Assembly (NCBI RefSeq): GCF_007754155.1
Contig: NZ_CP037423.1
Span: 5,548,865 to 5,612,864 of the forward strand
Reading direction: 5' to 3'
Length of the DNA stretch: 64,000 bases
From: Stieleria neptunia
Lineage (GTDB): Bacteria > Planctomycetota > Planctomycetia > Pirellulales > Pirellulaceae
Shown one piece after another: positions 1-64,000 of the stretch. A program made the translations under genes and the position numbers. Within the stretch, counting starts at the first letter, position 1. Each line of letters starts with the position of its first letter. Under the pieces are notes generated by a model. That model was not told the DNA's origin and did no database searches. It saw only the letters and a list, made by a program, of their open reading frames with translations.

Positions 1-1715
<1,715 letters not shown>

Positions 1716-2158
1716 TGCGTGTGTCTCTGAGTGCAAAGCGGAAGTGGGACGGTCAACGGCCACAGTCTAGCGTTTTGCTCCGAATAAATCGCCCCTGCGA
1801 CAGGCCGTCACGGACCGAATCGGGGCACGGCCGACGCTGGAGACGGTAGCCAGCGACGAATGCTTTCCTAGCCGCCTCAGATCGCGGTTTTGGGGCCGGC
1901 GACCCACCAAAGAGCATGTCGTCGTCGCGATTGGCGTCGGTTCAACCCTGCCGATTGCCACGCCGGCGGGGGCAGGTTCCGCCGCCCGACCCGGTAAAAA
2001 ATTCAAAAATCCGCAGCTGTCAATCTAGGCAGCTTGCGGCCTGTGTACCGGACGTACCGATTCTCTTGGTCATTCGGGTTGTCTCTTGTCGATAAGCTTT
2101 TTCGATGAAGGACTGATTCCTAAATGGCTTCCGGCTGGTAAGAGAGACGTTGATCCCC
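1716..2158. other. Intergenic region, no gene supported
   Basis: This stretch separates divergent genes: aconitase to the left and a proline-rich exported protein to the right. A 79-codon minus-strand frame at 1767-2006 has an Arg/Ala/Pro-rich composition typical of non-coding high-GC DNA and no recognisable start context, so I do not call it. Promoters for both flanking genes should lie here, but no convincing -35/-10 pair was identified by eye. Confidence 0.5.
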
Positions 2159-3268
2159 ATGACTTTGACTCACCCCCTGAATCGTATGTCGTCTCGGACA
2201 CGCCGACACGGCTGGCAAGCGGGCAAAGCCCTGGTGCTGACCAGCCTTGCGACTGGAATCTCGGCGTTTTCGTTGCTGGGCCAGCCCCACGCGTCGGCAG
2301 CCGAGACGCCGAGCAATGCGTACTCCGCCAGTCGCACCCCATGCCTGTGCGATTGTGGCAGCTGCGGAAAAGCGGGGCGACCGTCGAACCCGGTCTACCA
2401 AACACTGGACACGGTGGCCGGCGGTATCGAAAAACTGCTGGGACTGGATCGTTGTTGCGAGGCCGGATGCGCCACGCATGCCTGCGATGGTGGATGCGAT
2501 TCGGCCCCCTGGATGATGGACCTGGAATCAACCCACCCGCCGATGTTGCAGATCCCCGATCCGCCGGCGACGGCCCAACCCATGGCCAAACCGCCCAACG
2601 CGGCGCCGCAATTGCCGACGGTCCCGCCGCTGGCCCCCGCGCCGAAGCAAGCTGCGCCGAAGCAAGCTGCACCGAAGGTTGCTCCCCCCAAGCCTGCCGC
2701 GCCGGCATCGCCCGCGCCCCCGCAATCGTCGCGCCGACAAACCATCCCCGCCGTCCCACCGGCGGCGAAACCGCCGGCCCCACCCACGCTCGCTCCGCCG
2801 CCAGCGATTCCAGCCGAACCGATGCCGACCCCTCGTCCCGAGAGGCCTGCGATGCCCCTGCCCGAGCCGGATGCCGAATCGCCAGCCCCCTTGGGCACTC
2901 CAGATCTGTCGCCCCCGAGTCGACCGAATTTGCCCCCCACGCCGAGCCCGGTCGATCCGCCACAGCAGCCCCCAAAAGAAGGCTCGATCTTTGACGCCTT
3001 GGATGACCTTGATGATCCCTTCCAAGAGGATGCCGCCCGCCTGCAGCGCCAATACGGGTCCATTCGGCCGATGCTGGAACGTGCGAGCCGCGTGCTCACG
3101 CCGACCTATCAACCGGTTTACCCCACGCCCAAGACGCCGATGCAGTTCACCCAAAAGCCCGACCGCGCCGTGGGCAGTGGATTGCGACCGGTCAATCACG
3201 AAGAACCGATCGAGTTGCGTCCGATGACCAGCCGACGTGTGTTGGCACCGTACCGGCCCTCGCGCTAA
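2159..3268 (+). CDS. Proline-rich exported protein of unknown function
   Basis: The function is not recognised. The 369-residue product starts with a basic region and a hydrophobic stretch (about residues 20-45) ending in HASA-A, a plausible signal peptidase I site. A cysteine-rich patch follows (CLCDCGSC, then CCEAGC and CDGGC, about residues 58-110). A long Pro/Ala region then runs to about residue 270, and a short charged segment with DALDDLDDP lies before a basic C-terminus. The ATG at 2159 is chosen over an in-frame TTG at 2150 because AGAGAG lies 12 bases upstream. It stands alone, with convergent or divergent neighbours. It is probably an envelope or cell-wall-associated protein; the composition resembles extended linkers rather than an enzyme. 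Confidence 0.7.
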   Translation: MTLTHPLNRMSSRTRRHGWQAGKALVLTSLATGISAFSLLGQPHASAAETPSNAYSASRTPCLCDCGSCGKAGRPSNPVYQTLDTVAGGIEKLLGLDRCCEAGCATHACDGGCDSAPWMMDLESTHPPMLQIPDPPATAQPMAKPPNAAPQLPTVPPLAPAPKQAAPKQAAPKVAPPKPAAPASPAPPQSSRRQTIPAVPPAAKPPAPPTLAPPPAIPAEPMPTPRPERPAMPLPEPDAESPAPLGTPDLSPPSRPNLPPTPSPVDPPQQPPKEGSIFDALDDLDDPFQEDAARLQRQYGSIRPMLERASRVLTPTYQPVYPTPKTPMQFTQKPDRAVGSGLRPVNHEEPIELRPMTSRRVLAPYRPSR

Positions 3269-3330
3269 GACGACGCTTGGGGTTGGAAGTCGACACGGCC
3301 CAATCGAGGTCGACAGGGCGTACCAATCGG

Positions 3331-4497
3331 CTATCCCCCGAGAGGCAGTCCGGCACTCCACGCGGCAGCCATCCCCATTGCCATTTTCACATAGTCCGCT
3401 TGCTGTGCTTGTCGGTCTCGCCGTTCGCACGCGTCGGCGTCCGAACAGAACAACGTGTCGGCGAACTGACGACCGCCCATCGTGATCGTGGTCGTTTTCT
3501 GGAACCGCCTCTGTGTAAATGCAGTCATTGCCGCGTCGAGATCGGTGGGAGAGGCGTCGATTTCGCGAGCCAACCACCACGCGTCTTCCAACGCTTGTGC
3601 GACCCCTTGGCCCGACGTGGGCAACGCTGCATGTGCTGCGTCACCGATCATGATCACATTGCCTCGATGCCATGTGGACACCGGATCATGATCGTACAAG
3701 CGAATGTACTTCGCCCTTGAATCTGCGGCTTGTGAGATGATCTCTCCGATGCAACCAGGCCAGCAACCGAATGTCTGTCGCAGATCAGCAAGGTGCTCGT
3801 CCACCTGCTCTTCCTCGTCTCCTCTGGCCACCGCTCCTGCAGCCCAGTAGGCCACATTCGCCGACACGGGGACAATCCCGAAGCGTGCACCGACACCCCA
3901 GTAATCGCAGATTTCCATGCGATCGAATGCAGTACGGGCGCACCGGAAAACTCCGATCCAATTCGCAAATCCCTGAAACGCCGGTCGGTTGTCCTTCAAA
4001 ATGTACCGACGGGCAATCGAGTTCATTCGTCCATCCGCTCCGACGACCATGCGGGGTGCGATCGTTGTGCCGTCAGAAAATTGCACCCGGCATGTCGCCC
4101 CGGTTTCGACAATCGATGTCACTGGCATCTCGTAGTGGATCGGAATCTCGTCGCGCTCCACACGCCGCAAGAGGACTCGCATCAGGTCCTGACGTAGAAC
4201 CGAAAGACTGGGATATCCCATCGTCGCATCAAGACGCTGGACATCGAGACTTCCGAGTTCGACTCCATCCTTCGAGATTCGTCGCATCGCCCTGACCTTT
4301 CCCGCGTGCGGGCGCAGCACATCCAGGACGCCCAATTCGTTCAGCACGAATGACGCGTTCGGCCAGCATACGATGCCGGCGCCGAGATCATGAACGGATT
4401 GACGCCGTTCGTAGACGGTCGCCTTCATCCCAATCCGTTTCAGCGAAATTGCGGTCGCCAATCCGGCGATTCCGCCACCAAGTATCGCAACGTCCAA
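3331..4497 (-). CDS. FAD-dependent monooxygenase (UbiH / salicylate hydroxylase-like)
   Basis: This is a 388-residue class A flavin monooxygenase that would hydroxylate an aromatic or similar small substrate using NAD(P)H and oxygen. Visible motifs are the N-terminal dinucleotide fold ILGGGIAGLA (residues 5-14), the GADGR motif that contacts FAD and NAD(P)H (153-157), and the second FAD motif GDAAHA (285-290) followed by PTSGQG. The length is normal for the family. The start is a TTG: a perfect AGGAGG (plus-strand complement at 4506-4511) lies 8 bases upstream, which settles it. No pathway genes adjoin it, so the substrate cannot be inferred. Confidence 0.88.
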   Translation of the reverse strand: MDVAILGGGIAGLATAISLKRIGMKATVYERRQSVHDLGAGIVCWPNASFVLNELGVLDVLRPHAGKVRAMRRISKDGVELGSLDVQRLDATMGYPSLSVLRQDLMRVLLRRVERDEIPIHYEMPVTSIVETGATCRVQFSDGTTIAPRMVVGADGRMNSIARRYILKDNRPAFQGFANWIGVFRCARTAFDRMEICDYWGVGARFGIVPVSANVAYWAAGAVARGDEEEQVDEHLADLRQTFGCWPGCIGEIISQAADSRAKYIRLYDHDPVSTWHRGNVIMIGDAAHAALPTSGQGVAQALEDAWWLAREIDASPTDLDAAMTAFTQRRFQKTTTITMGGRQFADTLFCSDADACERRDRQAQQADYVKMAMGMAAAWSAGLPLGG

Positions 4498-4568
4498 GAC
4501 TTGAACCTCCTGTTGATTCGCCCCGATGGTGCTGTGTCAGCGTTAAATGTTCGGATTGCGTTTGTTGA

Positions 4569-4646
4569 GCGGAAAAAGGGTCAGGTACCAAAAACCAAAT
4601 GGCCCGAAGGGTGCTTCGCATTTTTGGTACCTGCCCCCTTTTCCGC
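4569..4646. repeat. REP-like 78-bp palindrome
   Basis: Two near-perfect arms of about 25 bases face each other. The left arm begins GCGGAAAAAGGGTCAGGTAC and the right arm ends CTGCCCCCTTTTCCGC, with about 26 bases between. It sits between the monooxygenase start and the cytochrome stop. A degenerate single arm (GCGGAAAAGGCGGCAGGTAC) recurs at 11241-11260. This is the form of a REP/RAYT-type dispersed palindrome; no RAYT transposase gene is present in the window. Confidence 0.7.
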
Positions 4647-4661
4647 GGCAGCCGGAATCGC

Positions 4662-4674
4662 AAGCTGGAAGCTT
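4662..4674. repeat. Gene-3'-end hairpin AAGCT-GGA-AGCTT
   Basis: A 5-bp stem with a GGA loop lies directly after the stop codon of the ten-heme cytochrome gene. It is the variant form of the AGGCT-GGA-AGCCT hairpin found at 14684, 21511 and 48764. The G-C pair is replaced by A-T on both sides of the stem, which supports selection for pairing. Confidence 0.5.
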
Positions 4675-4680
4675 ACGCCA

Positions 4681-6687
4681 CTATCGCAGACCGCCATCGC
4701 TGATGTGGTAGCGGTGGCATTGGGTGCAGGCCTCGCCGGCGGCGTTGGTGTGATGGCACGCCGCGCACGATTCACGCCCCAGAGCTTTGAACTCCGACCC
4801 GGCAAAGACGAATTCATGGTCCGGCATCGTCCGTCGATCGCGAACTTGGTGACAGTGACTGCAATCACCGAGCGCGGAGACACTCAGGTGGGGGCGATGC
4901 GAAAATTTGGTGAACTCGCTCCGTCGTCCGACCTGACGTTCCGCCCGCCAGGTCGCGGGAATCGCGGTCGCAGCGGGATGGCAAGACACACACGCGGCGA
5001 CAACGGATGCGGCGAAGAAACGCTGCTTCAGCGGATCGTGTTCACCCAGCTGCGCGAATGTTTCAATCATGCCCGCCATCACGGGATCGGCATGCCCATT
5101 GCCTCGATAGCTGACCGCCATGCGTTGATCGTCGCGATACCAGCCGCCGACTCGCACCAACTCCGATGGCGACACAGCGGACACGCCCGTTGACGACCGT
5201 TCCGCCGAATCGGCCAGCGGATCTTGCTGAAGCGGATCCTCCAGCAGCGGATCTTCCACCAGCAAGTCGTCATCGCCCGGATCGCCCAGCAGGCTCGATC
5301 CCAGCAGGTCGTCCTCCAACAAGTCGTCCTCGTCCGCAAGCACCAAACGGATCTTCGCTTGCGGTCGTGCGATCGTCGCGTTTTGCGGACCGATCCTGTT
5401 GGTCCGCGTGAACCAATTTTTGCCGGCCGACTCGATCAACTGCGGCGGCAGCGATCGCAGAACAGGCCGGAACGGACCGGGAGAAATCCCCTGTTGCAAC
5501 AACCGCTCTTGGATCGCCGCTTGGCCCCGTCTGGCAACGTCGTCAATCAGCGTTTGATAACCGTTCGCCAGACGAGCAAGCGTCTGATTGGCTTGCGGGT
5601 CTTCGATCGACAAGCGACTGACATCCGCCCCCGGTACAACCCGCACGATTCCGGACACCGTCGGATCGCCGCGCAACATCAACTCGGCAAGCGGCGAGAT
5701 CACTCCATCGGCAAACCCGGTCGCGCCCTCCGGCCAATCGCTGACGTCGGTCAAAACGCTTGGCGGCAGGGATGGCAGGGCGATCAAATCGATGCCCTTG
5801 CCCGCCTGCACGTTCATCGCGTCATCGTGACAAGCTTGGCAGCCGGTTTCATAACTCGCCACGCGAACCAGTTCCCCTGTCGGGCCCGCGGGATGGCAGA
5901 TCGAGCAATCGAACTTTTCCGCCCCCGACTTCCATGACGGGAAATGGGTCTGCTGGTGAGTGGCGTGATTGAACGACAGTTCTCCGCCGCGACCATAGGG
6001 CCAACCGTTCCAATCCGGATGTGAATCGGCGAACCCGCCAAAGCGTTTGCTGTGACAGCTTTGACATTGGTTGTTTGACACCGACAACAAGTCTCCATCG
6101 GCGCCATGGTGCTCTTGATGGCAGGTCCGGCAAGCGACATCGTTTTGGTCGACGGCCGCGTCGGGAATCAGTCGAGCCAACAAGCCGGTGCTGCCGGCGG
6201 TCGAACGCTGGGAAGCCAGCCGAACCGTTTCGGTCATCTGATCACGAACCGACAGGGGCAGATTGTGTGCCGCGAAAGCCAGGTTGGCATCGATCGTGCG
6301 GTGGTGGCAATCCACGCACAGATCCGATTGCCGGACACCGGCATGCGAACCACTTGCCGAACGAAACCACGCCGTCAGTGACAAGGCGGCTTGATGATGA
6401 CACGCGCCGCATTTGTCGCCGGCAACGGCGCCGGCCAGAATCTGGGCATGCGGCGTCGACAATTCACCGGGCTTGAGCAATTGGTCCGGGGGCATCATCG
6501 CCAACATCGCCAAGCCGCCTAGCGCAACGCAGATCATAAAAACAACGGTCCAACGACGGCGTCGCCCCGACCAGGTGCGGACGCGGGCGTCACCGGTCGA
6601 TCCGGTTGCGTCGACGGCCGGCATCCACCAATCGCCGGGCCGGTCGTTTGCGGGCGGTTGCGGGATTTCAAGATTGTCTCTTCGCAT
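4681..6687 (-). CDS. Ten-heme c-type cytochrome, membrane-anchored
   Basis: The 668-residue product has one N-terminal membrane segment (about residues 46-66) and ten CXXCH heme-binding motifs: CGACH, CVDCH, CRTCH, CQSCH, CSICH and CQACH in the N-terminal half, then CVSCH, CSHCH, CAACH and CTQCH near the C-terminus. The two heme clusters are separated by a heme-free region of about 230 residues that contains an acidic, leucine-rich repetitive stretch (DLLEDDLLGSSLLGDPG and similar). It would sit outside the cytoplasmic membrane and pass electrons along a heme wire. It is the last gene of a three-gene unit after a cytochrome b and a ferredoxin-type protein (21-bp gap), so it is probably the periplasmic arm of a quinol-linked redox complex. 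The electron acceptor is unknown. Confidence 0.9.
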   Translation of the reverse strand: MRRDNLEIPQPPANDRPGDWWMPAVDATGSTGDARVRTWSGRRRRWTVVFMICVALGGLAMLAMMPPDQLLKPGELSTPHAQILAGAVAGDKCGACHHQAALSLTAWFRSASGSHAGVRQSDLCVDCHHRTIDANLAFAAHNLPLSVRDQMTETVRLASQRSTAGSTGLLARLIPDAAVDQNDVACRTCHQEHHGADGDLLSVSNNQCQSCHSKRFGGFADSHPDWNGWPYGRGGELSFNHATHQQTHFPSWKSGAEKFDCSICHPAGPTGELVRVASYETGCQACHDDAMNVQAGKGIDLIALPSLPPSVLTDVSDWPEGATGFADGVISPLAELMLRGDPTVSGIVRVVPGADVSRLSIEDPQANQTLARLANGYQTLIDDVARRGQAAIQERLLQQGISPGPFRPVLRSLPPQLIESAGKNWFTRTNRIGPQNATIARPQAKIRLVLADEDDLLEDDLLGSSLLGDPGDDDLLVEDPLLEDPLQQDPLADSAERSSTGVSAVSPSELVRVGGWYRDDQRMAVSYRGNGHADPVMAGMIETFAQLGEHDPLKQRFFAASVVAACVSCHPAATAIPATWRAERQVGRRSEFTKFSHRPHLSVSALGDCSHCHQVRDRRTMPDHEFVFAGSEFKALGRESCAACHHTNAAGEACTQCHRYHISDGGLR

Positions 6688-6708
6688 GGCTTGCTCTGCG
6701 CCTCGTCC

Positions 6709-7539
6709 TCAACCTACGAACCGCAACACGATCACCATGTGAATCAGCGACATCGCCAACAACACCAGCGACAGGAGCGAATGAAACACGACCCAGCAAC
6801 GCAGTCGTAGCTGCAGGGCAAATTGATAATCCAAATCGTCGCGGCGACGCACCAGTGCCGCGAACTGTCCGGCAACGCGTCGTCCGTCCTGCTCCAGATA
6901 ACGATCCAATTCCTTCAGGTCAGCGAGCAACCTGCGGCGTCGATTCCCGTTGGGTGCGATCACGTAGGCAAACGTCGGACGGCTGACAAAGAACGGTGCC
7001 AAGGCTTGTTGGTAGAACGTCTCCAACACCTGTTTGGCCGACGTTTCGCTGATTTGGCGACAGGCGTGATCGGCCGTGGCGGCGATTTGATTCCGCACCC
7101 AATCGATACGATCGAATCGATGTTGGCCTTCGACCGCCGTGAGTTTTTTCGGCAGCGTCCGACTGGCATAGATCCCATAAAAGCCGCTCGCGGTGACCAT
7201 CAAAAACACGATCGACAAGCAACCCTCCAGCATCCCTCCGGCGATCAACGCCGGAACGTGAAGCAGGTAGATCGCGGTGGTGAAAACGCCGACATAAAGA
7301 TGGATCTGCGTCCAGGTGCTGACGCTGCCCAGCGGCCAAAACGGCAAGCGACGGCGCACGCCCAACAACATCAACAGGAACAGACCTGCCAACAAGGTGA
7401 AACCGGTGAAGAATGCCGGCATCCCCAGACGCGCTGTTTCCCAGCGGGTGATTCCCCAAAAGACCGCGATCACGACCAGCGTCACCGACAAGGCGACGAC
7501 TCGACGTGTTCTCAAGCTGGGCCCCTGTGAACGATTCAC
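6709..7539 (-). CDS. Membrane cytochrome b-like subunit
   Basis: The 276-residue protein has about five predicted membrane segments: two near the N-terminus, two around residues 80-140, and one at the C-terminus. Histidines lie in or beside the helices (QIHLYVG, YLLHVP, VFHSLL, LIHMVI), as in di-heme b-type cytochromes that take electrons from quinol. The central soluble loop has no known motif. I place the start at GTG 7539 because AGGAGAG lies 8 bases upstream; the frame is open to another GTG at 7563. It sits 75 bases after the CNB/ferredoxin gene and 21 bases before the ten-heme cytochrome, so the three are probably one operon. The family assignment rests on topology and histidine placement only. 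Confidence 0.72.
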   Translation of the reverse strand: MNRSQGPSLRTRRVVALSVTLVVIAVFWGITRWETARLGMPAFFTGFTLLAGLFLLMLLGVRRRLPFWPLGSVSTWTQIHLYVGVFTTAIYLLHVPALIAGGMLEGCLSIVFLMVTASGFYGIYASRTLPKKLTAVEGQHRFDRIDWVRNQIAATADHACRQISETSAKQVLETFYQQALAPFFVSRPTFAYVIAPNGNRRRRLLADLKELDRYLEQDGRRVAGQFAALVRRRDDLDYQFALQLRLRCWVVFHSLLSLVLLAMSLIHMVIVLRFVG

Positions 7540-7614
7540 GCTTGCAACTCTCCTGGCGTCCACGCATTCGCCCGATCGGTCCAGCGACCGACATTGATCT
7601 TGCCCAACATCGCT

Positions 7615-9453
7615 TTAGCTCCGTTTTTCCAGCCAATCAGAAAGGGGGGGAGACTCGCTCAAGTCGATTCGGACGAGTGCGTCGTGCGGGCAGGCCGCGG
7701 CGCACGCCGGTCCCGACGGCAACCCACTGCACTGATCGCATTTGGCGGCTTTGCGAATTGCTTTTCCACTTTTCTCGTCGACGTAGGGCCGGCCCTTGCG
7801 ATCGACAACCTCCGCCATCGCGATGTTCTCGTAGGGACACGCCGCAGCGCAAACCCCACAGCCGACGCAGATCGGATCGTGGATCGAAACCACGCCCGTG
7901 TTCTGATCACGCGCGATCGCCCCGGTGGGACAGCCGATCATGCAAACCGGATCGCTGCAATGCATACAGGCTTGGACGAATTGCAAACGGTCGTGAACGA
8001 TCCCCTGTCGCACGAATCGTGGATTGCCGTCGTGGACGTCCGCGCAGGCTTTGACACAATCATCGCAGCGGGTGCAGCGATGCAAATCAATCACCATCGC
8101 TTCGCGACCGTTATTCAAGCGATGCTGAACGATGAACTCCAGCATGCTGGTCGAATCGAAACTGACACCGGCGGCGTGCTCGATGTCCTGCGACGGATCG
8201 GGCGAAAAACTGGCCGCCGGTTCGCTCCGCTGGTCGCTGCGAACGCGCCGCCGATCCGTCCGTTTCTCCGTAAACGCTTTCTGCAGCGTCTGGGCGCTCT
8301 CGGGCAATTCAGACTTGCGGATGTGGGGCAAAATCTCCGTCGCAAACACTTCGATCGGAATCGAAAGTGCGTCCAAGAACCCGACGGCCCGCAGCGAGTG
8401 TTGGTACTGGAGCGCAGGCATGGATTCCGGTCGCATCGCGTTGTAGGCGATCTCTTCGATCCCGAATAAGTGCCCCTTGCCCAGATAGGCGACCGTTCGA
8501 TGGGCCGCACCGTGACGCACGCACATCCGCCCGAATCCGCTCCGCACCACAATCAACTCGGTCGGCAATTGCCCCTGATCGACGACCAAGGGTTCCGATG
8601 CGATTTGATCCGCCGGATGCAATTTGCGGGTCTTCTTGTAATCGGCGTTCCATTCCATCCGGCCGTACGACCGAAGCTCCGTCGCTTCGATCACCCGTTG
8701 CATGTTTTCTTCCGGCAGGTACCGCAGCAAGGGGATTTCGCGCAGGTGGACGGGCAACCAATGCCGACGATAGTGTTGTTCCAACGTGTCGGCGAAGCGT
8801 CGGTCGCGTCGCAGGATTCGCAACCCTTGCCAACGGATCTCGACCAGCGCCGCTTCGGTCTCCGCAACCACCGTGGCCGTTCGCGGCGATCGATACATCG
8901 CCGCCACTTCGCCGAACAACTCTCCGGGCCCCAGCGAAACACTCTCGTGCCGCCGCAACACGCCCTCGATGTCCTGCAAGAAGATCGCGGGACGATCGTC
9001 GACCTGGCGAATCGATTGATGGCCCCCCGGGCCCGCGTTGATGCTGACCTGCTCTGCGGTTCGCGTTTCCGGGTGGGGCGAGCGTCGCAAGAACCGTGAG
9101 AGGGCTTCACCCCAGCCGATCGAGCGAGCCGGTTGGCGACCGAGTTGCTGATCGGTCAACGAATCGACCAGCACACGCACGTTGCCGGTGACCAGCAAGA
9201 ATGCACTGTTTCCGTAATCTCCCTCGCGGACGATCACCTCACCGGGCTCCACACGATGGAGCCGACAATCGTAACGCAAGATTCCCGACAGCGGTGTCGC
9301 ACGGGGAAACGCGGACTGATCCATTTGATTGAACGGGCCGCGCGTGCGCAGCCACGCGACATCGGCATCCGTCATGGATGCGTCGAGCGGTTCGTCCCAT
9401 CGGCTGGGACGCTGCACCGGAATTGTCGGGGTCGAGTCCATCGCCCTTTCCAT
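7615..9453 (-). CDS. Tandem cyclic-nucleotide-binding domains fused to four-cluster ferredoxin
   Basis: This is a 612-residue fusion. The N-terminal half carries two CRP-like cNMP-binding folds (about residues 45-200 and 215-360; motifs VIVREGDYGNSAFLL, GELFGEVAAMYRSPRTATV and GKGHLFGIEEIAYN). The C-terminal part (about 440-600) is a DmsB/NrfC-type ferredoxin with 16 cysteines for four 4Fe-4S clusters: CTRCDDCVKAC, CMHCSDPVCMIGC, CVGCGVCAAAC, and CDQCSGLPSGPACAAAC. No DNA-binding domain or catalytic oxidoreductase domain is visible. It probably relays electrons in the cytoplasm to or from the membrane cytochrome b encoded next, with flow gated by ligand binding (inference). An in-frame ATG at 9441 is an alternative start. 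Confidence 0.88.
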   Translation of the reverse strand: MERAMDSTPTIPVQRPSRWDEPLDASMTDADVAWLRTRGPFNQMDQSAFPRATPLSGILRYDCRLHRVEPGEVIVREGDYGNSAFLLVTGNVRVLVDSLTDQQLGRQPARSIGWGEALSRFLRRSPHPETRTAEQVSINAGPGGHQSIRQVDDRPAIFLQDIEGVLRRHESVSLGPGELFGEVAAMYRSPRTATVVAETEAALVEIRWQGLRILRRDRRFADTLEQHYRRHWLPVHLREIPLLRYLPEENMQRVIEATELRSYGRMEWNADYKKTRKLHPADQIASEPLVVDQGQLPTELIVVRSGFGRMCVRHGAAHRTVAYLGKGHLFGIEEIAYNAMRPESMPALQYQHSLRAVGFLDALSIPIEVFATEILPHIRKSELPESAQTLQKAFTEKRTDRRRVRSDQRSEPAASFSPDPSQDIEHAAGVSFDSTSMLEFIVQHRLNNGREAMVIDLHRCTRCDDCVKACADVHDGNPRFVRQGIVHDRLQFVQACMHCSDPVCMIGCPTGAIARDQNTGVVSIHDPICVGCGVCAAACPYENIAMAEVVDRKGRPYVDEKSGKAIRKAAKCDQCSGLPSGPACAAACPHDALVRIDLSESPPLSDWLEKRS

Positions 9454-9768
9454 AGGCTCTGACGAAAACCAAGGTCAAGCGCAATCAGGGAACTGACGGG
9501 GGCCGGGCGGACTGGGCCGACTGGGGCGGACTGGGCCGACTGGGGCGGACTGGGCCGACTGGGGCAGGGGAGTTGATTTCCACACCCTGGCGAGCGGCCT
9601 GGCAAACAACGATGCCTGGCGTTGCCGATCGGCCGGTCGACTGTCACCACCGCATTTCGGGTATACTGGCCGTCGTGGAGATCGGTGAATGGGGCCGCTC
9701 GGTCTCGGTGATTTTCGACCGGTGGCCGCAAATCACGTTGTTCCCGAAAACGATCGCGAGAACGTTCC
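9454..9768. other. Intergenic region between divergent genes
   Basis: It separates the redox unit (minus strand) from the small ATPase (plus strand). It contains the tandem repeat at 9504-9566 and, near 9662, a TATACT that could be a -10 box for the ATPase gene; the upstream -35 match is weak. No coding frame is convincing. Confidence 0.5.
9504..9566. repeat. Three copies of a 19-bp tandem repeat
   Basis: The unit GGGGCGGACTGGGCCGACT is repeated about three times head to tail with almost no divergence. It lies just upstream of the ferredoxin-fusion gene, so it could affect that gene's promoter region. Slippage during replication is the simplest origin. Confidence 0.85.
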
Positions 9769-10467
9769 TTGAAGTCGTCGTTTGAATTCCAGCCCACGAA
9801 TCCATTTTCGACGTCGTTCATTGCGCCGTCGCAGGTCGTCTATCGGTTCTCCCACGGAGCCAACGCGACCAATCCGCACAACGTGGACGCGCAATTGGAG
9901 TCGCTGCTGGCGAAGCTGAAAAGCACCCGCCGGGCGGTGATCGTCGGGCCCCACGGGACCGGAAAATCGACGCTGCTGCATACTTTTCTACCCAAGCTGC
10001 AGCGGAGCTATCCGCAAGTCGCGTTCCACCAGCTCAGCAACGATCCCTCGATGAGCCTTGGCAAACGTTTGGCGGATCGGTTTCGAGCCGGCAAGCGGAT
10101 TCGCCAACGACTGCTGGAACTTCCCCAAGACGGCCTGTTGGTCGTCGACGGCTGGGAACAGATGACACACGTTTCCAGGTTGCGCGTCGCACGAACCGCA
10201 TCGAATCGAAAATTGACGCTGCTTGCGACCTGCCACTACCGCATGCCCGGATGGACGGTGCTTCACGAAACCCGGGCGAACCCCAAACTGATTCGCTCCC
10301 TGGCCGACGACCTCTTGTCCGATTCGCCCTATGAGCTTCGCAAGATGATCGATGGCCACTTAAAAGACCGACGGCTCACGCCGACGACCAATGTCCGGGA
10401 ACTGTGGTTCGAGATGTATGATATGGTCGAAGACGCCCACACGCACGAACTAAAATTCCACGGCTGA
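9769..10467 (+). CDS. Small P-loop ATPase of unknown role
   Basis: The 232-residue protein has a Walker A motif GPHGTGKST (about residues 64-72) and a Walker B-like LLVVDGWEQ, in the arrangement of small AAA/ExeA-like ATPases. No additional domain, membrane segment or signal peptide is seen. The start is a TTG: an in-frame stop lies about 58 bases upstream and there is no ATG in between, with a weak GAGAA 8 bases before it. A plus-strand gene of unknown function begins about 100 bases downstream, so the two may form a pair. The target of the ATPase cannot be told from sequence. Confidence 0.8.
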   Translation: MKSSFEFQPTNPFSTSFIAPSQVVYRFSHGANATNPHNVDAQLESLLAKLKSTRRAVIVGPHGTGKSTLLHTFLPKLQRSYPQVAFHQLSNDPSMSLGKRLADRFRAGKRIRQRLLELPQDGLLVVDGWEQMTHVSRLRVARTASNRKLTLLATCHYRMPGWTVLHETRANPKLIRSLADDLLSDSPYELRKMIDGHLKDRRLTPTTNVRELWFEMYDMVEDAHTHELKFHG

Positions 10468-10570
10468 CGTAAACCTCTCGCTGCGACGGTTCCGCGCCAA
10501 CCGTACCCTGTTCGATGGACCGCCTCGGACGCCTTCCCGATTCCGCCCCTGCTCCCCACCACCTGCTCCG

Positions 10571-11224
10571 ATGCGACTGCCTGTCATCCTTGTCCAGAAC
10601 CCGCCTGCCTCGGCTGCCGGTCTTGCAGAGTCCCTGGTCGGCAACCTGATCGGACGCGCCGGCTTGGATTTGACCCTCGTCGGACGATTCGACTCCCTCG
10701 CCGGCGATTCAACCGACCGGATGACCCTGGACGGGATCACGGTGCCGTCGGCCATCCTCGATTGGCGATCGGAGTCGGAGATGATGGAGGTGCTCGCAAC
10801 GATCGAGTTTCATGGATCGCGTTGCCCCCACCAACTCGATCCGGGCGGACCGTTTGCGCCGGGCAAGTCATCGCGGCGCCTATTTCTGTTCGATTTGACG
10901 AAACATCAAGACGTCCACACGATCGTTGCGGAGCTGGATCGCCTGAGGGCTTCGTTGAGTGTCAAAACCGTTTCGCTCGGCGGCCTGGGATCGGTCGGCT
11001 CGGCGACAGTGAAACCCGCAGCGAACAGGGACACGGGGAACAGGGACACGGGGAACAGGGACACGGGGAACAGGGACACGGGGAACAGGGACGATGAAGC
11101 CACGGTACGTCCGGTCCCGGTGACTGCTGTCCCTCGCCAACCGACTCCGGTCGCCCCCGCCTCGCCCCGGTCAGACGAGAACTTGGACAGTCTGATCGAT
11201 CAGCTGGATAACCTGGACGTGTAG
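10571..11224 (+). CDS. Hypothetical protein with NRDTG minisatellite
   Basis: The function is not recognised. The 217-residue product starts MRLPVILVQNPP and has an alternating hydrophobic N-terminal half (residues 1-130, possibly an alpha/beta fold) containing LFLFDLTKHQD. A low-complexity section holds four exact NRDTG units, and the acidic tail is SDENLDSLIDQLDNLDV. The region from about residue 140 on is probably disordered. It follows the small ATPase gene at about 100 bases and may be co-transcribed with it. The start ATG lacks a clear ribosome-binding site, so translation initiation is uncertain. Confidence 0.6.
   Translation: MRLPVILVQNPPASAAGLAESLVGNLIGRAGLDLTLVGRFDSLAGDSTDRMTLDGITVPSAILDWRSESEMMEVLATIEFHGSRCPHQLDPGGPFAPGKSSRRLFLFDLTKHQDVHTIVAELDRLRASLSVKTVSLGGLGSVGSATVKPAANRDTGNRDTGNRDTGNRDTGNRDDEATVRPVPVTAVPRQPTPVAPASPRSDENLDSLIDQLDNLDV
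11024..11092 (+). repeat. 15-bp in-frame minisatellite
   Basis: Four exact copies of AACAGGGACACGGGG are followed by a partial fifth copy. Each unit encodes NRDTG, so a change in copy number would not shift the reading frame of the surrounding gene. Confidence 0.95.
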
Positions 11225-11296
11225 CTTCTGCAGCTTGCGAGCGGAAAAGGCGGCAGGTACGAATGGCACGGGCATAAGAGTTGGTGTGCAGGCTTT

Positions 11297-11483
11297 AGAG
11301 ACCGTCCAGCTTAAGACGATCGCTTTTCTGATGTACGATGGCCCTTCCGGGCCGTCGCCCGTGGGGCTCTGCGCGACGACCTAGAAAGGACGTCGTACAC
11401 CCCTCCGCCGACCACCTCTCACCAATCGGTCAGATCATTCAGAATTGTCGCGTTTCGCGCTAGCCCTAAGCTGGACGGTCTCT
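11297..11483. mobile_element. 187-bp MITE-like element, copy 1
   Basis: The ends are a perfect 17-bp terminal inverted repeat, AGAGACCGTCCAGCTTA, matched by its complement at 11467-11483. Inside is the hairpin GATGGCCC-TTCC-GGGCCGTC, flanked by TGTACGA and TCGTACA, which can pair with each other. A second copy with the same internal layout lies at 16421-16601. It is too short to encode a transposase, so it would be non-autonomous. Confidence 0.75.
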
Positions 11484-11492
11484 TTAGCCGCC

Positions 11493-11519
11493 CCCTGTCG
11501 CTGCGTAGCAGCGACAGGG
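11493..11519. terminator. Perfect 12-bp hairpin, possible terminator
   Basis: CCCTGTCGCTGC pairs exactly with GCAGCGACAGGG around a GTA loop. It lies about 180 bases beyond the enolase stop and 270 bases beyond the plus-strand gene. There is no T-run, so intrinsic termination is only one possibility; it may equally be a dispersed palindrome. Confidence 0.4.
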
Positions 11520-11568
11520 AATCGCCTCAAGGCTGACACCAACGGTCTCTGACCGGCCTGTCGATTGA

Positions 11569-11637
11569 GTGAGCCGCGACGCGTAAGCGGCCGGGCATTT
11601 CGGCGCCCGCCCGAGGCCTTACGGCCAGCGGCTCACC
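11569..11637. repeat. 70-bp imperfect palindrome
   Basis: The arms start and end with GTGAGCCGC / GCGGCTCAC and share an inner CGTAAG / CTTACG, with mismatches between. It is located just past the enolase 3' end. It resembles the GC-rich short palindromes elsewhere in this window. Confidence 0.5.
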
Positions 11638-11698
11638 ATTGCCTCCGCTGATCCCGATTCAATCAACAGACCGTGACGCGTCCCGCTGACAATCGTTT

Positions 11699-13772
<2,074 letters not shown>

Positions 13773-13776
<4 letters not shown>

Positions 13777-14684
13777 ATCAACCACGCCAAACAGCCAGCT
13801 ATCTGTCCAAACGACTCGCCGAAGCCGGGTTGCGGCCCGTTTCCAAATACGGCCAAAACTTTTTGATCGACCTGAACCTGGTCGACCTGATCGCCAACTC
13901 GGCCGAGCTGCGAAAAACCGACGTGGTTTTAGAAATCGGAACGGGTGTTGGATCGCTGACCTCAAGACTGTCCGATGCCGCCGGCGCCGTGTTGTCGGTC
14001 GAAATCGACATGAACCTGCATCAGCTGGCCGGCGAAGAATTGGCCGGGCGACTGAACGTCAAACTGCTCCAAGGCGACGCGCTGCGGAACAAAAATTCCT
14101 TGCGCGATGACTTGAAAGGCTTAATCGTCGATGCCATGCAGCGCATCGGCCAAGACGCACGGTTCTTGCTGGTCGCCAACCTGCCCTACAACGTGGCCAC
14201 ACCGATCATTTCGAATCTGCTGCACCAGACGCCGCCACCCGATGCGATGGTCGTGACCATCCAAAAGGAATTGGCCGAGCGAATCGTCGCAGTGCCCGGG
14301 ACGAAGGATTACGGGGCACTGAGCATTTGGATTCAGTCGATGTGTCACGCGGAAATCGTACGCATCCTCGGCCCCAAGGTGTTTTGGCCGCGGCCGAAAG
14401 TCGATTCGGCGGTGATCCGATTGGATCTGGATCACCAGCGACGCGACGCCATTGGTGACCTGGACTATTTTCACCAGACGGTCCGCGCGCTGTTCTTCCA
14501 CCGGCGAAAATTCTTGCGCAGCAACGTCGTCAGCGCGATGAAGAACCGGCTGGACAAGTCCCAAGTCGACGAAATACTGCAATCACTCGGACACGGTGAA
14601 ACGGCGCGTGCCGAAGAATTGTCCGTCGAACAAATCCAACAACTCGTCGAAGCCCTGCGGATCGCCGAGTCGAACGTCGGATAG
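13773..14684 (+). CDS. rsmA: 16S rRNA dimethyladenosine transferase RsmA (KsgA)
   Basis: The 303-residue SAM-dependent methyltransferase dimethylates two adjacent adenosines in helix 45 of 16S rRNA during 30S maturation. Visible motifs are KYGQNFLID at the N-terminus, the SAM-binding [12 protein letters not shown] (about residues 50-61), and the catalytic NLPYNVATP motif, with the small C-terminal helical domain including [11 protein letters not shown]. Its start overlaps the ribE stop. The stop codon itself lies inside a short dispersed repeat (GGATAGGCTTCCAGCC), so the last Val-Gly and stop are shared with the end of the heparinase gene at 21525. Confidence 0.95.
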
Positions 14685-14694
14685 GCTTCCAGCC
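14684..14694. repeat. Gene-3'-end hairpin GGCT-TCC-AGCC
   Basis: This short stem-loop overlaps the stop codon of rsmA. The 16-base string GGATAGGCTTCCAGCC is identical to the end of the heparinase gene on the other strand. Just downstream (14697-14730) is a fragment similar to the core of the element inserted at 19573. Confidence 0.55.
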
Positions 14695-14765
14695 CCGCCA
14701 CCCCAGCGGGACGCGTCAGCGAGTGGCACGTGCCATCTACTTTGACGCCAGGCAGGGTGTTTGAT

Positions 14766-14845
14766 GTTAGCGGTAGGGCGCGAGCCCTCCGGTCTTTCCC
14801 GGTGTTGTTGCAACGCAACCGGACGGCTCGCGCCGTTCCGCTAAC
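14766..14845. repeat. RARALPL palindrome, copy A
   Basis: The 80-bp inverted repeat begins GTTAGCGGTAGGGCGCGAGC and ends CGCCGTTCCGCTAAC, with CTCCGGT and ACCGGACGG as inner arms. In one reading frame it encodes KDRRARALPLT. Other copies are at 19554 (interrupted) and 59894 (within a gene). This copy is uninterrupted and non-coding. Confidence 0.8.
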
Positions 14846-14909
14846 ACCGTTCGAGCCAAAGTAGAGGCATTGGGCACACGCCAATCGGCTGACGTCAAGC
14901 GAACGCCGG

Positions 14910-16379
14910 CTACTCTTCAACCGGCGCCTTGACCTGCACCGGCGTGGCAAACTCGCCGTCCATTTCATAGGGCAACTCCCAGACACGCTTGCCGGTTGAA
15001 TCGGCAAAGTACAGGTGGCTTTCGCTCAGCTTCGTCGGATCCCCATCGGCCCAAAAGACAAAAAACGGATCATTGGCTCCCATCGGACGACGCGCGTAAT
15101 TGTGGTTGCGCTCGCTACCGGACGTGATTTGCGTTTCCCGCTGCCACGTTGCCCCCTGGTCTGCGCTCGTCCATGTCACCAGCTCGCCACCGCCTTGGTA
15201 GGGCTGTGGCCCCGATTCGGACGGAATCCGACAGGCCCACCTTTCGCCGTCCAAATACAAACTGCCCATGTCATAGTTGTGGTCCGTGCCGCAGATGACC
15301 GACGTTTTCCAAGTCTGGCCATCCCAACGGGTCACGCGGAACTGACGAGGGTCGTTCGGCGGTCCCGGCTCGTGTCCCGGGCTGGTGACGTACAACAGGA
15401 CCGGGTGTCCGTCACGGTCAAACCCCATGTCTTTCAAATAGACATTCAACTTTTGCGACGCATAATCGATCACGCGCGCCGGCGACACGACATCCTGAAG
15501 CGGCGGTTGGATGGGCGTTCCATCAATCGTCGTCCATGTCTGCCCCCGATCGCGTGTCTGGACATAATAAACATCGGTGCGTTGATCGACGACGCCGTTG
15601 GGATGTCGATTGAAGAAGGTGCCGGTCACGTCGCCGCGTGTCGCGCTGGTTTGATAATGTCCGCCACGACTGTCACCCGGCTCGCGAATCCCGGCCAGTT
15701 TCTGATCGGCGGTCCATGTGACACCGTCATCGCTGGTTTCCCAGTACAGCTCGCGGACACCGGTGTACTTCGTAAACAAGTGCAAGAACCCTTCGCCGGA
15801 AACATGATGCGGCTGCGGGTACGTCATCTCTTCCTCAGAGATCAGCTCAAAGCCATCGATGCTGTACGGTTTGACGCTCTTGTACTTGAATCCCGGTCGC
15901 ACCCGGCCACGACCGCTGACGAAAACCCACAGATAGCCGGCATCATCGATGGCGATACTGGGGTTGTCGTGTGGATCATTGACCGTCTGTTTGTCATGCA
16001 CCACGACCGGTTTGGGAACCCGGTTTGACGCGTGATCGTAGTAGGAAATCATGCACAGCAGGTGCCGTTGGTTCGGCGCCGTTGTTCCGCCATAGACAAA
16101 AAACGTCTTGTCGACTTGGGGACAGTAGATCGCAAGCGGCGTGTGCTTGGCGGTGTAGGTCCCCAATCCGCCGGAGTATTTGTCTCCGTAGGGAAACACC
16201 GGTTTTCGCGATGCTTTTCCGTACGGCTGTCCATCGTTGCCCTTGCCGTAGAACTGACCGAGTGTAAACCAAATGCCCTGGTAACCGCCCATGCGTTGCC
16301 CGTTCAACGTGGGCGTTTGTGCCGCAACGTTGCCGGCGATGATGACGCCGAACACCAGCGACAGCCATCGTTGCTGCAC
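14910..16379 (-). CDS. Secreted BNR/beta-propeller protein (BNR_4-like)
   Basis: The 489-residue protein starts with a signal peptide (MQQRWLSLVFGVIIAGNVAA-Q). The mature part has repeated Asp-box-like segments (SDDGVTWTAD, RDRGQTWTT, SADQGATWQ), the signature of sialidase/BNR propellers, plus HNYDMGSLYLDGERW and PHDNPSIAIDD. It resembles the BNR_4 group, which includes some ulvan-type polysaccharide lyases, but I cannot assign a substrate. The frame is open to 16652, yet that extension reads through a mobile-like element and lacks any signal peptide ahead of it. I therefore place the start at GTG 16379. It probably acts outside the cytoplasm on an algal or environmental polysaccharide. Confidence 0.8.
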   Translation of the reverse strand: MQQRWLSLVFGVIIAGNVAAQTPTLNGQRMGGYQGIWFTLGQFYGKGNDGQPYGKASRKPVFPYGDKYSGGLGTYTAKHTPLAIYCPQVDKTFFVYGGTTAPNQRHLLCMISYYDHASNRVPKPVVVHDKQTVNDPHDNPSIAIDDAGYLWVFVSGRGRVRPGFKYKSVKPYSIDGFELISEEEMTYPQPHHVSGEGFLHLFTKYTGVRELYWETSDDGVTWTADQKLAGIREPGDSRGGHYQTSATRGDVTGTFFNRHPNGVVDQRTDVYYVQTRDRGQTWTTIDGTPIQPPLQDVVSPARVIDYASQKLNVYLKDMGFDRDGHPVLLYVTSPGHEPGPPNDPRQFRVTRWDGQTWKTSVICGTDHNYDMGSLYLDGERWACRIPSESGPQPYQGGGELVTWTSADQGATWQRETQITSGSERNHNYARRPMGANDPFFVFWADGDPTKLSESHLYFADSTGKRVWELPYEMDGEFATPVQVKAPVEE

Positions 16380-16420
16380 AGCGTTCAGACGTCCCGCACC
16401 GCCGAGGCATTGGCGATTGG

Positions 16421-16601
16421 GAACGTCCAGCTCAAGGCGACGGTTTTCCTGGGTACGATGGCCCTTCCGGGCCGTCGTCCGCTGGACTCCCAACGACGAC
16501 CCAGATCGGACGTCGTACAACGGTCCGTTGACCGCATCACACTCAATCGACGAGACCATTGGTCTTTGTTGCGTTTCGCGTCTTTTCCAAGCTGGACGGT
16601 C
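16421..16601. mobile_element. MITE-like element, copy 2
   Basis: The layout matches 11297-11483. The left end has ACGTCCAGCT, the right end AAGCTGGACGGT, with the shared core GTACGATGGCCCTTCCGGGC and the internal GGACGTCGTACA. The left terminus is more decayed than in copy 1. It lies in the 272-bp gap between two minus-strand genes and makes the upstream gene frame appear to extend. Confidence 0.75.
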
Positions 16602-16651
16602 CCGGAAGCCCAGGCACCAGCAGCGTGTGCCCGTTACGTTCGTTTCAGTCA

Positions 16652-17959
16652 TCAGTTTTGGGCTCCTAAACAGTAGAGATATTCCTGGCGTCGGTCACCT
16701 TCGTAGTGAGCGACTCTCGTGTAAATGTGGCTGTCACAGATCGTCGGCGTGGCGAACACGCTCTCACCCAGCTTGTTTTCGGCGACCTTTTCGAACCGCC
16801 GTGGGCTTGCCTTGAAAACGAACGTTTCCCCCTGCTCGTTGGTCGCGTAGATCCGATCACCCACCAGAACCGGCGAACTGCTGAACACGCCGCCCAGTCT
16901 GGCTTTCCAGACGGTCTGGCCGGTCGCACAGTCGACGCATTCGGCGATTCCGGCGTCGAGCGTCATGTACAAGTAACCGTCTTTGTGCAACATCGACGGG
17001 ACGTAGGTTCGGGTGTTGGTCCGCCAAGCGACCTTGCCCGATCCGTCGGCGAGGACGGCCGAGACGTGGTTGTCGGGATACCCGCCGCTGGTAAACACAT
17101 GCGTGCCATCGGTCAGGGTCGTCGTCACGCATTCGGTTGTCGAACCTTCGATTTCCCAGAGCGTTGCGCCCGTGCCGGGATCCAGGCTGGTGACAAGATC
17201 ACAACCGGTGAACACCAACTGGTCTTTGCCCGAGACGTTCAAGATCGACGGTGAGGCGTAATTCGGTTTTGCGGGACGATCACGACGCCAAACGATTTCG
17301 CCCGTCGCGCGGTCCATGGCGACGATCGCGCCACCGCCTTTGTTGTCCGCCGAGCAGATGACCAGATCCTGGTAAATCGCCGGCGACGATCCGTAACCTT
17401 GGTGAATGACGTAGTCGGACAATTTCTGTTGCCAAAGAATCGTTCCGGCCAAATCCAGAGCGGTCGTGTGAACGGCTCCATCGTTGAAGAAATTGATAAA
17501 TAATCGCTCGCCGTCGGTGGCAACGGTCGAGGAAGCCCACGATGCTTTTTCATTCGCTTTCCGTTTGCCCTTGGACTCGTAGTTGCCTTGGTGCACCACC
17601 GATTCCCACTGCAACGCACCACTCTGGCGATCCAAGCACAGCACCACTTGCACCTGGCGTGTGTCATCGGCGGTCGCCAAATAGACATGCCGCCCAAACA
17701 ACATCGGCGATCCGTGGCCACGACCGGGTAGCGCGGTTTTCCACGCCACGTTCTCCGTTTCACTCCACCGCGTCGGCGGGTTCTGGTCCGGCGCGGCGCT
17801 GCCGTCTCGCTGCTGCCCCCGCCACCACGGCCAATCGGTCGCGGGAAACGTGGGCGTCTGGGCGGACGCACTGTTCAACGCGAATGTGCTGTTCAACACG
17901 AACGTGCTGCCCAACGCGACGGTGAGCAGAGCAACGGCGGAAAAGGAGGTCTTGAACAT
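16652..17959 (-). CDS. Exported PQQ-like beta-propeller repeat protein
   Basis: The 435-residue protein has an N-terminal signal peptide (start MFKTSFSAVALL) and about seven blades with PQQ-propeller consensus strings such as WPWWRGQQRDG, DRQSGALQWES, DRATGEIVWRR, DPGTGATLWEIEG and DCATGQTVWKARL. In this family such proteins are often non-enzymatic scaffolds or outer-membrane assembly factors (BamB-like); no dehydrogenase active-site signature was seen. The frame is open to 18139, but the hydrophobic leader fixes the start at 17959. The signal peptide region is built from three copies of an 18-bp repeat. It is transcribed in the same direction as the BNR protein that follows, with a MITE-like element between them. 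Confidence 0.85.
   Translation of the reverse strand: MFKTSFSAVALLTVALGSTFVLNSTFALNSASAQTPTFPATDWPWWRGQQRDGSAAPDQNPPTRWSETENVAWKTALPGRGHGSPMLFGRHVYLATADDTRQVQVVLCLDRQSGALQWESVVHQGNYESKGKRKANEKASWASSTVATDGERLFINFFNDGAVHTTALDLAGTILWQQKLSDYVIHQGYGSSPAIYQDLVICSADNKGGGAIVAMDRATGEIVWRRDRPAKPNYASPSILNVSGKDQLVFTGCDLVTSLDPGTGATLWEIEGSTTECVTTTLTDGTHVFTSGGYPDNHVSAVLADGSGKVAWRTNTRTYVPSMLHKDGYLYMTLDAGIAECVDCATGQTVWKARLGGVFSSSPVLVGDRIYATNEQGETFVFKASPRRFEKVAENKLGESVFATPTICDSHIYTRVAHYEGDRRQEYLYCLGAQN
17871..17924. repeat. 18-bp triplication inside a signal peptide
   Basis: Three consecutive units beginning CTGTTCAACGCGAATGTG encode the hydrophobic part of the PQQ-like protein's signal peptide (STFVLN and STFALN on the minus strand). 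In-frame expansion or contraction would change leader length without breaking the protein. Confidence 0.8.
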
Positions 17960-18168
17960 CTTCAGTGCAGAATACTCGGGAGACGATTTTGTGTTTTGTA
18001 GAGGCCACAGCATAACGGGGTTCGCCGACCAAGCGTGGACCGAGTGAGAAAGCCCACCGATGGCAAAGCGGCCCCACGGTTCGATTGCGTACCTAGCATC
18101 CGTAGGTACGCCTGGCCATCCGTGGGTCCGTTTTTTCACGGCACTTCAATTGATGAATCACGGCGGTA

Positions 18169-19278
18169 CTAGGCCCCTAAGGCCGCGCGCAACGCCGGTT
18201 CGATCGCGTTGGCCTGGTTGAAGAAACCGAGATCCGAAGGATGGGATCCGTCGGTGGTGTCGTCGCGATTCTCGGCCAACAGACTTTCACCGTCGACATA
18301 AAACAACCGTTCCGTGCCGGCGTCCAGCAATCTGCGGTAGGCCGCCTGGAACGCTTCGCGACTGGTCTGATTACGGGTCTGTTGTGACTCCAGCAACCAT
18401 GACCCCGAATAGGAACGGTCTTCGACCAGCACGATCGGGACCTTCGGATGGGCCTCGCGAAGTTGTTGGACCATCGGTTCGGTGCGCTCGGTGATTTCGG
18501 CGGCCACCATGTTGGGCAGACAATCCAAGACGTAAACCGCGGGATCCAATTCGACCAAGAATTGACCGACTTCTTGTTCCAGTTTGCCGTTGCCGGAAAA
18601 CCCCAGGTTGATCACCGGGCGATCGAGTCGACGGCCGAGAATCGACGGATGCGGCATCCCCGGTCGCGACGCGCAAGCGCCGTGCGTGATCGACGTGCCG
18701 TAAAACACAATGGACTTTTCGCTGCGCGGCGCGATCGGTTCAAACCGGCTCGAGGCGTCGACGCCGATCTTCAGCGATTCGGTTCCGTTGTACAGCGGCA
18801 GATAGATCGAGTAGTCTCGCGCGCCGGGACGAAGCCCCTTGACCAGTGTGGTCTGCATGTGCTGCGCGTTGGGTTTGCTAACTGCCACCCACTTCCAATT
18901 CCCCTGTTCGTCTTTGGCGTAAAGATCCAAACCGCTGACTCCCGTTGCCGGCATGTGTGGCATGGCAAGGTTGGACGACGTGACCGAATGGTCGACTCGG
19001 ATCTCGCGGGCGTCGGTTCGAAATCGGACCAGCATTCCGGCCGAATGCCGACTCAGATTCCAGACCGCATCGCGAACAACGCCCTTGGCTCTTGCGGGTA
19101 GGCGGTCGAAGTATTTTTCGGTGTCGTCGAATCCGCGGCCTTCGACTCCCCAATCACGGACATCGTGCCATTGGGTTTCGGAGGAATCGGCGGCCGACGT
19201 CCATCGAGGTGTCGCCGATGCCGCGATGCCCGCGGCGGAGAGAGACAGGAATTGGCGACGAGAGCAATCGATCTTCAT
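18169..19278 (-). CDS. SGNH hydrolase with GxDLY N-terminal domain
   Basis: The 369-residue exported esterase-like protein has an N-terminus MKIDCSRRQFLSLSAAGIAA that carries a twin-arginine motif, suggesting Tat export. A GxDLY-type accessory domain (GLDLY, residues 116-120) precedes the SGNH hydrolase domain: block I FYGTSIT with the nucleophile Ser196, block II NLGFSGNG, block III LPNM, and the catalytic Asp/His in DGSHPSD. It probably removes acyl groups from carbohydrate. The frame extends upstream to 19614 through repeat DNA; the RR leader fixes the start at 19278. It lies upstream of two other secreted proteins on the same strand. Confidence 0.88.
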   Translation of the reverse strand: MKIDCSRRQFLSLSAAGIAASATPRWTSAADSSETQWHDVRDWGVEGRGFDDTEKYFDRLPARAKGVVRDAVWNLSRHSAGMLVRFRTDAREIRVDHSVTSSNLAMPHMPATGVSGLDLYAKDEQGNWKWVAVSKPNAQHMQTTLVKGLRPGARDYSIYLPLYNGTESLKIGVDASSRFEPIAPRSEKSIVFYGTSITHGACASRPGMPHPSILGRRLDRPVINLGFSGNGKLEQEVGQFLVELDPAVYVLDCLPNMVAAEITERTEPMVQQLREAHPKVPIVLVEDRSYSGSWLLESQQTRNQTSREAFQAAYRRLLDAGTERLFYVDGESLLAENRDDTTDGSHPSDLGFFNQANAIEPALRAALGA

Positions 19279-19408
19279 TCGAGAGTCTTTCTGAGGTGGG
19301 GATGAAGGTGGGAGCCGCACATAATAACCGAAGCTCTGATCCAGCACCGTCGCACAACAAGAAAACGGCTCCGGCCTCAGCATCGGAAACCGTGCAGTTC
19401 CGACCGTC

Positions 19409-19429
19409 ACCCTCCCTGGCAGGGAGGGT
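19409..19429. repeat. Perfect 9-bp hairpin ACCCTCCCT-GGC-AGGGAGGGT
   Basis: This tight inverted repeat is followed by GTTGAGCGCAGCGAGGGGAG, which partly repeats its arm. There is no T-run and it lies in a divergent gap, so a terminator role is unlikely; it is probably another dispersed palindrome. Confidence 0.6.
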
Positions 19430-19553
19430 TGAGCGCAGCGAGGGGAGGGTCGATTGGCTGTGACAAAGTGACGCCCAGCCACAAAGAACTCCCCCCGGCC
19501 GCTCACACCTGGCGTCCGCCCCTCCCTAAACGGCGGGCGCGGTGAAGCATTTC

Positions 19554-19730
19554 TTAGCGGCAGGGCGCGAGCGGGTTGTCGATTTAGTCGATGTTTCGAA
19601 ATCAACGCGATCACCCCAGCCCGACGCGTTAGCGAGGGGCGCCGCGTCGCCCCTTGCTAACGCATGTGGGCTAAAATCGACAGCCCGCGAGCCCGCCGGT
19701 CTTTTACGGTGCAACCGGACGGCTCGCGAG
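19554..19730. repeat. RARALPL palindrome, copy C, interrupted
   Basis: The two halves match copies A (14766) and B (59894) when 19573-19686 and one GCGAGC are removed: TTAGCGGCAGGGCGCGAGC joins CCGCCGGTCTTTT. The right terminal arm seen in copies A and B is missing, so this copy is also truncated. Confidence 0.75.
19573..19686. mobile_element. 114-bp palindromic insertion with 6-bp duplication
   Basis: The element starts GGGTTGTCGATTTAG and ends CTAAAATCGACAGCCC, near-matching terminal inverted repeats. A second inverted pair lies inside (GACGCGTTAGCGAGGGGCG and CGCCCCTTGCTAACGCATG). GCGAGC is present on both sides (19567-19572 and 19687-19692), as expected for a target-site duplication. A fragment resembling its core occurs at 14697-14730. 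It carries no coding capacity, so any transposase would act in trans. Confidence 0.75.
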
Positions 19731-19795
19731 GACCCGGGGCGATCGGCTATAACGTCGCCTCAACCAGACAAACGTTTTTCCCGTGAGTTTCCAGG

Positions 19796-20938
19796 ATGCC
19801 AGACGCTCCTTCGCCGGCCATTTTCGCCGGCATTCCGCTTAAAAACCCATCGCTCTTTCGCCGTATCTGCGTACCACTCGGAGACCCCGCGGCTTGGATT
19901 GAAACCACTGATCGGCGTGTGGCGTTGGTTCGCGATATCGAAATGGACCGCGTCCGTGGACTCAGCAACGCCGACCGTGTCGTCTGCCCCATGGACTATG
20001 AGCCGGCAGGAAAGCTGGACGCGGATCGGGAGACCGCAACCGCGCAAGCGGTGGCAGAGTTCTGCCGACGCGAGAACCTGGCGACCGTCCGAGTCGATCG
20101 CAGCTTGCCCTTCGTCTTTGCCTGGCATCTTCAACAGGCCGGTATTGAGCTGTCGTACGATCCCGAGCTGGGCGTCATCGACCGGCGTCAAAAATCGGAA
20201 CAGGAAATCGAGCGGTTGGCTGAAGCCCAGTCGGTCACCGAATCGGTGATGCGATACCTCTGTGAAACCATCGCCGGATGCACCGTCGCGGCCGACGGCA
20301 CGTTGGTGCACGAAGGCGAAACCTTGACCAGCGAGCGTGCCCGGGCGCTGGCAGCCGCCGAATTTCTGAAGCGTGATTATTCAATGTCACACGGTGCGAT
20401 TGTGGCGACCGCCCCCGATGTTGCCGATTGTCACCATGCCGGAGCCGGCGCCCTCCGAACGGGCGTTCCCGTGATCGTCGACCTGTTTCCGATGAACAAT
20501 GAAACACGGTACTGGGGCGATTGCACCCGGACCGTCGTTCACGGCCAACCGAGCGAGACCGTTCGCAAGATGCACGACGCGGTGGTTGCCGCCAAAGCAG
20601 CCGCCGTCAAGCAGCTCCGTGTCGGCCAGACGGCCGAGTCGGTGCACTTGGCTGCCAACCAGGCATTGCTCGATGCCGGGTTCGAATTGTCCCGTGGAAC
20701 CGTATCGGACCAGCCCACGATTCAGCACGGGACCGGCCACGGGATCGGGTTGGACGTGCATGAACCAATCTTGTTGGACCTAGGCGGCGGACCGGTGCTG
20801 GAACGAGAAGTGTTTACGATCGAACCGGGGCTGTACGGTCGCCGGGATGGAGGCGTCCGCGTCGAAGACATGCTGGTCGTTCGTGACGGCGACGCCCAGA
20901 GCCTGAATCAACTGCATGAAGGACTCGACTGGACATGA
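19796..20938 (+). CDS. M24-family Xaa-Pro aminopeptidase/dipeptidase
   Basis: The 380-residue metallopeptidase has a creatinase-like N-terminal domain (residues 1-140) and a pita-bread catalytic domain. The five metal ligands are visible: Asp229 (VIVDLFP), Asp242 (WGDCTRT), His315 (HGTGHGIGLDVHE), Glu343 (TIEPGLYG) and Glu357 (RVEDM). It would cleave N-terminal residues before proline or hydrolyse X-Pro dipeptides in the cytoplasm. The ATG at 19796 is preceded by AGG in TTTCCAGG. Its stop overlaps the next gene (ATGA), so it is co-transcribed with the Mog-like gene, a pairing with no obvious biochemical logic. Confidence 0.92.
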   Translation: MPDAPSPAIFAGIPLKNPSLFRRICVPLGDPAAWIETTDRRVALVRDIEMDRVRGLSNADRVVCPMDYEPAGKLDADRETATAQAVAEFCRRENLATVRVDRSLPFVFAWHLQQAGIELSYDPELGVIDRRQKSEQEIERLAEAQSVTESVMRYLCETIAGCTVAADGTLVHEGETLTSERARALAAAEFLKRDYSMSHGAIVATAPDVADCHHAGAGALRTGVPVIVDLFPMNNETRYWGDCTRTVVHGQPSETVRKMHDAVVAAKAAAVKQLRVGQTAESVHLAANQALLDAGFELSRGTVSDQPTIQHGTGHGIGLDVHEPILLDLGGGPVLEREVFTIEPGLYGRRDGGVRVEDMLVVRDGDAQSLNQLHEGLDWT

Positions 20939-21492
20939 CACCCTCGGATCAGAATCAGCCCGATGCGGCCAAGATCGGGATCGTGACCGTTTCAGACCGC
21001 GCCAGTCGGGGCGAGTACGAAGACTTGGGCGGGCCGGCGATCGACGCCTACCTGCGCCAGGTGTTGACGAGCCCCTGGACGCCGATTGCGCGAGTGATTC
21101 CCGATGATCGCGAGACCATCGAAGCGACGCTACGACAGCTCTGCGAAATCGAAGACTGCTGCCTGGTCGTGACCACCGGTGGCACCGGGCCGTCGGAGCG
21201 AGATGTCACGCCGGAAGCCACCGAAGCGGTCTGCGATCGCATGATGCCGGGCTTCGGCGAGCTGATGCGGAAGGTTTCGCTGGAAAAGGTCCCAACGGCG
21301 ATTCTGTCCCGACAGACCGCCGGCCTACTGGGAGACAGTCTGATCATCAACCTGCCGGGAAAACCCAAAGCAATCGCCGAGTGCCTCGACGCGGTCTTCC
21401 CCGCCGTCCCCTACTGCATCGACCTGATGAACGGACCGCGACTCGAGACAAATCCAGAACGGATGACGGCCTTTCGGCCGAAAGGGAAGTAG
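20935..21492 (+). CDS. mog: Molybdopterin adenylyltransferase (Mog/MoaB family)
   Basis: The 185-residue protein belongs to the MoCF-binding family: IGIVTVSDRASRGEYEDLGG at the N-terminus, the MPT-binding TTGGTGPSERDVTPEAT, SRQTAGLLGDSLIINLPG, and the PYCIDL C-terminal motif. The LPGKP loop and length fit Mog, which adenylylates molybdopterin before metal insertion. Its start overlaps the aminopeptidase stop by four bases. The C-terminus is followed at once by repeat DNA (CCTTTCGGCCGAAAGG inside the last codons, then the 21511 hairpin). No other molybdenum cofactor gene is in the window. Confidence 0.92.
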   Translation: MTPSDQNQPDAAKIGIVTVSDRASRGEYEDLGGPAIDAYLRQVLTSPWTPIARVIPDDRETIEATLRQLCEIEDCCLVVTTGGTGPSERDVTPEATEAVCDRMMPGFGELMRKVSLEKVPTAILSRQTAGLLGDSLIINLPGKPKAIAECLDAVFPAVPYCIDLMNGPRLETNPERMTAFRPKGK

Positions 21493-21510
21493 CGGAAGCG
21501 AGCGTGCGAT

Positions 21511-21533
21511 GACAGGCTGGAAGCCTATCCCAC
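21511..21533. repeat. Gene-3'-end hairpin repeat over heparinase stop
   Basis: The string GACAGGCTGGAAGCCTATCC contains the stop codon (TAG on the minus strand) of the heparinase-like gene. The core AGGCT-GGA-AGCCT is the same hairpin as at 14684 and 48764. It lies between convergent genes (mog and heparinase). Confidence 0.6.
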
Positions 21534-23372
21534 CTGATGCCCGCCTTCGGCCGAAAGCGAAATCGCGCCGCCATCGGGTAGCGACACGTTCAAGCATCCG
21601 CCATCCAAGTGGACACGCGGGACCGGAGATGTCGGTTCGGCTGGCAGTGAAAGATGAAAACCGAGCCAGCCGGCCGAATCATTCGAACCGCAACGTTGGA
21701 CATTCACGATGACCTGATTGGCAATCTGCTGGCCAAAGTCGGGACAGTATAGGCTGACTTCAATGGAAAGGTTCGCGGATTCACCGAGACGCTTCACCGT
21801 GTAGATCAACTCTGGTGCGTCGGGGTGAAACGCGGTGACGATGGATCGACCGGGACCGGGCGCCAGTCGCCAGTCCGGATGCCAGTGCAAGCGAGAGGCC
21901 GCATCGACCGGTCCAGGATCGCCATCGAACCAATCAAGCACGGTCCAGGCGGATCCGCTCCAGACGACGATCCGGCCTACCGGACAACCAAAACCGTCAT
22001 GCGCGGCAGCGCACCACGAATACCCATCCGTCGTACCACGGTGCTGCCAGATCACCTTTCCCCGGCGGCCCATGCGAAAACTGGACCAGATGTCGCATTG
22101 TTCTCGCGATCCGAGTTGCAACACGTTGTGGGCCGACGTCCGGCGGCAACGCTGACGCAGCTGACCGGGTTCATAGTCAAAATTCCCGGTGTCGACGATC
22201 GCGTCTCGGCCACCGAGTGTGGCGGTGATCTGAAGCAGGTCGGCGTGTGCGTGGGCCGGCAGGTGATCACATCCGAGCGGGCCGACGTCAAACAACAGAC
22301 GGTCGCCGCGGTCGGTTTGCGTTGCCCAATAGTCGGCCGTCGGATTGCCTCGCGCGTCGGGATCCCAGAATGCCTCCGCCCACTCGAAGAGCTTGTCCAA
22401 ATCCGGTGTTTCGCCGCGCGCCGAGTCGGCCAGCAAGGGAAAGTGACCGTCGGGTTGACGAATCCACTGAGCAAACTGAAACATCTGGCTGATCACGATC
22501 CTGAGCGGATCCAACACGCTCGACTGGGCAAATCGGGCCGCTTCGGCGCATTGCAAGACACTAACCATCATCAACGCGTGATAAGTCGGCGCCCGCTCGT
22601 AGTGCTCGCCCGACGGCAAGATTTGTTCGTCCAGCTCGGCAAGCAGTCTGGGCTGAACCGATGTCCCACCGGCTGCGGCCCCAAGGTCCAGATACGATTC
22701 TGCGAGGGAGAGTGCGGTCAGGTTTTCCAGTAAATGGTTTCCGCCGAGATCCCATTCGCAGTTGCGCCGCAGCCAGAGGACTTGGTCGGCGACGCTGCGC
22801 CAGAATTGTCCCGCGATTGCGGCGGGTGGTTCGTGGGCAGCGGCGAGGGAAAGCCAGACGGGCAGACGTCTTGAAATGCAAAACGGGTGCCACGCATCGG
22901 GGTCTCGCGTCGGTCCCTGATGACGCGGCTGCCCCAGCCACGAGCGGACAATGTTATAAGCGGCATCCGCGCCCTGCTGGTCGGCCAGGTCGGTCAGGTA
23001 TTCCTGGCACTGAAGATGAAAACGCCACAACCGTGGCGCGGCGGGATTCCAGTCCATTTCGGGTTCATCGCCCGCGGTTTCGATTCGCAGATCGCGCGTT
23101 TGATGGAGGAATCGAAACTGCCCGGCGACGATGTCGGCTGCTTGGGCGTTGCGCTCGGGCCAAAGCAGTAATCTGCGTGCGGCGATTCGCTGGAACGCGG
23201 ACCGGGCGCCCGGCTTCCAGCGAGCCTGGCTTTGCCCGGCTTGAAAGACCAACCGCTCGGGCAAACGCCGGCGAAGATGACGCTGCACGGTCCGGTACAG
23301 CCGCCAGGCGAATTGACGTGGTCGATGGTAGCGAAGCAGTGCGACCAGACGAGACAGGCGGCGCGGTGCCAT
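21525..23372 (-). CDS. Heparinase II/III-family protein
   Basis: The 615-residue protein has an alpha/alpha-toroid N-terminal part (residues 90-340; NCEWDLGGNHLLENLTAL, GEHYERAPTYHALMM) and a C-terminal beta-sandwich typical of heparinase II/III-like lyases (GPLGCDHLPAHAHADLLQ, DTGNFDY, RTSAHNVLQLG). In this family the conserved Asn, Tyr and His residues act on uronic-acid-containing polysaccharides. No signal peptide is evident; the N-terminus is strongly basic. It is the last gene of the glycan island, 15 bases after a glycosyltransferase. Homologues in exopolysaccharide loci may trim or release the polymer, and substrate is unknown. The final codons overlap a dispersed hairpin repeat. Confidence 0.85.
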   Translation of the reverse strand: MAPRRLSRLVALLRYHRPRQFAWRLYRTVQRHLRRRLPERLVFQAGQSQARWKPGARSAFQRIAARRLLLWPERNAQAADIVAGQFRFLHQTRDLRIETAGDEPEMDWNPAAPRLWRFHLQCQEYLTDLADQQGADAAYNIVRSWLGQPRHQGPTRDPDAWHPFCISRRLPVWLSLAAAHEPPAAIAGQFWRSVADQVLWLRRNCEWDLGGNHLLENLTALSLAESYLDLGAAAGGTSVQPRLLAELDEQILPSGEHYERAPTYHALMMVSVLQCAEAARFAQSSVLDPLRIVISQMFQFAQWIRQPDGHFPLLADSARGETPDLDKLFEWAEAFWDPDARGNPTADYWATQTDRGDRLLFDVGPLGCDHLPAHAHADLLQITATLGGRDAIVDTGNFDYEPGQLRQRCRRTSAHNVLQLGSREQCDIWSSFRMGRRGKVIWQHRGTTDGYSWCAAAHDGFGCPVGRIVVWSGSAWTVLDWFDGDPGPVDAASRLHWHPDWRLAPGPGRSIVTAFHPDAPELIYTVKRLGESANLSIEVSLYCPDFGQQIANQVIVNVQRCGSNDSAGWLGFHLSLPAEPTSPVPRVHLDGGCLNVSLPDGGAISLSAEGGHQVG

Positions 23373-23387
23373 GGAATGTCTTGCAGA

Positions 23388-24734
23388 TCAGCGACGCGTG
23401 CCGCCGGAGGACGCGACAGGGGTCAGTTTCGAATCATCTGATCCGTCGCCCGACCTTTCCCCCCAGTCTCGATCCTCTAGACAAAACACGTCACCTTGGG
23501 ATGTCCGCCGGATGATCGACAACATGTCCCGCGCAAGCTGGTCTCGGTTAAAGTGTTCGATCACGAACCTGCGCCCGTTTCGCCCCAGCTCCCGGACGGC
23601 ACCTGGGGCGCCGATCATCCAATCCAGAATTTCAAACAGCTGGGCGTCGTTTTCCGGCTCCATCGCAACGCCGCTCTCGGCCGCGAGCACGATGTCCAGG
23701 GCACGCCCGCGAACGCCCATGATGATCGGCCGCTCCATCGCCATGGTTTCAAAGATTTTTGACGGGATGACGTGCTCGAACAGGTCCACCTTGCTGAGGT
23801 GCACCAAGCAGGCATCCGAGGCCGAGAGGACCTGGGGAATCTCCGATTTGTCCAGACGGCCGGTCAATCGAATCAGATCGCCGAGCCCCAACTCCGCAAC
23901 CGTGCGCCGCATTTCCTCCAACTTGGCTCCGCCACCGACAACCAGAAACACGACGTCTTCTCGGCCGACCGCTTCGAAACGCTGTGCCGCATTGACGATC
24001 ACGTCCAAGCCATGCGCCATGCCGACGGTCCCGACATAGGAACAAACGAATTTGCCGTCCAACTCAAATCGTTTGGAGAACGAAGCACAATCGGTTTCAG
24101 GCTGGAATTGTTTCGGATCCACCCCGTTGGTCACCATCGAGATTCGATTCGCCACGTCAACCTTGGAAAGGATGTTGTCACGGTATCCCGGACCGACGGT
24201 GACGATGTGGTCGGCACTGCGGTACATCCAACGTTCCATCCACTCGAGTGCTCGAATGATCACACCGCGGCGAATCGCACCGACGGTCACAATCGACTCC
24301 GGCCAGATGTCGCGGACTTCCAACACCAGCGGACACCATTTCAACCAGCTGGCCAGAACCCCGGTGACTCCACAAAAAAATTGGGGCGTGGTCGCGACGA
24401 TCACATGCGGACGTCGTACGAAGAACACAAACGCCACCAGTGCAGAAACCAGATAGCTGAGATAGTTGAGGATCAGCCCGATTCGCCCGGGACTATTCTG
24501 AATCAAGGTCCAAACGCGGACGACCTCCACACCATCGATCGTCTCCCGCTGCGGCCACAAGCGGTTTTTGTACCCGCTGTACACCTTTCCGTCCGGCACG
24601 TTCGGCGCGCAGGTAATCACCGTGACTTGGTCAACATTTGGCTCGCGCAGCCACCGTGAACAATGATCTGCCGTTCGAGACGCCGGTGCATTCCCTTCCG
24701 GCGTAAAGTAATGCGAGAAGAATACGATTTTCAC
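23388..24734 (-). CDS. Glycosyltransferase family 4 (WbuB/WcaI-like)
   Basis: The 448-residue GT-B glycosyltransferase begins MKIVFFSHYFTPEGNAPASR, typical of WbuB-like enzymes. The acceptor domain has a hydrophobic stretch (about residues 85-110) that could associate with the membrane. The donor domain shows YVGTVGMAHGLD, LVVGGGAKL and the E-x7-E region in LFEHVIPSKIFETMAMERP. It would transfer a sugar, often GlcNAc- or fucosamine-type in this subgroup, to a growing lipid-linked glycan. It begins a two-gene tail with the heparinase gene and is preceded by a 311-bp gap, so a separate promoter is possible. Confidence 0.9.
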   Translation of the reverse strand: MKIVFFSHYFTPEGNAPASRTADHCSRWLREPNVDQVTVITCAPNVPDGKVYSGYKNRLWPQRETIDGVEVVRVWTLIQNSPGRIGLILNYLSYLVSALVAFVFFVRRPHVIVATTPQFFCGVTGVLASWLKWCPLVLEVRDIWPESIVTVGAIRRGVIIRALEWMERWMYRSADHIVTVGPGYRDNILSKVDVANRISMVTNGVDPKQFQPETDCASFSKRFELDGKFVCSYVGTVGMAHGLDVIVNAAQRFEAVGREDVVFLVVGGGAKLEEMRRTVAELGLGDLIRLTGRLDKSEIPQVLSASDACLVHLSKVDLFEHVIPSKIFETMAMERPIIMGVRGRALDIVLAAESGVAMEPENDAQLFEILDWMIGAPGAVRELGRNGRRFVIEHFNRDQLARDMLSIIRRTSQGDVFCLEDRDWGERSGDGSDDSKLTPVASSGGTRR

Positions 24735-25045
24735 AAAGCAAAGAGCGTTAGATAGAAAATGGTGATCACTGAGCGGTCAATCTCGCATCGACGGGGGATC
24801 CTACATGATTGTCCATGCCAAGAACACTCGCAAGCATCCAAACACCTGAACACGCAGATTCGAATAGGATCCCCTTGGATATCGGGAAAATTATTCCAAT
24901 TTTCATGGCGAATGAATAACGACCGTCAATTAGATGGCGGCGAGTCGTTCCAACAGCCCAGCGTGGTTCGGCGCCCGTCGCTGATCGGACAACGATACAG
25001 CGAGAAAGGCTGGAGTTGACTGGTGAGATTTGCGGACCGAGAAGG
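24735..25045. other. Gap inside the glycan island
   Basis: This is the largest break in the minus-strand gene run. It is AT-richer than the flanking genes near 24735-24770 and 24880-24930. A plus-strand frame of 86 codons (24759-25019) has no family resemblance or clear ribosome-binding site and is not called. A promoter for the glycosyltransferase/heparinase pair may lie here; none is certain. Confidence 0.5.
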
Positions 25046-27184
25046 CTAAGAGAAGGCGGACATCTGTGTGCGAATTTGCTCGTCAGCGTCGATCGTCGCT
25101 AGACTAACCTCGATCAATTCTTCCGTCGGGATCGGCCAACGGCCTTCACGACAAGCCAGCTGTAGGAACGCTTCGACTTCACCGGCGTGCCCCTTGTCCT
25201 GGCCGCGTGTCTTGAGTGATTTTTTGTCGCCGACCACGTAGGATCGTCGGAAGTTGTCGACCACGAATACTTTGCCGCCGGCGAACACTTCAATCCGCTC
25301 TTTGGCAAACGCTTTATGTCCGTTGGCCAGATAGTGAATGGTGGCGATCGATCCGTCCTGGAAGGTCAACTGAATCGCGGCGCAATCACCGAGAATCCCG
25401 TCGCCGCCTCGCATCGCGGTCGCGACCACGCTCTCGACCGGACTGTCGGCGATGAATCGCGCGAGATCGATAAAGTGACATGCTTCACCGATGATTCGCC
25501 CGCCACCTACCTCCAAATCTTGCGTCCAGTGGTCCGCGGGAATTTTCCCCGCATTGATGGTCAGAACCAGGGCTTTGGATGAACTCGTCGATCGCAGCCA
25601 ATTCTTTAACGCCACGGTGTGCGGGGAGAACCGACGATTGAACCCGACCATCAAACGCTGTGACGGATTCTCGTTCAAGCAGTCACTCACCTGATTGAGA
25701 TCCTCTCGATTCATCGCGAGAGGTTTTTCGACGAAGACGTGCTTCCCATGCGTCAAAGCCTGGACGACAAACGACGCGTGCGTGCTGTGCGGTGTTGTGA
25801 TAAACACGGCGTCGACCGTCTCATCCTCAAGCACCGCACGCGTGTCGGTTCCGCACCGAGAGAATCCGAATTTTTTCGCCGCGTGAGACGCCGAGACTCC
25901 AGTCCCGCTGGTGATCGAATGACGGACCACGTTCTGCTTCGGCAACAGTGGCAGAAGCATTCGCGTGGTGAATCCGCCGGCACCGATGAACGCCACCGAC
26001 GGATCATCCGTTTTGGATCCAGGCAACTCTTTGCTTTGGTTGCCGACCCACAATAATCGCGAGTGTCGTTCCGGTCGATTCTCTTGCTCGTATTCGAGCA
26101 GAATGCCCATCGCGCCCTTTTCGTGAATCGCTTCATAGCCTCTTAATGCATCGTCAAAAACGAAGCGATGGGTCGTCAAGGATTCAGTCTCGATCTTTCC
26201 ACCATCGAGCAATTGCAGGACCGCTTCGAAATTCCGTTGCTCCGTCCAACGCACAAAGCCGATCGGATAGTCCAACCCGCGTTGTTCGTAGTTCGCATCG
26301 TAGCGTCCCGGACCATAAGAACACGACACCTGAAACGAAAGCTCTTTCTCATAGAAATCGGCACGTCGGAGGTTCAGTCCGACAACACCAACCAGCACAA
26401 TTCTGCCGCGTTTTCGACACATCGTTGCGGCTTGATGGATCAGCTCGTCACTCTTCGTCGATGCCGTGACCAGCACTCCATCAACGCCCTGCCCGCCGGT
26501 CCAGTGCTCCGCAGCGAGGACAGGATCCTGATCGGCAGCGAGATTGACCGTCATCGCGCCGAATGATTCGGCAAGTTTTAGTTTGTCGTCGTCAAAGTCG
26601 ATTCCCAATACCTCGCAACCGTGAGCGCGGAGCATTTGCACGGCCAGCAGTCCGATCAGACCAAGTCCACTGACGACAATTCGCTCACCAAGCGTCGGCT
26701 GCAATAATCGGATGCCCTGCAATCCGATCGCAGAAACCACTGTAAACGCGGCAGCCTCATCGGAAACACCAGACGGAATCTTTGCGACCAAATTCTCGGG
26801 CACGCTGACCATTTCAGCGTGCGGTCCATTGCTGATCACTCTGTCCCCAATGGCAAAACGCGATTGACGCGAAGTTTCCGCGACAACTCCGACATTGCAG
26901 TAGCCCAATGGAATCGGTGTATCAAGCTTTGCCCGAACGGCATCGACCGTCGTCAAAAGACCATCGGTCTTGATCTTTTGAAGGACCTGCTTGACCTTGT
27001 CCGGCTGCGATCGAGCCTTCGCAAGATAGCTCCCCTTTCCAAAATCAACGAGCATCTTCTCGGTGCCGAGCGACACGAGTGAACGTACACTCTGTATCAA
27101 TACGCCCCCCTCGGCCCGCCGCGGGCAAGGGACTTCGGCGAGCAGCGTTTCACCGCTGCCAAGGTTTTGCAGAATTTGTCTCAT
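25046..27184 (-). CDS. Fused zinc-type alcohol dehydrogenase and Gfo/Idh/MocA oxidoreductase
   Basis: The 712-residue two-domain enzyme has residues 1-360 forming a medium-chain dehydrogenase (GroES-like start, then VVSGLGLIGLLAVQMLRAHG for NAD(P) binding) and residues 385-712 forming a Gfo/Idh/MocA dehydrogenase (FIGAGGFTTRMLLPLL, VFITTPHSTHA, the EKPLAMN motif). Fusions of this type are known from polysaccharide loci and probably oxidise or epimerise a nucleotide sugar or sugar acid; the exact substrate is not known. The ATG at 27184 is preceded by AAGAAGC. It lies 22 bases after the upstream glycosyltransferase gene, within the island operon. Confidence 0.88.
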   Translation of the reverse strand: MRQILQNLGSGETLLAEVPCPRRAEGGVLIQSVRSLVSLGTEKMLVDFGKGSYLAKARSQPDKVKQVLQKIKTDGLLTTVDAVRAKLDTPIPLGYCNVGVVAETSRQSRFAIGDRVISNGPHAEMVSVPENLVAKIPSGVSDEAAAFTVVSAIGLQGIRLLQPTLGERIVVSGLGLIGLLAVQMLRAHGCEVLGIDFDDDKLKLAESFGAMTVNLAADQDPVLAAEHWTGGQGVDGVLVTASTKSDELIHQAATMCRKRGRIVLVGVVGLNLRRADFYEKELSFQVSCSYGPGRYDANYEQRGLDYPIGFVRWTEQRNFEAVLQLLDGGKIETESLTTHRFVFDDALRGYEAIHEKGAMGILLEYEQENRPERHSRLLWVGNQSKELPGSKTDDPSVAFIGAGGFTTRMLLPLLPKQNVVRHSITSGTGVSASHAAKKFGFSRCGTDTRAVLEDETVDAVFITTPHSTHASFVVQALTHGKHVFVEKPLAMNREDLNQVSDCLNENPSQRLMVGFNRRFSPHTVALKNWLRSTSSSKALVLTINAGKIPADHWTQDLEVGGGRIIGEACHFIDLARFIADSPVESVVATAMRGGDGILGDCAAIQLTFQDGSIATIHYLANGHKAFAKERIEVFAGGKVFVVDNFRRSYVVGDKKSLKTRGQDKGHAGEVEAFLQLACREGRWPIPTEELIEVSLATIDADEQIRTQMSAFS

Positions 27185-27206
27185 GAATGCTTCTTTTAAA
27201 CGCCTG

Positions 27207-28304
27207 TCACCGCATCAACCATTCGACAAACGGATCGAGCCGATTCGGCAGCACAATTTTGCTAGGGGGTAATGGATGAGGTCGAATCGCTTGCCGTCGA
27301 CCGTCCGATTCGTTGGACAGCTCGGACCCGCGAATTGCCTCTCGGATCGAGCTTGCAATGGACTCAACCGACATCGCGTCAAACGTCCGCGATGCTTGAA
27401 CGACATCGGCGAAGCACGCGTCCTGGGGGACGATCGCTTTACAACCCGCCGAAACGCCTTCGACGATTCCGAGACCGATCGTTTCCAAGAGGGATGGGAA
27501 GATCACGTACTCACACCTCGTGGCCAACGCGAGCCCTTCTGCCCACGCTACGGGACCAAGGAAGTGAACATTGGAAGGCACCTCGTTCGACGAAACCCTG
27601 TCGCTGCGGGAGATCGTCACGTAAAGGCTTGCATCATTTTCCGTTTGCTGAACACGTCGCCACGCTTCGAAAAGCCGGGCGTGGTTCTTGTGCGGACGCC
27701 CATCACTAATGTAAACGAAGGACCTAGGCTCGCGGAAACCTGTTTCAGCCTTGCGAATTGCGGTCTCTATCCCGCGCACATCGAAAAAGGGAAAGCACTC
27801 CATGCGATCCGCATCGCTCTGCACCTCTCGTTCCAGCGTTCGGCTGATCGTCGGAGTCTGCGTGATCCAAGCATCGGTATGTTTCGCATTTCGTTTCAAT
27901 CCTTGCCGCAGCACGGCAAAGCGAAAACGGTCTTTCAAATTGTACCGGACGCGATTGTCCAGACTCGCGAGCAAATGAGCGTTCTGAAAGTACGTCGCGA
28001 CCTCCACTCCGGCCAGCTCGCAAGTCGGCGGAATATTCCCAAAACAGAGCAATCGCTCGGGTCGGAACCGTTGCACGTTTTCAACGAGTGACCGCCGTCG
28101 GCTGCCCGAGAACGGATGACATGGAGCATTGAAAACAACGTTGGTTCGCTCAGATTTTGTAACGGCCAAGGATGAACGGGTATTGCTCGATGCAATCACT
28201 CGCGTCTCATTTTCCGGAAGTGCATCGATCAGCGTTCGCAGCAGCGTTCCGCCGCCGCCGCCACTCAGGTTGGTCGCATCGATCAAAAGGTGTATTGAAG
28301 ACAA
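27207..28304 (-). CDS. Glycosyltransferase family 4-like
   Basis: The 365-residue GT-B protein has an N-terminus IHLLIDATNLSGGGGGTLLR, typical of GT4 enzymes with a glycine-rich acceptor loop. The donor domain contains FVYISDGRPHKNHARLFEAW and SLLETIGLGIVEGVSAGCKA, the usual E-x7-E nucleotide-sugar site. It should add one sugar of the repeat unit at the inner membrane face. The start is TTG 28304, supported by AAAGGA 7 bases upstream. It lies 23 bases after the preceding glycosyltransferase gene. Confidence 0.85.
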   Translation of the reverse strand: MSSIHLLIDATNLSGGGGGTLLRTLIDALPENETRVIASSNTRSSLAVTKSERTNVVFNAPCHPFSGSRRRSLVENVQRFRPERLLCFGNIPPTCELAGVEVATYFQNAHLLASLDNRVRYNLKDRFRFAVLRQGLKRNAKHTDAWITQTPTISRTLEREVQSDADRMECFPFFDVRGIETAIRKAETGFREPRSFVYISDGRPHKNHARLFEAWRRVQQTENDASLYVTISRSDRVSSNEVPSNVHFLGPVAWAEGLALATRCEYVIFPSLLETIGLGIVEGVSAGCKAIVPQDACFADVVQASRTFDAMSVESIASSIREAIRGSELSNESDGRRQAIRPHPLPPSKIVLPNRLDPFVEWLMR

Positions 28305-28327
28305 TCGAATTCCTTTAGCCGCACATG

Positions 28328-29404
28328 CTACTGGGCTGGGATCAGCAATCTCAATTCTTCGTCCATCCTATGGGCGACGAATGCCGCCGTATGCGGATCG
28401 CAAAGCTCTTGAGACCGTTTCCCCATTTCTTTCCGCCGAACCACGCCGGTCTCGTGAAACCACAACATCGCTTCGAGAATCGCGTCGGAACTCCCCGGCT
28501 CAATCGCCAGACCATTGTCGTGATCGACGATCAAATCAGCGGTCGCACCACATGTCGTTGTCCCGATCAATGGCATTCCGCAACACGCCGCTTCTGCGAG
28601 TACCACGCCCCATGCGTCATAAACGCTGGGGAGAACGAATACATCTGACCGATAGAAGTATGCGGGCAACTCTGAGCCGTCCACAAAACCTTTGAAGTCG
28701 ATTCCATCGGCTTGGCAAAGGTGATCGAGCGGCCCGCGCCCACATACGGTCAGCGCCCACGGGGAGTCGACCTGCCGGCGGTATCGCGAGTAAGCCTCAC
28801 AAAGCAAGTCGAATCCCTTGCGTTGGATCAGCTGGCCTGCGAACAAGAACGACGGCGGATCACACTTCTCGTGCGCCCCGGCTTCAAATTGGTGGATCCG
28901 TTCCGAATCGACATTGTAAAGCCCGACGAGTACCTTCGACTCGGGTACGTTCCAGTACCCCATCAACTCACGCCCCGCCTTTCCCGGCACCCAAACTCTT
29001 GCCGATCGAGAAAAGAACGACCGCAAGGCAAATTTGCCTACGAACTGTTTCCATGTCCCGCGGAATGTGTTGTCCGCACAAAGAACGATTGGGAGATCAC
29101 CGAGATCACGGTTCGAATAGAGCTTCGCGTACCCCTTGTACTGCCACCCGCTGATCATCAGCACGTCGGGAGAAACTCTTGCCACCAATTCTGCAACGGC
29201 TTCCGCATCGTTTGCAGTTTGCTCGGTCATTTCGAGTCTTCGAATCCCTTCGAAGAGCCTGTCGCTAACGGGCGACTCCCCTTCGCCCAAGTTGTCATTT
29301 CCGATGCCGGCAACGATCACTTCATGACCGTACATTGCCTCCATTGCCCGGCAGAATCCCGCCAAATAGCTCGGCAGCCTTGCCCACAGTAGCATCAGTT
29401 TCAT
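28328..29404 (-). CDS. Glycosyltransferase family 4-like
   Basis: The 358-residue GT-B enzyme has an N-terminal domain starting MKLMLLWARLPSYLAGF and containing PDVLMISGWQYKGY. The donor domain has FLFAGQLIQRKGFDLLCEAY, LTVCGRGPL and the E-x7-E-like VYDAWGVVLAEAACCGMPLI. No signal peptide or membrane segment is seen, so it would act in the cytoplasm on a lipid-linked acceptor. It is one of four GT4-type enzymes in the island; which linkage each makes cannot be assigned from sequence. Confidence 0.87.
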   Translation of the reverse strand: MKLMLLWARLPSYLAGFCRAMEAMYGHEVIVAGIGNDNLGEGESPVSDRLFEGIRRLEMTEQTANDAEAVAELVARVSPDVLMISGWQYKGYAKLYSNRDLGDLPIVLCADNTFRGTWKQFVGKFALRSFFSRSARVWVPGKAGRELMGYWNVPESKVLVGLYNVDSERIHQFEAGAHEKCDPPSFLFAGQLIQRKGFDLLCEAYSRYRRQVDSPWALTVCGRGPLDHLCQADGIDFKGFVDGSELPAYFYRSDVFVLPSVYDAWGVVLAEAACCGMPLIGTTTCGATADLIVDHDNGLAIEPGSSDAILEAMLWFHETGVVRRKEMGKRSQELCDPHTAAFVAHRMDEELRLLIPAQ

Positions 29405-29471
29405 CGTTGTTGAAATCCACCGGCTGTATGTTCAACCGCCCTAAATCGTTTGCAAGCGGAGGTCATCTTGG

Positions 29472-30788
29472 TCAATAGGTTGATGGATCAGACGGGTTCC
29501 CATAAGCAACCGGCTTGGAACTGATCGGCACCAAACGGTGCATGATCTTCATGCACACGATTGAGCAAACAATCCCAATGACCATCGTGTCGATGAAGAA
29601 ATTGACTTCGCCACGTGGGATCGCAAACAGCTGGCCGAGCCCGGATAGCATGGGCAGTGTATAAATCAAATGGCGTCTGGAGTCGATATAGCCGTCCATC
29701 CACTTCAGTCCATAGCCGATCAAAATCGCATAGATGACCAATGCATACGCACCGCCTTCGCACATCGCATGACCGATCAAACCGGCCCCGACATTGAGTC
29801 CCCCGACGTTTCGAAGCCGGGCCTGTCCAGGAATCTGAATCCCCAATCCTTCCGGCTTGTCGCGCCAATACGCCCGTGGAACGAAATAGTGCACGGTAGC
29901 GCGAGCGGAATAAAGGTGGCGATAGGCGAAACGCTTCGGGTAGTTCTCCATGCACCACAGGGAAATCGTCGCCGACCCTTGAAAATTCGCCAGTCGTTGA
30001 AGGCCATGACCTATATCCGCCTCCATCATGTATTCGATCGACTGTGAAACGGTCCTGGGGTGGCGGACACGTGCCTCCGAGAATGCGGCAAGCAGAATAA
30101 TCATGGGGCTGGTCAGCAGTACGACTGTCATCGCGAGCTTCGGCAGATTCACGTTTGCCATAAACTGCAAATGCCCAACCCAGGCAACGATCAATGCAAG
30201 CGAGAGCAGCCCCCGACGTCCGTATTCGGTTAAGTGCGGGACGCAGCTTGCTGCCAAAACAGCGAGGAAAACCCACATCAAGAATACGTTTTGCCGGTCT
30301 CGAAACCAAGCGTAACCCGCCATTCCAGTCGCGGTCGCCCCAATTCCGGAAGACGCATAGAGCATGAGGTCCGGCATCGCAATGAAGCCCAGCCCCCAAA
30401 CAATCGTCGCGGCCAACGAAAGACCGACCGAATGCCAAAAAAGCGTATGCGTTCCAATCTCTTGAGGCTCGATGATTTCGGTTTCCCTAAACCTCGGGCT
30501 GAAAAACCGGTATGAAGCAAACAAGAAAACTAAGCAAAGGATTTCCAAACCAATATACTTCAATGAAGTCATCGATCCGGGGTCACTGATCTTATACGCC
30601 CAAAGCGAAAAACCGCGTCGATTGAGAAGCCAGATGTTTAGACCGAAGTTTTGAAAATAAAGAAATCCGAGAAGAAAAAGGTTTCGACAGCAAAATAACG
30701 GAACGCTACCTGTCCGATTGTCTCTCGCGACAAGAAAAACGACCGACACTGCAACCATCGCGTTGGCAACGATAAGAAAAAAGATCAT
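29472..30788 (-). CDS. O-antigen polymerase-like membrane protein (Wzy candidate)
   Basis: The 438-residue protein has about 10-12 hydrophobic segments. A large extracytoplasmic loop (about residues 240-330, including RFAYRHLYSARATVHYFVPR and GQARLRNVGGLNVGAGL) resembles the periplasmic loop of Wzy-type polymerases, which join repeat units on the outer face of the membrane. Sequence identity among Wzy proteins is very low, so the call rests on topology and context (between glycosyltransferases, with a flippase upstream). The region 30480-30700 is notably AT-rich. A second candidate polymerase or ligase is at 43936-46557. Confidence 0.75.
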   Translation of the reverse strand: MIFFLIVANAMVAVSVVFLVARDNRTGSVPLFCCRNLFLLGFLYFQNFGLNIWLLNRRGFSLWAYKISDPGSMTSLKYIGLEILCLVFLFASYRFFSPRFRETEIIEPQEIGTHTLFWHSVGLSLAATIVWGLGFIAMPDLMLYASSGIGATATGMAGYAWFRDRQNVFLMWVFLAVLAASCVPHLTEYGRRGLLSLALIVAWVGHLQFMANVNLPKLAMTVVLLTSPMIILLAAFSEARVRHPRTVSQSIEYMMEADIGHGLQRLANFQGSATISLWCMENYPKRFAYRHLYSARATVHYFVPRAYWRDKPEGLGIQIPGQARLRNVGGLNVGAGLIGHAMCEGGAYALVIYAILIGYGLKWMDGYIDSRRHLIYTLPMLSGLGQLFAIPRGEVNFFIDTMVIGIVCSIVCMKIMHRLVPISSKPVAYGNPSDPSTY

Positions 30789-30846
30789 GTGTGCACTTTT
30801 CGTTCAGACGCGGTCGGTTTCGACGCGTCAATTGGGGCAGTTCTGC

Positions 30847-32142
30847 TCAACGTTTCGGCTCAAGAGCACCATCGGATTTGCGGATCAAGCCCTTCATCCA
30901 GGCGTGGAGCTGCCGACACTGCGATTTGCGTTGGTAAACGGAGATAAATCTTGACGATTCATCCTGGAGAAATGACCGTGAAGCGTACATCGCTTCACAC
31001 AACGCGCGTTTTAATTCGGAAACGGATGGGCTGTCGAGCACGGATGCGTGCGGCCACCGTTTTAAAAACAGCCTATCCGACCGCGTCGGGTTGACGTGAA
31101 TCACCGGACGAGCTGACGCCAAGTATTCAAATAGCTTCGAACTCAGCCCCATCCCGGCAGCGTGGCGATCTGGAAGGTGACTGAACAACACGTCCGCAGC
31201 GATCGTTTCCGCAACTGCTTCCTGATGCGAAATCCTGCCCAGGAATCGAAACTTCAGTTTGTCGGTATCGCCCGGTATGCTCGACGGAACGTTGCCACAA
31301 AACCGCACGCTCAGACGCTTGTCTGGAAACGTTTCGCCGAAGGCCTTGGCGAGATTGATGAGTGTTTCAGGCTCGATCGTCGACGATGAAAAAATCTGAA
31401 TGTGGGGCTGTTCGATCAACGGAGTTTGACCCGTTGCATGAATGATTTCTGCCATCTCATCGGGAACACCGTTGGTCATGAGCCTCATCTTATGAGCCCA
31501 CTCGCTTCGATTTCGTCTTGCCCATCGAAAGTGAATCGGAATGGCATGCGTGACGAGCGACGCTCGTTCATAAACAGAATTCTCGAATCGGTTGGTCAGG
31601 CAACGCTTGGCAAAGTTGGATTTTGACGAACTGAAACGCTTGTCGATCGTGAAGGGATCCCTGAAGTCCGCAACCCAAGGCACTTTCATTGCGCCGGCGA
31701 TTCGGCCCCCTAGCCAATGAATCGAATGGGGAGGGCTAGAAACCAGGAGAATATCAGGAGAGACCGACTCAGCAACGGAGAGTGCCTTCGTCAATAAACG
31801 ACGCTGCCTCCAAATCGCCACGTCCGGAACAGAAATTCCGTTCATCAATGCAGTGGCAATCTCCCGAGCAGCTCGGTTGACCTTTTGCGAGGCGGATCTC
31901 GAAGATGATACCGAAGCATTGCGATCCGCGTTCGTTGCGGCCCGCGGTGCGCCGAGACGTATGATGTTCACGTCTTCAAGGTCTTCCGCCGAATCCAACT
32001 GGTGTTGCGTAAGATATTGCCTGCAAATAACCGTCACTTGCTCACCTTCATCTCGAAGGTGCTTCGCCCATTCGGTGACTCGAATCGCCGCGACCGTCGG
32101 GTCGGGATAAAACGTATTCGATAAGAGGAGGATTCGGTTCAT
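30847..32142 (-). CDS. Glycosyltransferase family 4-like
   Basis: The 431-residue GT-B protein has an N-terminus MNRILLLSNTFYPDPTVAAIR followed by RVTEWAKHL, similar to the WbuB-like subgroup. It has VSSPPHSIHWLGGRIA and the donor-domain strings FRFLGRISHQEAVAE and LSSKLFEYLASARPVIH, which carries the E of the E-x7-E site. A Ser/Arg-rich segment (about residues 75-95) interrupts the acceptor domain. It presumably adds a sugar to the repeat unit. Spacing to the next gene is 58 bases and to the upstream acetyltransferase about 150 bases. Confidence 0.85.
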   Translation of the reverse strand: MNRILLLSNTFYPDPTVAAIRVTEWAKHLRDEGEQVTVICRQYLTQHQLDSAEDLEDVNIIRLGAPRAATNADRNASVSSSRSASQKVNRAAREIATALMNGISVPDVAIWRQRRLLTKALSVAESVSPDILLVSSPPHSIHWLGGRIAGAMKVPWVADFRDPFTIDKRFSSSKSNFAKRCLTNRFENSVYERASLVTHAIPIHFRWARRNRSEWAHKMRLMTNGVPDEMAEIIHATGQTPLIEQPHIQIFSSSTIEPETLINLAKAFGETFPDKRLSVRFCGNVPSSIPGDTDKLKFRFLGRISHQEAVAETIAADVLFSHLPDRHAAGMGLSSKLFEYLASARPVIHVNPTRSDRLFLKRWPHASVLDSPSVSELKRALCEAMYASRSFLQDESSRFISVYQRKSQCRQLHAWMKGLIRKSDGALEPKR

Positions 32143-32293
32143 CTTCGGGACATTCGCGGTAACGAAACGTCATCGCGCACTGGCAAGTCATCTCACACCC
32201 TTGGTGCGAGAGTCACCGTCGACACGGCGCGAGTGCGTTGGCCTGCGTTTCGAATTAGACGTGCGCAAACGACTGACATTGTTAATCAGGATC

Positions 32294-32818
32294 CTACGCA
32301 AACTTGCCGGCGGATTTCAGTTTCTCATAGTGATCGACATCCCGCATCTTAAATACCTTCGCAGGGTGCCCACCGGCAATCGAGCATCTGGGAATATCGC
32401 TCACGACAACGCTTCCAGCCTGAATGATTGAACCTTCGCCGATGGTGATTCCGCCCAACAGGATCACTCGATCACCGATCCAGACGTTGTCTCCAATATG
32501 AATATCAAGGAGCAGGTATTCCTTCGAATCGTAGGGAATCGAATCCCCGTCGTCGTAGCGATGATTCTGCGTGATCATTCTCACTTCGGTGCCGCTGTGG
32601 AAATTGTCTCCGATGACAACCTTACCGCCACCCACGATCTGCACTCCGTTGAAGTTGGTGTTGTGCCCCAGGTGAGTTGTCCTTGTAAAGCTGCATTTGG
32701 CATTGACGTTGGGCCGAGACTTGCAGGAAGCAACACACCGCATGGTCCTGCGCGATCTCCACTCCCGCATGAACCGGCTGCGCACTGCAAGCAACTTTCG
32801 GTAGATCGATCTCAACAT
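32294..32818 (-). CDS. Left-handed beta-helix acetyltransferase
   Basis: The 174-residue member of the hexapeptide acyltransferase family has repeats of the form (I/V)GDN-W-IG: VVIGDNFHSG, IHIGDNVWIGDRVILLGG, ITIGEGSIIQAGSVV, with the catalytic-site histidine region QNHRYDD and the terminal GGHPAKVFKMRD. It would O- or N-acetylate a sugar of the glycan with acetyl-CoA. I place the start at 32818 because AGGTGAG lies 5 bases upstream. The frame continues nine codons further to 32845, into the 3' end of the upstream gene, and that would give a 23-base overlap. Confidence 0.85.
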   Translation of the reverse strand: MLRSIYRKLLAVRSRFMREWRSRRTMRCVASCKSRPNVNAKCSFTRTTHLGHNTNFNGVQIVGGGKVVIGDNFHSGTEVRMITQNHRYDDGDSIPYDSKEYLLLDIHIGDNVWIGDRVILLGGITIGEGSIIQAGSVVVSDIPRCSIAGGHPAKVFKMRDVDHYEKLKSAGKFA

Positions 32819-32822
32819 CCAC

Positions 32823-34199
32823 TCACCTATTTCGGTTTCCGGCATTCCACTCGTAATGACCGTCGTCCGTTCTTTCCCAACCGAGTGGTTCTTCCGAATC
32901 GCAAATTCGAGAAATCAAATCCGCTGCGAGGGCGGCCGACGGAGGGCGGTCCGGTCGACTGCAACCGGCACAAAAATATTCGGCCTTCTCTGCCAAAACT
33001 GATCGTGGCTGACGGTCCAAGTCGACGATTTCTGCTGCGATCCGCTCGAGACTGCGAGCATGCCGAGACAATCCATGCTTCACGAAGCCGTAGACGTCTT
33101 CGGTCTCCGACGAGAAATACACAACACTCGGCACTCCCATCAGTGCTGCCTCCAATGCGATGGAGGAGGCGCCACACACCAGAATCCCTACACGCTCCAG
33201 AAAGGCGAACGAATCCTCGACTGCTGCTTCGGACATGCACAGGTTCATGTCTTCACACAGCCGCCGAACCGCATCGAAGATTGCCGGAGGTGTCGCAGGG
33301 TGCAACCTCACCAAAATCTCCCGTGAAACGAAGTCGCTTCGCAACTGCGACAGAACCGTTCGAGTGTACTCAAAATCATCCAACAGATTGAAGCAGATGC
33401 CGATGGACGACTGTTGCTCGCCGTCTTTTGGACGCGTCAAGTCTTTTGCACGAAAGGTATGGTCATACTTTGCGATTCCCGTCAGAAAAACTTTCGTTTT
33501 TGTTGACGGTCCGTATTTGTCAAACGCATCCCGACCATCCAGGAAGGCGTAGTCGAATTTCAACGCGGGGAAATGATCTGCGACACACGCGTGTTGGATG
33601 TAGACCGTCGGCACACCCTCGTCTTGCGCCGCTTTGTTGAGGGCACAGTAGGTACCGACGTGGTCATTCGAAAGGATGATGCAACCGGGCTTGGACTTCT
33701 TGAACCAATACCTTGCAGCGATGTAGACGCCGTAGGTCCGTAGATAAATGCGTACGCTCTCCCGAAACGTCTTCCTCAGCCGTCGGTCGCATCTCAGCCA
33801 CCGAACGAACAATGCTGGGCAGTAAAAAACACTGAACTTTGCCGCGGAAACCAAGAGCACCTCTAACGCCTTGGCATCCACCCACGCCGACTCACGCGGG
33901 AAGCGTGCATGAACCGGACGGAGAGCATTTTCTTGATTTTTCGTACCGGCGATCCACGCCGGTCTTCCTCCAAGCAAAACCACCGGGACACCCGGGGCAG
34001 TCAGCGAACGGATCAGTTTTCCGATTCGCCGAAAAAAGCGCGCGAATCGACTATCGGTTTTGTTCGCTTCTTCCTCGCTCGCAAGTGATCTTTGCAAACC
34101 AAATTCGAATCCAACTTGGCTTCTCACTGGATTGAGTTCAATGACGTCCAGGAAGACGGCCTGGAAGAGAATGGGCGGTAGGTCAAAGAGTGCCATCAT
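32823..34199 (-). CDS. GT-B-fold polysaccharide biosynthesis protein of uncertain type
   Basis: This is a 458-residue cytoplasmic protein whose C-terminal half resembles nucleotide-sugar 2-epimerase, CDP-glycerol-phosphotransferase or capsule GT-B folds: VPTVYIQHACVADHFP, VFLTGIAKYDHTF, LVRLHPATPP and GILVCGASSIALEAALMGVP. The last is the typical small-residue loop preceding the donor-binding helix. No TM segment. I choose the MMALF start (34199) with GTAGGCG about 9 bases upstream; the frame is open to 34241. The exact reaction is not identified. A transferase adding a late substituent, for example the nonulosonate, is possible. Confidence 0.65.
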   Translation of the reverse strand: MMALFDLPPILFQAVFLDVIELNPVRSQVGFEFGLQRSLASEEEANKTDSRFARFFRRIGKLIRSLTAPGVPVVLLGGRPAWIAGTKNQENALRPVHARFPRESAWVDAKALEVLLVSAAKFSVFYCPALFVRWLRCDRRLRKTFRESVRIYLRTYGVYIAARYWFKKSKPGCIILSNDHVGTYCALNKAAQDEGVPTVYIQHACVADHFPALKFDYAFLDGRDAFDKYGPSTKTKVFLTGIAKYDHTFRAKDLTRPKDGEQQSSIGICFNLLDDFEYTRTVLSQLRSDFVSREILVRLHPATPPAIFDAVRRLCEDMNLCMSEAAVEDSFAFLERVGILVCGASSIALEAALMGVPSVVYFSSETEDVYGFVKHGLSRHARSLERIAAEIVDLDRQPRSVLAEKAEYFCAGCSRPDRPPSAALAADLISRICDSEEPLGWERTDDGHYEWNAGNRNR

Positions 34200-34259
34200 C
34201 GTTTTTCGCCTACAAAACCGACCCGCGCATCGGGCCCACACCGATCAAGGTACATCCAG

Positions 34260-35729
34260 TCAAGACTCAACCGGGTGTCGTGATGCTCTCTGGCGCAACC
34301 GCAGAATGCCACTCAGGTGGAAAAACCAGGCACTCATCATCGCCATTGAAACAAGCTTGATCGCAAGCCTGAAAGGCGGGTCGAAGTCAGCAAAAACGAG
34401 TTCACTCAGTGCCACGGTGAGCACCGCGATAGCGGTCATTGCGACATTGTTTCCCGCATTCCAATCGAGCGCGTAGGATCGATTCGAAAGAACCCATGCA
34501 ATCAGAAAAGACAACGCGAATGCTATCAGTGTCGTCCAGGCCGCCGCAATCGCTCCCATGACCGGAATGAGAGCGATGTTCAAGACAACGTTGACCACCC
34601 CCGACGACAGAGTGATGATCGGAATCCATCTCGTCTGCTTTTCATAAAACAGCGTCTGCACGGCAAAACAGTACCACCCGCGGAACACGTAGGACGCAGC
34701 CAAGATGGGAATAAATGAACTCACCGTGTAAAACTCCGGCGGAACAAGAATCGTCAGTGCCTCATTGGCGAACAGGCTCAGCAAAACCCAAGCAGACAGC
34801 ATGACAGCGGTCCATTTTGTGATGACCTGCCGATACTCACGGACCGTGTCTGGCTTGGATTCCGAAGACCGCTTCATGAACTGAGGCGAATTGGCGCGAT
34901 TGAATGCATCGACGCAAATCCGCAGCGGTCCAGTCAACCGCACCGCGATTCCGTAAACCCCCACCGCTGCAAGATCCGTATATCGCTCCAAGATCAATAT
35001 GTCGGACGACGTGTAGAGAAACGCGCCGAAAAAGTGGGGAATGAGCGGCAGACAATACGACATGCAAGGTCGCAATATCGACACATCGAATTGAAACTTG
35101 AGATAGCTTCGAACCAGGAACAGCAACACGAGTACGTTGAAGAATGCACTAAGCGCGGTCGCCAGAAACACTCCCAACGGCCCCCAACGCAGCCACACCA
35201 CCAGGACCAGAGTTGCGACTGCTTGGAAGATCGCAACGGCAGCCGAACTGGCGAGCAGAGTTGTGGCCTTGCGCTGCACCTGAAGCAACGTGCCGCAACA
35301 TCGAGTAACGACGCCCAGGTAAGTCGCGACCGCCGCGAGAAAGAAATACGGGAAAAAATCAAGTTGTGATTTCGGGTAACACAGCGCGACCAGAAAGTCA
35401 CCAAATATCCACAGCAGCGAAAAGACAAAAATGCCGATGCTGCAACTGGCAATGAGAATCGTCGAAAAAAAACGTGCGACACGATGCTCCTCATAATCGA
35501 AAAAAAATCTGCCGACCACAGACGGCAACTGAAGCGCAATGAACCCGCTCGCAATCGCCGAGAAAGTCGCAACCAGATTTACAATTCCGTAGTCCGCCTT
35601 CGTCAGGACGCGAGTCAGTACAGGGAGCAGGAGTAACGAGAGCAACTGCGGAAGCACCCCTTGAATGCCATAGGCCAGGGTGTCCAGCAGCGTTTTCAGG
35701 CGTCGTTTCGGAGAAGCTTCAGCTGTCAC
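34260..35729 (-). CDS. Polysaccharide flippase (Wzx/MOP superfamily)
   Basis: The 489-residue membrane protein has about 12-14 hydrophobic segments and the N-terminal signature LAYGIQGVLPQLLSLLLLPV followed by LTRVLTKADYGIVNLV, which is diagnostic of MOP-family oligosaccharide exporters. It would flip the lipid-linked repeat unit from the cytoplasmic to the outer face for polymerisation. The start is GTG 35729. It lies 21 bases after the PtmE-like gene and 60 bases before the GT-B gene. Together with the WecA-like initiator and a Wzy candidate this points to a Wzx/Wzy-type assembly route. Confidence 0.92.
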   Translation of the reverse strand: MTAEASPKRRLKTLLDTLAYGIQGVLPQLLSLLLLPVLTRVLTKADYGIVNLVATFSAIASGFIALQLPSVVGRFFFDYEEHRVARFFSTILIASCSIGIFVFSLLWIFGDFLVALCYPKSQLDFFPYFFLAAVATYLGVVTRCCGTLLQVQRKATTLLASSAAVAIFQAVATLVLVVWLRWGPLGVFLATALSAFFNVLVLLFLVRSYLKFQFDVSILRPCMSYCLPLIPHFFGAFLYTSSDILILERYTDLAAVGVYGIAVRLTGPLRICVDAFNRANSPQFMKRSSESKPDTVREYRQVITKWTAVMLSAWVLLSLFANEALTILVPPEFYTVSSFIPILAASYVFRGWYCFAVQTLFYEKQTRWIPIITLSSGVVNVVLNIALIPVMGAIAAAWTTLIAFALSFLIAWVLSNRSYALDWNAGNNVAMTAIAVLTVALSELVFADFDPPFRLAIKLVSMAMMSAWFFHLSGILRLRQRASRHPVES

Positions 35730-35750
35730 CAGTTGACTGCCCTGCGAATC

Positions 35751-36836
35751 TCACTCGCCCCGCGCCTCAGCCAGTTGTTGCGGCTGGCCGACGTCAATCC
35801 AGTCGTCGATCTGGAACGTGCCGACTTGCCTTTTTTCCACCAGTGCGTTTTCGATCACGCTTGTGATCGGCGTAAATTCTGGCCGGACGGTCGCGATGAT
35901 TTCTGGGGACATTGCGTAGATCCCCGCATTGATGGTTCGCTGAAGAATCGGCTTTTCCACAAGTTTGGTAACAACACCGTCGCTCGTCTGCAGGCAACCA
36001 AATGGTACCTGATGCGTGTAGTTTTTCACTCCAATCGTGATCGCATTCGCATCCCGATGGTGCTGCGATAGCATCGCTTGAACATCAAAGTCGACGACCA
36101 GATCTCCGTTCATCACCAGAGTTGCGTTGTCCACCGGATGAGAATTCAGCAAGGCGAGTGGGCCGCCAGTTCCCAACGGCTGGTCTTCTTTCAAATATGT
36201 GATCGAGCAACCAAGCTTGTCACCGTTGCCGAAATGTTGTTCGATTCGATTGGAAAGATAGTTGACCGACAGATAGATCGTTCGGATTCCACTACCGACC
36301 AGATGAATGATGATCCTCTCAAGGATTGGACGGCCGGCAACACTAATCATCGGCTTGGGAGTCGTTTTTGTGAGAGCCCCCAGGCGAGTTCCTTTTCCAC
36401 CGGCAAGAATCACTGCCGCATTGGGCAACGTCTCCACCTGAATCAGTTCGTTCAGAAGATGCAGACCGCAAACGAACCCCTGATCATCCAAGACGGGCAA
36501 TTGCTTGATCGTAAAACATTTCATCAAATCCAACGCTTCGTTCCGACTGGTTTTCGCATTGACAAATCGGTACGCGGTATTGGCAAATGGCAAGACCGCG
36601 GCGTCGAGATCTGCCCCACTCAAGAGTGCTCGACGCAAATCGCCATCGGTGATGACGCCCAAAAGCTTTTTGCGATCGTCGACCACCAGGGCCAGTTGAA
36701 CAGCCCCCTCGTCGATCACCTTCATCGATTGAAAAATCGTGGCGTCTGGACGTACCAGCAGACGTTCAATCCTGCTCTCGTTCAGCAAACTGGTCTCAGT
36801 CTTCATGATCTCATGGGTGGAGTCTTCGAATTTCAC
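35751..36836 (-). CDS. CBS-domain sugar-1-phosphate nucleotidyltransferase (PtmE-like)
   Basis: The 361-residue protein has two CBS domains (about residues 18-130; GVITDGDLRRALLSG) fused to a nucleotidyltransferase domain (from about 137: VILAGGKGTRLGALTKTTPK, LVMNGDLVVDFD, NAGIYAMSP). The same architecture occurs in Campylobacter PtmE, which makes GDP-glucosamine for legionaminic acid synthesis. Its position directly after the Leg gene set supports that role, though the nucleotide used cannot be read from sequence. The CBS pair suggests regulation by an adenosine ligand. The start GTG follows the stop of the acyltransferase gene directly. Confidence 0.85.
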   Translation of the reverse strand: MKFEDSTHEIMKTETSLLNESRIERLLVRPDATIFQSMKVIDEGAVQLALVVDDRKKLLGVITDGDLRRALLSGADLDAAVLPFANTAYRFVNAKTSRNEALDLMKCFTIKQLPVLDDQGFVCGLHLLNELIQVETLPNAAVILAGGKGTRLGALTKTTPKPMISVAGRPILERIIIHLVGSGIRTIYLSVNYLSNRIEQHFGNGDKLGCSITYLKEDQPLGTGGPLALLNSHPVDNATLVMNGDLVVDFDVQAMLSQHHRDANAITIGVKNYTHQVPFGCLQTSDGVVTKLVEKPILQRTINAGIYAMSPEIIATVRPEFTPITSVIENALVEKRQVGTFQIDDWIDVGQPQQLAEARGE

Positions 36837-37967
36837 TCAGGTATCCGCTCGCTCGGCGAGTCGATACTCCGGTTTAGGTTTCGGGGCAAGTTGAGTGGCA
36901 ACGACTTTCCCTATTCCGATCATCGGCTTTTCGATGAAGAGATACGACAGACGCGCGACGAACAAGGTAACCGCAAACGCGACTGGCACTTGAAGCGTGG
37001 GGACCGCAAGGATGTTAGTGATTTTCCAACAAACATTGTAAACCAATGGGTGGATCAGATAGATCGAATAGGAACAAAGGCCTAGCAGGGAAAGGATCCG
37101 GTTCAGCGTCACAAACTTGGTCTTCGGACACCAAAATGCGACCGCGCAAGCTGATACCGTGATCGCCGAAAGAAGAATGCGGCGATATCCAGTCACCATC
37201 GCGATCGGCGAATCAATCGGTATCAGGGCAAATGCCAAGCACAGCAGAGTGAGCATCCGCACTAAGGAATGAGGTGAAATCGACTTCCCCCAGTGGATTG
37301 TCGGAGCGATCAGCAGGCCACCGATAAAAAATGGGACCTGATTGAGCGGGTTGATGTAGGTCGGCCACTGACTCGAGAGCGTCTCCTCTCCATCGAGCAT
37401 GTGAAATGAATACAGGAGCGACATGAACAATGCAAACATCGCCAGCCCAATCGCACCCAATCGCCCTGCCCTTCTCACTAGGATGAGAACAGGAAAGATG
37501 AGGTAGAAAGAGAATTCATTCCCGATCGACCAACCACCAACCGGTATATAGTCGTCCGGATCGGTGACCCCGAACAACAGGGTGATATTATTGAGAATCG
37601 TACTCAGGGAATACCCCTCTTTCCCTCTGGCATACGCAATACAAATTGTCGAAACGCAGACGACAGCGTACAGCGGAACCAAGCGAAAATACCGCTTTAC
37701 CCAGAACGAAGACAGGTTTCGTCCGTCGAGTTTAATCTTCTCATAAACATAACCGAAGCTAAGACCAGAAATGACATAGAACGCGCACACCGCATAAATG
37801 CCCAACTTGCTCAGGACCTGTGCGGGAAACCAATGCAGCGGAATGTCGCTCCACGTGGCATAGTGATAGACGGCGACCGACAGGGCGAACATTCCGCGCA
37901 GGTAGTCTATGGCTTCAAGTCGCGGGTGATCTTTGTCGGTCGTGACGTCGTTCGGCAACGGCTTCAA
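36837..37967 (-). CDS. Acyltransferase 3 family membrane protein
   Basis: The 376-residue integral membrane protein has about 10 hydrophobic segments and OafA/NolL-type motifs: IDYLRGMFALSVAVYHY at the N-terminus with the conserved His, FYVISGLSFGYVYEKI, and SYSIYLIHPLVYN. It would transfer an acetyl or other acyl group from the cytoplasmic side to a sugar of the surface glycan. The start is TTG, overlapping the preceding gene's stop as TTGA, so the two are translationally coupled. Its placement inside the nonulosonate gene run suggests it decorates that sugar or its neighbour (inference). Confidence 0.9.
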   Translation of the reverse strand: MKPLPNDVTTDKDHPRLEAIDYLRGMFALSVAVYHYATWSDIPLHWFPAQVLSKLGIYAVCAFYVISGLSFGYVYEKIKLDGRNLSSFWVKRYFRLVPLYAVVCVSTICIAYARGKEGYSLSTILNNITLLFGVTDPDDYIPVGGWSIGNEFSFYLIFPVLILVRRAGRLGAIGLAMFALFMSLLYSFHMLDGEETLSSQWPTYINPLNQVPFFIGGLLIAPTIHWGKSISPHSLVRMLTLLCLAFALIPIDSPIAMVTGYRRILLSAITVSACAVAFWCPKTKFVTLNRILSLLGLCSYSIYLIHPLVYNVCWKITNILAVPTLQVPVAFAVTLFVARLSYLFIEKPMIGIGKVVATQLAPKPKPEYRLAERADT

Positions 37968-39136
37968 CCTACCGCAACGTCGAAGAATGTCTTTTTCAGA
38001 ACACCGTCCAGGTCCACCCGCTTCAGTCTTTTCTTGGCTTCCAAACCAGCGCCGGCGGATCCGTAGGGGTTTGGCGCGCCCGCAATCTGAGTGAGAAAAC
38101 GACGACTACAAGATCGTTCAATCGCATTTTTGATTGCCGTACAATCGGCGGGGCAATGCACAACGGTTGGCCCCGCCAGTCTTCCTTTCTGCCGATCGCC
38201 GATGTTGACGGTCGGCGTTCCAAAATAGGGCGCTTCAATCAGACCGCTCGACGAATTGCCGACCACGGCATCGACGATTTGCACGGCGGACAGATAGCGA
38301 AGAAATCCCAATGATTTGAAATGCCAAATTCGTTCCGAGTTGCGGGCCGCGAACGCGTTGATCGCGTCTGCCACTGAATCGCTTCCAGGATCGGCGTTGG
38401 GGTGAGTGATCACCACACCGAAGTCCGAGAGCTCATCAAGAGCAGCAATCAGTTCCATGAATTGGGAAAGGGCAGGTTGATCCTCGAGTGTCACGGGGTG
38501 GAAAGTGACGAGCAGGTTTCGTTCGCGAAATCGTATCCCCGTAGCGGCTTCGAGCTGCGTCTTTGACAGCAAGTCACACTTCGCCGCATTGTCCAGTCCA
38601 AACGCACCAACATTGAACACGCGTTCGGGGGCCTCTCCCATCTGGATGACACGGTTCCGATAGGCTTCGGCCGCGGTAAAATGAAAATGCGACATCTTCG
38701 TGATACAGTGCCGAAAGGACTCGTCAAACGCCCCTTCGGTTGTTTCGCCGCCGTGGAAATGTGCGATCGGAATTTTGAGAAGGGTGGCGGCGACGGCTGC
38801 GGCAAACGCCTCGAAACGATCACCGAGGACGACAAGCAGATCGGGCGCTAATTCTGCCAATGCTTCAGCAGAACGGGTTACCCCACGCCCCGTTGAACGC
38901 GCCACGGCGAGCGATGATCGATCCTCCTCGAGCATCTCAACGCGTCGGGAGATGTCGAATCCGTCGTTCACGATTTCTTTCCATGTCGATCCATAACTCT
39001 CAGAGACATGCATCCCTGTGACCAGGACCTGCAGCTCAAGATCTGGATCCGACTGAACCTCTCGCATGAACCAACGCAGCAGCCCATACTCGGCACGTGA
39101 TCCGGTTACCACGCAAATTGTCTTCGGAGTACGCAT
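37964..39136 (-). CDS. legG: Hydrolysing NDP-N-acetylglucosamine-type 2-epimerase (LegG/NeuC family)
   Basis: The 390-residue GT-B-like enzyme carries the NeuC/LegG signature: VVTGSRAEYGLLRWFMREV, VTGMHVSESYG, VVLGDRFEAFAAA, HFHGGETTEGAFDESFRH and VGNSSSGLIEAPYFGTPTVN. In the Leg pathway it removes the nucleotide from NDP-diacetyl-bacillosamine with inversion at C2, giving the 6-deoxy-mannosamine precursor for the synthase. I choose ATG 39136, just after the synthase stop; a TTG at 39148 is possible and would overlap it by eight bases. Its stop overlaps the acyltransferase start. Confidence 0.92.
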   Translation of the reverse strand: MRTPKTICVVTGSRAEYGLLRWFMREVQSDPDLELQVLVTGMHVSESYGSTWKEIVNDGFDISRRVEMLEEDRSSLAVARSTGRGVTRSAEALAELAPDLLVVLGDRFEAFAAAVAATLLKIPIAHFHGGETTEGAFDESFRHCITKMSHFHFTAAEAYRNRVIQMGEAPERVFNVGAFGLDNAAKCDLLSKTQLEAATGIRFRERNLLVTFHPVTLEDQPALSQFMELIAALDELSDFGVVITHPNADPGSDSVADAINAFAARNSERIWHFKSLGFLRYLSAVQIVDAVVGNSSSGLIEAPYFGTPTVNIGDRQKGRLAGPTVVHCPADCTAIKNAIERSCSRRFLTQIAGAPNPYGSAGAGLEAKKRLKRVDLDGVLKKTFFDVAVG

Positions 39137-39140
39137 GTCC

Positions 39141-40160
39141 TCAGTCAATTTGCTCGTCGACCTGGTACGCCCGCCCGGCCCTCGAACCGATCACCTGGAG
39201 CCAATCCATCGGCGAGCGGCCGGTCGCAGGACGTTTTGTCGTGAGGTTGGATTCGGTAAAAATATCGCCGGCCTGAATCGGAATGGCCGCCACAATGCTT
39301 TTTCGTGCGACGATCACATTCGGAAGCTCACTCGGACTGACCCGTTTGACGCCATCTCCCATCGCCGCCTCCGTGTTGCGAATCGCAGAGACCATCTTCT
39401 TGAGTTCGTCTGGTTCGAGACTTGCTGCATGATCTGGACCTGGCATGGCTCGATCGAGCGTGAAGTGCTTTTCAATCAATTTGGCGCCCAACGCAACAGC
39501 CGCGATCGGGATCTCGATTCCGAGGGTATGGTCAGAGTACCCGACTGTGATTTCAGGAATGGCGTCGCGGATCGTCAGCATCGCCCGTAAATTCACGTCT
39601 GCCATCGGAGTGGGATACTGTGTGTTACAGTGCAAGACCGAGATTTTTTCGCGCGTCAGTCCATTTTCACAAAGCACTCGTACGCATTGGCGAATCTCTG
39701 CGAGGCTCGCCATTCCGGTGGAGACGACGGTGGGCTTCTGAAAGCTCGCGATGATTTGCAACAACGGAAAATTGGTGATTTCCCCTGAAGGAATCTTGAA
39801 CATCGGAACGCCCAATTCAGAAAGCATGCTCACGCTTTCGCCATCGAAACCGGTTGACAGAAACTGAATGTTCCGTGCCGCGGAATACTCCATCAACGCC
39901 TCGTGGTCCGACGCGGATAGTTCAAGTTCTTTCAACATTTGAAACTGCGACGACTCACCGGTCGATGCAGTCTGGTACTCGGCCGCAACCGCCCCCTTGG
40001 TGACAAGCTTCGATGCGATAAAGGTCTGGAATTTGACGGCATCGGCACCGGCTTCGGCGGCGGCATCGACCAACTGCCTTGCGATTCGGATCGAACCGTT
40101 GTGATTGACGCCCGCTTCAGCGATGACATAAACAGAACGATTACTTAACCATGGAACCAT
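39141..40160 (-). CDS. legI: Nonulosonic acid synthase (LegI/NeuB family)
   Basis: The 339-residue enzyme condenses phosphoenolpyruvate with a hexosamine to form a nine-carbon acid sugar. The TIM-barrel domain shows YVIAEAGVNHNGS, ADAVKFQTF, FKIPSGEITNFPLL, VSTGMA, LHCNTQYPTP, GYSDHTLG and LIEKHFTLDR. A C-terminal SAF (antifreeze-like) domain begins near residue 285. The NTQYPTP string is closer to the legionaminate/neuraminate type than to pseudaminate synthases. The start MVPWLSN at 40160 has AGAGG 8 bases upstream and lies 4 bases after the legF stop. Confidence 0.93.
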   Translation of the reverse strand: MVPWLSNRSVYVIAEAGVNHNGSIRIARQLVDAAAEAGADAVKFQTFIASKLVTKGAVAAEYQTASTGESSQFQMLKELELSASDHEALMEYSAARNIQFLSTGFDGESVSMLSELGVPMFKIPSGEITNFPLLQIIASFQKPTVVSTGMASLAEIRQCVRVLCENGLTREKISVLHCNTQYPTPMADVNLRAMLTIRDAIPEITVGYSDHTLGIEIPIAAVALGAKLIEKHFTLDRAMPGPDHAASLEPDELKKMVSAIRNTEAAMGDGVKRVSPSELPNVIVARKSIVAAIPIQAGDIFTESNLTTKRPATGRSPMDWLQVIGSRAGRAYQVDEQID

Positions 40161-40164
40161 ACCA

Positions 40165-40845
40165 CTAGCCTCTGATAACCATTTCACAGATTCGCAGGTC
40201 CAACTCCGTATCGATATCATACGACCGGTCAGGTGTCATTATATACGCGGTCGTTTTCCGACCGAACAGTGTCTGCTGACGCTTCAATTGATCAGTCCTT
40301 GCGACATAGATCGCGCCGTTCAGGGCAAACACTTTGTCGAGCGACTGGCGCGTCCCCGAAATTGGCTTGTCTTCATATCGTGAAAGAAACCCGCCCCCCT
40401 CTTCCTTGAAGAGCCAATTCGGATGGTGTTTTGCGGGTGTCACGCTGACACAAAAATCGGCATTCCTCTCCTCAAGCCGACGGATCGCAGCATCGATATC
40501 ATGTTCGTTTCGCAACGGACTGGTGGGCTGGAGCACGACCGTCAAATCGTACCCGGGCAACGCATGGCAGGCATGTAGAACCGCTGCAACACCAGGCGTA
40601 TCATCCGTCGCCAATTCCGCGGGACGAAGGAACGGCACGGAGGCACCGAGTCCAATCGCAATGTCTCGAATCGCCTCGCCGTCGGTTGACACGACAACTT
40701 CGTCGACCAGACAAGACGCTCTGGCGGCTTCGATGGTGTACGCGATCAAAGGCTTGCCGGCCAGGCCAATCGTATTCTTGCCCGGCAACCCCTTGCTGTT
40801 TTGACGCGCCGGAATGACGGCAAGAACGTTTTGTCCATTCATCAT
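40165..40845 (-). CDS. legF: CMP-nonulosonate cytidylyltransferase (LegF/NeuA family)
   Basis: The 226-residue enzyme activates the acid sugar as CMP-sugar for transfer. Motifs are VLAVIPARQNSKGLPGKN (CTP-binding loop with conserved Arg and Lys), VVVSTDGEAI, VVLQPTSPLRNEHDID and DIDTELDL near the C-terminus. Its length is that of single-domain CMP-sialate synthetases. The start ATG overlaps the stop of the preceding gene as ATGA, so the two are coupled. With LegI it gives a complete activation branch. Confidence 0.92.
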   Translation of the reverse strand: MMNGQNVLAVIPARQNSKGLPGKNTIGLAGKPLIAYTIEAARASCLVDEVVVSTDGEAIRDIAIGLGASVPFLRPAELATDDTPGVAAVLHACHALPGYDLTVVLQPTSPLRNEHDIDAAIRRLEERNADFCVSVTPAKHHPNWLFKEEGGGFLSRYEDKPISGTRQSLDKVFALNGAIYVARTDQLKRQQTLFGRKTTAYIMTPDRSYDIDTELDLRICEMVIRG

Positions 40846-41456
40846 CGGTTCGTTTTCCTCACGCGAATGCCGCCTCGCCCATCAATCCATTGCCCTGCAC
40901 CGATCACCATGCCGGGCTCAATTTGAATCGATTGTTTGACGACGGTGCCACTTCCGATAAAGCAATCATCACCGATGGTCGTACCTCCGTTGACGATCGC
41001 GCCTGTTGCGACATGACAATGATTCCCCACTTCAACATCATGCTCAATCAGTGATTTTGAGTTGATAATGCAATTCTCTCCAATGCTCGCCGACGCGTTG
41101 ACGATCGCATGGTGCATCACGATCGTTCCCCGCCCAACGACTGCATGCTTGGAAACATGGGCGAGCGGTGAAACAATCGTTGGAAACGCCCCCCCAAGTC
41201 GCGCCGTCTCGTTGTAAAGCTTGACGCGTATCGCATTCGTCTCGATTTGCCCGATCGCGACCAGAAAGTTCCCGTCTCGTTTCACAAGGGCCTGCAGATC
41301 TCGATCGGTAGAGTCGACGCGGTAACCAAGCAACTGCTGGCCAACTTCGTGTTGCTGGCCGACGATCGACGTGATTTGATAATCACCCGTCGCCTCGACG
41401 ACGTCGATGCACGAGCGGCAATGCCCGCCACACCCGATCAAGACTAACGGTTTCAC
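40842..41456 (-). CDS. legH: Sugar N-acetyltransferase (LegH/NeuD/PglD family)
   Basis: The 204-residue protein has an N-terminal PglD-type nucleotide-sugar domain (VLIGCGGHCRSCIDVVEATG, VAIGQIETN) and a C-terminal left-handed beta-helix of hexapeptide repeats (VVGRGTIVMHHAIVNASASI, NSKSLIEHDVEVGNH, IGDDCFIGSGTVV). The conserved catalytic His lies in IEHD. In the Leg pathway it acetylates the 4-amino group made by LegC. I place the start at GTG 41456, overlapping the LegC stop as GTGA; the longer frame to 41603 would run through the LegC C-terminus and adds no homologous sequence. Confidence 0.88.
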   Translation of the reverse strand: MKPLVLIGCGGHCRSCIDVVEATGDYQITSIVGQQHEVGQQLLGYRVDSTDRDLQALVKRDGNFLVAIGQIETNAIRVKLYNETARLGGAFPTIVSPLAHVSKHAVVGRGTIVMHHAIVNASASIGENCIINSKSLIEHDVEVGNHCHVATGAIVNGGTTIGDDCFIGSGTVVKQSIQIEPGMVIGAGQWIDGRGGIRVRKTNR

Positions 41457-42673
41457 GAGCCCCGGGTCGGGATTTGGGAGTGTCGTTCGGCGACGGACAC
41501 ACCACTGGGGATATTGATTAGACGTGACTGAATCGACTCTGCCTGGCTCAAGTCGACTCGTGGACAGGACCGAAACATCGGGAGTTGATGCAGCAGTTCC
41601 CAAGCTGGCCGAGTCATGATGTTCCCCTCGTTGGTCTCTTTCAGCATCGCATCTCGAAGGGAAACATGGGTCGCGTCGAGCAGAATCGCGTTCAACCAGT
41701 AATTGCTTCTGCAGCCACGAGGTTCCTCAAAAGCCGAAACACCGTCGACGTCTCGAAAGGCCTTGATGTAGCGGCTTGCGAGGTCCCGTTTTGCCGCGAT
41801 GAAACGATCAAGTTGTTCCAACTGGCCGCACCCGAGTGCCGCATTCAAATTCGGCATCCTCAAGTTGTAGCCCACTTCGTCGTGATAGAACTTCCATGCA
41901 TGAGGGACCTTGGCGGTCGTCGTGAGATGCTTGGCGCGATCCCCCAAGTCAGCGTCGTTTGTCAGTATCGCGCCACCTCCACCCGTCGTGACGATTTTGT
42001 TTCCGTTAAAACTCATGATGGAGACCCTACCGAAGGTACCGGCATGTCGTCCGTCTCGGGTGCTCCCCAACGATTCGGCCGCATCCTCGACGACTTGCAA
42101 ACGGAATTCCTCGGCAAGCGAAACGATTTCATCCATGGCACAGGGATGACCGAAACAGTGCATGGGCACGATCGCAGAGATCCGCCTGCCCGTTTTCCGA
42201 CTATAGGTGTGCCCCCCGACAACGCGGGTTGACTCCGCCAACTCAGACCTCAATTTTGCACAATCGATTCCCAACGTCACCGGTTCACTGTCGACCAAAT
42301 ACGGAACCGCCCCGCAATGAGAAACGGCATTGGCAGTTGCGACAAAGGTCAGTGCCGGCACCAAAACCTCGTCGCCCGTTTCCACCCCCGCGAGTTTGAG
42401 CGCAAGAAACAGAGCGGACGTTCCATTGGAACAGGCGACCACTCTTTGCACGCCGGTGATCTCGCGTAACATCTCCTCAAATCGCGTGACAAAACTTCCG
42501 ACCGAAGAAACCCAACCGGTCGAGACGCATTGGCTGACGTATTGCAGTTCGTTGCCATCAAAGACCGGCGCATGCAGCATCGCATCATCACTGCCGATTA
42601 CAGAGCGGATTGCCGAAACGGTTTTTGCGATGACGCCGTGCAATGGATCGTCGTTGTGTGAAGAGGGGGACAC
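41453..42673 (-). CDS. legC: PLP-dependent aminotransferase (LegC / DegT family)
   Basis: The 406-residue fold-type I aminotransferase of the DegT/DnrJ/EryC1 family aminates the 4-keto sugar from LegB. Motifs are GWVSSVGSFVTRFEEML, SNGTSALFLALKLAGV, VPALTFVATANAV, MHCFGHPCAM, VVEDAAESLGS, and the PLP lysine in SFNGNKIVTTGGGGAI. The C-terminal NTEGNI-like ETNEGNIMTRPAWELLH segment fits the LegC subgroup. The start is GTG 42673, six bases past the LegB stop. The stop is shared with the LegH start. Confidence 0.92.
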   Translation of the reverse strand: MSPSSHNDDPLHGVIAKTVSAIRSVIGSDDAMLHAPVFDGNELQYVSQCVSTGWVSSVGSFVTRFEEMLREITGVQRVVACSNGTSALFLALKLAGVETGDEVLVPALTFVATANAVSHCGAVPYLVDSEPVTLGIDCAKLRSELAESTRVVGGHTYSRKTGRRISAIVPMHCFGHPCAMDEIVSLAEEFRLQVVEDAAESLGSTRDGRHAGTFGRVSIMSFNGNKIVTTGGGGAILTNDADLGDRAKHLTTTAKVPHAWKFYHDEVGYNLRMPNLNAALGCGQLEQLDRFIAAKRDLASRYIKAFRDVDGVSAFEEPRGCRSNYWLNAILLDATHVSLRDAMLKETNEGNIMTRPAWELLHQLPMFRSCPRVDLSQAESIQSRLINIPSGVSVAERHSQIPTRGS

Positions 42674-42678
42674 GCCGG

Positions 42679-43929
42679 CTACATCTTTTCGTCGAGATTT
42701 TTTCCAGTCGCAACATGATTCAATTCGGGAACACCGAACCGAACTGCTTCGATCAGTTCTGCTGTGGTCCAGACTCCCCTGGCAAACGCGTTCTTGATTG
42801 CCGTCATTGACCGCTGGACGCTTTCAACGCCGTGGAAAACGGGCTCTGTCACAACGCCCACCTTTGCGAAGCGGGACTGATCAGTCGCTTCGCGCGGGTC
42901 GACGAACTCTTCAAACGGCTTCTCACCACTGGTGTCGGATCCTGAAAAGAAACAAGGCCACCCGGTGGCTGAATCTCCCAGGGAGCCGGCGATCCGAAGT
43001 GCCTCCGCCTCCGATTCGCACTCGATCGGCTCAAAACCTTTGGAACGAAGGAATAGCCTGGCAATCTCGGCAAACGAGAGCATGTCCAACTCTTGTTTGA
43101 ATTGGGGGTAGAAAATCTCTTTGTTGTTGCCCAGAAAGCAGCCGAGAAGACAGAGCTGCCCCGCTTCTTCATGGCTGATGAAGTATCGCTTGACGTCGTT
43201 GGGAGCGGAAAATGGCTGACGTTTTGCGAGGCGATACTGAAAACTGTCGAGAAGGCTACCAGCTGAAAACGCGACATTTGCAAACCGAGCACTTGTAAAT
43301 GGCATGCTTCCGGAGTGTGCAAGAAACACTCGCTCCATCAACGCCTTAGATGCGCCCATGATGTTGGCAGGGCGTACGGACTTGTCGGACGAAACACTGA
43401 ATACATGCTTGGTTGCTCCACCTTCGAGCGACTGCACGAGAGCCTCGTTCGCAATCACGTTGACGTTCAACAGTCGCATCAACGTAAATGGGTCCCGTTC
43501 GGACCGAACGTGCTTGAGTGCCGAGAAGTTCAAAACGAAGTCATAGGACTGTGTTTTTAGCAGCGCCTTGAACTCAGGCTGTGAATAGTCGACCGCGAAC
43601 GTTTTGAAGTCGCCCGGCAATGCAAATCCAGATGAACGCAGATCTCGCACCACCTCGACGAGACAATTCTCGCTGATGTCGACAAGATGCAATGCGGCAA
43701 CAGCGTACTTTGACAACACTTTCACGAACGCACCGCCGATTGACCCGGCGGCGCCGATCACTAAGACGCGAGACGATCGAACCTGATGCCCGATCGCCTC
43801 CCCATTCGCTGCAATGTCGTCGCCCAGCAGCGATTCTCTTCGTCCCAGAATAGCCTCGAGCACAGGCCGGCTTTCTGACTTCATTTGATCGATGCGTTTG
43901 CTCACAAGATTGTCAACATTTCTTTTCAT
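42679..43929 (-). CDS. legB: NDP-GlcNAc 4,6-dehydratase (LegB / CapD family)
   Basis: The 416-residue extended short-chain dehydrogenase has RVLVIGAAGSIGGAFVKVL (NAD binding), FVLNFSALKHVRSERDP and the catalytic SVSSDKSVRPANIMGASKAL. The Met in MGASK replaces the usual Tyr, as in CapD/FlaA1-type dehydratases. It would make the 4-keto-6-deoxy sugar that LegC aminates. I use ATG 43929 with AGGTGAG 6 bases upstream; GTG 43935 is in frame. The ribosome-binding site contains the stop codon of the upstream ligase-like gene, so the genes are coupled. Confidence 0.88.
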   Translation of the reverse strand: MKRNVDNLVSKRIDQMKSESRPVLEAILGRRESLLGDDIAANGEAIGHQVRSSRVLVIGAAGSIGGAFVKVLSKYAVAALHLVDISENCLVEVVRDLRSSGFALPGDFKTFAVDYSQPEFKALLKTQSYDFVLNFSALKHVRSERDPFTLMRLLNVNVIANEALVQSLEGGATKHVFSVSSDKSVRPANIMGASKALMERVFLAHSGSMPFTSARFANVAFSAGSLLDSFQYRLAKRQPFSAPNDVKRYFISHEEAGQLCLLGCFLGNNKEIFYPQFKQELDMLSFAEIARLFLRSKGFEPIECESEAEALRIAGSLGDSATGWPCFFSGSDTSGEKPFEEFVDPREATDQSRFAKVGVVTEPVFHGVESVQRSMTAIKNAFARGVWTTAELIEAVRFGVPELNHVATGKNLDEKM

Positions 43930-43935
43930 GTGCAC

Positions 43936-46557
43936 TCACCTGCCCCGCAGGCGCGCGGCCTCTTCGGCTCGGTTGTTCGCCGCAAGTTTCTTTACCAATT
44001 TCGCCCGGAGTCGACGGTTGGATGGTGTCAGCTGCAGAGCTTTCTCATAGTGAACGAAACAATCGTCTAGCTGGTTGAGTTGAAAATGCATGTCACCCAA
44101 TAACTCCTCACAGACCGCGGTTTCTCGAATCGTCTCGCACCTGTCACAGTCGACTTTCGCGATGGCATGCTCCAAGAACCCGTCGATCTGTGCCTTCATC
44201 GCAGGCGATTCGAATTCGTGCTCCAACAAATAGCGAGACGCTGCACGCAAGCTCTGGGGTGTGCTTGAGATGATATCAGTCAGATTGAGTCCAGACGTTC
44301 TCTCCGCGTGCAGCAATGCATTGCGTGTCAATCGAACATTCAGCTCCGTGGCATTTCGCCAATACTTGGCGCTGGATTCAAAATCGCCCGCATCGCCCGC
44401 TAGAACAGCGAGGACCGCCAACTGTTTCGCCGACTGACTTTGCAACATCCCTAACTGCGTGACTGCAATCTGCGATCGGCCGGCATCCTGATGCGCAAAA
44501 TCAAGATAGGCAAGCTGCATCCTCGGCTCGATTCCAAGCGGCAGTTTGGTCAGCGCAAGCTGGCTGGACTGCACCGCGGCGAGATAAGCTTCCGCCGGCA
44601 TTGTCAACGCGGATGACTGACGGTACCAACGGCGCCTCTGTTCGATCCGGCGGGCGCGGTCAAAGGCCATCTGGACATCTTCGACGGTGTCCAAGTCTTG
44701 CGCCGTAACCGTCTGCAATCGACCGATCCAGCTATAAATCTGCGCGCTGACGAGGAGAATTTCCGGACTCGAATGGGCGACCGTCGCGCTCTGAATCGAG
44801 TCGAGAATTCGCTCAACGGCCCTCGGATCGACCCTCTCACGAGCGAGTTCCAGTTCGGCCGAACGCACAAGCGTGTCGTCTTTCGCATCGGATTTCAGGC
44901 GGGGCAGACATGCGGCGCCGAAAAACACAATCAGCAGGCCAAAGGCGGCAGGGAGCGTTCGCCGCGAGAGTCGAAAGGAACCGCTACTGAACAACACACC
45001 AGCGGAACGCGCGTCATCTTGAATCGCATGCCGTCCCCCAGACGTTGCCTTGAGGGCCGGCCTGCAACCACGGACGATGATCGCGGATGCCAAAACGGTG
45101 AAGGTGAACAAATTGCCCGGTACGATCAAGCCGAAATCAAACATTTGGGTAACGATCGTCGCAGCGATCAGGTACCAGCCGCATGTACCAAGTCCTTTAT
45201 CAATCGGATCAGCCGAATGCGATAGACGGGAGACGGCCAAGACAAGCATTCCAATGATCCAGGCCGCCAGCAGGATTCCAGGCACTCCCTGTTCAGCTGA
45301 AAGTTCGAGCCAGAGGTTGTCGGCATGGTGAAACCAATAGCCCGGACTTGTTTCTTGGTAAGGCAGGTATGCATGCGCATAGGTTCCAAGTCCCGAGCCG
45401 GCGGGAAAATAACCCGCTGCGGCGCGTGCCCCATCGGGCCAGTGCTCGAGACGAGCATCGTTTGTTCCGGCGCCTGACTTGAGATCGATATCCTGAAACC
45501 GTCGAAAGGTGGTAAAGACGTTCGGAAACGTGGAGATAGCGAGTGCGACTAAGACAACGAACACCAAACCGATCGCCGGAATCGCCACGAAGCCTCGGCG
45601 GCTTCTAAGCCAGCCAAACGCGACCAGCCCTGCCAAAAATGCACCCACGACTCCGCCGCGGGAGCCACATGCCAATAGACCGGTCGCACAGATCCCAACA
45701 GATGCCATGCCAATCAGCATATCGCTGTGATGAAACATCATCGTCCAGTTGCCCGACTGAGGGCTTCGATGATTGATATCGTCCGTGCGAAACGTGGCAA
45801 GACGATGGGCGATAAGCCCAAGGCCGCAACTGAGCCCGAGATTTAGAAGTAACGCTGTATTGTTGCGGTTGAAAAACGTTCCAAAGCTAGTCGAAGAAGC
45901 GGTCTCAAACTCATCCAAGGTTTCCAGCAATGGCACTTCGGTAAAAACCATACCGACCATGGAATGCCCCGCAATTCCAATGGTGATCACTCCCAGAAGC
46001 ACCAGGACGTTTGTCCGTTCCCGACAGGCAATCGCGACCGAATAGGCGATGGGAATTAGCAGCGTGAGCATCGCGGCGGAATGCTTCGTGGATTCCGGTG
46101 CGACTGAAAGTGGAAACGAACTCGGTCGCAAGTCAGCGGGCAAAATAGGTGTCACCCAGTCGACGTAGGCCGCGTAAGATCCGGGACTGAGAACGGATAC
46201 CAATGCAGGACTAAGCGGATAGCTTTGGAACCAACTGTAAGCAGCCCATGCGACCAGCGGCCACAAAAAAGTGAATCCTCGCATCCCAATTCCGCTTCGA
46301 TCTGCAACTGCGGAAAGTACTGCAACAGCAGAAATGGCAACAATGGCCAATGCGGCCACGTAATGCGTCCAGGGAAGAACTCCACCAAGATCGGCTGCTA
46401 CAACCGGTCCAAGACCCCCGAGGCAGACCACCAATGAAACCGCAATCGACGGCTGGATTCTATTCATCAGCAAACTATTCGAGAGCCCCGCGGCCAAGAC
46501 GATTCTGGGGCCCTGCTTTGGAAACGATCTGCCTTGTTGCTTCCCGCGTCGTGGCAT
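43936..46557 (-). CDS. O-antigen ligase-like membrane protein with TPR tail
   Basis: The 873-residue protein has an N-terminal half (to about residue 560) with about 12 hydrophobic segments and a Wzy_C/WaaL-type core, including GTFFNRNNTALLLNLGLSCG, GSRGGVVGAFLAGLV and a long periplasmic loop with GSGLGTYAHAYLPYQET and HHADNLWLELSAEQGVPG. This is the usual ligase/polymerase loop pattern. The C-terminal 300 residues are soluble and helical, with TPR-like repeats (CFVHYEKALQLTPSNRRLR). It may polymerise the glycan or ligate it to an acceptor. The start is uncertain: a hydrophobic N-terminus would also follow from an ATG at 46467. It overlaps legB's ribosome-binding site. Confidence 0.82.
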   Translation of the reverse strand: MPRRGKQQGRSFPKQGPRIVLAAGLSNSLLMNRIQPSIAVSLVVCLGGLGPVVAADLGGVLPWTHYVAALAIVAISAVAVLSAVADRSGIGMRGFTFLWPLVAWAAYSWFQSYPLSPALVSVLSPGSYAAYVDWVTPILPADLRPSSFPLSVAPESTKHSAAMLTLLIPIAYSVAIACRERTNVLVLLGVITIGIAGHSMVGMVFTEVPLLETLDEFETASSTSFGTFFNRNNTALLLNLGLSCGLGLIAHRLATFRTDDINHRSPQSGNWTMMFHHSDMLIGMASVGICATGLLACGSRGGVVGAFLAGLVAFGWLRSRRGFVAIPAIGLVFVVLVALAISTFPNVFTTFRRFQDIDLKSGAGTNDARLEHWPDGARAAAGYFPAGSGLGTYAHAYLPYQETSPGYWFHHADNLWLELSAEQGVPGILLAAWIIGMLVLAVSRLSHSADPIDKGLGTCGWYLIAATIVTQMFDFGLIVPGNLFTFTVLASAIIVRGCRPALKATSGGRHAIQDDARSAGVLFSSGSFRLSRRTLPAAFGLLIVFFGAACLPRLKSDAKDDTLVRSAELELARERVDPRAVERILDSIQSATVAHSSPEILLVSAQIYSWIGRLQTVTAQDLDTVEDVQMAFDRARRIEQRRRWYRQSSALTMPAEAYLAAVQSSQLALTKLPLGIEPRMQLAYLDFAHQDAGRSQIAVTQLGMLQSQSAKQLAVLAVLAGDAGDFESSAKYWRNATELNVRLTRNALLHAERTSGLNLTDIISSTPQSLRAASRYLLEHEFESPAMKAQIDGFLEHAIAKVDCDRCETIRETAVCEELLGDMHFQLNQLDDCFVHYEKALQLTPSNRRLRAKLVKKLAANNRAEEAARLRGR

Positions 46558-46575
46558 GCCGCTTCAGAGCGATGC

Positions 46576-47622
46576 TCAGGCTGACTTGCCTTGCGCAATG
46601 GTCGCACGCACCGCTTCGTTTCGCGCCAATTCCAGGTCGTAATCGACCATCAACTGAGCCAATTCTTTGCAGCTGGTTTCGGGTTCCCAGCCGAGCACGT
46701 TCTTGGCTTTGCTGTAATCGCCGAGCAACAAGTCGACTTCGGTCGGACGAAAATAGCGAGGGTCGGTTTCGACGTAGTCTTTCCAGTCCAGCTCGAGGTG
46801 TTCGAAGGTGTAATCGAGGAACTGACGGATGGTGTAGGTTTCGCCGGTGGCTAACACGTAGTCGTCGGGCGTGTCGTGTTGCAGCATCAGCCACATCCCA
46901 CGCACGTAGTCTTTGGCGTAGCCCCAGTCACGCTTGGCGTCCAAGTTGCCGAGATAGAGTTTTTCTTGCAGCCCCAGTTTGATTCGCGTTGCGGCGCGCG
47001 TGATCTTCCGCGTGACGAACGTCTCACCGCGTCGTGGTGACTCGTGGTTGAACAGAATCCCGTTGCAGGCAAACAGGTCGTAGGCGTGGCGGTAGTTGAC
47101 CGTCTGGTGGAACGCGTAAACCTTGGCACAGGCGTAAGGGCTTTGCGGTTGAAACGGCGTCTTTTCGGTTTGCGGCGTCTCCAACACATCGCCGAACATT
47201 TCGCTGCTGGATGCCTGGTACACCCGAGTCGGCTTTTTGCGGTTCAGTTGGCGGGCGGCCTCGAGCACGTTCAACGCACCGACCGCCGTCGTTTGAACGG
47301 TATAGACCGGGTTGTCGAACGAGACGCGGACGTGGGACTGGGCACCCAGGTTGTAAATCTCGTCGGGTTCGATGTTCAGAACCAGATTCGTCAGATTTTG
47401 CCCGTCGGTCAGATCGCCGTAATGCAGGAACAACCGCGCGTCCGCGTTGTGCGGATCGGTGTAAATATGGTCGATCCGATCGGTGTTGAACGTGCTGCTG
47501 CGGCGGACGATGCCGTGGACAAAATAACCTTCCTCCAACAACAGCTCGGCCAAGTACGATCCGTCTTGGCCGGTGATTCCCGTGATCAGTGCTGTCTTCG
47601 GATTGCCGGATGCGTTGCTCAT
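46576..47622 (-). CDS. gmd: GDP-mannose 4,6-dehydratase
   Basis: The 348-residue extended SDR enzyme converts GDP-D-mannose to GDP-4-keto-6-deoxymannose, the first step to GDP-L-fucose or GDP-rhamnose. It has [18 protein letters not shown] at the N-terminus, [25 protein letters not shown], the catalytic YACAKVY motif and [16 protein letters not shown]. It lies next to the epimerase/reductase gene, so the product is probably GDP-L-fucose. Codon use and GC content match the genome background better than the Leg genes to the left, marking it as near the edge of the variable core. Confidence 0.96.
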
Positions 47623-47706
47623 GGTTCGTTTCGCCGTCGAATTGATAGCAAGAATGTGTGGTTTTTGGATACGGCGAAACGCATCACGGTGGTGCCGCTG
47701 GACCGT

Positions 47707-48675
47707 TTAGACTGCCCGCAGCGTGCCGGTTTGGCTCGCACGTAAAAAGTCATCGTAGGTTCTTCCGACGCCGGTTTCCAGATCAATGCGCGGCTGCCAC
47801 CCCGTCGATTTGATCAGGTCGATGTTGGTGCGTTTGACCGGCGTGCCGTCGGGCTTGGAGGTATCCTGCGTGATTTCACCGCTGAATCCGGTGATTTGGG
47901 CGATCAATTCGGCCAATTCGCGGATCGAAATATCGGTTCCGGTGCCGACATTGACCAGATTTGGCGGTTGATCCAGATTGACCAGATGGATCAGACCTTG
48001 TGCCAAATCATCGACATGCAGAAATTCGCGTCTCGGTGTGCCGGTCCCCCAAATCACCACTTCATCACGATTGTCGCGCACCGCTTCGTGAAAACGACGG
48101 ATCATCGCCGGCATCACGTGCGAGTTTTCCGGATGATAATTGTCGCCGGGCCCGTACAGGTTCGTCGGCATGGCGGAATGGAATTTGACGCCGTACTGCG
48201 TGCGATAGTGCTCGCACAGTTTCAATCCGCTGATCTTCGCCAACGCGTACGCTTCGTTGGTCGATTCCAACGGGCCGGTCAACAGACAATCTTCGGGCAT
48301 CGGCTGGGGCGCCATGCGGGGGTAGATGCAGGTGCTGCCGAGAAACAGAAACCTGGCGGTGCCAAATCGATACGCGGCATGGATCGCGTTGGCGGCCATC
48401 ATCAAGTTGTCATAAATGAACTCGGCCGGATAGGTATGATTGGCGTGGATCCCTCCAACCTTGGCGGCCGCAAACACGACCACATCGGGACGCTCGGCCT
48501 CGAAGAATGATTCGACGTCCGATTGCCGGATCAAATCCAATTCGCTCCGGTCGCGGGTGATCAGGTCATGATCTGCGATGCCGAGTCGTTGGAGATGACG
48601 AACGACGGCGGCGCCCACCATTCCACGATGGCCGGCGACATAGATTCGTCCGCTGGGGAGTTGTTCCGAAGTCAT
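47707..48675 (-). CDS. fcl: GDP-L-fucose synthase
   Basis: The 322-residue SDR epimerase/reductase completes GDP-L-fucose from the Gmd product. Motifs are [54 protein letters not shown], and the catalytic [15 protein letters not shown]. The gap to gmd is 84 bases and holds nothing recognisable. The upstream gap to ugd (164 bases) contains a 59-bp hairpin repeat. Confidence 0.96.
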
Positions 48676-48763
48676 TGGCTGAAACGATTGCTGTAGGTCG
48701 GGTCATGAAAACGAAAGCCGGGATGACTTTCGCGGCAGCGGAAAATGAGTGTCGGATCTTCCC

Positions 48764-48822
48764 AGTGGGAGAGGCTTCCAGCCTGTCATTCCAGCGTCGA
48801 CAGGCTGGAAGCCTCTCCCACT
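48764..48822. repeat. 24-bp-arm inverted repeat between ugd and fcl
   Basis: Two perfect 24-base arms flank an 11-base loop (48788-48798). Each arm contains the gene-3'-end core AGGCTTCCAGCCTG or its complement, so this looks like two copies of the hairpin unit of 21511 in head-to-head orientation. It starts 17 bases downstream of the ugd stop and lies within the operon. A transcript could fold into a strong stem there. Confidence 0.9.
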
Positions 48823-48839
48823 TGTTTCCCGAGCGTTGC

Positions 48840-50249
48840 TCAGAATCCGATTCCGTGGTACTCAAATCCCTTGGCTTTCAGATCCAGGTCTTTGAGTCGG
48901 TTGCGGCCGTCGAACACGAACGCCGGTTTTTTCATCGAGGCGTAGATTGCGTCAAAATTAGCGTCGGCGAATTCGTCCCATTCGGTCAGGACGGCGATCG
49001 CGTGGGAGTCACTGGACGCTTCTTGTGCGCTCGAAGCAAACGTCACATGTTGTTCGATCAACTCGCGTTTGGCTTCACTGATTTTGTTGTCGCCCTCGGT
49101 AAACACGTATTCCAAATCGTTCAAGATTTGATGTTCGCTGACTTGCGGGTCGTAGATGCAGAGGCGGGCCTTTTCCAACAGCAGGTCGCGACAGACATAG
49201 ATGGATGCCGATTCACGCGTGTCGTTGGTGTCTTTTTTGAAGGCGAACCCCCAGATGCCGATCTTTTTGTCCGAGACGGTGTTGAACATCGTTCGAACCA
49301 TTCGGGTGACGAAGCGTTCCTTTTGGTAATCGTTCATCCGAACGACTTGTTCCCAGTAGTCGGCGACTTCGGGCAGACCAAAGTACTGGCACAGGTACAC
49401 CAGGTTCAGGATGTCTTTCTGAAAACAGCTGCCCCCGAAACCGACCGAGGATTTGAGGAACTTGGGTCCGATACGCGAATCGGTCCCGATCGCGGCGGCA
49501 ACTTCATCGACGTCCGCCCCGGTTGCTTCACACAGGGCGCTGATCGCGTTGATGGACGAGACCCGCTGGGCGAGAAACGCATTGGCCGTCAGCTTCGAAA
49601 GTTCGCTGCTCCACAGATTGGTGGTCAGCAAGCGGGCCCTCGGCACCCAGTTGGCGTAAATCTCGACCAGCGCCTCGATCGATTCGGGACGTTCACCTCC
49701 GATCAGCACGCGATCGGGTTCCAACAAGTCTTCGATGGCCGTCCCCTCGGCCAGAAATTCGGGGTTGCTCAAAACGTCGAAGCTCGCGTTGTTGGCCGTA
49801 TTGGACAGGATCCGTTTGACGGCTTCGGCGGTACGCACCGGCAACGTCGATTTTTCAACCACGATCTTGTGGCCTTCGGAAACCTCGGCGATGCGTCGCG
49901 CGCATTTCTCGACAAATTCGAGATTCGCCGCTCGCCCGGCCCCGACGCCAAACGTCTTGGTCGGCGTGTTGACCGAAATGAAGACCATGTCGGCGGCGCG
50001 AATCGCCTGGTCGATCTCGGTCGTGAACGTCAGGTTCTTGCCACGGCTGGATTGAACGATCTCGTCCAAGCCCGGTTCATAGATCGGCAAACGGTCTGAA
50101 TTCCACTGCGCAATCCGGTCGGCGTTGATGTCGACGACCTTGACGTCAATGTGAGGGCACTTGTGCGCAATCATTGCCATCGTGGGGCCGCCGACATACC
50201 CGGCTCCGATGCAGCAAATCTTGGAAACGGGCGGAATCGTGGTTGTCAT
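48840..50249 (-). CDS. ugd: UDP-glucose 6-dehydrogenase
   Basis: The 469-residue enzyme oxidises UDP-glucose to UDP-glucuronate with NAD. Motifs are [52 protein letters not shown], the catalytic Cys in [11 protein letters not shown], and [17 protein letters not shown]. The length and overall pattern match the longer, animal-type branch of the family. It is the second gene of the island operon, about 45 bases after the NusG-like gene. Glucuronate in the polymer would fit with the heparinase-like lyase at the operon's far end (inference). Confidence 0.95.
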
Positions 50250-50293
50250 CGTTGGTCCATCGCGAAAGGAGAGTCAGTTACCAATGTCAGAAT

Positions 50294-50878
50294 TCAGGCG
50301 TCGCTGCCTTGAGGTTCCGGGGCACTACCGAGTGGTTCCAATTGGCAGTCGTCCAATTTGACGCTGACGCCTTGGTCCATGAATCGGACTGAAACGAGCA
50401 GTCGCGTCTCTTGATCACGGCGGATCACCACGCCTTCGAACCCGGCGAAGGGACCATTCTTGACGCGAACCTGCTGTCCCGGTTGCAACCGGCCTTCGAC
50501 CGACAGCGGAACGCCGATGTCGACCAGTTCGCTGATCTGAGTCAAATCGTAGATCAGCGGTTCCACGTCCGTGATCTCGGTCGCCTTTTGGACACAGCCC
50601 GTGCAGATCGACTGGTAACGCGATTCATCATCGCCACAGAGAAACACGTAGTTGTTAAACAACGGCACGTAGCTCGTTCGGATGCGGCCGTTGGGAGCGC
50701 GTCGGCGCTGCTCGATCTGGGGGCCGTAGTGCGGAACCTGAAGCTCGCGGAGCTGACGCATCAATTGTTTTTCTTGCCGCGACTTGGTGTACAGCAACCA
50801 CCAGCGTGAAAGTTTCGCTTGGTCCGACGCGATCAGATCGTTAGGAAATCGATCGGGTTCTTTCGCGAGTATTGGCAT
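50294..50878 (-). CDS. Specialised NusG paralogue (RfaH/LoaP/UpxY-type antiterminator)
   Basis: The 194-residue protein has an N-terminal NGN domain (WWLLYTKSRQEKQLMRQL, VPLFNNYVFL; about residues 27-125) and a C-terminal KOW domain (LQPGQQVRVKNGPFAGFEGV; from about 130). House-keeping NusG lies elsewhere in ribosomal gene neighbourhoods, so a copy heading a polysaccharide operon is expected to be the operon-specific elongation factor that lets RNA polymerase read through the long gene run. ATG 50878 has GGGGGTGAT just upstream and is preferred to an in-frame GTG at 50887. Its own DNA target element is not identified. Confidence 0.88.
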   Translation of the reverse strand: MPILAKEPDRFPNDLIASDQAKLSRWWLLYTKSRQEKQLMRQLRELQVPHYGPQIEQRRRAPNGRIRTSYVPLFNNYVFLCGDDESRYQSICTGCVQKATEITDVEPLIYDLTQISELVDIGVPLSVEGRLQPGQQVRVKNGPFAGFEGVVIRRDQETRLLVSVRFMDQGVSVKLDDCQLEPLGSAPEPQGSDA

Positions 50879-51405
50879 TGGGATCACCCCCAGTGGTGCT
50901 TGGGCGGGTGGATTGGAAATGCGATAGACGTAGTTTGAACAAGGCGGCGGAGATTGTTAAGTCAAGGGGCGCTTCGATTAGCGCGGACTTCGTCCACGTG
51001 GGTGACACCCTGCCCTTGGATGGGGGTAGCGTGCGATTACCCGACCTTTGTTCAATCACGATTTCGGCCGATCCACAACGACAAGTTTGCGTAGTCGGCT
51101 CGTTTTGCCTGTCGGCTACAAATTGTGTCGGCGTAACAGCCAGACTTCAATGAGCAACCCGACCGCCGGACGCATTCAAATCCGCGTTCGGTGTGCAACG
51201 ATGCGTTTTTGATTGCTGTGCCGATCGTGCGGGAATGGCCCCCGATTGAGGTACCTGTCTCGCTGACCAGCTTACTGAAGGATTGTCCCAGACAGCGGCG
51301 AACTGGAGAAGGACAGGGGAAGAGAGACTGAAGGCGATTTTCGTCGATCTTCGGCGCTCAAACGTGCCGATCGAAGCAACGAAACCGATCAGTGGGGGCA
51401 ACCGA
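50879..51405. other. Leader/promoter region of the glycan operon
   Basis: These 527 bases contain no convincing gene. They separate the WecA-like gene from the NusG-like gene, both on the minus strand, so the operon promoter or a leader that senses the NusG paralogue may lie here. Small frames on both strands have no family features. Plus-strand strings TGTTAAGTCAAGGGGCG (about 50956) and GGGGGTAGCGTGCG (about 51024) resemble pieces of the enterobacterial JUMPstart/ops element, but in the orientation opposite to the operon. Confidence 0.5.
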
Positions 51406-52992
51406 TCAGTGACGGCTGGACAGCAGCGGCGCCGGTTCCGCCCGACGCTCCGCACCTGCATATCGGGGTGCCGGCACGACTCCGCTCACCCGGACGTCGG
51501 CGGGCGTGGCGTGCTGCCGCTCCAGTTCGGCAATGATCAACTGAATTTGCGGTTCAAGGTCCATCAACCTCAAACTCAGATCCGCGATTTGTTCGTGAAT
51601 TCTTGGTGAAGCAACCGATGCCACGACGTGGAGCGTGCCGATATTCACCGTCATTTGTTTGCTGCCGACCGTGATCACGATCGGCCATTTGATTTGCAGC
51701 TGTTTGTCGCGATCGGGCATCCGAACATCTGACCAGCTGGCGTGATAGCCTTCGTGTAGCCACGACAAATTGAGATCGATGCTGATCTTGGCCAGGTCGT
51801 GGATCTGCGCAAAATCGACAAGCGGCTCCCAAATCAGGTTCCAGTCGCCGCTGCCTTGCAACGGCAGGCAACGGTGATTCTTTTCAAGCGATGACTGCCG
51901 CGGCGTGATAAAAAACGATCGCGTCATGTGAGAGGCTTTCATCATCAACAGCTGACATTCTGCGTGACCGAATGAGCGAGTCACCACCAGGAACGTGCCG
52001 GCAAGGACCACCCCCAGCAGCGCCAGCCAGGGCATCGCATAGCGGGCCGATGCAATCGCCAGGACCGTGGTCAACGAGCAAAGACCGGCGACGATGAACA
52101 GCATGCCGAAATGCCCGTACTTCTTCTGCAGCAAGTGATGCAGGTGGGCGCGATCGGTCGCGTAAATGCTTCTGCCGGTCAGCCATCGTCGGGCAATCGC
52201 GGCGGCGGAGTCAAACAGCGGTACCGCCAGGATGGCCACCGGCGCCGAGGCCAGCAACGTGGAACCCTTGACGCTACCCCACACCGACAGGACGCCGACC
52301 AGCAAGCCGATCACCATGCTGCCGGCGTCACCGAGAAAGATGGTCGCCGGGGGTTTGTTGAAGAACAGGAATCCGATCAAGCTGCCCGCCAGACAAAAGG
52401 CGAAAATACAGCCCAGCGGCGTGCCGTATTCCCAGCTCAGTACCGCCAACCCCAGACTGATGAAACACCCGGCGGTCGTCGCCACACCGTCGGCGCCATC
52501 GATCAAATTGAGCGCATTGACTGCAACCAGCAACCACAGCACCGTGACGGGAAAGGCGAGCGACCCCAGGTAGATCTCAAAGCCCATCAGGCCGATCTTT
52601 TCGACCACCGTGCCGCTGCCCACCAGTGCGGAAATGATCAGTATCTGAAGCAGCAACTTTTGGCGGCCTCGCATCACCCAGGCATCGTCGATCAAGCCGA
52701 CGACCAGAATCGCGAAGGCGGCGAGGACCAGTCCATACCAACGCGCTGAAACGTATCCCAAGGCAAAGTCGCCGAAGGAACGGTCATAAAGAACCGTGCA
52801 AACAAATCCCACCAGCAGCGAACCGAACACCGCCACTCCACCACACAGCGCGATCGGCTCTCGGTGAAGCTTGCGTTCTTCGTCAGGCGCGTCGACCATC
52901 CCGACCCGGCGAGCCAAAAAACGAACGACCGGAACCAGAATTGTCGCAGCGAGGACGGAACAAAGGAGCGAAACCAGGGTCAACCAAATCAT
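51406..52992 (-). CDS. Undecaprenyl-phosphate sugar-1-phosphate transferase (WecA/TagO-like)
   Basis: The 528-residue polyprenyl-phosphate phosphoglycosyl transferase would start repeat-unit synthesis on undecaprenyl phosphate. About 10 membrane segments fill residues 1-345. Catalytic motifs are GLIDD (99-103), NLIDGADG (162-169), FLGDAGSM (219-226) and the HIH-type DRAHLHH (280-286). Residues 350-528 form an extra soluble C-terminal domain that the core enzyme does not need. The gene is separated from the NusG-like gene by 527 bases and may have its own promoter or belong to the island transcript. Confidence 0.92.
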   Translation of the reverse strand: MIWLTLVSLLCSVLAATILVPVVRFLARRVGMVDAPDEERKLHREPIALCGGVAVFGSLLVGFVCTVLYDRSFGDFALGYVSARWYGLVLAAFAILVVGLIDDAWVMRGRQKLLLQILIISALVGSGTVVEKIGLMGFEIYLGSLAFPVTVLWLLVAVNALNLIDGADGVATTAGCFISLGLAVLSWEYGTPLGCIFAFCLAGSLIGFLFFNKPPATIFLGDAGSMVIGLLVGVLSVWGSVKGSTLLASAPVAILAVPLFDSAAAIARRWLTGRSIYATDRAHLHHLLQKKYGHFGMLFIVAGLCSLTTVLAIASARYAMPWLALLGVVLAGTFLVVTRSFGHAECQLLMMKASHMTRSFFITPRQSSLEKNHRCLPLQGSGDWNLIWEPLVDFAQIHDLAKISIDLNLSWLHEGYHASWSDVRMPDRDKQLQIKWPIVITVGSKQMTVNIGTLHVVASVASPRIHEQIADLSLRLMDLEPQIQLIIAELERQHATPADVRVSGVVPAPRYAGAERRAEPAPLLSSRH

Positions 52993-53403
52993 TGGTGTCG
53001 TATCATGCGGCTAGAAAAGTCGAAACGTCGAACTTGACCGTTTGACTCGCCCCCCCTCGGGGAAAACGTGTAGGTCATCACAGTTTACCCGACGATTACA
53101 GAAGCACTCAGTCTAAAACAGAACCCGTTTCAGAGAATGCTTTGAATCTTCATTTTGAGTATTCTTTGCAACGATCGGAGGGAAAGCCCGCCCGGATATC
53201 CCCTCCCGGGCGGTGGAACGATCACTAAAAGAACGGTCGGCAAAGCCGATAGAACCCCTACAGCTGGCGTTTCCGTCAGTTTTGGCTAAATCCTTTCGAC
53301 CGTTACGGCGATAAACACCCCTAGGACGGTACGCCATGAACCGGTGGGCTGCCCGAAATGCTTGACCCAATTTCGAATTCCGCCAGCAGCCAAGGGGGGC
53401 CAA
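52993..53403. other. Divergent promoter region and export-operon leader
   Basis: It lies between the minus-strand WecA-like gene and the plus-strand lipoprotein gene. No coding frame is supported. It holds a hairpin at 53188-53213 (CCGCCCGG / CCGGGCGG) and a larger foldable segment at 53228-53304. Promoters for both directions must be here. Confidence 0.6.
53228..53304 (+). ncRNA. Candidate structured 5' leader
   Basis: AACGGT (53232-53237) pairs with ACCGTT (53299-53304). Enclosed are two hairpins: CGGC-AAA-GCCG at 53238-53248 and CTGGCG-TTTC-CGTCAG at 53263-53278 (one G-U pair). The conserved-looking GGCAAAGCC recalls the core of c-di-GMP-I riboswitches, which often sit before exopolysaccharide genes, but the rest of that consensus is not evident. 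It ends 99 bases before the lipoprotein start. Confidence 0.35.
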
Positions 53404-54525
53404 ATGGCGATTCGTTCAACACGTGCGGCCAGCGCACCCGAACACCACCCGATTCCGTCGGGACGCAACTCCGAAACACCACCGCAATCCACCTGCGATC
53501 GCGTCGCACGACCGACGCGTCGCAGGACGGCCCGGCGCCGTCTGCGATCGTTTGTCATCGCCGGGACCGCAGCGTTGATGCTGACCGGCGCCTCGGGATG
53601 CTCCTTGGTCTCCAACGCGTATCGTCAGGTACGCAAAGCGGAGTACCTGGACGAGTTCATGCTCGCCCATCGCAACAAGGTCTTTGCCACAAAGGCATGG
53701 TTGCGAGAAAAACACTGCCACAAGAACCGTCCACACCTGAACGAGTTCAAAGCAGGTTTCCTGGAAGGCTACGCCGACGTGGCCAATGGCTCCGACGGCT
53801 GCATCCCCCGTGTCGCGCCGAGCCAATACTGGGGGTGGAAATACCAGTCCCCCGGTGGGCAAGCCGCGATCGATGCCTGGTTCGCCGGGTATCCATTGGG
53901 GGTCAAGGCAGCCGAACAGGATGGCGTTGGCTATTGGGGTCGAGCCCCGATGATGGTCCAGCAGCCGCCAGCGAGTGACAGCGACACCGCCGCGACGCCG
54001 ACCGAGGCTTCAACGGTGCTCGGGCCCGATGGAAAACCGGTCCCTCCGGAGATCATTGTCCCGGGATCGACGCGGATCATCGAGACGACAACGCCGATCG
54101 AGTCGTTGCCGGCGGAAACGCTGGCCCCGCCCGCCATCGGGAGCGGCCAACCGGCGTTCGATGCGGACACGCTCAGTGCCCCCTCGCTCGGTACCCCCGC
54201 GCTCGGAGACGATGCCGCGTTGAAATCGAATTCCGATCGGCCGGGCTTCGGCGGCGAGGTGGACAGCCTGGTCGATGCGGCGACGTTGGTGCCACGTCAA
54301 TCGGCAACCACCTACACCTTGCAGGACTCCGGTCGCCCGACCGTTCCCCTGGGTGAAGATGCGATCGAAGGGATTTTTGGTTCGATCGAAATGCCCGCCA
54401 ATTCAAGTGACGCCTCGTTGAAAACGAATGCGGCACAAGCTCAATCGAAGCCTACCGGCCAAGCTGACGCGATCGTCGAGACGGCCAGTGCCGACTCCGA
54501 CGAGATTCCATTTAAGTTTGAATAG
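53404..54525 (+). CDS. Planctomycete-type lipoprotein next to export gene
   Basis: The 373-residue product has an unusually long basic N-terminus (about 48 residues) before a hydrophobic segment and the lipobox LTGASGC (Cys66). Residues 67-180 form a compact domain with AEYLDEFMLAHRNKVFATKA, FLEGYADVANGSDG and a YWGWKYQSPGGQAAIDAWFA segment. The rest is Pro/Thr/Ser-rich and probably disordered. The ATG at 53404 has AAGGGGGG 4 bases upstream. It is followed 56 bases later by the Wza-type gene, so a role in polysaccharide export or its outer-membrane anchoring is plausible, but the family function is unknown. Confidence 0.75.
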   Translation: MAIRSTRAASAPEHHPIPSGRNSETPPQSTCDRVARPTRRRTARRRLRSFVIAGTAALMLTGASGCSLVSNAYRQVRKAEYLDEFMLAHRNKVFATKAWLREKHCHKNRPHLNEFKAGFLEGYADVANGSDGCIPRVAPSQYWGWKYQSPGGQAAIDAWFAGYPLGVKAAEQDGVGYWGRAPMMVQQPPASDSDTAATPTEASTVLGPDGKPVPPEIIVPGSTRIIETTTPIESLPAETLAPPAIGSGQPAFDADTLSAPSLGTPALGDDAALKSNSDRPGFGGEVDSLVDAATLVPRQSATTYTLQDSGRPTVPLGEDAIEGIFGSIEMPANSSDASLKTNAAQAQSKPTGQADAIVETASADSDEIPFKFE

Positions 54526-54581
54526 CAGCAGCCAACGGTCGCTTCAATCCACGCTGAAAACCTACAGTGACGAGTGCAGGG

Positions 54582-56015
54582 ATGAATAACAGTATTGCTA
54601 ACTTGGGAAAAAAACAGCCGCGGGCCGAAGGGCGTGACCGCGGCGACAGCCGAGCCTGCCGCGGCGGTCTGTTCGATTCCCTTCGCACTGGCGTTCGGTG
54701 TCTCAGTGCCAAGGCGGCTGCGGCCGTGCTGATGGCGGGCTCGCTGACCGGATGCTCCGCGTTGACACAGCCGATCGATGGTGTGCCCGCGGATCGACTT
54801 CCGCAACAGTACTTCGCCGAACCCAAGAACGATCTTGTTCCCGTGGACATCTCGGCGTTGTCACTCGAGCCGCCGCGAGAATACTTGATCGGTCCAGACG
54901 ACATCCTCGGTGTTTACATCGAAGGCGTGCTGCCGTTCAACCCGCCGAACGCACCGCCGGAACCTCCGCCGGTGAACTTCCCCGACGCCGAAAGCACCTT
55001 GCCGCCGTCGATCGGTTACCCCATCGCCGTGCAGGAAGATGGGACGCTGGCGTTGCCCCTGATCGAACCACTGAATGTCGATGGATTGACTCTCGATCAG
55101 GTCCGCGATGCAATTCGCGACGCCTACATCGATAATGACATCTTACGGCCCGAGAAAGCACGCCCCATCGTGACCATCATTCGGGAGCGTACGATCGACG
55201 TGATCGTCGTCCGTGAAGACGGCGGTGGCGGTGGAGGACTGACCAACCAGAGCGTCGGAGCTCAGTTCGTCTTGGGCGGAAGTGACCGCAGCGCAACCGG
55301 CGGACTCGTCAAACTGAGGGCCTACCAGAACGACATTCTGCACGCCTTGGTTGAAACCGGAGGATTGCCGGGGCTGAACGCCAAGAACCAGGTCAAAATC
55401 CTTCGAGCCACCAAAGAAAACAGGGAAGCAAGAGAAGCATTCCTAAAGAAATTCCGCGCCCAACGTCAGGCGGCGATGCTGGATCCCTGTGCCTGTTTGC
55501 CGAAGTTGCCCGAAGATCCGAACATCCTGAGAATCCCATTGCGGCTGCCGCCAGGTGAATCTCCCAATCTGTCCCAAGAACAAATCACGCTGAAAGATGG
55601 CGACATTGTTTACATCGAATCACGTGCAACCGAAATCTTCTACACCGGCGGGCTGTTGCCCGGAGGCCAGTTCCCCATGCCGCGTGACTATGACCTGGAC
55701 GTGCTGGGTGCCATGGCCTTGGCCGGCCAAGGCGTTTATGGAGCGGTGGGTGGGGGAGGACGCCCAGGCGGCATCGGCGGGCAGATCGCGACGATCCCAC
55801 CGGGAAGGCTGTTTATCTTACGCCAAACCGACTGCAATGGTCAGGTTGCGATTGAAGTCGACTTGACCAAGGCCATCAACGACCCGAGATCACGACCGCT
55901 GATCCAAGCCGGTGACACGCTGATCCTGCAGTACAAGGCCGAAGAAGAACTGCTGAACTTCGGCCTGGGAACCTTCTTCACCTACGGAATCCAGGAACTG
56001 TTGCGGAACAACTAA
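54582..56015 (+). CDS. Polysaccharide export outer-membrane protein (Wza/BexD family)
   Basis: The 477-residue protein has a lipobox LTGC (Cys58) after a long basic leader. The Poly_export domain starts at REYLIGPDDILGVYIEG and contains PIAVQEDGTLALPLIEPLNV; SLBB-type segments follow (DILHALVETGGLPG and FYTGGLLPGGQFPMPRDYDL, LDVLGAMALAGQG). It would form the outer-membrane-spanning channel for the surface polysaccharide. No Wzc-type co-polymerase is in the window. I use ATG 54582; GTG 54567 is in frame. A perfect hairpin lies just past its stop, facing a convergent gene. Confidence 0.9.
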   Translation: MNNSIANLGKKQPRAEGRDRGDSRACRGGLFDSLRTGVRCLSAKAAAAVLMAGSLTGCSALTQPIDGVPADRLPQQYFAEPKNDLVPVDISALSLEPPREYLIGPDDILGVYIEGVLPFNPPNAPPEPPPVNFPDAESTLPPSIGYPIAVQEDGTLALPLIEPLNVDGLTLDQVRDAIRDAYIDNDILRPEKARPIVTIIRERTIDVIVVREDGGGGGGLTNQSVGAQFVLGGSDRSATGGLVKLRAYQNDILHALVETGGLPGLNAKNQVKILRATKENREAREAFLKKFRAQRQAAMLDPCACLPKLPEDPNILRIPLRLPPGESPNLSQEQITLKDGDIVYIESRATEIFYTGGLLPGGQFPMPRDYDLDVLGAMALAGQGVYGAVGGGGRPGGIGGQIATIPPGRLFILRQTDCNGQVAIEVDLTKAINDPRSRPLIQAGDTLILQYKAEEELLNFGLGTFFTYGIQELLRNN

Positions 56016-56048
56016 ACCCTCCGCAACCCGTTCGACGAATCTCTACCG

Positions 56049-56078
56049 ATCGCCGCGAAAGGCAACTTTCGCGGCGAT
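56049..56078. terminator. 13-bp perfect hairpin between convergent genes
   Basis: ATCGCCGCGAAAG pairs exactly with CTTTCGCGGCGAT around a GCAA tetraloop. It lies 33 bases after the export gene's stop and 49 bases after the beta-helix gene's stop on the other strand, so it could serve as a two-way terminator. Only a weak T-run (GGTTGTTTGG) follows. Confidence 0.65.
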
Positions 56079-56126
56079 GGTTGTTTGGAACCGGACGTCT
56101 TTCACCCAACGGTCCCCGACGCAACC

Positions 56127-59100
56127 TCAGCGCGCCACTTCATCCCATTTCAACACGCGAATCGATCCGCTCGGTTCCATGAATTCATACGCCCCCATCT
56201 CAAAACCCTGAAAGCTGGGGCGAGAGTTCCCGTCCAAGTCGATCGAGACCAAACCGGACAGGTCGGCGCCCGAATTGATTGCCGGTGACCCCATCGACAG
56301 GTGATAATCTCCCGTAGCTGGATCGGCGAAGAGCGGCGGGTCGCTGGTCTCGCCGATTCCCGCGGAGCTGTTCCCATAAGGGCGACGCAGCGCGTGCACC
56401 AAGTTGTACTGGTGGTCGAACGTGCCGCCGGGTCGGGCGTTGTACAGTCCATAGTACGTCGCGTCAAAAATGGAATTGCGGATCGTGGTCGCACCTTCGT
56501 AACGAATCAATCCATAGTACTTCGCGGCGGCGACGGTCGTGTGCACGATCGAATAGTCAGCGTCCGCCGCCCGCAGGTAGATGCCGTAGTCCGTTCCCGC
56601 GATGACCGTGTTGGTGACCGCGCCCCGATCGGTCTGCAACGCGATTCCGTATCGTCCCGCGGCGATGGTGGATTGCCTAACGTCACAACGGTCGCCCCTG
56701 GCCAGGATCGCCCAGCTCCCTGTCAGCCGCCTGAAGGAGCACCCATGGATCGTTCCCGATCCGCTGGATTGATAAATGCCGGTGCTGGATAAATCCGCGA
56801 ACAACAACGAATCCACCGTCGCTCGGGTGCGATTCAAGACCAGGCCCTGTCGGCCGTTGCGAATACTGCTGTTGCGGATCACCACGGGCAAAGGGTTCGC
56901 CGAATCGCCGCGGACATAAATCCCGCCGCGGGTTGCCCCCGTCACGACGGCTTTGGAAATCTGGATCGGTAGGTTCGCTGTTCCGACCGTTCGCAGATAA
57001 ATGCCGTAAGCAGCGTCGTTGAAACTGGAATCGGTGATCTCGCATTCACCGTCCAGGTAGCCCAGCACACCGTACCGAGTCGCGGTAAATGAACATTGCC
57101 CGATCGACAGGCTGCCGCGAGAGCAGTAGGCACCGGTTTCATTGCCGGCGAGTTGGATGCCCGTCATGGTCAGTTTGCCGCGTTGACAGAGCACGCCATA
57201 CTGGTTTCCGGTCATTCGGACGTTCATCGCCGGTGTGAGCGTCAACGGTTGATTGTTGACCCGCAGCCCGTAACGGTTGTTGTTCAGTTCGAGATTGGCG
57301 GTCGACGACGGATCAAGTGTTGCCCCCGTCATCAGCAACCCGTATCCAGTGTTGCCGGACAGATCACAATTGCGAATCGTCGGCCGGATGTTCTGCTTGC
57401 TGTAGACATACATCCCGTGGCCGTTGCCATTGGCGACGCATCGGTCGATCTGCACGTTCGCGCAATCGTTTAACACCACGCCGTAGGAACCGCAGGCGTT
57501 GATTGCCAATCCGTCGATGATGACCGATTGGGATTGATAGGCATAGAAACCGGTGGTCGTTCCTCGTGCGGTCGTGTTGCTGATGGTGCAATCACCGTAG
57601 TAATCCGTGATCGGGTACTTGCACGAATCGCTGGTGGTCACGTCATCGATCGACCACTCGACCGTGTTGGCGATCACGCCGCGAGGACAATTGCGAAACG
57701 TATTTTTGTCGGCCCCTGCATAGGTCCACGTACCGCCCCGCATGTACAGCGCCGCCGCGGTATGATCCTCCGAGGTCAGTCTTTTCAGAACCGGAGCCGT
57801 CGCGGAGGTGTTGTGGACCATGACACCGTATCGCGAATTTGCGAATCGACATCGTTGAACATCAATGTCGTCCGAGCGGACGTACAGCCCATAGGTGCAT
57901 GCGTTGGCATCGGCAGGGTTTCCACTGAACTTGCTGTCGGAAACGGTGGCCGACTTGTTATCCGACAAGTAGGCGCCCATCTTGTCGCCGCCGAACGTGC
58001 ACTTGTCGACCGACACTCGCGTTCGGTAGCTGACCAGCCCACGGTCGTTGCCGCTCAAGTCCTGGTCTGACAGGATCAGTTCCGCATCCTCTCCCTCGGC
58101 GTGGTTGGAATAGATGGCGTAGTTGTTGTCGACGAAATCGATGCGATCTTTTTTCGAGACGGTCAAGCGTTTGTTGCCCGACCGCTGGTACAGACCGTAT
58201 TGGTTTCCACGCAAAGTGACCTTGCGGAAGTCATAATCACTCTGGTGCGCCGTGATACCGACACGCATCGATTCGATTTGCAAATCAGAAAGTTCAACGG
58301 ATGCTCCGGTCGTGTCACCGAGTGTAACGCCATAGTTCCCACCCTTGATGGTGCAACGGCTCATCGAGAGTGATTGGCCGTCACAACGCGCCGCATGCGA
58401 CGTCGTGTCCAAGAAGTCGCTGCGTGTGATGGTGGCAGATTTCAATGCCGTTCCATAAACACCGATCGCGCTGCCGTTGAACTCGCACCGGGACACCGTC
58501 AATCCCGTGCGGACCGCGTACACGCCGCGAGTTTTGGTGGGTGCATCGCCGGCGTTGATCCGATCGAAAAAACGCGTGCCGGTCACCGTCAATGACGTCC
58601 CGTCGTATCCGATGCATCCGTATTGTGTCGCCGCGAATTGGCAGTTGCTGACGTTGGCGGATTCAATCCCGGTCGTGTAGAGACCGAATCTGCCCCCTGC
58701 GAAGCTGCATCCGTTGACAAGCAATCGGTGGGCGCCCAGATCGCGGAGCGCGTAGGTCAGATTCTTGAAACTGCAGTTCAGATAATACGCGTATCCGGTC
58801 GTGTTGGTGACCAGGCTGCCGTAGCTATTGCCGTCGATCGATGCGTTGCGTTGAAAGGCAAACCCGTAGAACAAGACGTTGCCGGTATTGAAAACACGTA
58901 CCGTCCATGTCTTGGCTTGGGGGCGAATGACGACCGATCCCTTGTCGCCCGTGTAGATGCCCGTCTTGTCTGCGTACAGCACCAACCATGCGTTTGAATT
59001 TGCGCCGCCACTTCCCTTGATGATGACGTTCTCGTCATAGGTTCCCGCACCGACGAAGAGAACGTCCCCCTGTCCGGCGACAGACGTGGCTTTGCCGATG

Positions 59101-59252
59101 GTGCGAAACGCTTGGTTGCGATCGGTGCCCGGGTTGCTGTCGTTGCCGGTCGTGCGAACGTAGTAGTTGGTCGCCTGAGCCGTCGACATCGGCAGCAGCA
59201 CCAAGAGCCCGATCAGGACGAGTGGTCGACAACGTGGAATGCAGTGCGTCAC
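56127..59252 (-). CDS. Large secreted parallel beta-helix protein
   Basis: The 1041-residue protein has an N-terminal signal peptide (PLVLIGLLVLLPMSTAQA-T). It has about 35 short repeats of 20-25 residues with recurring G-x-Y-G patterns (for example YGVTLGDTTGASVELSDL and SRYGVMVHNTSAT), as in PbH1/NosD-type right-handed helices that bind or cleave polysaccharide. The C-terminus ends in a choice-of-anchor Q-like segment (MGSPAINSG, DLDGNSRP, FEMGAYEF). No catalytic motif was recognised. The frame is open to 59495, but the signal peptide fixes the start at GTG 59252. It follows the PilP-like gene by about 50 bases. Confidence 0.85.
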   Translation of the reverse strand: MTHCIPRCRPLVLIGLLVLLPMSTAQATNYYVRTTGNDSNPGTDRNQAFRTIGKATSVAGQGDVLFVGAGTYDENVIIKGSGGANSNAWLVLYADKTGIYTGDKGSVVIRPQAKTWTVRVFNTGNVLFYGFAFQRNASIDGNSYGSLVTNTTGYAYYLNCSFKNLTYALRDLGAHRLLVNGCSFAGGRFGLYTTGIESANVSNCQFAATQYGCIGYDGTSLTVTGTRFFDRINAGDAPTKTRGVYAVRTGLTVSRCEFNGSAIGVYGTALKSATITRSDFLDTTSHAARCDGQSLSMSRCTIKGGNYGVTLGDTTGASVELSDLQIESMRVGITAHQSDYDFRKVTLRGNQYGLYQRSGNKRLTVSKKDRIDFVDNNYAIYSNHAEGEDAELILSDQDLSGNDRGLVSYRTRVSVDKCTFGGDKMGAYLSDNKSATVSDSKFSGNPADANACTYGLYVRSDDIDVQRCRFANSRYGVMVHNTSATAPVLKRLTSEDHTAAALYMRGGTWTYAGADKNTFRNCPRGVIANTVEWSIDDVTTSDSCKYPITDYYGDCTISNTTARGTTTGFYAYQSQSVIIDGLAINACGSYGVVLNDCANVQIDRCVANGNGHGMYVYSKQNIRPTIRNCDLSGNTGYGLLMTGATLDPSSTANLELNNNRYGLRVNNQPLTLTPAMNVRMTGNQYGVLCQRGKLTMTGIQLAGNETGAYCSRGSLSIGQCSFTATRYGVLGYLDGECEITDSSFNDAAYGIYLRTVGTANLPIQISKAVVTGATRGGIYVRGDSANPLPVVIRNSSIRNGRQGLVLNRTRATVDSLLFADLSSTGIYQSSGSGTIHGCSFRRLTGSWAILARGDRCDVRQSTIAAGRYGIALQTDRGAVTNTVIAGTDYGIYLRAADADYSIVHTTVAAAKYYGLIRYEGATTIRNSIFDATYYGLYNARPGGTFDHQYNLVHALRRPYGNSSAGIGETSDPPLFADPATGDYHLSMGSPAINSGADLSGLVSIDLDGNSRPSFQGFEMGAYEFMEPSGSIRVLKWDEVAR

Positions 59253-59304
59253 GGGAAGGGACCGTTGAAGGGGTGTGGTTGAATTCGCTGGCGGCTCAGT
59301 CGCC

Positions 59305-60195
59305 TCAGGGCAAGTCCGGAAAACCCTCCAACTCGGGCAATTCAGGCATCTCGGGCAACCGCAGTTCTTCGGGAAGCTCAAGGTCCATGCCGGCGGGAAT
59401 GGATCCGAGCCCCAAGTCCGGATCCGGCGGAGTCGCAAATCCTGGATCCGACAGATGGAATTCGTCCGGTGCGGCTGAATGACGAGAGATCGCACTGGGG
59501 CTTGTCGTGCGTCGTCGGACAGGTTGCGGCGTCAGACCTTGAACCGCCGGGTTTTCGATGGGTTGGTCCATCATCGCCAACGTCATGCACTCGTCCAGGT
59601 GCCGGATTTCCACGGACCTGTTTTTCATGTTCGTCGAGAGCAACGAGATGCCCTCAAACTCTTCTCCCGCTTGAATCGGGACCAGTTTCCCACCGACCCG
59701 CAGCAGCGCCAGCGTGGCAAGTTCGTCTTCTGCATCCGACGACACAAACCCGATCAGTCGCACGGTCGACTGCTCGGTCTCTGGTTCCGGCGCGTCAACT
59801 TCGACTTTGACGGTCGCCGTCTTGGGGGGCAGAAAGAAATTGAGATGATCGGGAATCGCTGAGATGTCTTGTTCGTCAAACGCGTTGTTTTTTGTTAGCG
59901 GTAGGGCGCGAGCCCTCCGGTCTTTCAAGGTGTTCTCAGGCTGGGACCGGACGGCTCGCGTTGTTCCGCTAGCTGCTTCCGTGTCAGCGTAGGTGGCATT
60001 GGTTGCGGGCGCCCCGGCGTCAGACATCGCCGTTGCAGCCGGCCCGCGTCGATCGACCAGGGTCAGCGGCAGCGTCTCTTGGCGTTGCGTCATCACCGCG
60101 GACGGCTCCGGTCCGCATCCTGATACGCAGATCAGGGCCACGAGGAAGGCCGACACGATGTGACGCTGGGGAGTGGACGATGCGAGGGGTTGCAT
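59305..60195 (-). CDS. PilP/GspC-like lipoprotein
   Basis: The 296-residue product has a short leader with lipobox VSGC (Cys27), a variable region (to about 105), then a beta-rich domain (about 120-190; VRLIGFVSSDAEDELATLAL, LRVGGKLVPIQAGEEFEGI) resembling PilP/GspC HR domains that connect inner- and outer-membrane secretion parts. A Pro/Leu-rich C-terminus follows. Residues NTLKDRRARALPLTKNN are a RARALPL repeat inserted in frame. It is divergent from the GspE/F operon and would fit as a component of that apparatus. ATG 60195 is used; GTG 60204 is in frame. Confidence 0.7.
   Translation of the reverse strand: MQPLASSTPQRHIVSAFLVALICVSGCGPEPSAVMTQRQETLPLTLVDRRGPAATAMSDAGAPATNATYADTEAASGTTRAVRSQPENTLKDRRARALPLTKNNAFDEQDISAIPDHLNFFLPPKTATVKVEVDAPEPETEQSTVRLIGFVSSDAEDELATLALLRVGGKLVPIQAGEEFEGISLLSTNMKNRSVEIRHLDECMTLAMMDQPIENPAVQGLTPQPVRRRTTSPSAISRHSAAPDEFHLSDPGFATPPDPDLGLGSIPAGMDLELPEELRLPEMPELPELEGFPDLP
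59894..59973. repeat. RARALPL palindrome, copy B, in-frame in a gene
   Basis: Same layout as copy A: it begins GTTAGCGGTAGGGCGCGAGC and ends near GTTCCGCTAGC with ACCGGACGGCTCGCG in the right arm. It lies inside the lipoprotein gene and is translated as NTLKDRRARALPLTKNN. The flanking coding sequence stays open, so the insertion preserved the reading frame. Confidence 0.85.
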
Positions 60196-60433
60196 GGGTG
60201 GCACAGCACATGACTTGTCGATTGATCAAAACGTTTCTCTGTCGCACTCTGTGACACGCCCGCATGCGGCGGCCGACTCGCATGGCGAATTGACGGTTTT
60301 CCCTCGCTTGAGGGCGATCTCAGGTGGCTTCTGTGCGATCTTTGCCAACTGTCATGTCTGCGTTTGACCGAAGGTTTCGGCAACCTAGCGTTCTGACAGT
60401 CTCACCGTATCAGTGTGCCATTTTGTGCCTGCA

Positions 60434-60856
60434 ATGAATTCCGAAGCAAAGACAATCCTGGTCTACATCGCCCACCCAACGGTGTTGGAGGTCACGGTGT
60501 TTCGTCTCGAGTTGCTGGGGATGCGGACGACGGGCGTGCGCAGTGGCGACGAGATGACCGAGGCGTTGGCCGAAGCGTTGCCGGATGCCGTCTTGATCGA
60601 TCTTGATCTGGAGATGGGCGAAGGCATTCGCTGGGTGGAGAAGATCGCGTCGGACGAATGCACGAGCCATATTCCGATCATTTGCATCTCCAGCCGCGGT
60701 GACCTGGTCGAGGTCGAAAACGCTTACAAGGCCGGGGCCAAGAGCTTCGTGATCTCGCCGTACGATCCGGTCGTTCTCGAATCCAAGTTGGTCACGCTGC
60801 TCAATCTCGTGTCTGAACCGATCGCGACCCAACGAGATCTCACGGAACGAACATGA
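60434..60856 (+). CDS. Degenerate receiver-domain protein
   Basis: The 140-residue single-domain protein has a CheY-like fold: ILVYIAHP (beta 1), the phospho-acceptor region LIDLDLEMGEG, ICISSRGD and SFVISPYDP. The acidic pair normally at the end of beta 1 is missing (YIAHP) and the conserved Lys in beta 5 is replaced (ISPYD), so phosphorylation and signalling may be altered or lost. The gene overlaps gspE by four bases (ATGA). It is probably a regulator or structural partner of the secretion ATPase. The start ATG is 60434; upstream codons are open but lack a better signal. Confidence 0.8.
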   Translation: MNSEAKTILVYIAHPTVLEVTVFRLELLGMRTTGVRSGDEMTEALAEALPDAVLIDLDLEMGEGIRWVEKIASDECTSHIPIICISSRGDLVEVENAYKAGAKSFVISPYDPVVLESKLVTLLNLVSEPIATQRDLTERT

Positions 60857-62559
60857 GCAGCGTCAAAATTCGTCGCATCGGTGACATCCTGTTAGAACAT
60901 GGTGTCATCACCGAACAACAGCTGCAAACCGCGTTGGTCGATCAACGCCAAACTCGATTGCAGTTGGGCGTCTTTCTGCTCAGACGCGGCCTGGTCACGC
61001 GGGAACAGTTGGGCAAGGCGCTCGCCGAACAATACGAACTGCCGTTCTGTGGCTTTGACGAACATGTCACGCACGGGCAATTGGTTCGGTTGCTGCCCGA
61101 GTCCTTTGCGCGTCGGCGTAAAGTTGCACCGGTCGAGTTGCAAAACAAAGTGCTACGGCTGGGGATGGTCAATCCCAGCGACATGGAAGCGATCAGTGAA
61201 ATCGAGTTGATGACCGGCTATCAGGTCGAACCGGCAATCTGCCTGGAAGCGGATATCGACCGGATGCTCGAATCGGCGTTTGATGACAAGATCAAGGCCA
61301 AGCAAACCGCCGTCGACATCCGCATTCAAGAGCTGGAGGAACGCGGCAGCGAGACGATTCAATTGGATGAAAATTTGGAGGACAGCGACGCGCCGGTGGT
61401 GCGTTTGCTCGATGCCATTTTGATGGGGGCGGTGCGGGCCGAAGCAAGTGACATTCATTTGGAACCCGATTCACCGCAGATGCGCGTCCGCTATCGAATC
61501 GACGGTCAATTGCACCAGATCATGACCGTTCCGGGCGACAGCGAGGACGCGTTGGTCGGACGTGTCAAAGTGTTAGCGGATTTGGATACGGCAGAGAAAC
61601 GACGTCCCCAGGACGGCAACCTGACCATCCAGGACGGTGAAACCCGAGCCAGTTTTCGAGTCAGCTGTATCCCCTGTGTGCGCGGCGAAAAAGTCGTCAT
61701 GCGGGTGCTCGATGAATCGAGTAAGACGTTTGATTTCTCACTGCTCGGGATGCACGAGCGTCAATTGGCAACCGTCAAACAATTGCTCGACCGACCACAC
61801 GGTATGATCGTGATGACCGGGCCGACGGGATCCGGGAAAACGACCACGATGTATTCCATGCTGTGCAGCATGGACTCGGCGTCGAAGAACATCTCCACGA
61901 TCGAAGACCCCGTCGAATTTCGTCTCCCCGGCATCAATCAGGTGCATGCCAACAACGAATTCGGGATGGGATTTGCCAACGGACTGAAATACTTGATGCG
62001 ACAGGATCCGGACGTGATTCTGGTCGGAGAGATCCGCGATCACGAAACCGCCACGACGGCCGTCCAAGCCTCGCTGACGGGACACCTGCTGATCAGCACG
62101 CTGCACACCAATGACGCGGTCGGAACGGTTGCCCGGCTGAGCGATCTGGGACTCGACAATTTCAAAATCGCCGGGGCGCTGGTCGCCTCGATCGCACAGC
62201 GTCTGTTGCGACGACTGTGTGAGCACTGCAAACGCGAGTGCCAGCTCAATCGGTCATTGTTGGAACTGATCTACCAAGGCCGCGAGATTCCCTCGGGTCT
62301 GGATCTGAGCGGCGGATTCTTTGAAGCCGTCGGCTGTGAACAGTGTGGCGGCACCGGATACTCGGGCCGCGTTCCGATCTTTGAAATCATGGTCGTGACG
62401 CCCCAGTTGGAACATGCCATCGAATCCGGCATGCCCGGCAGCACCCTGCGTAGCATCGCCTGCTCCGAAGGGATGGTCGATCTGGCCACGATGGGCGTGG
62501 AACTTGCCCAACAGGGTGTCACGTCTATCGAAGAAGTTTACTTCAAACTGTCAGGTTAA
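60853..62559 (+). CDS. gspE: Type II secretion / type IV pilus assembly ATPase (GspE/PilB)
   Basis: The 568-residue hexameric ATPase has an N-terminal MshEN/GspE-N domain (residues 1-155; ILLEHGVITEQQLQTALVDQ), then the ATPase with Walker A GPTGSGKTT (about 321-329), the Asp box ISTIEDPVEFRLPGINQVHA, Walker B VILVGEIRD (about 387), and the His box STLHTNDA. A zinc-binding Cys motif (CEHCKREC ... CEQCGGTG) follows. It powers pseudopilus or pilus assembly at the inner membrane. It is translationally coupled to the receiver gene and 5 bases before the GspF gene. Confidence 0.95.
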   Translation: MSSVKIRRIGDILLEHGVITEQQLQTALVDQRQTRLQLGVFLLRRGLVTREQLGKALAEQYELPFCGFDEHVTHGQLVRLLPESFARRRKVAPVELQNKVLRLGMVNPSDMEAISEIELMTGYQVEPAICLEADIDRMLESAFDDKIKAKQTAVDIRIQELEERGSETIQLDENLEDSDAPVVRLLDAILMGAVRAEASDIHLEPDSPQMRVRYRIDGQLHQIMTVPGDSEDALVGRVKVLADLDTAEKRRPQDGNLTIQDGETRASFRVSCIPCVRGEKVVMRVLDESSKTFDFSLLGMHERQLATVKQLLDRPHGMIVMTGPTGSGKTTTMYSMLCSMDSASKNISTIEDPVEFRLPGINQVHANNEFGMGFANGLKYLMRQDPDVILVGEIRDHETATTAVQASLTGHLLISTLHTNDAVGTVARLSDLGLDNFKIAGALVASIAQRLLRRLCEHCKRECQLNRSLLELIYQGREIPSGLDLSGGFFEAVGCEQCGGTGYSGRVPIFEIMVVTPQLEHAIESGMPGSTLRSIACSEGMVDLATMGVELAQQGVTSIEEVYFKLSG

Positions 62560-62564
62560 TCACC

Positions 62565-63722
62565 ATGAGTACCGCATCGAGCCGCGGCGGTGCAGGTGCC
62601 GTCAACGGTCGCGACCAGACCGAATCGTGGGCTCTGCTGAAGAGCCTGCACGAGATCAAGTTCGGCAACGATCCCCAGCACCGCTTCAAACGCAAAGACC
62701 TGATTGTGTTTCTGAGGAACCTGACCACGCTGGTGCAAAACGGCGTGTCGTTGACACACGCGTTGGAAACCGTGACGCGCGATCGGTCGCTGAAAAAGTA
62801 CCAGCACATTTTGTCCTCAATCTCGCGGGCACTCAAAGGCGGTGAGTCGTTGTCGGCGTCGATGAAGACCTTTCCCAGCGCGTTCAACATGACCTTGGTC
62901 AGCCAAGTCGAAGTCGGGGAACGTTCCGGCAAGCTGGATCAGGCTTTGCTTCGCATCACCGAGCAACTGGAACGGTCGTCGGGGCATCGCAAGATGATCC
63001 TCAAAAAGCTTGCCTATCCGGCGATCTTGGTCGTCGCGGGAACCGGCAGCGTGATCTTCATGTTGTTGTGCGTGATACCGACCTTTCAAGAGATGTATGA
63101 AGATGCCGGTGCGACGCTTCCGGCGATCACCCAATTGCTGATCGACGTCAGCGCCATCGTCCAGGTCTATGGCTTTCATCTGTTGGGATTATCGATTGTC
63201 TTGGCCATCACCGTCATCACCTTGTTCAAGAACGTCCAATCGAGACGTTGGATCGATCGCAATTTGATACGCATTCCGATCGTCGGCGAGTGGTTTCGCA
63301 ACCTGGCGATTTTGCAGTTCGCCGATGTGTTGGGAAACCTGATGGAGAGCGGATTCACGCTGGCCGAGGCCTTGCCGCCGGCCGGACGCGCGATCGGCAA
63401 CCGTCATGTCCAGGAGAAAATCCTGGGGCTGTACACCGCCATCCGGCGTGGCGAACGTTTCAGTCAGTCGTTGCAGCGCGAAGGCGATTTGTTTCCCGCG
63501 GTCGTGAATCAGTTGGTGATTGTCGGTGAACGGACAGGGCGTCTGGTTCCGGTCACGCATCAAATTCGAAAACACCTGCGGCGCGACGTCGAGGACAGTA
63601 CCGACGCGATCGTCGGCGCGATCGAACCCATTTTGACCATCGTACTGGCCGTCGCCGTCGGGGGCATCTTGCTGGCCGTCTACCTGCCCATGTTTGACTT
63701 GATCGGAAAGGTGAATCAGTGA
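62565..63722 (+). CDS. gspF: Inner-membrane platform protein (GspF/PilC)
   Basis: The 385-residue protein has two T2SSF domains with the family's membrane segments (about residues 165-190, 210-230 and 355-378) and motifs FLRNLTTLVQNGVSL, VEVGERSGKLDQALLRI, VIPTFQEMYEDAGATLP, LGNLMESGFTLAEALPPAG and VGERTGRLVPVTHQI. It forms the platform on which GspE acts. The stop overlaps the prepilin gene start (GTGA), so the operon is coupled. A longer N-terminus (about 40 residues) than minimal GspF is present. Confidence 0.95.
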   Translation: MSTASSRGGAGAVNGRDQTESWALLKSLHEIKFGNDPQHRFKRKDLIVFLRNLTTLVQNGVSLTHALETVTRDRSLKKYQHILSSISRALKGGESLSASMKTFPSAFNMTLVSQVEVGERSGKLDQALLRITEQLERSSGHRKMILKKLAYPAILVVAGTGSVIFMLLCVIPTFQEMYEDAGATLPAITQLLIDVSAIVQVYGFHLLGLSIVLAITVITLFKNVQSRRWIDRNLIRIPIVGEWFRNLAILQFADVLGNLMESGFTLAEALPPAGRAIGNRHVQEKILGLYTAIRRGERFSQSLQREGDLFPAVVNQLVIVGERTGRLVPVTHQIRKHLRRDVEDSTDAIVGAIEPILTIVLAVAVGGILLAVYLPMFDLIGKVNQ

Positions 63723-64000
63723 CTCCGTTGCCGCGATTCTATCCCGCGAAACGAATCGGGCTTTCGTTGCTTGAACTGCTCGCCGCGTTGGCCATCATGG
63801 GCGTGATCGCAGTCGCGATTGTGCCTCGCATCAGCGGCGGAGCGGGCCAGGCGAACGACAGCAGTTGTCAACTGCGAAAAGCGGTCATCGAAGTGCAAGT
63901 CTCGTTGTGGCAGCGGGAAAACGGTCGCTGGCCAATGCAAGATCTCTCGGATATCGGCTCCGACGTCCGCTTCTTCCCCGATGGTCTGCCCCGATGTCCG
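63719..64000 (+). CDS. Prepilin-like (GspG/H family), partial
   Basis: The N-terminal 94 codons of a type IV prepilin/pseudopilin lie here. Leader VTPLPRFYPAKRIG is followed by the mature N-terminal helix LSLLELLAALAIMGVIAVAI: Gly at -1 and Glu at +5 are conserved for prepilin peptidase cleavage, while Leu replaces the usual Phe at +1. A globular part with QANDSSCQLRKAVIEVQVS begins after. It starts at GTG overlapping the GspF stop and continues past the window end. Confidence 0.88.
   Translation, partial: MTPLPRFYPAKRIGLSLLELLAALAIMGVIAVAIVPRISGGAGQANDSSCQLRKAVIEVQVSLWQRENGRWPMQDLSDIGSDVRFFPDGLPRCP

What the first reader, a model, noticed from the sequence alone, without database searches (positions are those of the whole stretch)
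19554..19730. Element inserted within an element: empty-site evidence from sister copies
The RARALPL palindrome at this locus is interrupted by a 114-bp palindromic DNA with GGGTTGTCGATTT-type terminal repeats and flanking GCGAGC on both sides. Copies at 14766 and 59894 show the uninterrupted junction. This is direct evidence of transposition-like insertion with a 6-bp target duplication by a non-coding element, whose core also resembles 14697-14730.
Basis: seen in the sequence. Interest (0 to 1): 0.7.

Follow-up and report, generated by a model that had tools for sequence, protein, structure and literature searches.

The report
IS1182-type miniature element inside a palindrome

Summary
At 19554-19730 a dispersed palindrome (A) is interrupted by a palindromic, non-coding element with inverted ends. 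It is one of many: in about 0.9 Mb of this genome, 46 of 85 candidate pairs of such ends lie in A at this position, 45 of them with another core, type C. In 444 kb (the window plus evenly spaced stretches) 7 of 33 A arms are filled.

Of 35 full copies read, 32 have an A-like flank. One copy outside A fixes the rule. The filled site reads CCGACCATG-IS-CATGGCGAG; G002 and G005 keep CCGACCATGGCGAG. So the duplication is 4 bp and the element ends in C...G. In the window CGAG is duplicated around 116 bp; the apparent 6-bp GCGAGC repeat includes the element's own end bases.

Best reading: a MITE moved in trans by an IS1182-type transposase that prefers REP-like palindromes. The window's genome has no copy of that IS in the searches made, so its MITEs look like orphans. 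New member of a known kind.

The parts
19554..19571 (+). left part of palindrome A (outer left arm), ending in the left copy of the 4-bp duplication
19568..19571 (+). left copy of the 4-bp target duplication, CGAG
   Evidence: 4-bp rule
19572..19687 (+). type-B MITE, 116 bp including its terminal C and G
   Evidence: ends
19572..19587 (+). left terminal inverted repeat, CGGGTTGTCGATTTAG
19672..19687 (-). right terminal inverted repeat, CGGGCTGTCGATTTTA read on the minus strand
19617..19636 (+). part of the MITE core that resembles palindrome E
19688..19691 (+). right copy of the 4-bp target duplication, CGAG
19688..19729 (+). rest of palindrome A, cut off at its right outer end
14766..14845 (+). 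uninterrupted copy of palindrome A
59894..59972 (+). uninterrupted copy of palindrome A
11554..11673 (+). type-C MITE with C and G ends, inside palindrome E, with TGAC at 11550-11553 and 11674-11677

Best explanation
The insert is a MITE: a short non-coding element whose ends are recognised by a DDE transposase of the IS1182 family. The transposase, supplied in trans, cuts at the terminal C|GGSYTGTCGATTTAG repeats and joins the element to the two target strands 4 bases apart; gap filling leaves CGAG on both sides. It prefers one position in each arm of palindrome A, the CNAG in GGC-GCNAGC-C. Shown by sequence: many copies, shared ends, fixed site, 4-bp duplication, and an IS with nearly the same ends at the same site in a sister genome, with empty sites in relatives for one IS copy. 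Inferred: that this IS or a close relative moved the MITEs, the strand chemistry, and that palindromic shape helps to choose the site.
For: Own genome: 542 end motifs against 26 in the control. 46 of 85 pairs lie in A; of these 27 have an exact 6-bp and 30 an exact 4-bp repeat. C copies use both arm types in both orientations, so they are many events. G012: IS of 1993 bp, 24 of 35 copies identical, 32 of 35 with at least one A-like flank, 29 of 35 with an exact 4-bp repeat, 35 of 35 with the C...G ends; transposase NF033551 IS1182, 328 bits against a cut-off of 270. Empty site for the copy at 3396947 in relatives; the two flank matches overlap by exactly 4 bases in G000, G001, G002 and G005. 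B elements of 112-115 bp with the same ends occur in G002, G005 and G012; 10 of 16 rows show an exact 4-bp repeat. Three of 29 IS1182-type loci scanned in the family have similar ends and 4-bp repeats. A arms are 9 of 745 GCNAGC hexamers in 400 kb of G012, so the hexamer alone does not explain 31 or more of 35.
Against: The own genome, G002 and G005 have no DUF772 gene of this kind (the own two DUF772 genes have other ends), so the partner is in another species. IS and MITE share only the terminal repeats. 16 of 46 MITEs in A lack an exact 4-bp repeat, and of the 27 B or C rows outside A only 4 have one; 6 of 35 IS copies lack it. The uninterrupted A in the same gap of G002 and G005 has different bases right next to it, so orthology of that A is not certain. 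At two other own sites relatives lack an intact A altogether. No MITE pair was seen in 400 kb of G012.
Confidence: 0.9

Rival explanations
1. The insert is a REP-type element moved as single-stranded DNA by a Y1 (HUH, RAYT) transposase.
For: The genome has 8 Y1_Tnp matches, several beside their own palindromic arrays.
Against: A 4-bp duplication and long terminal inverted repeats do not fit Y1 transposition, which leaves no duplication (established knowledge). None of the 8 Y1 loci has both ends within 1 mismatch of the MITE end; weaker pairs with 2-3 mismatches occur and look like chance.
Confidence: 0.03
2. A with the insert inside is one composite repeat that spreads as a unit; the junction was made once.
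For: At two own sites the relative G012 lacks an intact A together with the insert, so A copies come and go as a whole.
Against: Insertions lie in both arm types and in both orientations, in other palindromes (window 11554), and B and C cores share the site. In G012 the IS is at the same position of many A copies.
Confidence: 0.04
3. The insert is a structured RNA gene or a terminator, and its repeats arose without transposition.
For: It folds strongly (-66.4 kcal/mol as RNA).
Against: The only Rfam hit is far under its threshold (20.3 bits against 67, E 0.52). Hundreds of end motifs and duplicated flanks.
Confidence: 0.02

Closest known systems
IS1182 family, with IS1272 of staphylococci as the best-studied case (PMC5678879, passages seen)
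   Same: Same transposase family by NCBIfam; targets are inverted repeats.
   Different: IS1272 is reported to replace the target inverted repeat and to leave no duplication; here the palindrome is kept and 4 bp are duplicated. The targets of IS1272 share no sequence; here one dispersed palindrome dominates.
Insertion sequences that land in REP sequences (Tobes and Pareja 2006, PMC1525189, passages seen)
   Same: IS copies at a fixed place in dispersed intergenic palindromes; ISRm22 at the axis of symmetry.
   Different: The listed REP-targeting elements are of the IS3, IS110, IS4, IS5 and IS256 families; the word IS1182 does not occur in that text. Here non-autonomous relatives share the target.
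GTAG and CGTC REP families (PMC3733652, abstract and passages seen)
   Same: Dispersed palindromes; Planctomycetes are named among hosts.
   Different: Those are 20-40 bp and tagged; A is about 80 bp with GTTAGCGG...CCGCTAAC ends. A was not matched to any of those families.
Palindrome-associated transposable elements of Haloquadratum (PMC3119063, search listing only)
   Same: Small non-coding elements tied to palindromes, by name.
   Different: Not compared here.

Membership tests
MITE of a DDE insertion sequence | short, non-coding, terminal inverted repeats | tested here: met
   114-116 bp, 15-nt arms 93% complementary
MITE of a DDE insertion sequence | target-site duplication | tested here: met
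   CGAG on both sides in the window; 30 of 46 copies in A exact
MITE of a DDE insertion sequence | ends shared with an autonomous IS | tested here: met
   CGGCCTGTCGGTTTAGT and CGGCCTGTCGATTTAGT of the G012 IS against CGGGTTGTCGATTTAGT of the insert; same site. The IS is not in the window's own genome
MITE of a DDE insertion sequence | mobilised by that transposase | not testable with these tools
   needs a transposition assay
IS1182 family (for the G012 partner) | transposase over the curated cut-off | tested here: met
   NF033551, 328.2 bits, cut-off 270; DUF772 and DDE domains
IS1272-type inverted-repeat replacement | target palindrome removed, no duplication | tested here: not met
   both halves of A remain and 4 bp are duplicated
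REP/REPIN moved by RAYT | no duplication; Y1 transposase gene beside copies of the repeat | tested here: not met
   duplication present; 8 Y1 loci without matching end pairs
IS110/IS1111 element in REP | DEDD transposase, site-specific insertion without terminal repeats of this kind | not tested
   no search for DEDD genes was made; the terminal repeats and the duplication speak against it

The most novel reading that the evidence does not exclude
This clade of IS1182 transposases reads palindromic DNA geometry and places its 4-bp cut at or next to the tip of a small hairpin (GTAA in TTGGC-GTAA-GCCAA, TGAC in CGC-TGAC-GCG, CGAG beside the tip of ACGGC-GCGA-GCCGT). A family of dispersed palindromes thereby serves as a genome-wide safe landing pad on which insertion sequences and their MITEs stack in nested layers with little harm to genes.
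Probability: 0.3. Interest if true: 0.65.

Novelty: new member of a known kind. Interest (0 to 1): 0.45.

Why it matters
It is a clean natural system: a target palindrome, two MITE families, an insertion sequence with 24 of 35 identical copies in a sister species, and empty sites in relatives. With it one can ask how an IS1182 transposase chooses palindromes, and why this one duplicates 4 bp where IS1272 is said to replace the palindrome. It also explains part of the dispersed repeats of these large planctomycete genomes.

Tried and rejected
Rejected: a 6-bp duplication. Three IS sites of G012 (993952, 3396947, 3556800) repeat 4 bp but not 6, and empty sites agree. Rejected: Y1/RAYT origin and a structured RNA.

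Partner search in the own genome: 8 PF01797, 29 PF01609 and 12 PF00665 loci were scanned; no locus has both ends within 1 mismatch, weak pairs with 2-3 mismatches look like chance. Of 26 PF13701 hits, 24 lie in two IS groups whose ends are printed and one in a gene scanned; the weak hit L167 was not scanned. The 2 PF05598 loci have other ends. IS110, IS66, IS256 and other families were not searched.

Led nowhere: two own A(C) sites in L033. In G012 neither keeps an intact A (site 1 at most a fragment), and in G005 the second site is closed by the match coordinates, so they give no nested empty site. Loci L320-L322 and L347-L349 were fetched and not analysed.

Dropped or doubtful rows: one search lists 65 pairs, 25 with an exact 6-bp repeat; many of the rest are chance combinations of ends. 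In one search, 12 of 85 pairs have no known core and are probably chance, and three elements (L003, L028, L038) are listed twice. One search used loose matching and counted chance hits; (26 empty, 7 filled in the own genome; 8 and 0 in G012) replaces it, leaving out L282, which overlaps the window. In one search the A-like left flank of copy 8158853 is really the end of a B element; one of the 36 hits (gene at 9141101) was cut by the fetched stretch and is not among the 35.

Literature. In their listings I saw no paper on IS1182 MITEs or on this palindrome in planctomycetes; only passages of PMC3733652, PMC5678879 and PMC1525189 were opened, everything else was seen as listing.

Full report
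WHAT IS THERE. The window lies in a one-contig genome of 10,975,817 bases. The junction GCGCGAGCGGGCTGTCGATT was found in named genomes mostly of Stieleria sedimenti and Rhodopirellula sp. SM50, with a few hits in Roseimaritima, Aporhodopirellula and two unrelated contigs; no call names the window's own species. At 19554-19730 the palindrome A (intact at 14766 and 59894) is split by 114 bp with inverted ends GGGTTGTCGATTT...AAATCGACAGCCC, and GCGAGC stands on both sides. Insert and A both fold into long hairpins. The insert lies upstream of two long reading frames that point away from each other; their functions were not tested.

A LARGE FAMILY. GGGCTGTCGATT with up to one mismatch occurs 280 + 262 times, control 11 + 15 (100 places were listed). 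In 400 kb taken around such hits plus the window, 25 of 65 listed convergent pairs have an exact 6-bp repeat, most of them about 117 bp apart and with the two halves of an A arm outside. Most have another core (type C, GTGAGCCGC...); the window's insert is type B. Over about 0.9 Mb of own stretches: 85 pairs; 45 C and 1 B in A; 14 C and 13 B not in A by a fuzzy test; 12 without a known core. In A, 27 of 46 have the exact 6-bp and 30 of 46 the exact 4-bp repeat. The 59 C rows (one element twice) have mean pairwise identity 0.859 and use both arm types in both orientations. In 444 kb (the window, which holds the finding, plus 19 evenly spaced stretches), 26 A arms are empty and 7 filled; in 400 kb of G012 8 are empty and none filled.

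THE PARTNER. Y1, DDE_Tnp_1 and rve loci of the own genome (49 in all) show no such pair of ends. Its two DUF772 genes sit in 1579-bp elements with other ends; both lie in A at another position, with CGGAG repeated. Among DUF772 loci from 100 genomes of the family, 3 of 29 scanned have similar ends and 4-bp repeats: L202 CTAA, L204 GTAA, L206 CAAG. In the genus only the own genome and G012 have DUF772 (2 of 14). G012 has 36 hits of one kind; its contig length, 10,769,056, is that of the record of Stieleria magnilauensis that holds the same protein. The element is 1993 bp with ends CGGCCTGTCGGTTTAGTG and CTAAATCGACAGGCCG; its transposase is IS1182 family. Of 35 full copies, 24 are identical; 26 have A-like sequence on both sides, 6 on one, 3 on none; 29 have an exact 4-bp repeat, 26 an exact 6-bp one, 6 neither; all 35 have C before and G after the GGCC ends. 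Two copies lie directly beside a B element.

FOUR BASES, NOT SIX. At 3396947 in G012 the flanks are ...CCGACCATG C|IS|G CATGGCGAG.... G002 and G005 read ...CCGACCATGGCGAG, G000 and G001 ...CCGACCATGGCC, G117 ...CCGACCATCGCC. The matches of the two flanks overlap by exactly 4 bases in G000, G001, G002 and G005. Sites 993952 and 3556800 also repeat 4 but not 6, as do own copies L005, L009, L284 and window 11554. So the window's duplication is CGAG at 19568-19571 and 19688-19691, and the element is 116 bp.

TARGET. A arms are 9 of 745 GCNAGC hexamers in 400 kb of G012; chance use of the hexamer would give 31 or more of 35 with a probability near 1e-55. Symmetry around the cut (GTAA in L204, TGAC in palindrome E at window 11554) suggests that palindromic shape matters. 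This is inference from few sites, and in A the cut lies one base off the local axis.

EMPTY SITES FOR THE WINDOW INSERT. In G002 and G005 the same intergenic gap holds an uninterrupted A. The bases next to A differ from the window's, so the A copies may be orthologous with later changes or may have come separately: supporting, not decisive. In G012 part of this gap is taken by another transposase-like reading frame, which was not analysed. For two other own sites G012 has no intact A at all.

HOW IT MOST LIKELY WORKS. A transposase of the G012 type cuts at the C|G ends and joins the element 4 bases apart into the A arm; B and C carry only the ends and are moved in trans. The sequences show the products; the enzyme's action on B and C is inferred. 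As the own genome, G002 and G005 lack this IS but hold MITEs, these look like orphans of a lost or unsampled partner.

RELATION TO KNOWN SYSTEMS. Insertion sequences of other families that land in REPs are known (PMC1525189, passages). IS1272, of the same family, is reported to replace palindromes without duplication; that paper also cites a remark that some IS1182 members target palindromes (PMC5678879, passages). Added here: an IS1182 member that keeps the palindrome, duplicates 4 bp, lands mostly in one dispersed palindrome, and shares that site with two MITE families. I file the insert as a MITE of the IS1182 family, a new member of a known kind.

Noticed in passing
L071-L078 (own genome): A 461-464 aa transposase gene (best NCBIfam match IS4 family, just under the cut-off) sits in another palindrome, D (GTGGGATAGGCTTCCAGCC...): D on the right in 8 of 8 copies and on the left in 7 of 8, with GGCTTCCAGCC on both sides in several.
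   Followed up: partly
L169, L170 (own genome): The own genome's two IS1182-family elements (1579 bp) also lie in palindrome A, 2 of 2, at another position, with CGGAG on both sides.
   Followed up: partly
L031 9848-10087; L323 (G012): Stacked insertions: two C elements in tandem at one A site separated by GCGAGC, and two IS copies in tandem in G012.
   Followed up: no
window 14740-14880; L033 13186-13375; L039 12808-12918; L042 11657-11765: A itself sits inside an outer palindrome (TGCCACCTACTTTG...CAAAGTAGGTGGCA) at some places: three paired arms in 824 kb, all three around A or a filled A, and 12 unpaired arms.
   Followed up: partly
L051, L052, L053, L058 (own genome): Several Y1 transposase genes are flanked by their own tandem palindromic arrays, each with a different unit.
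   Followed up: no
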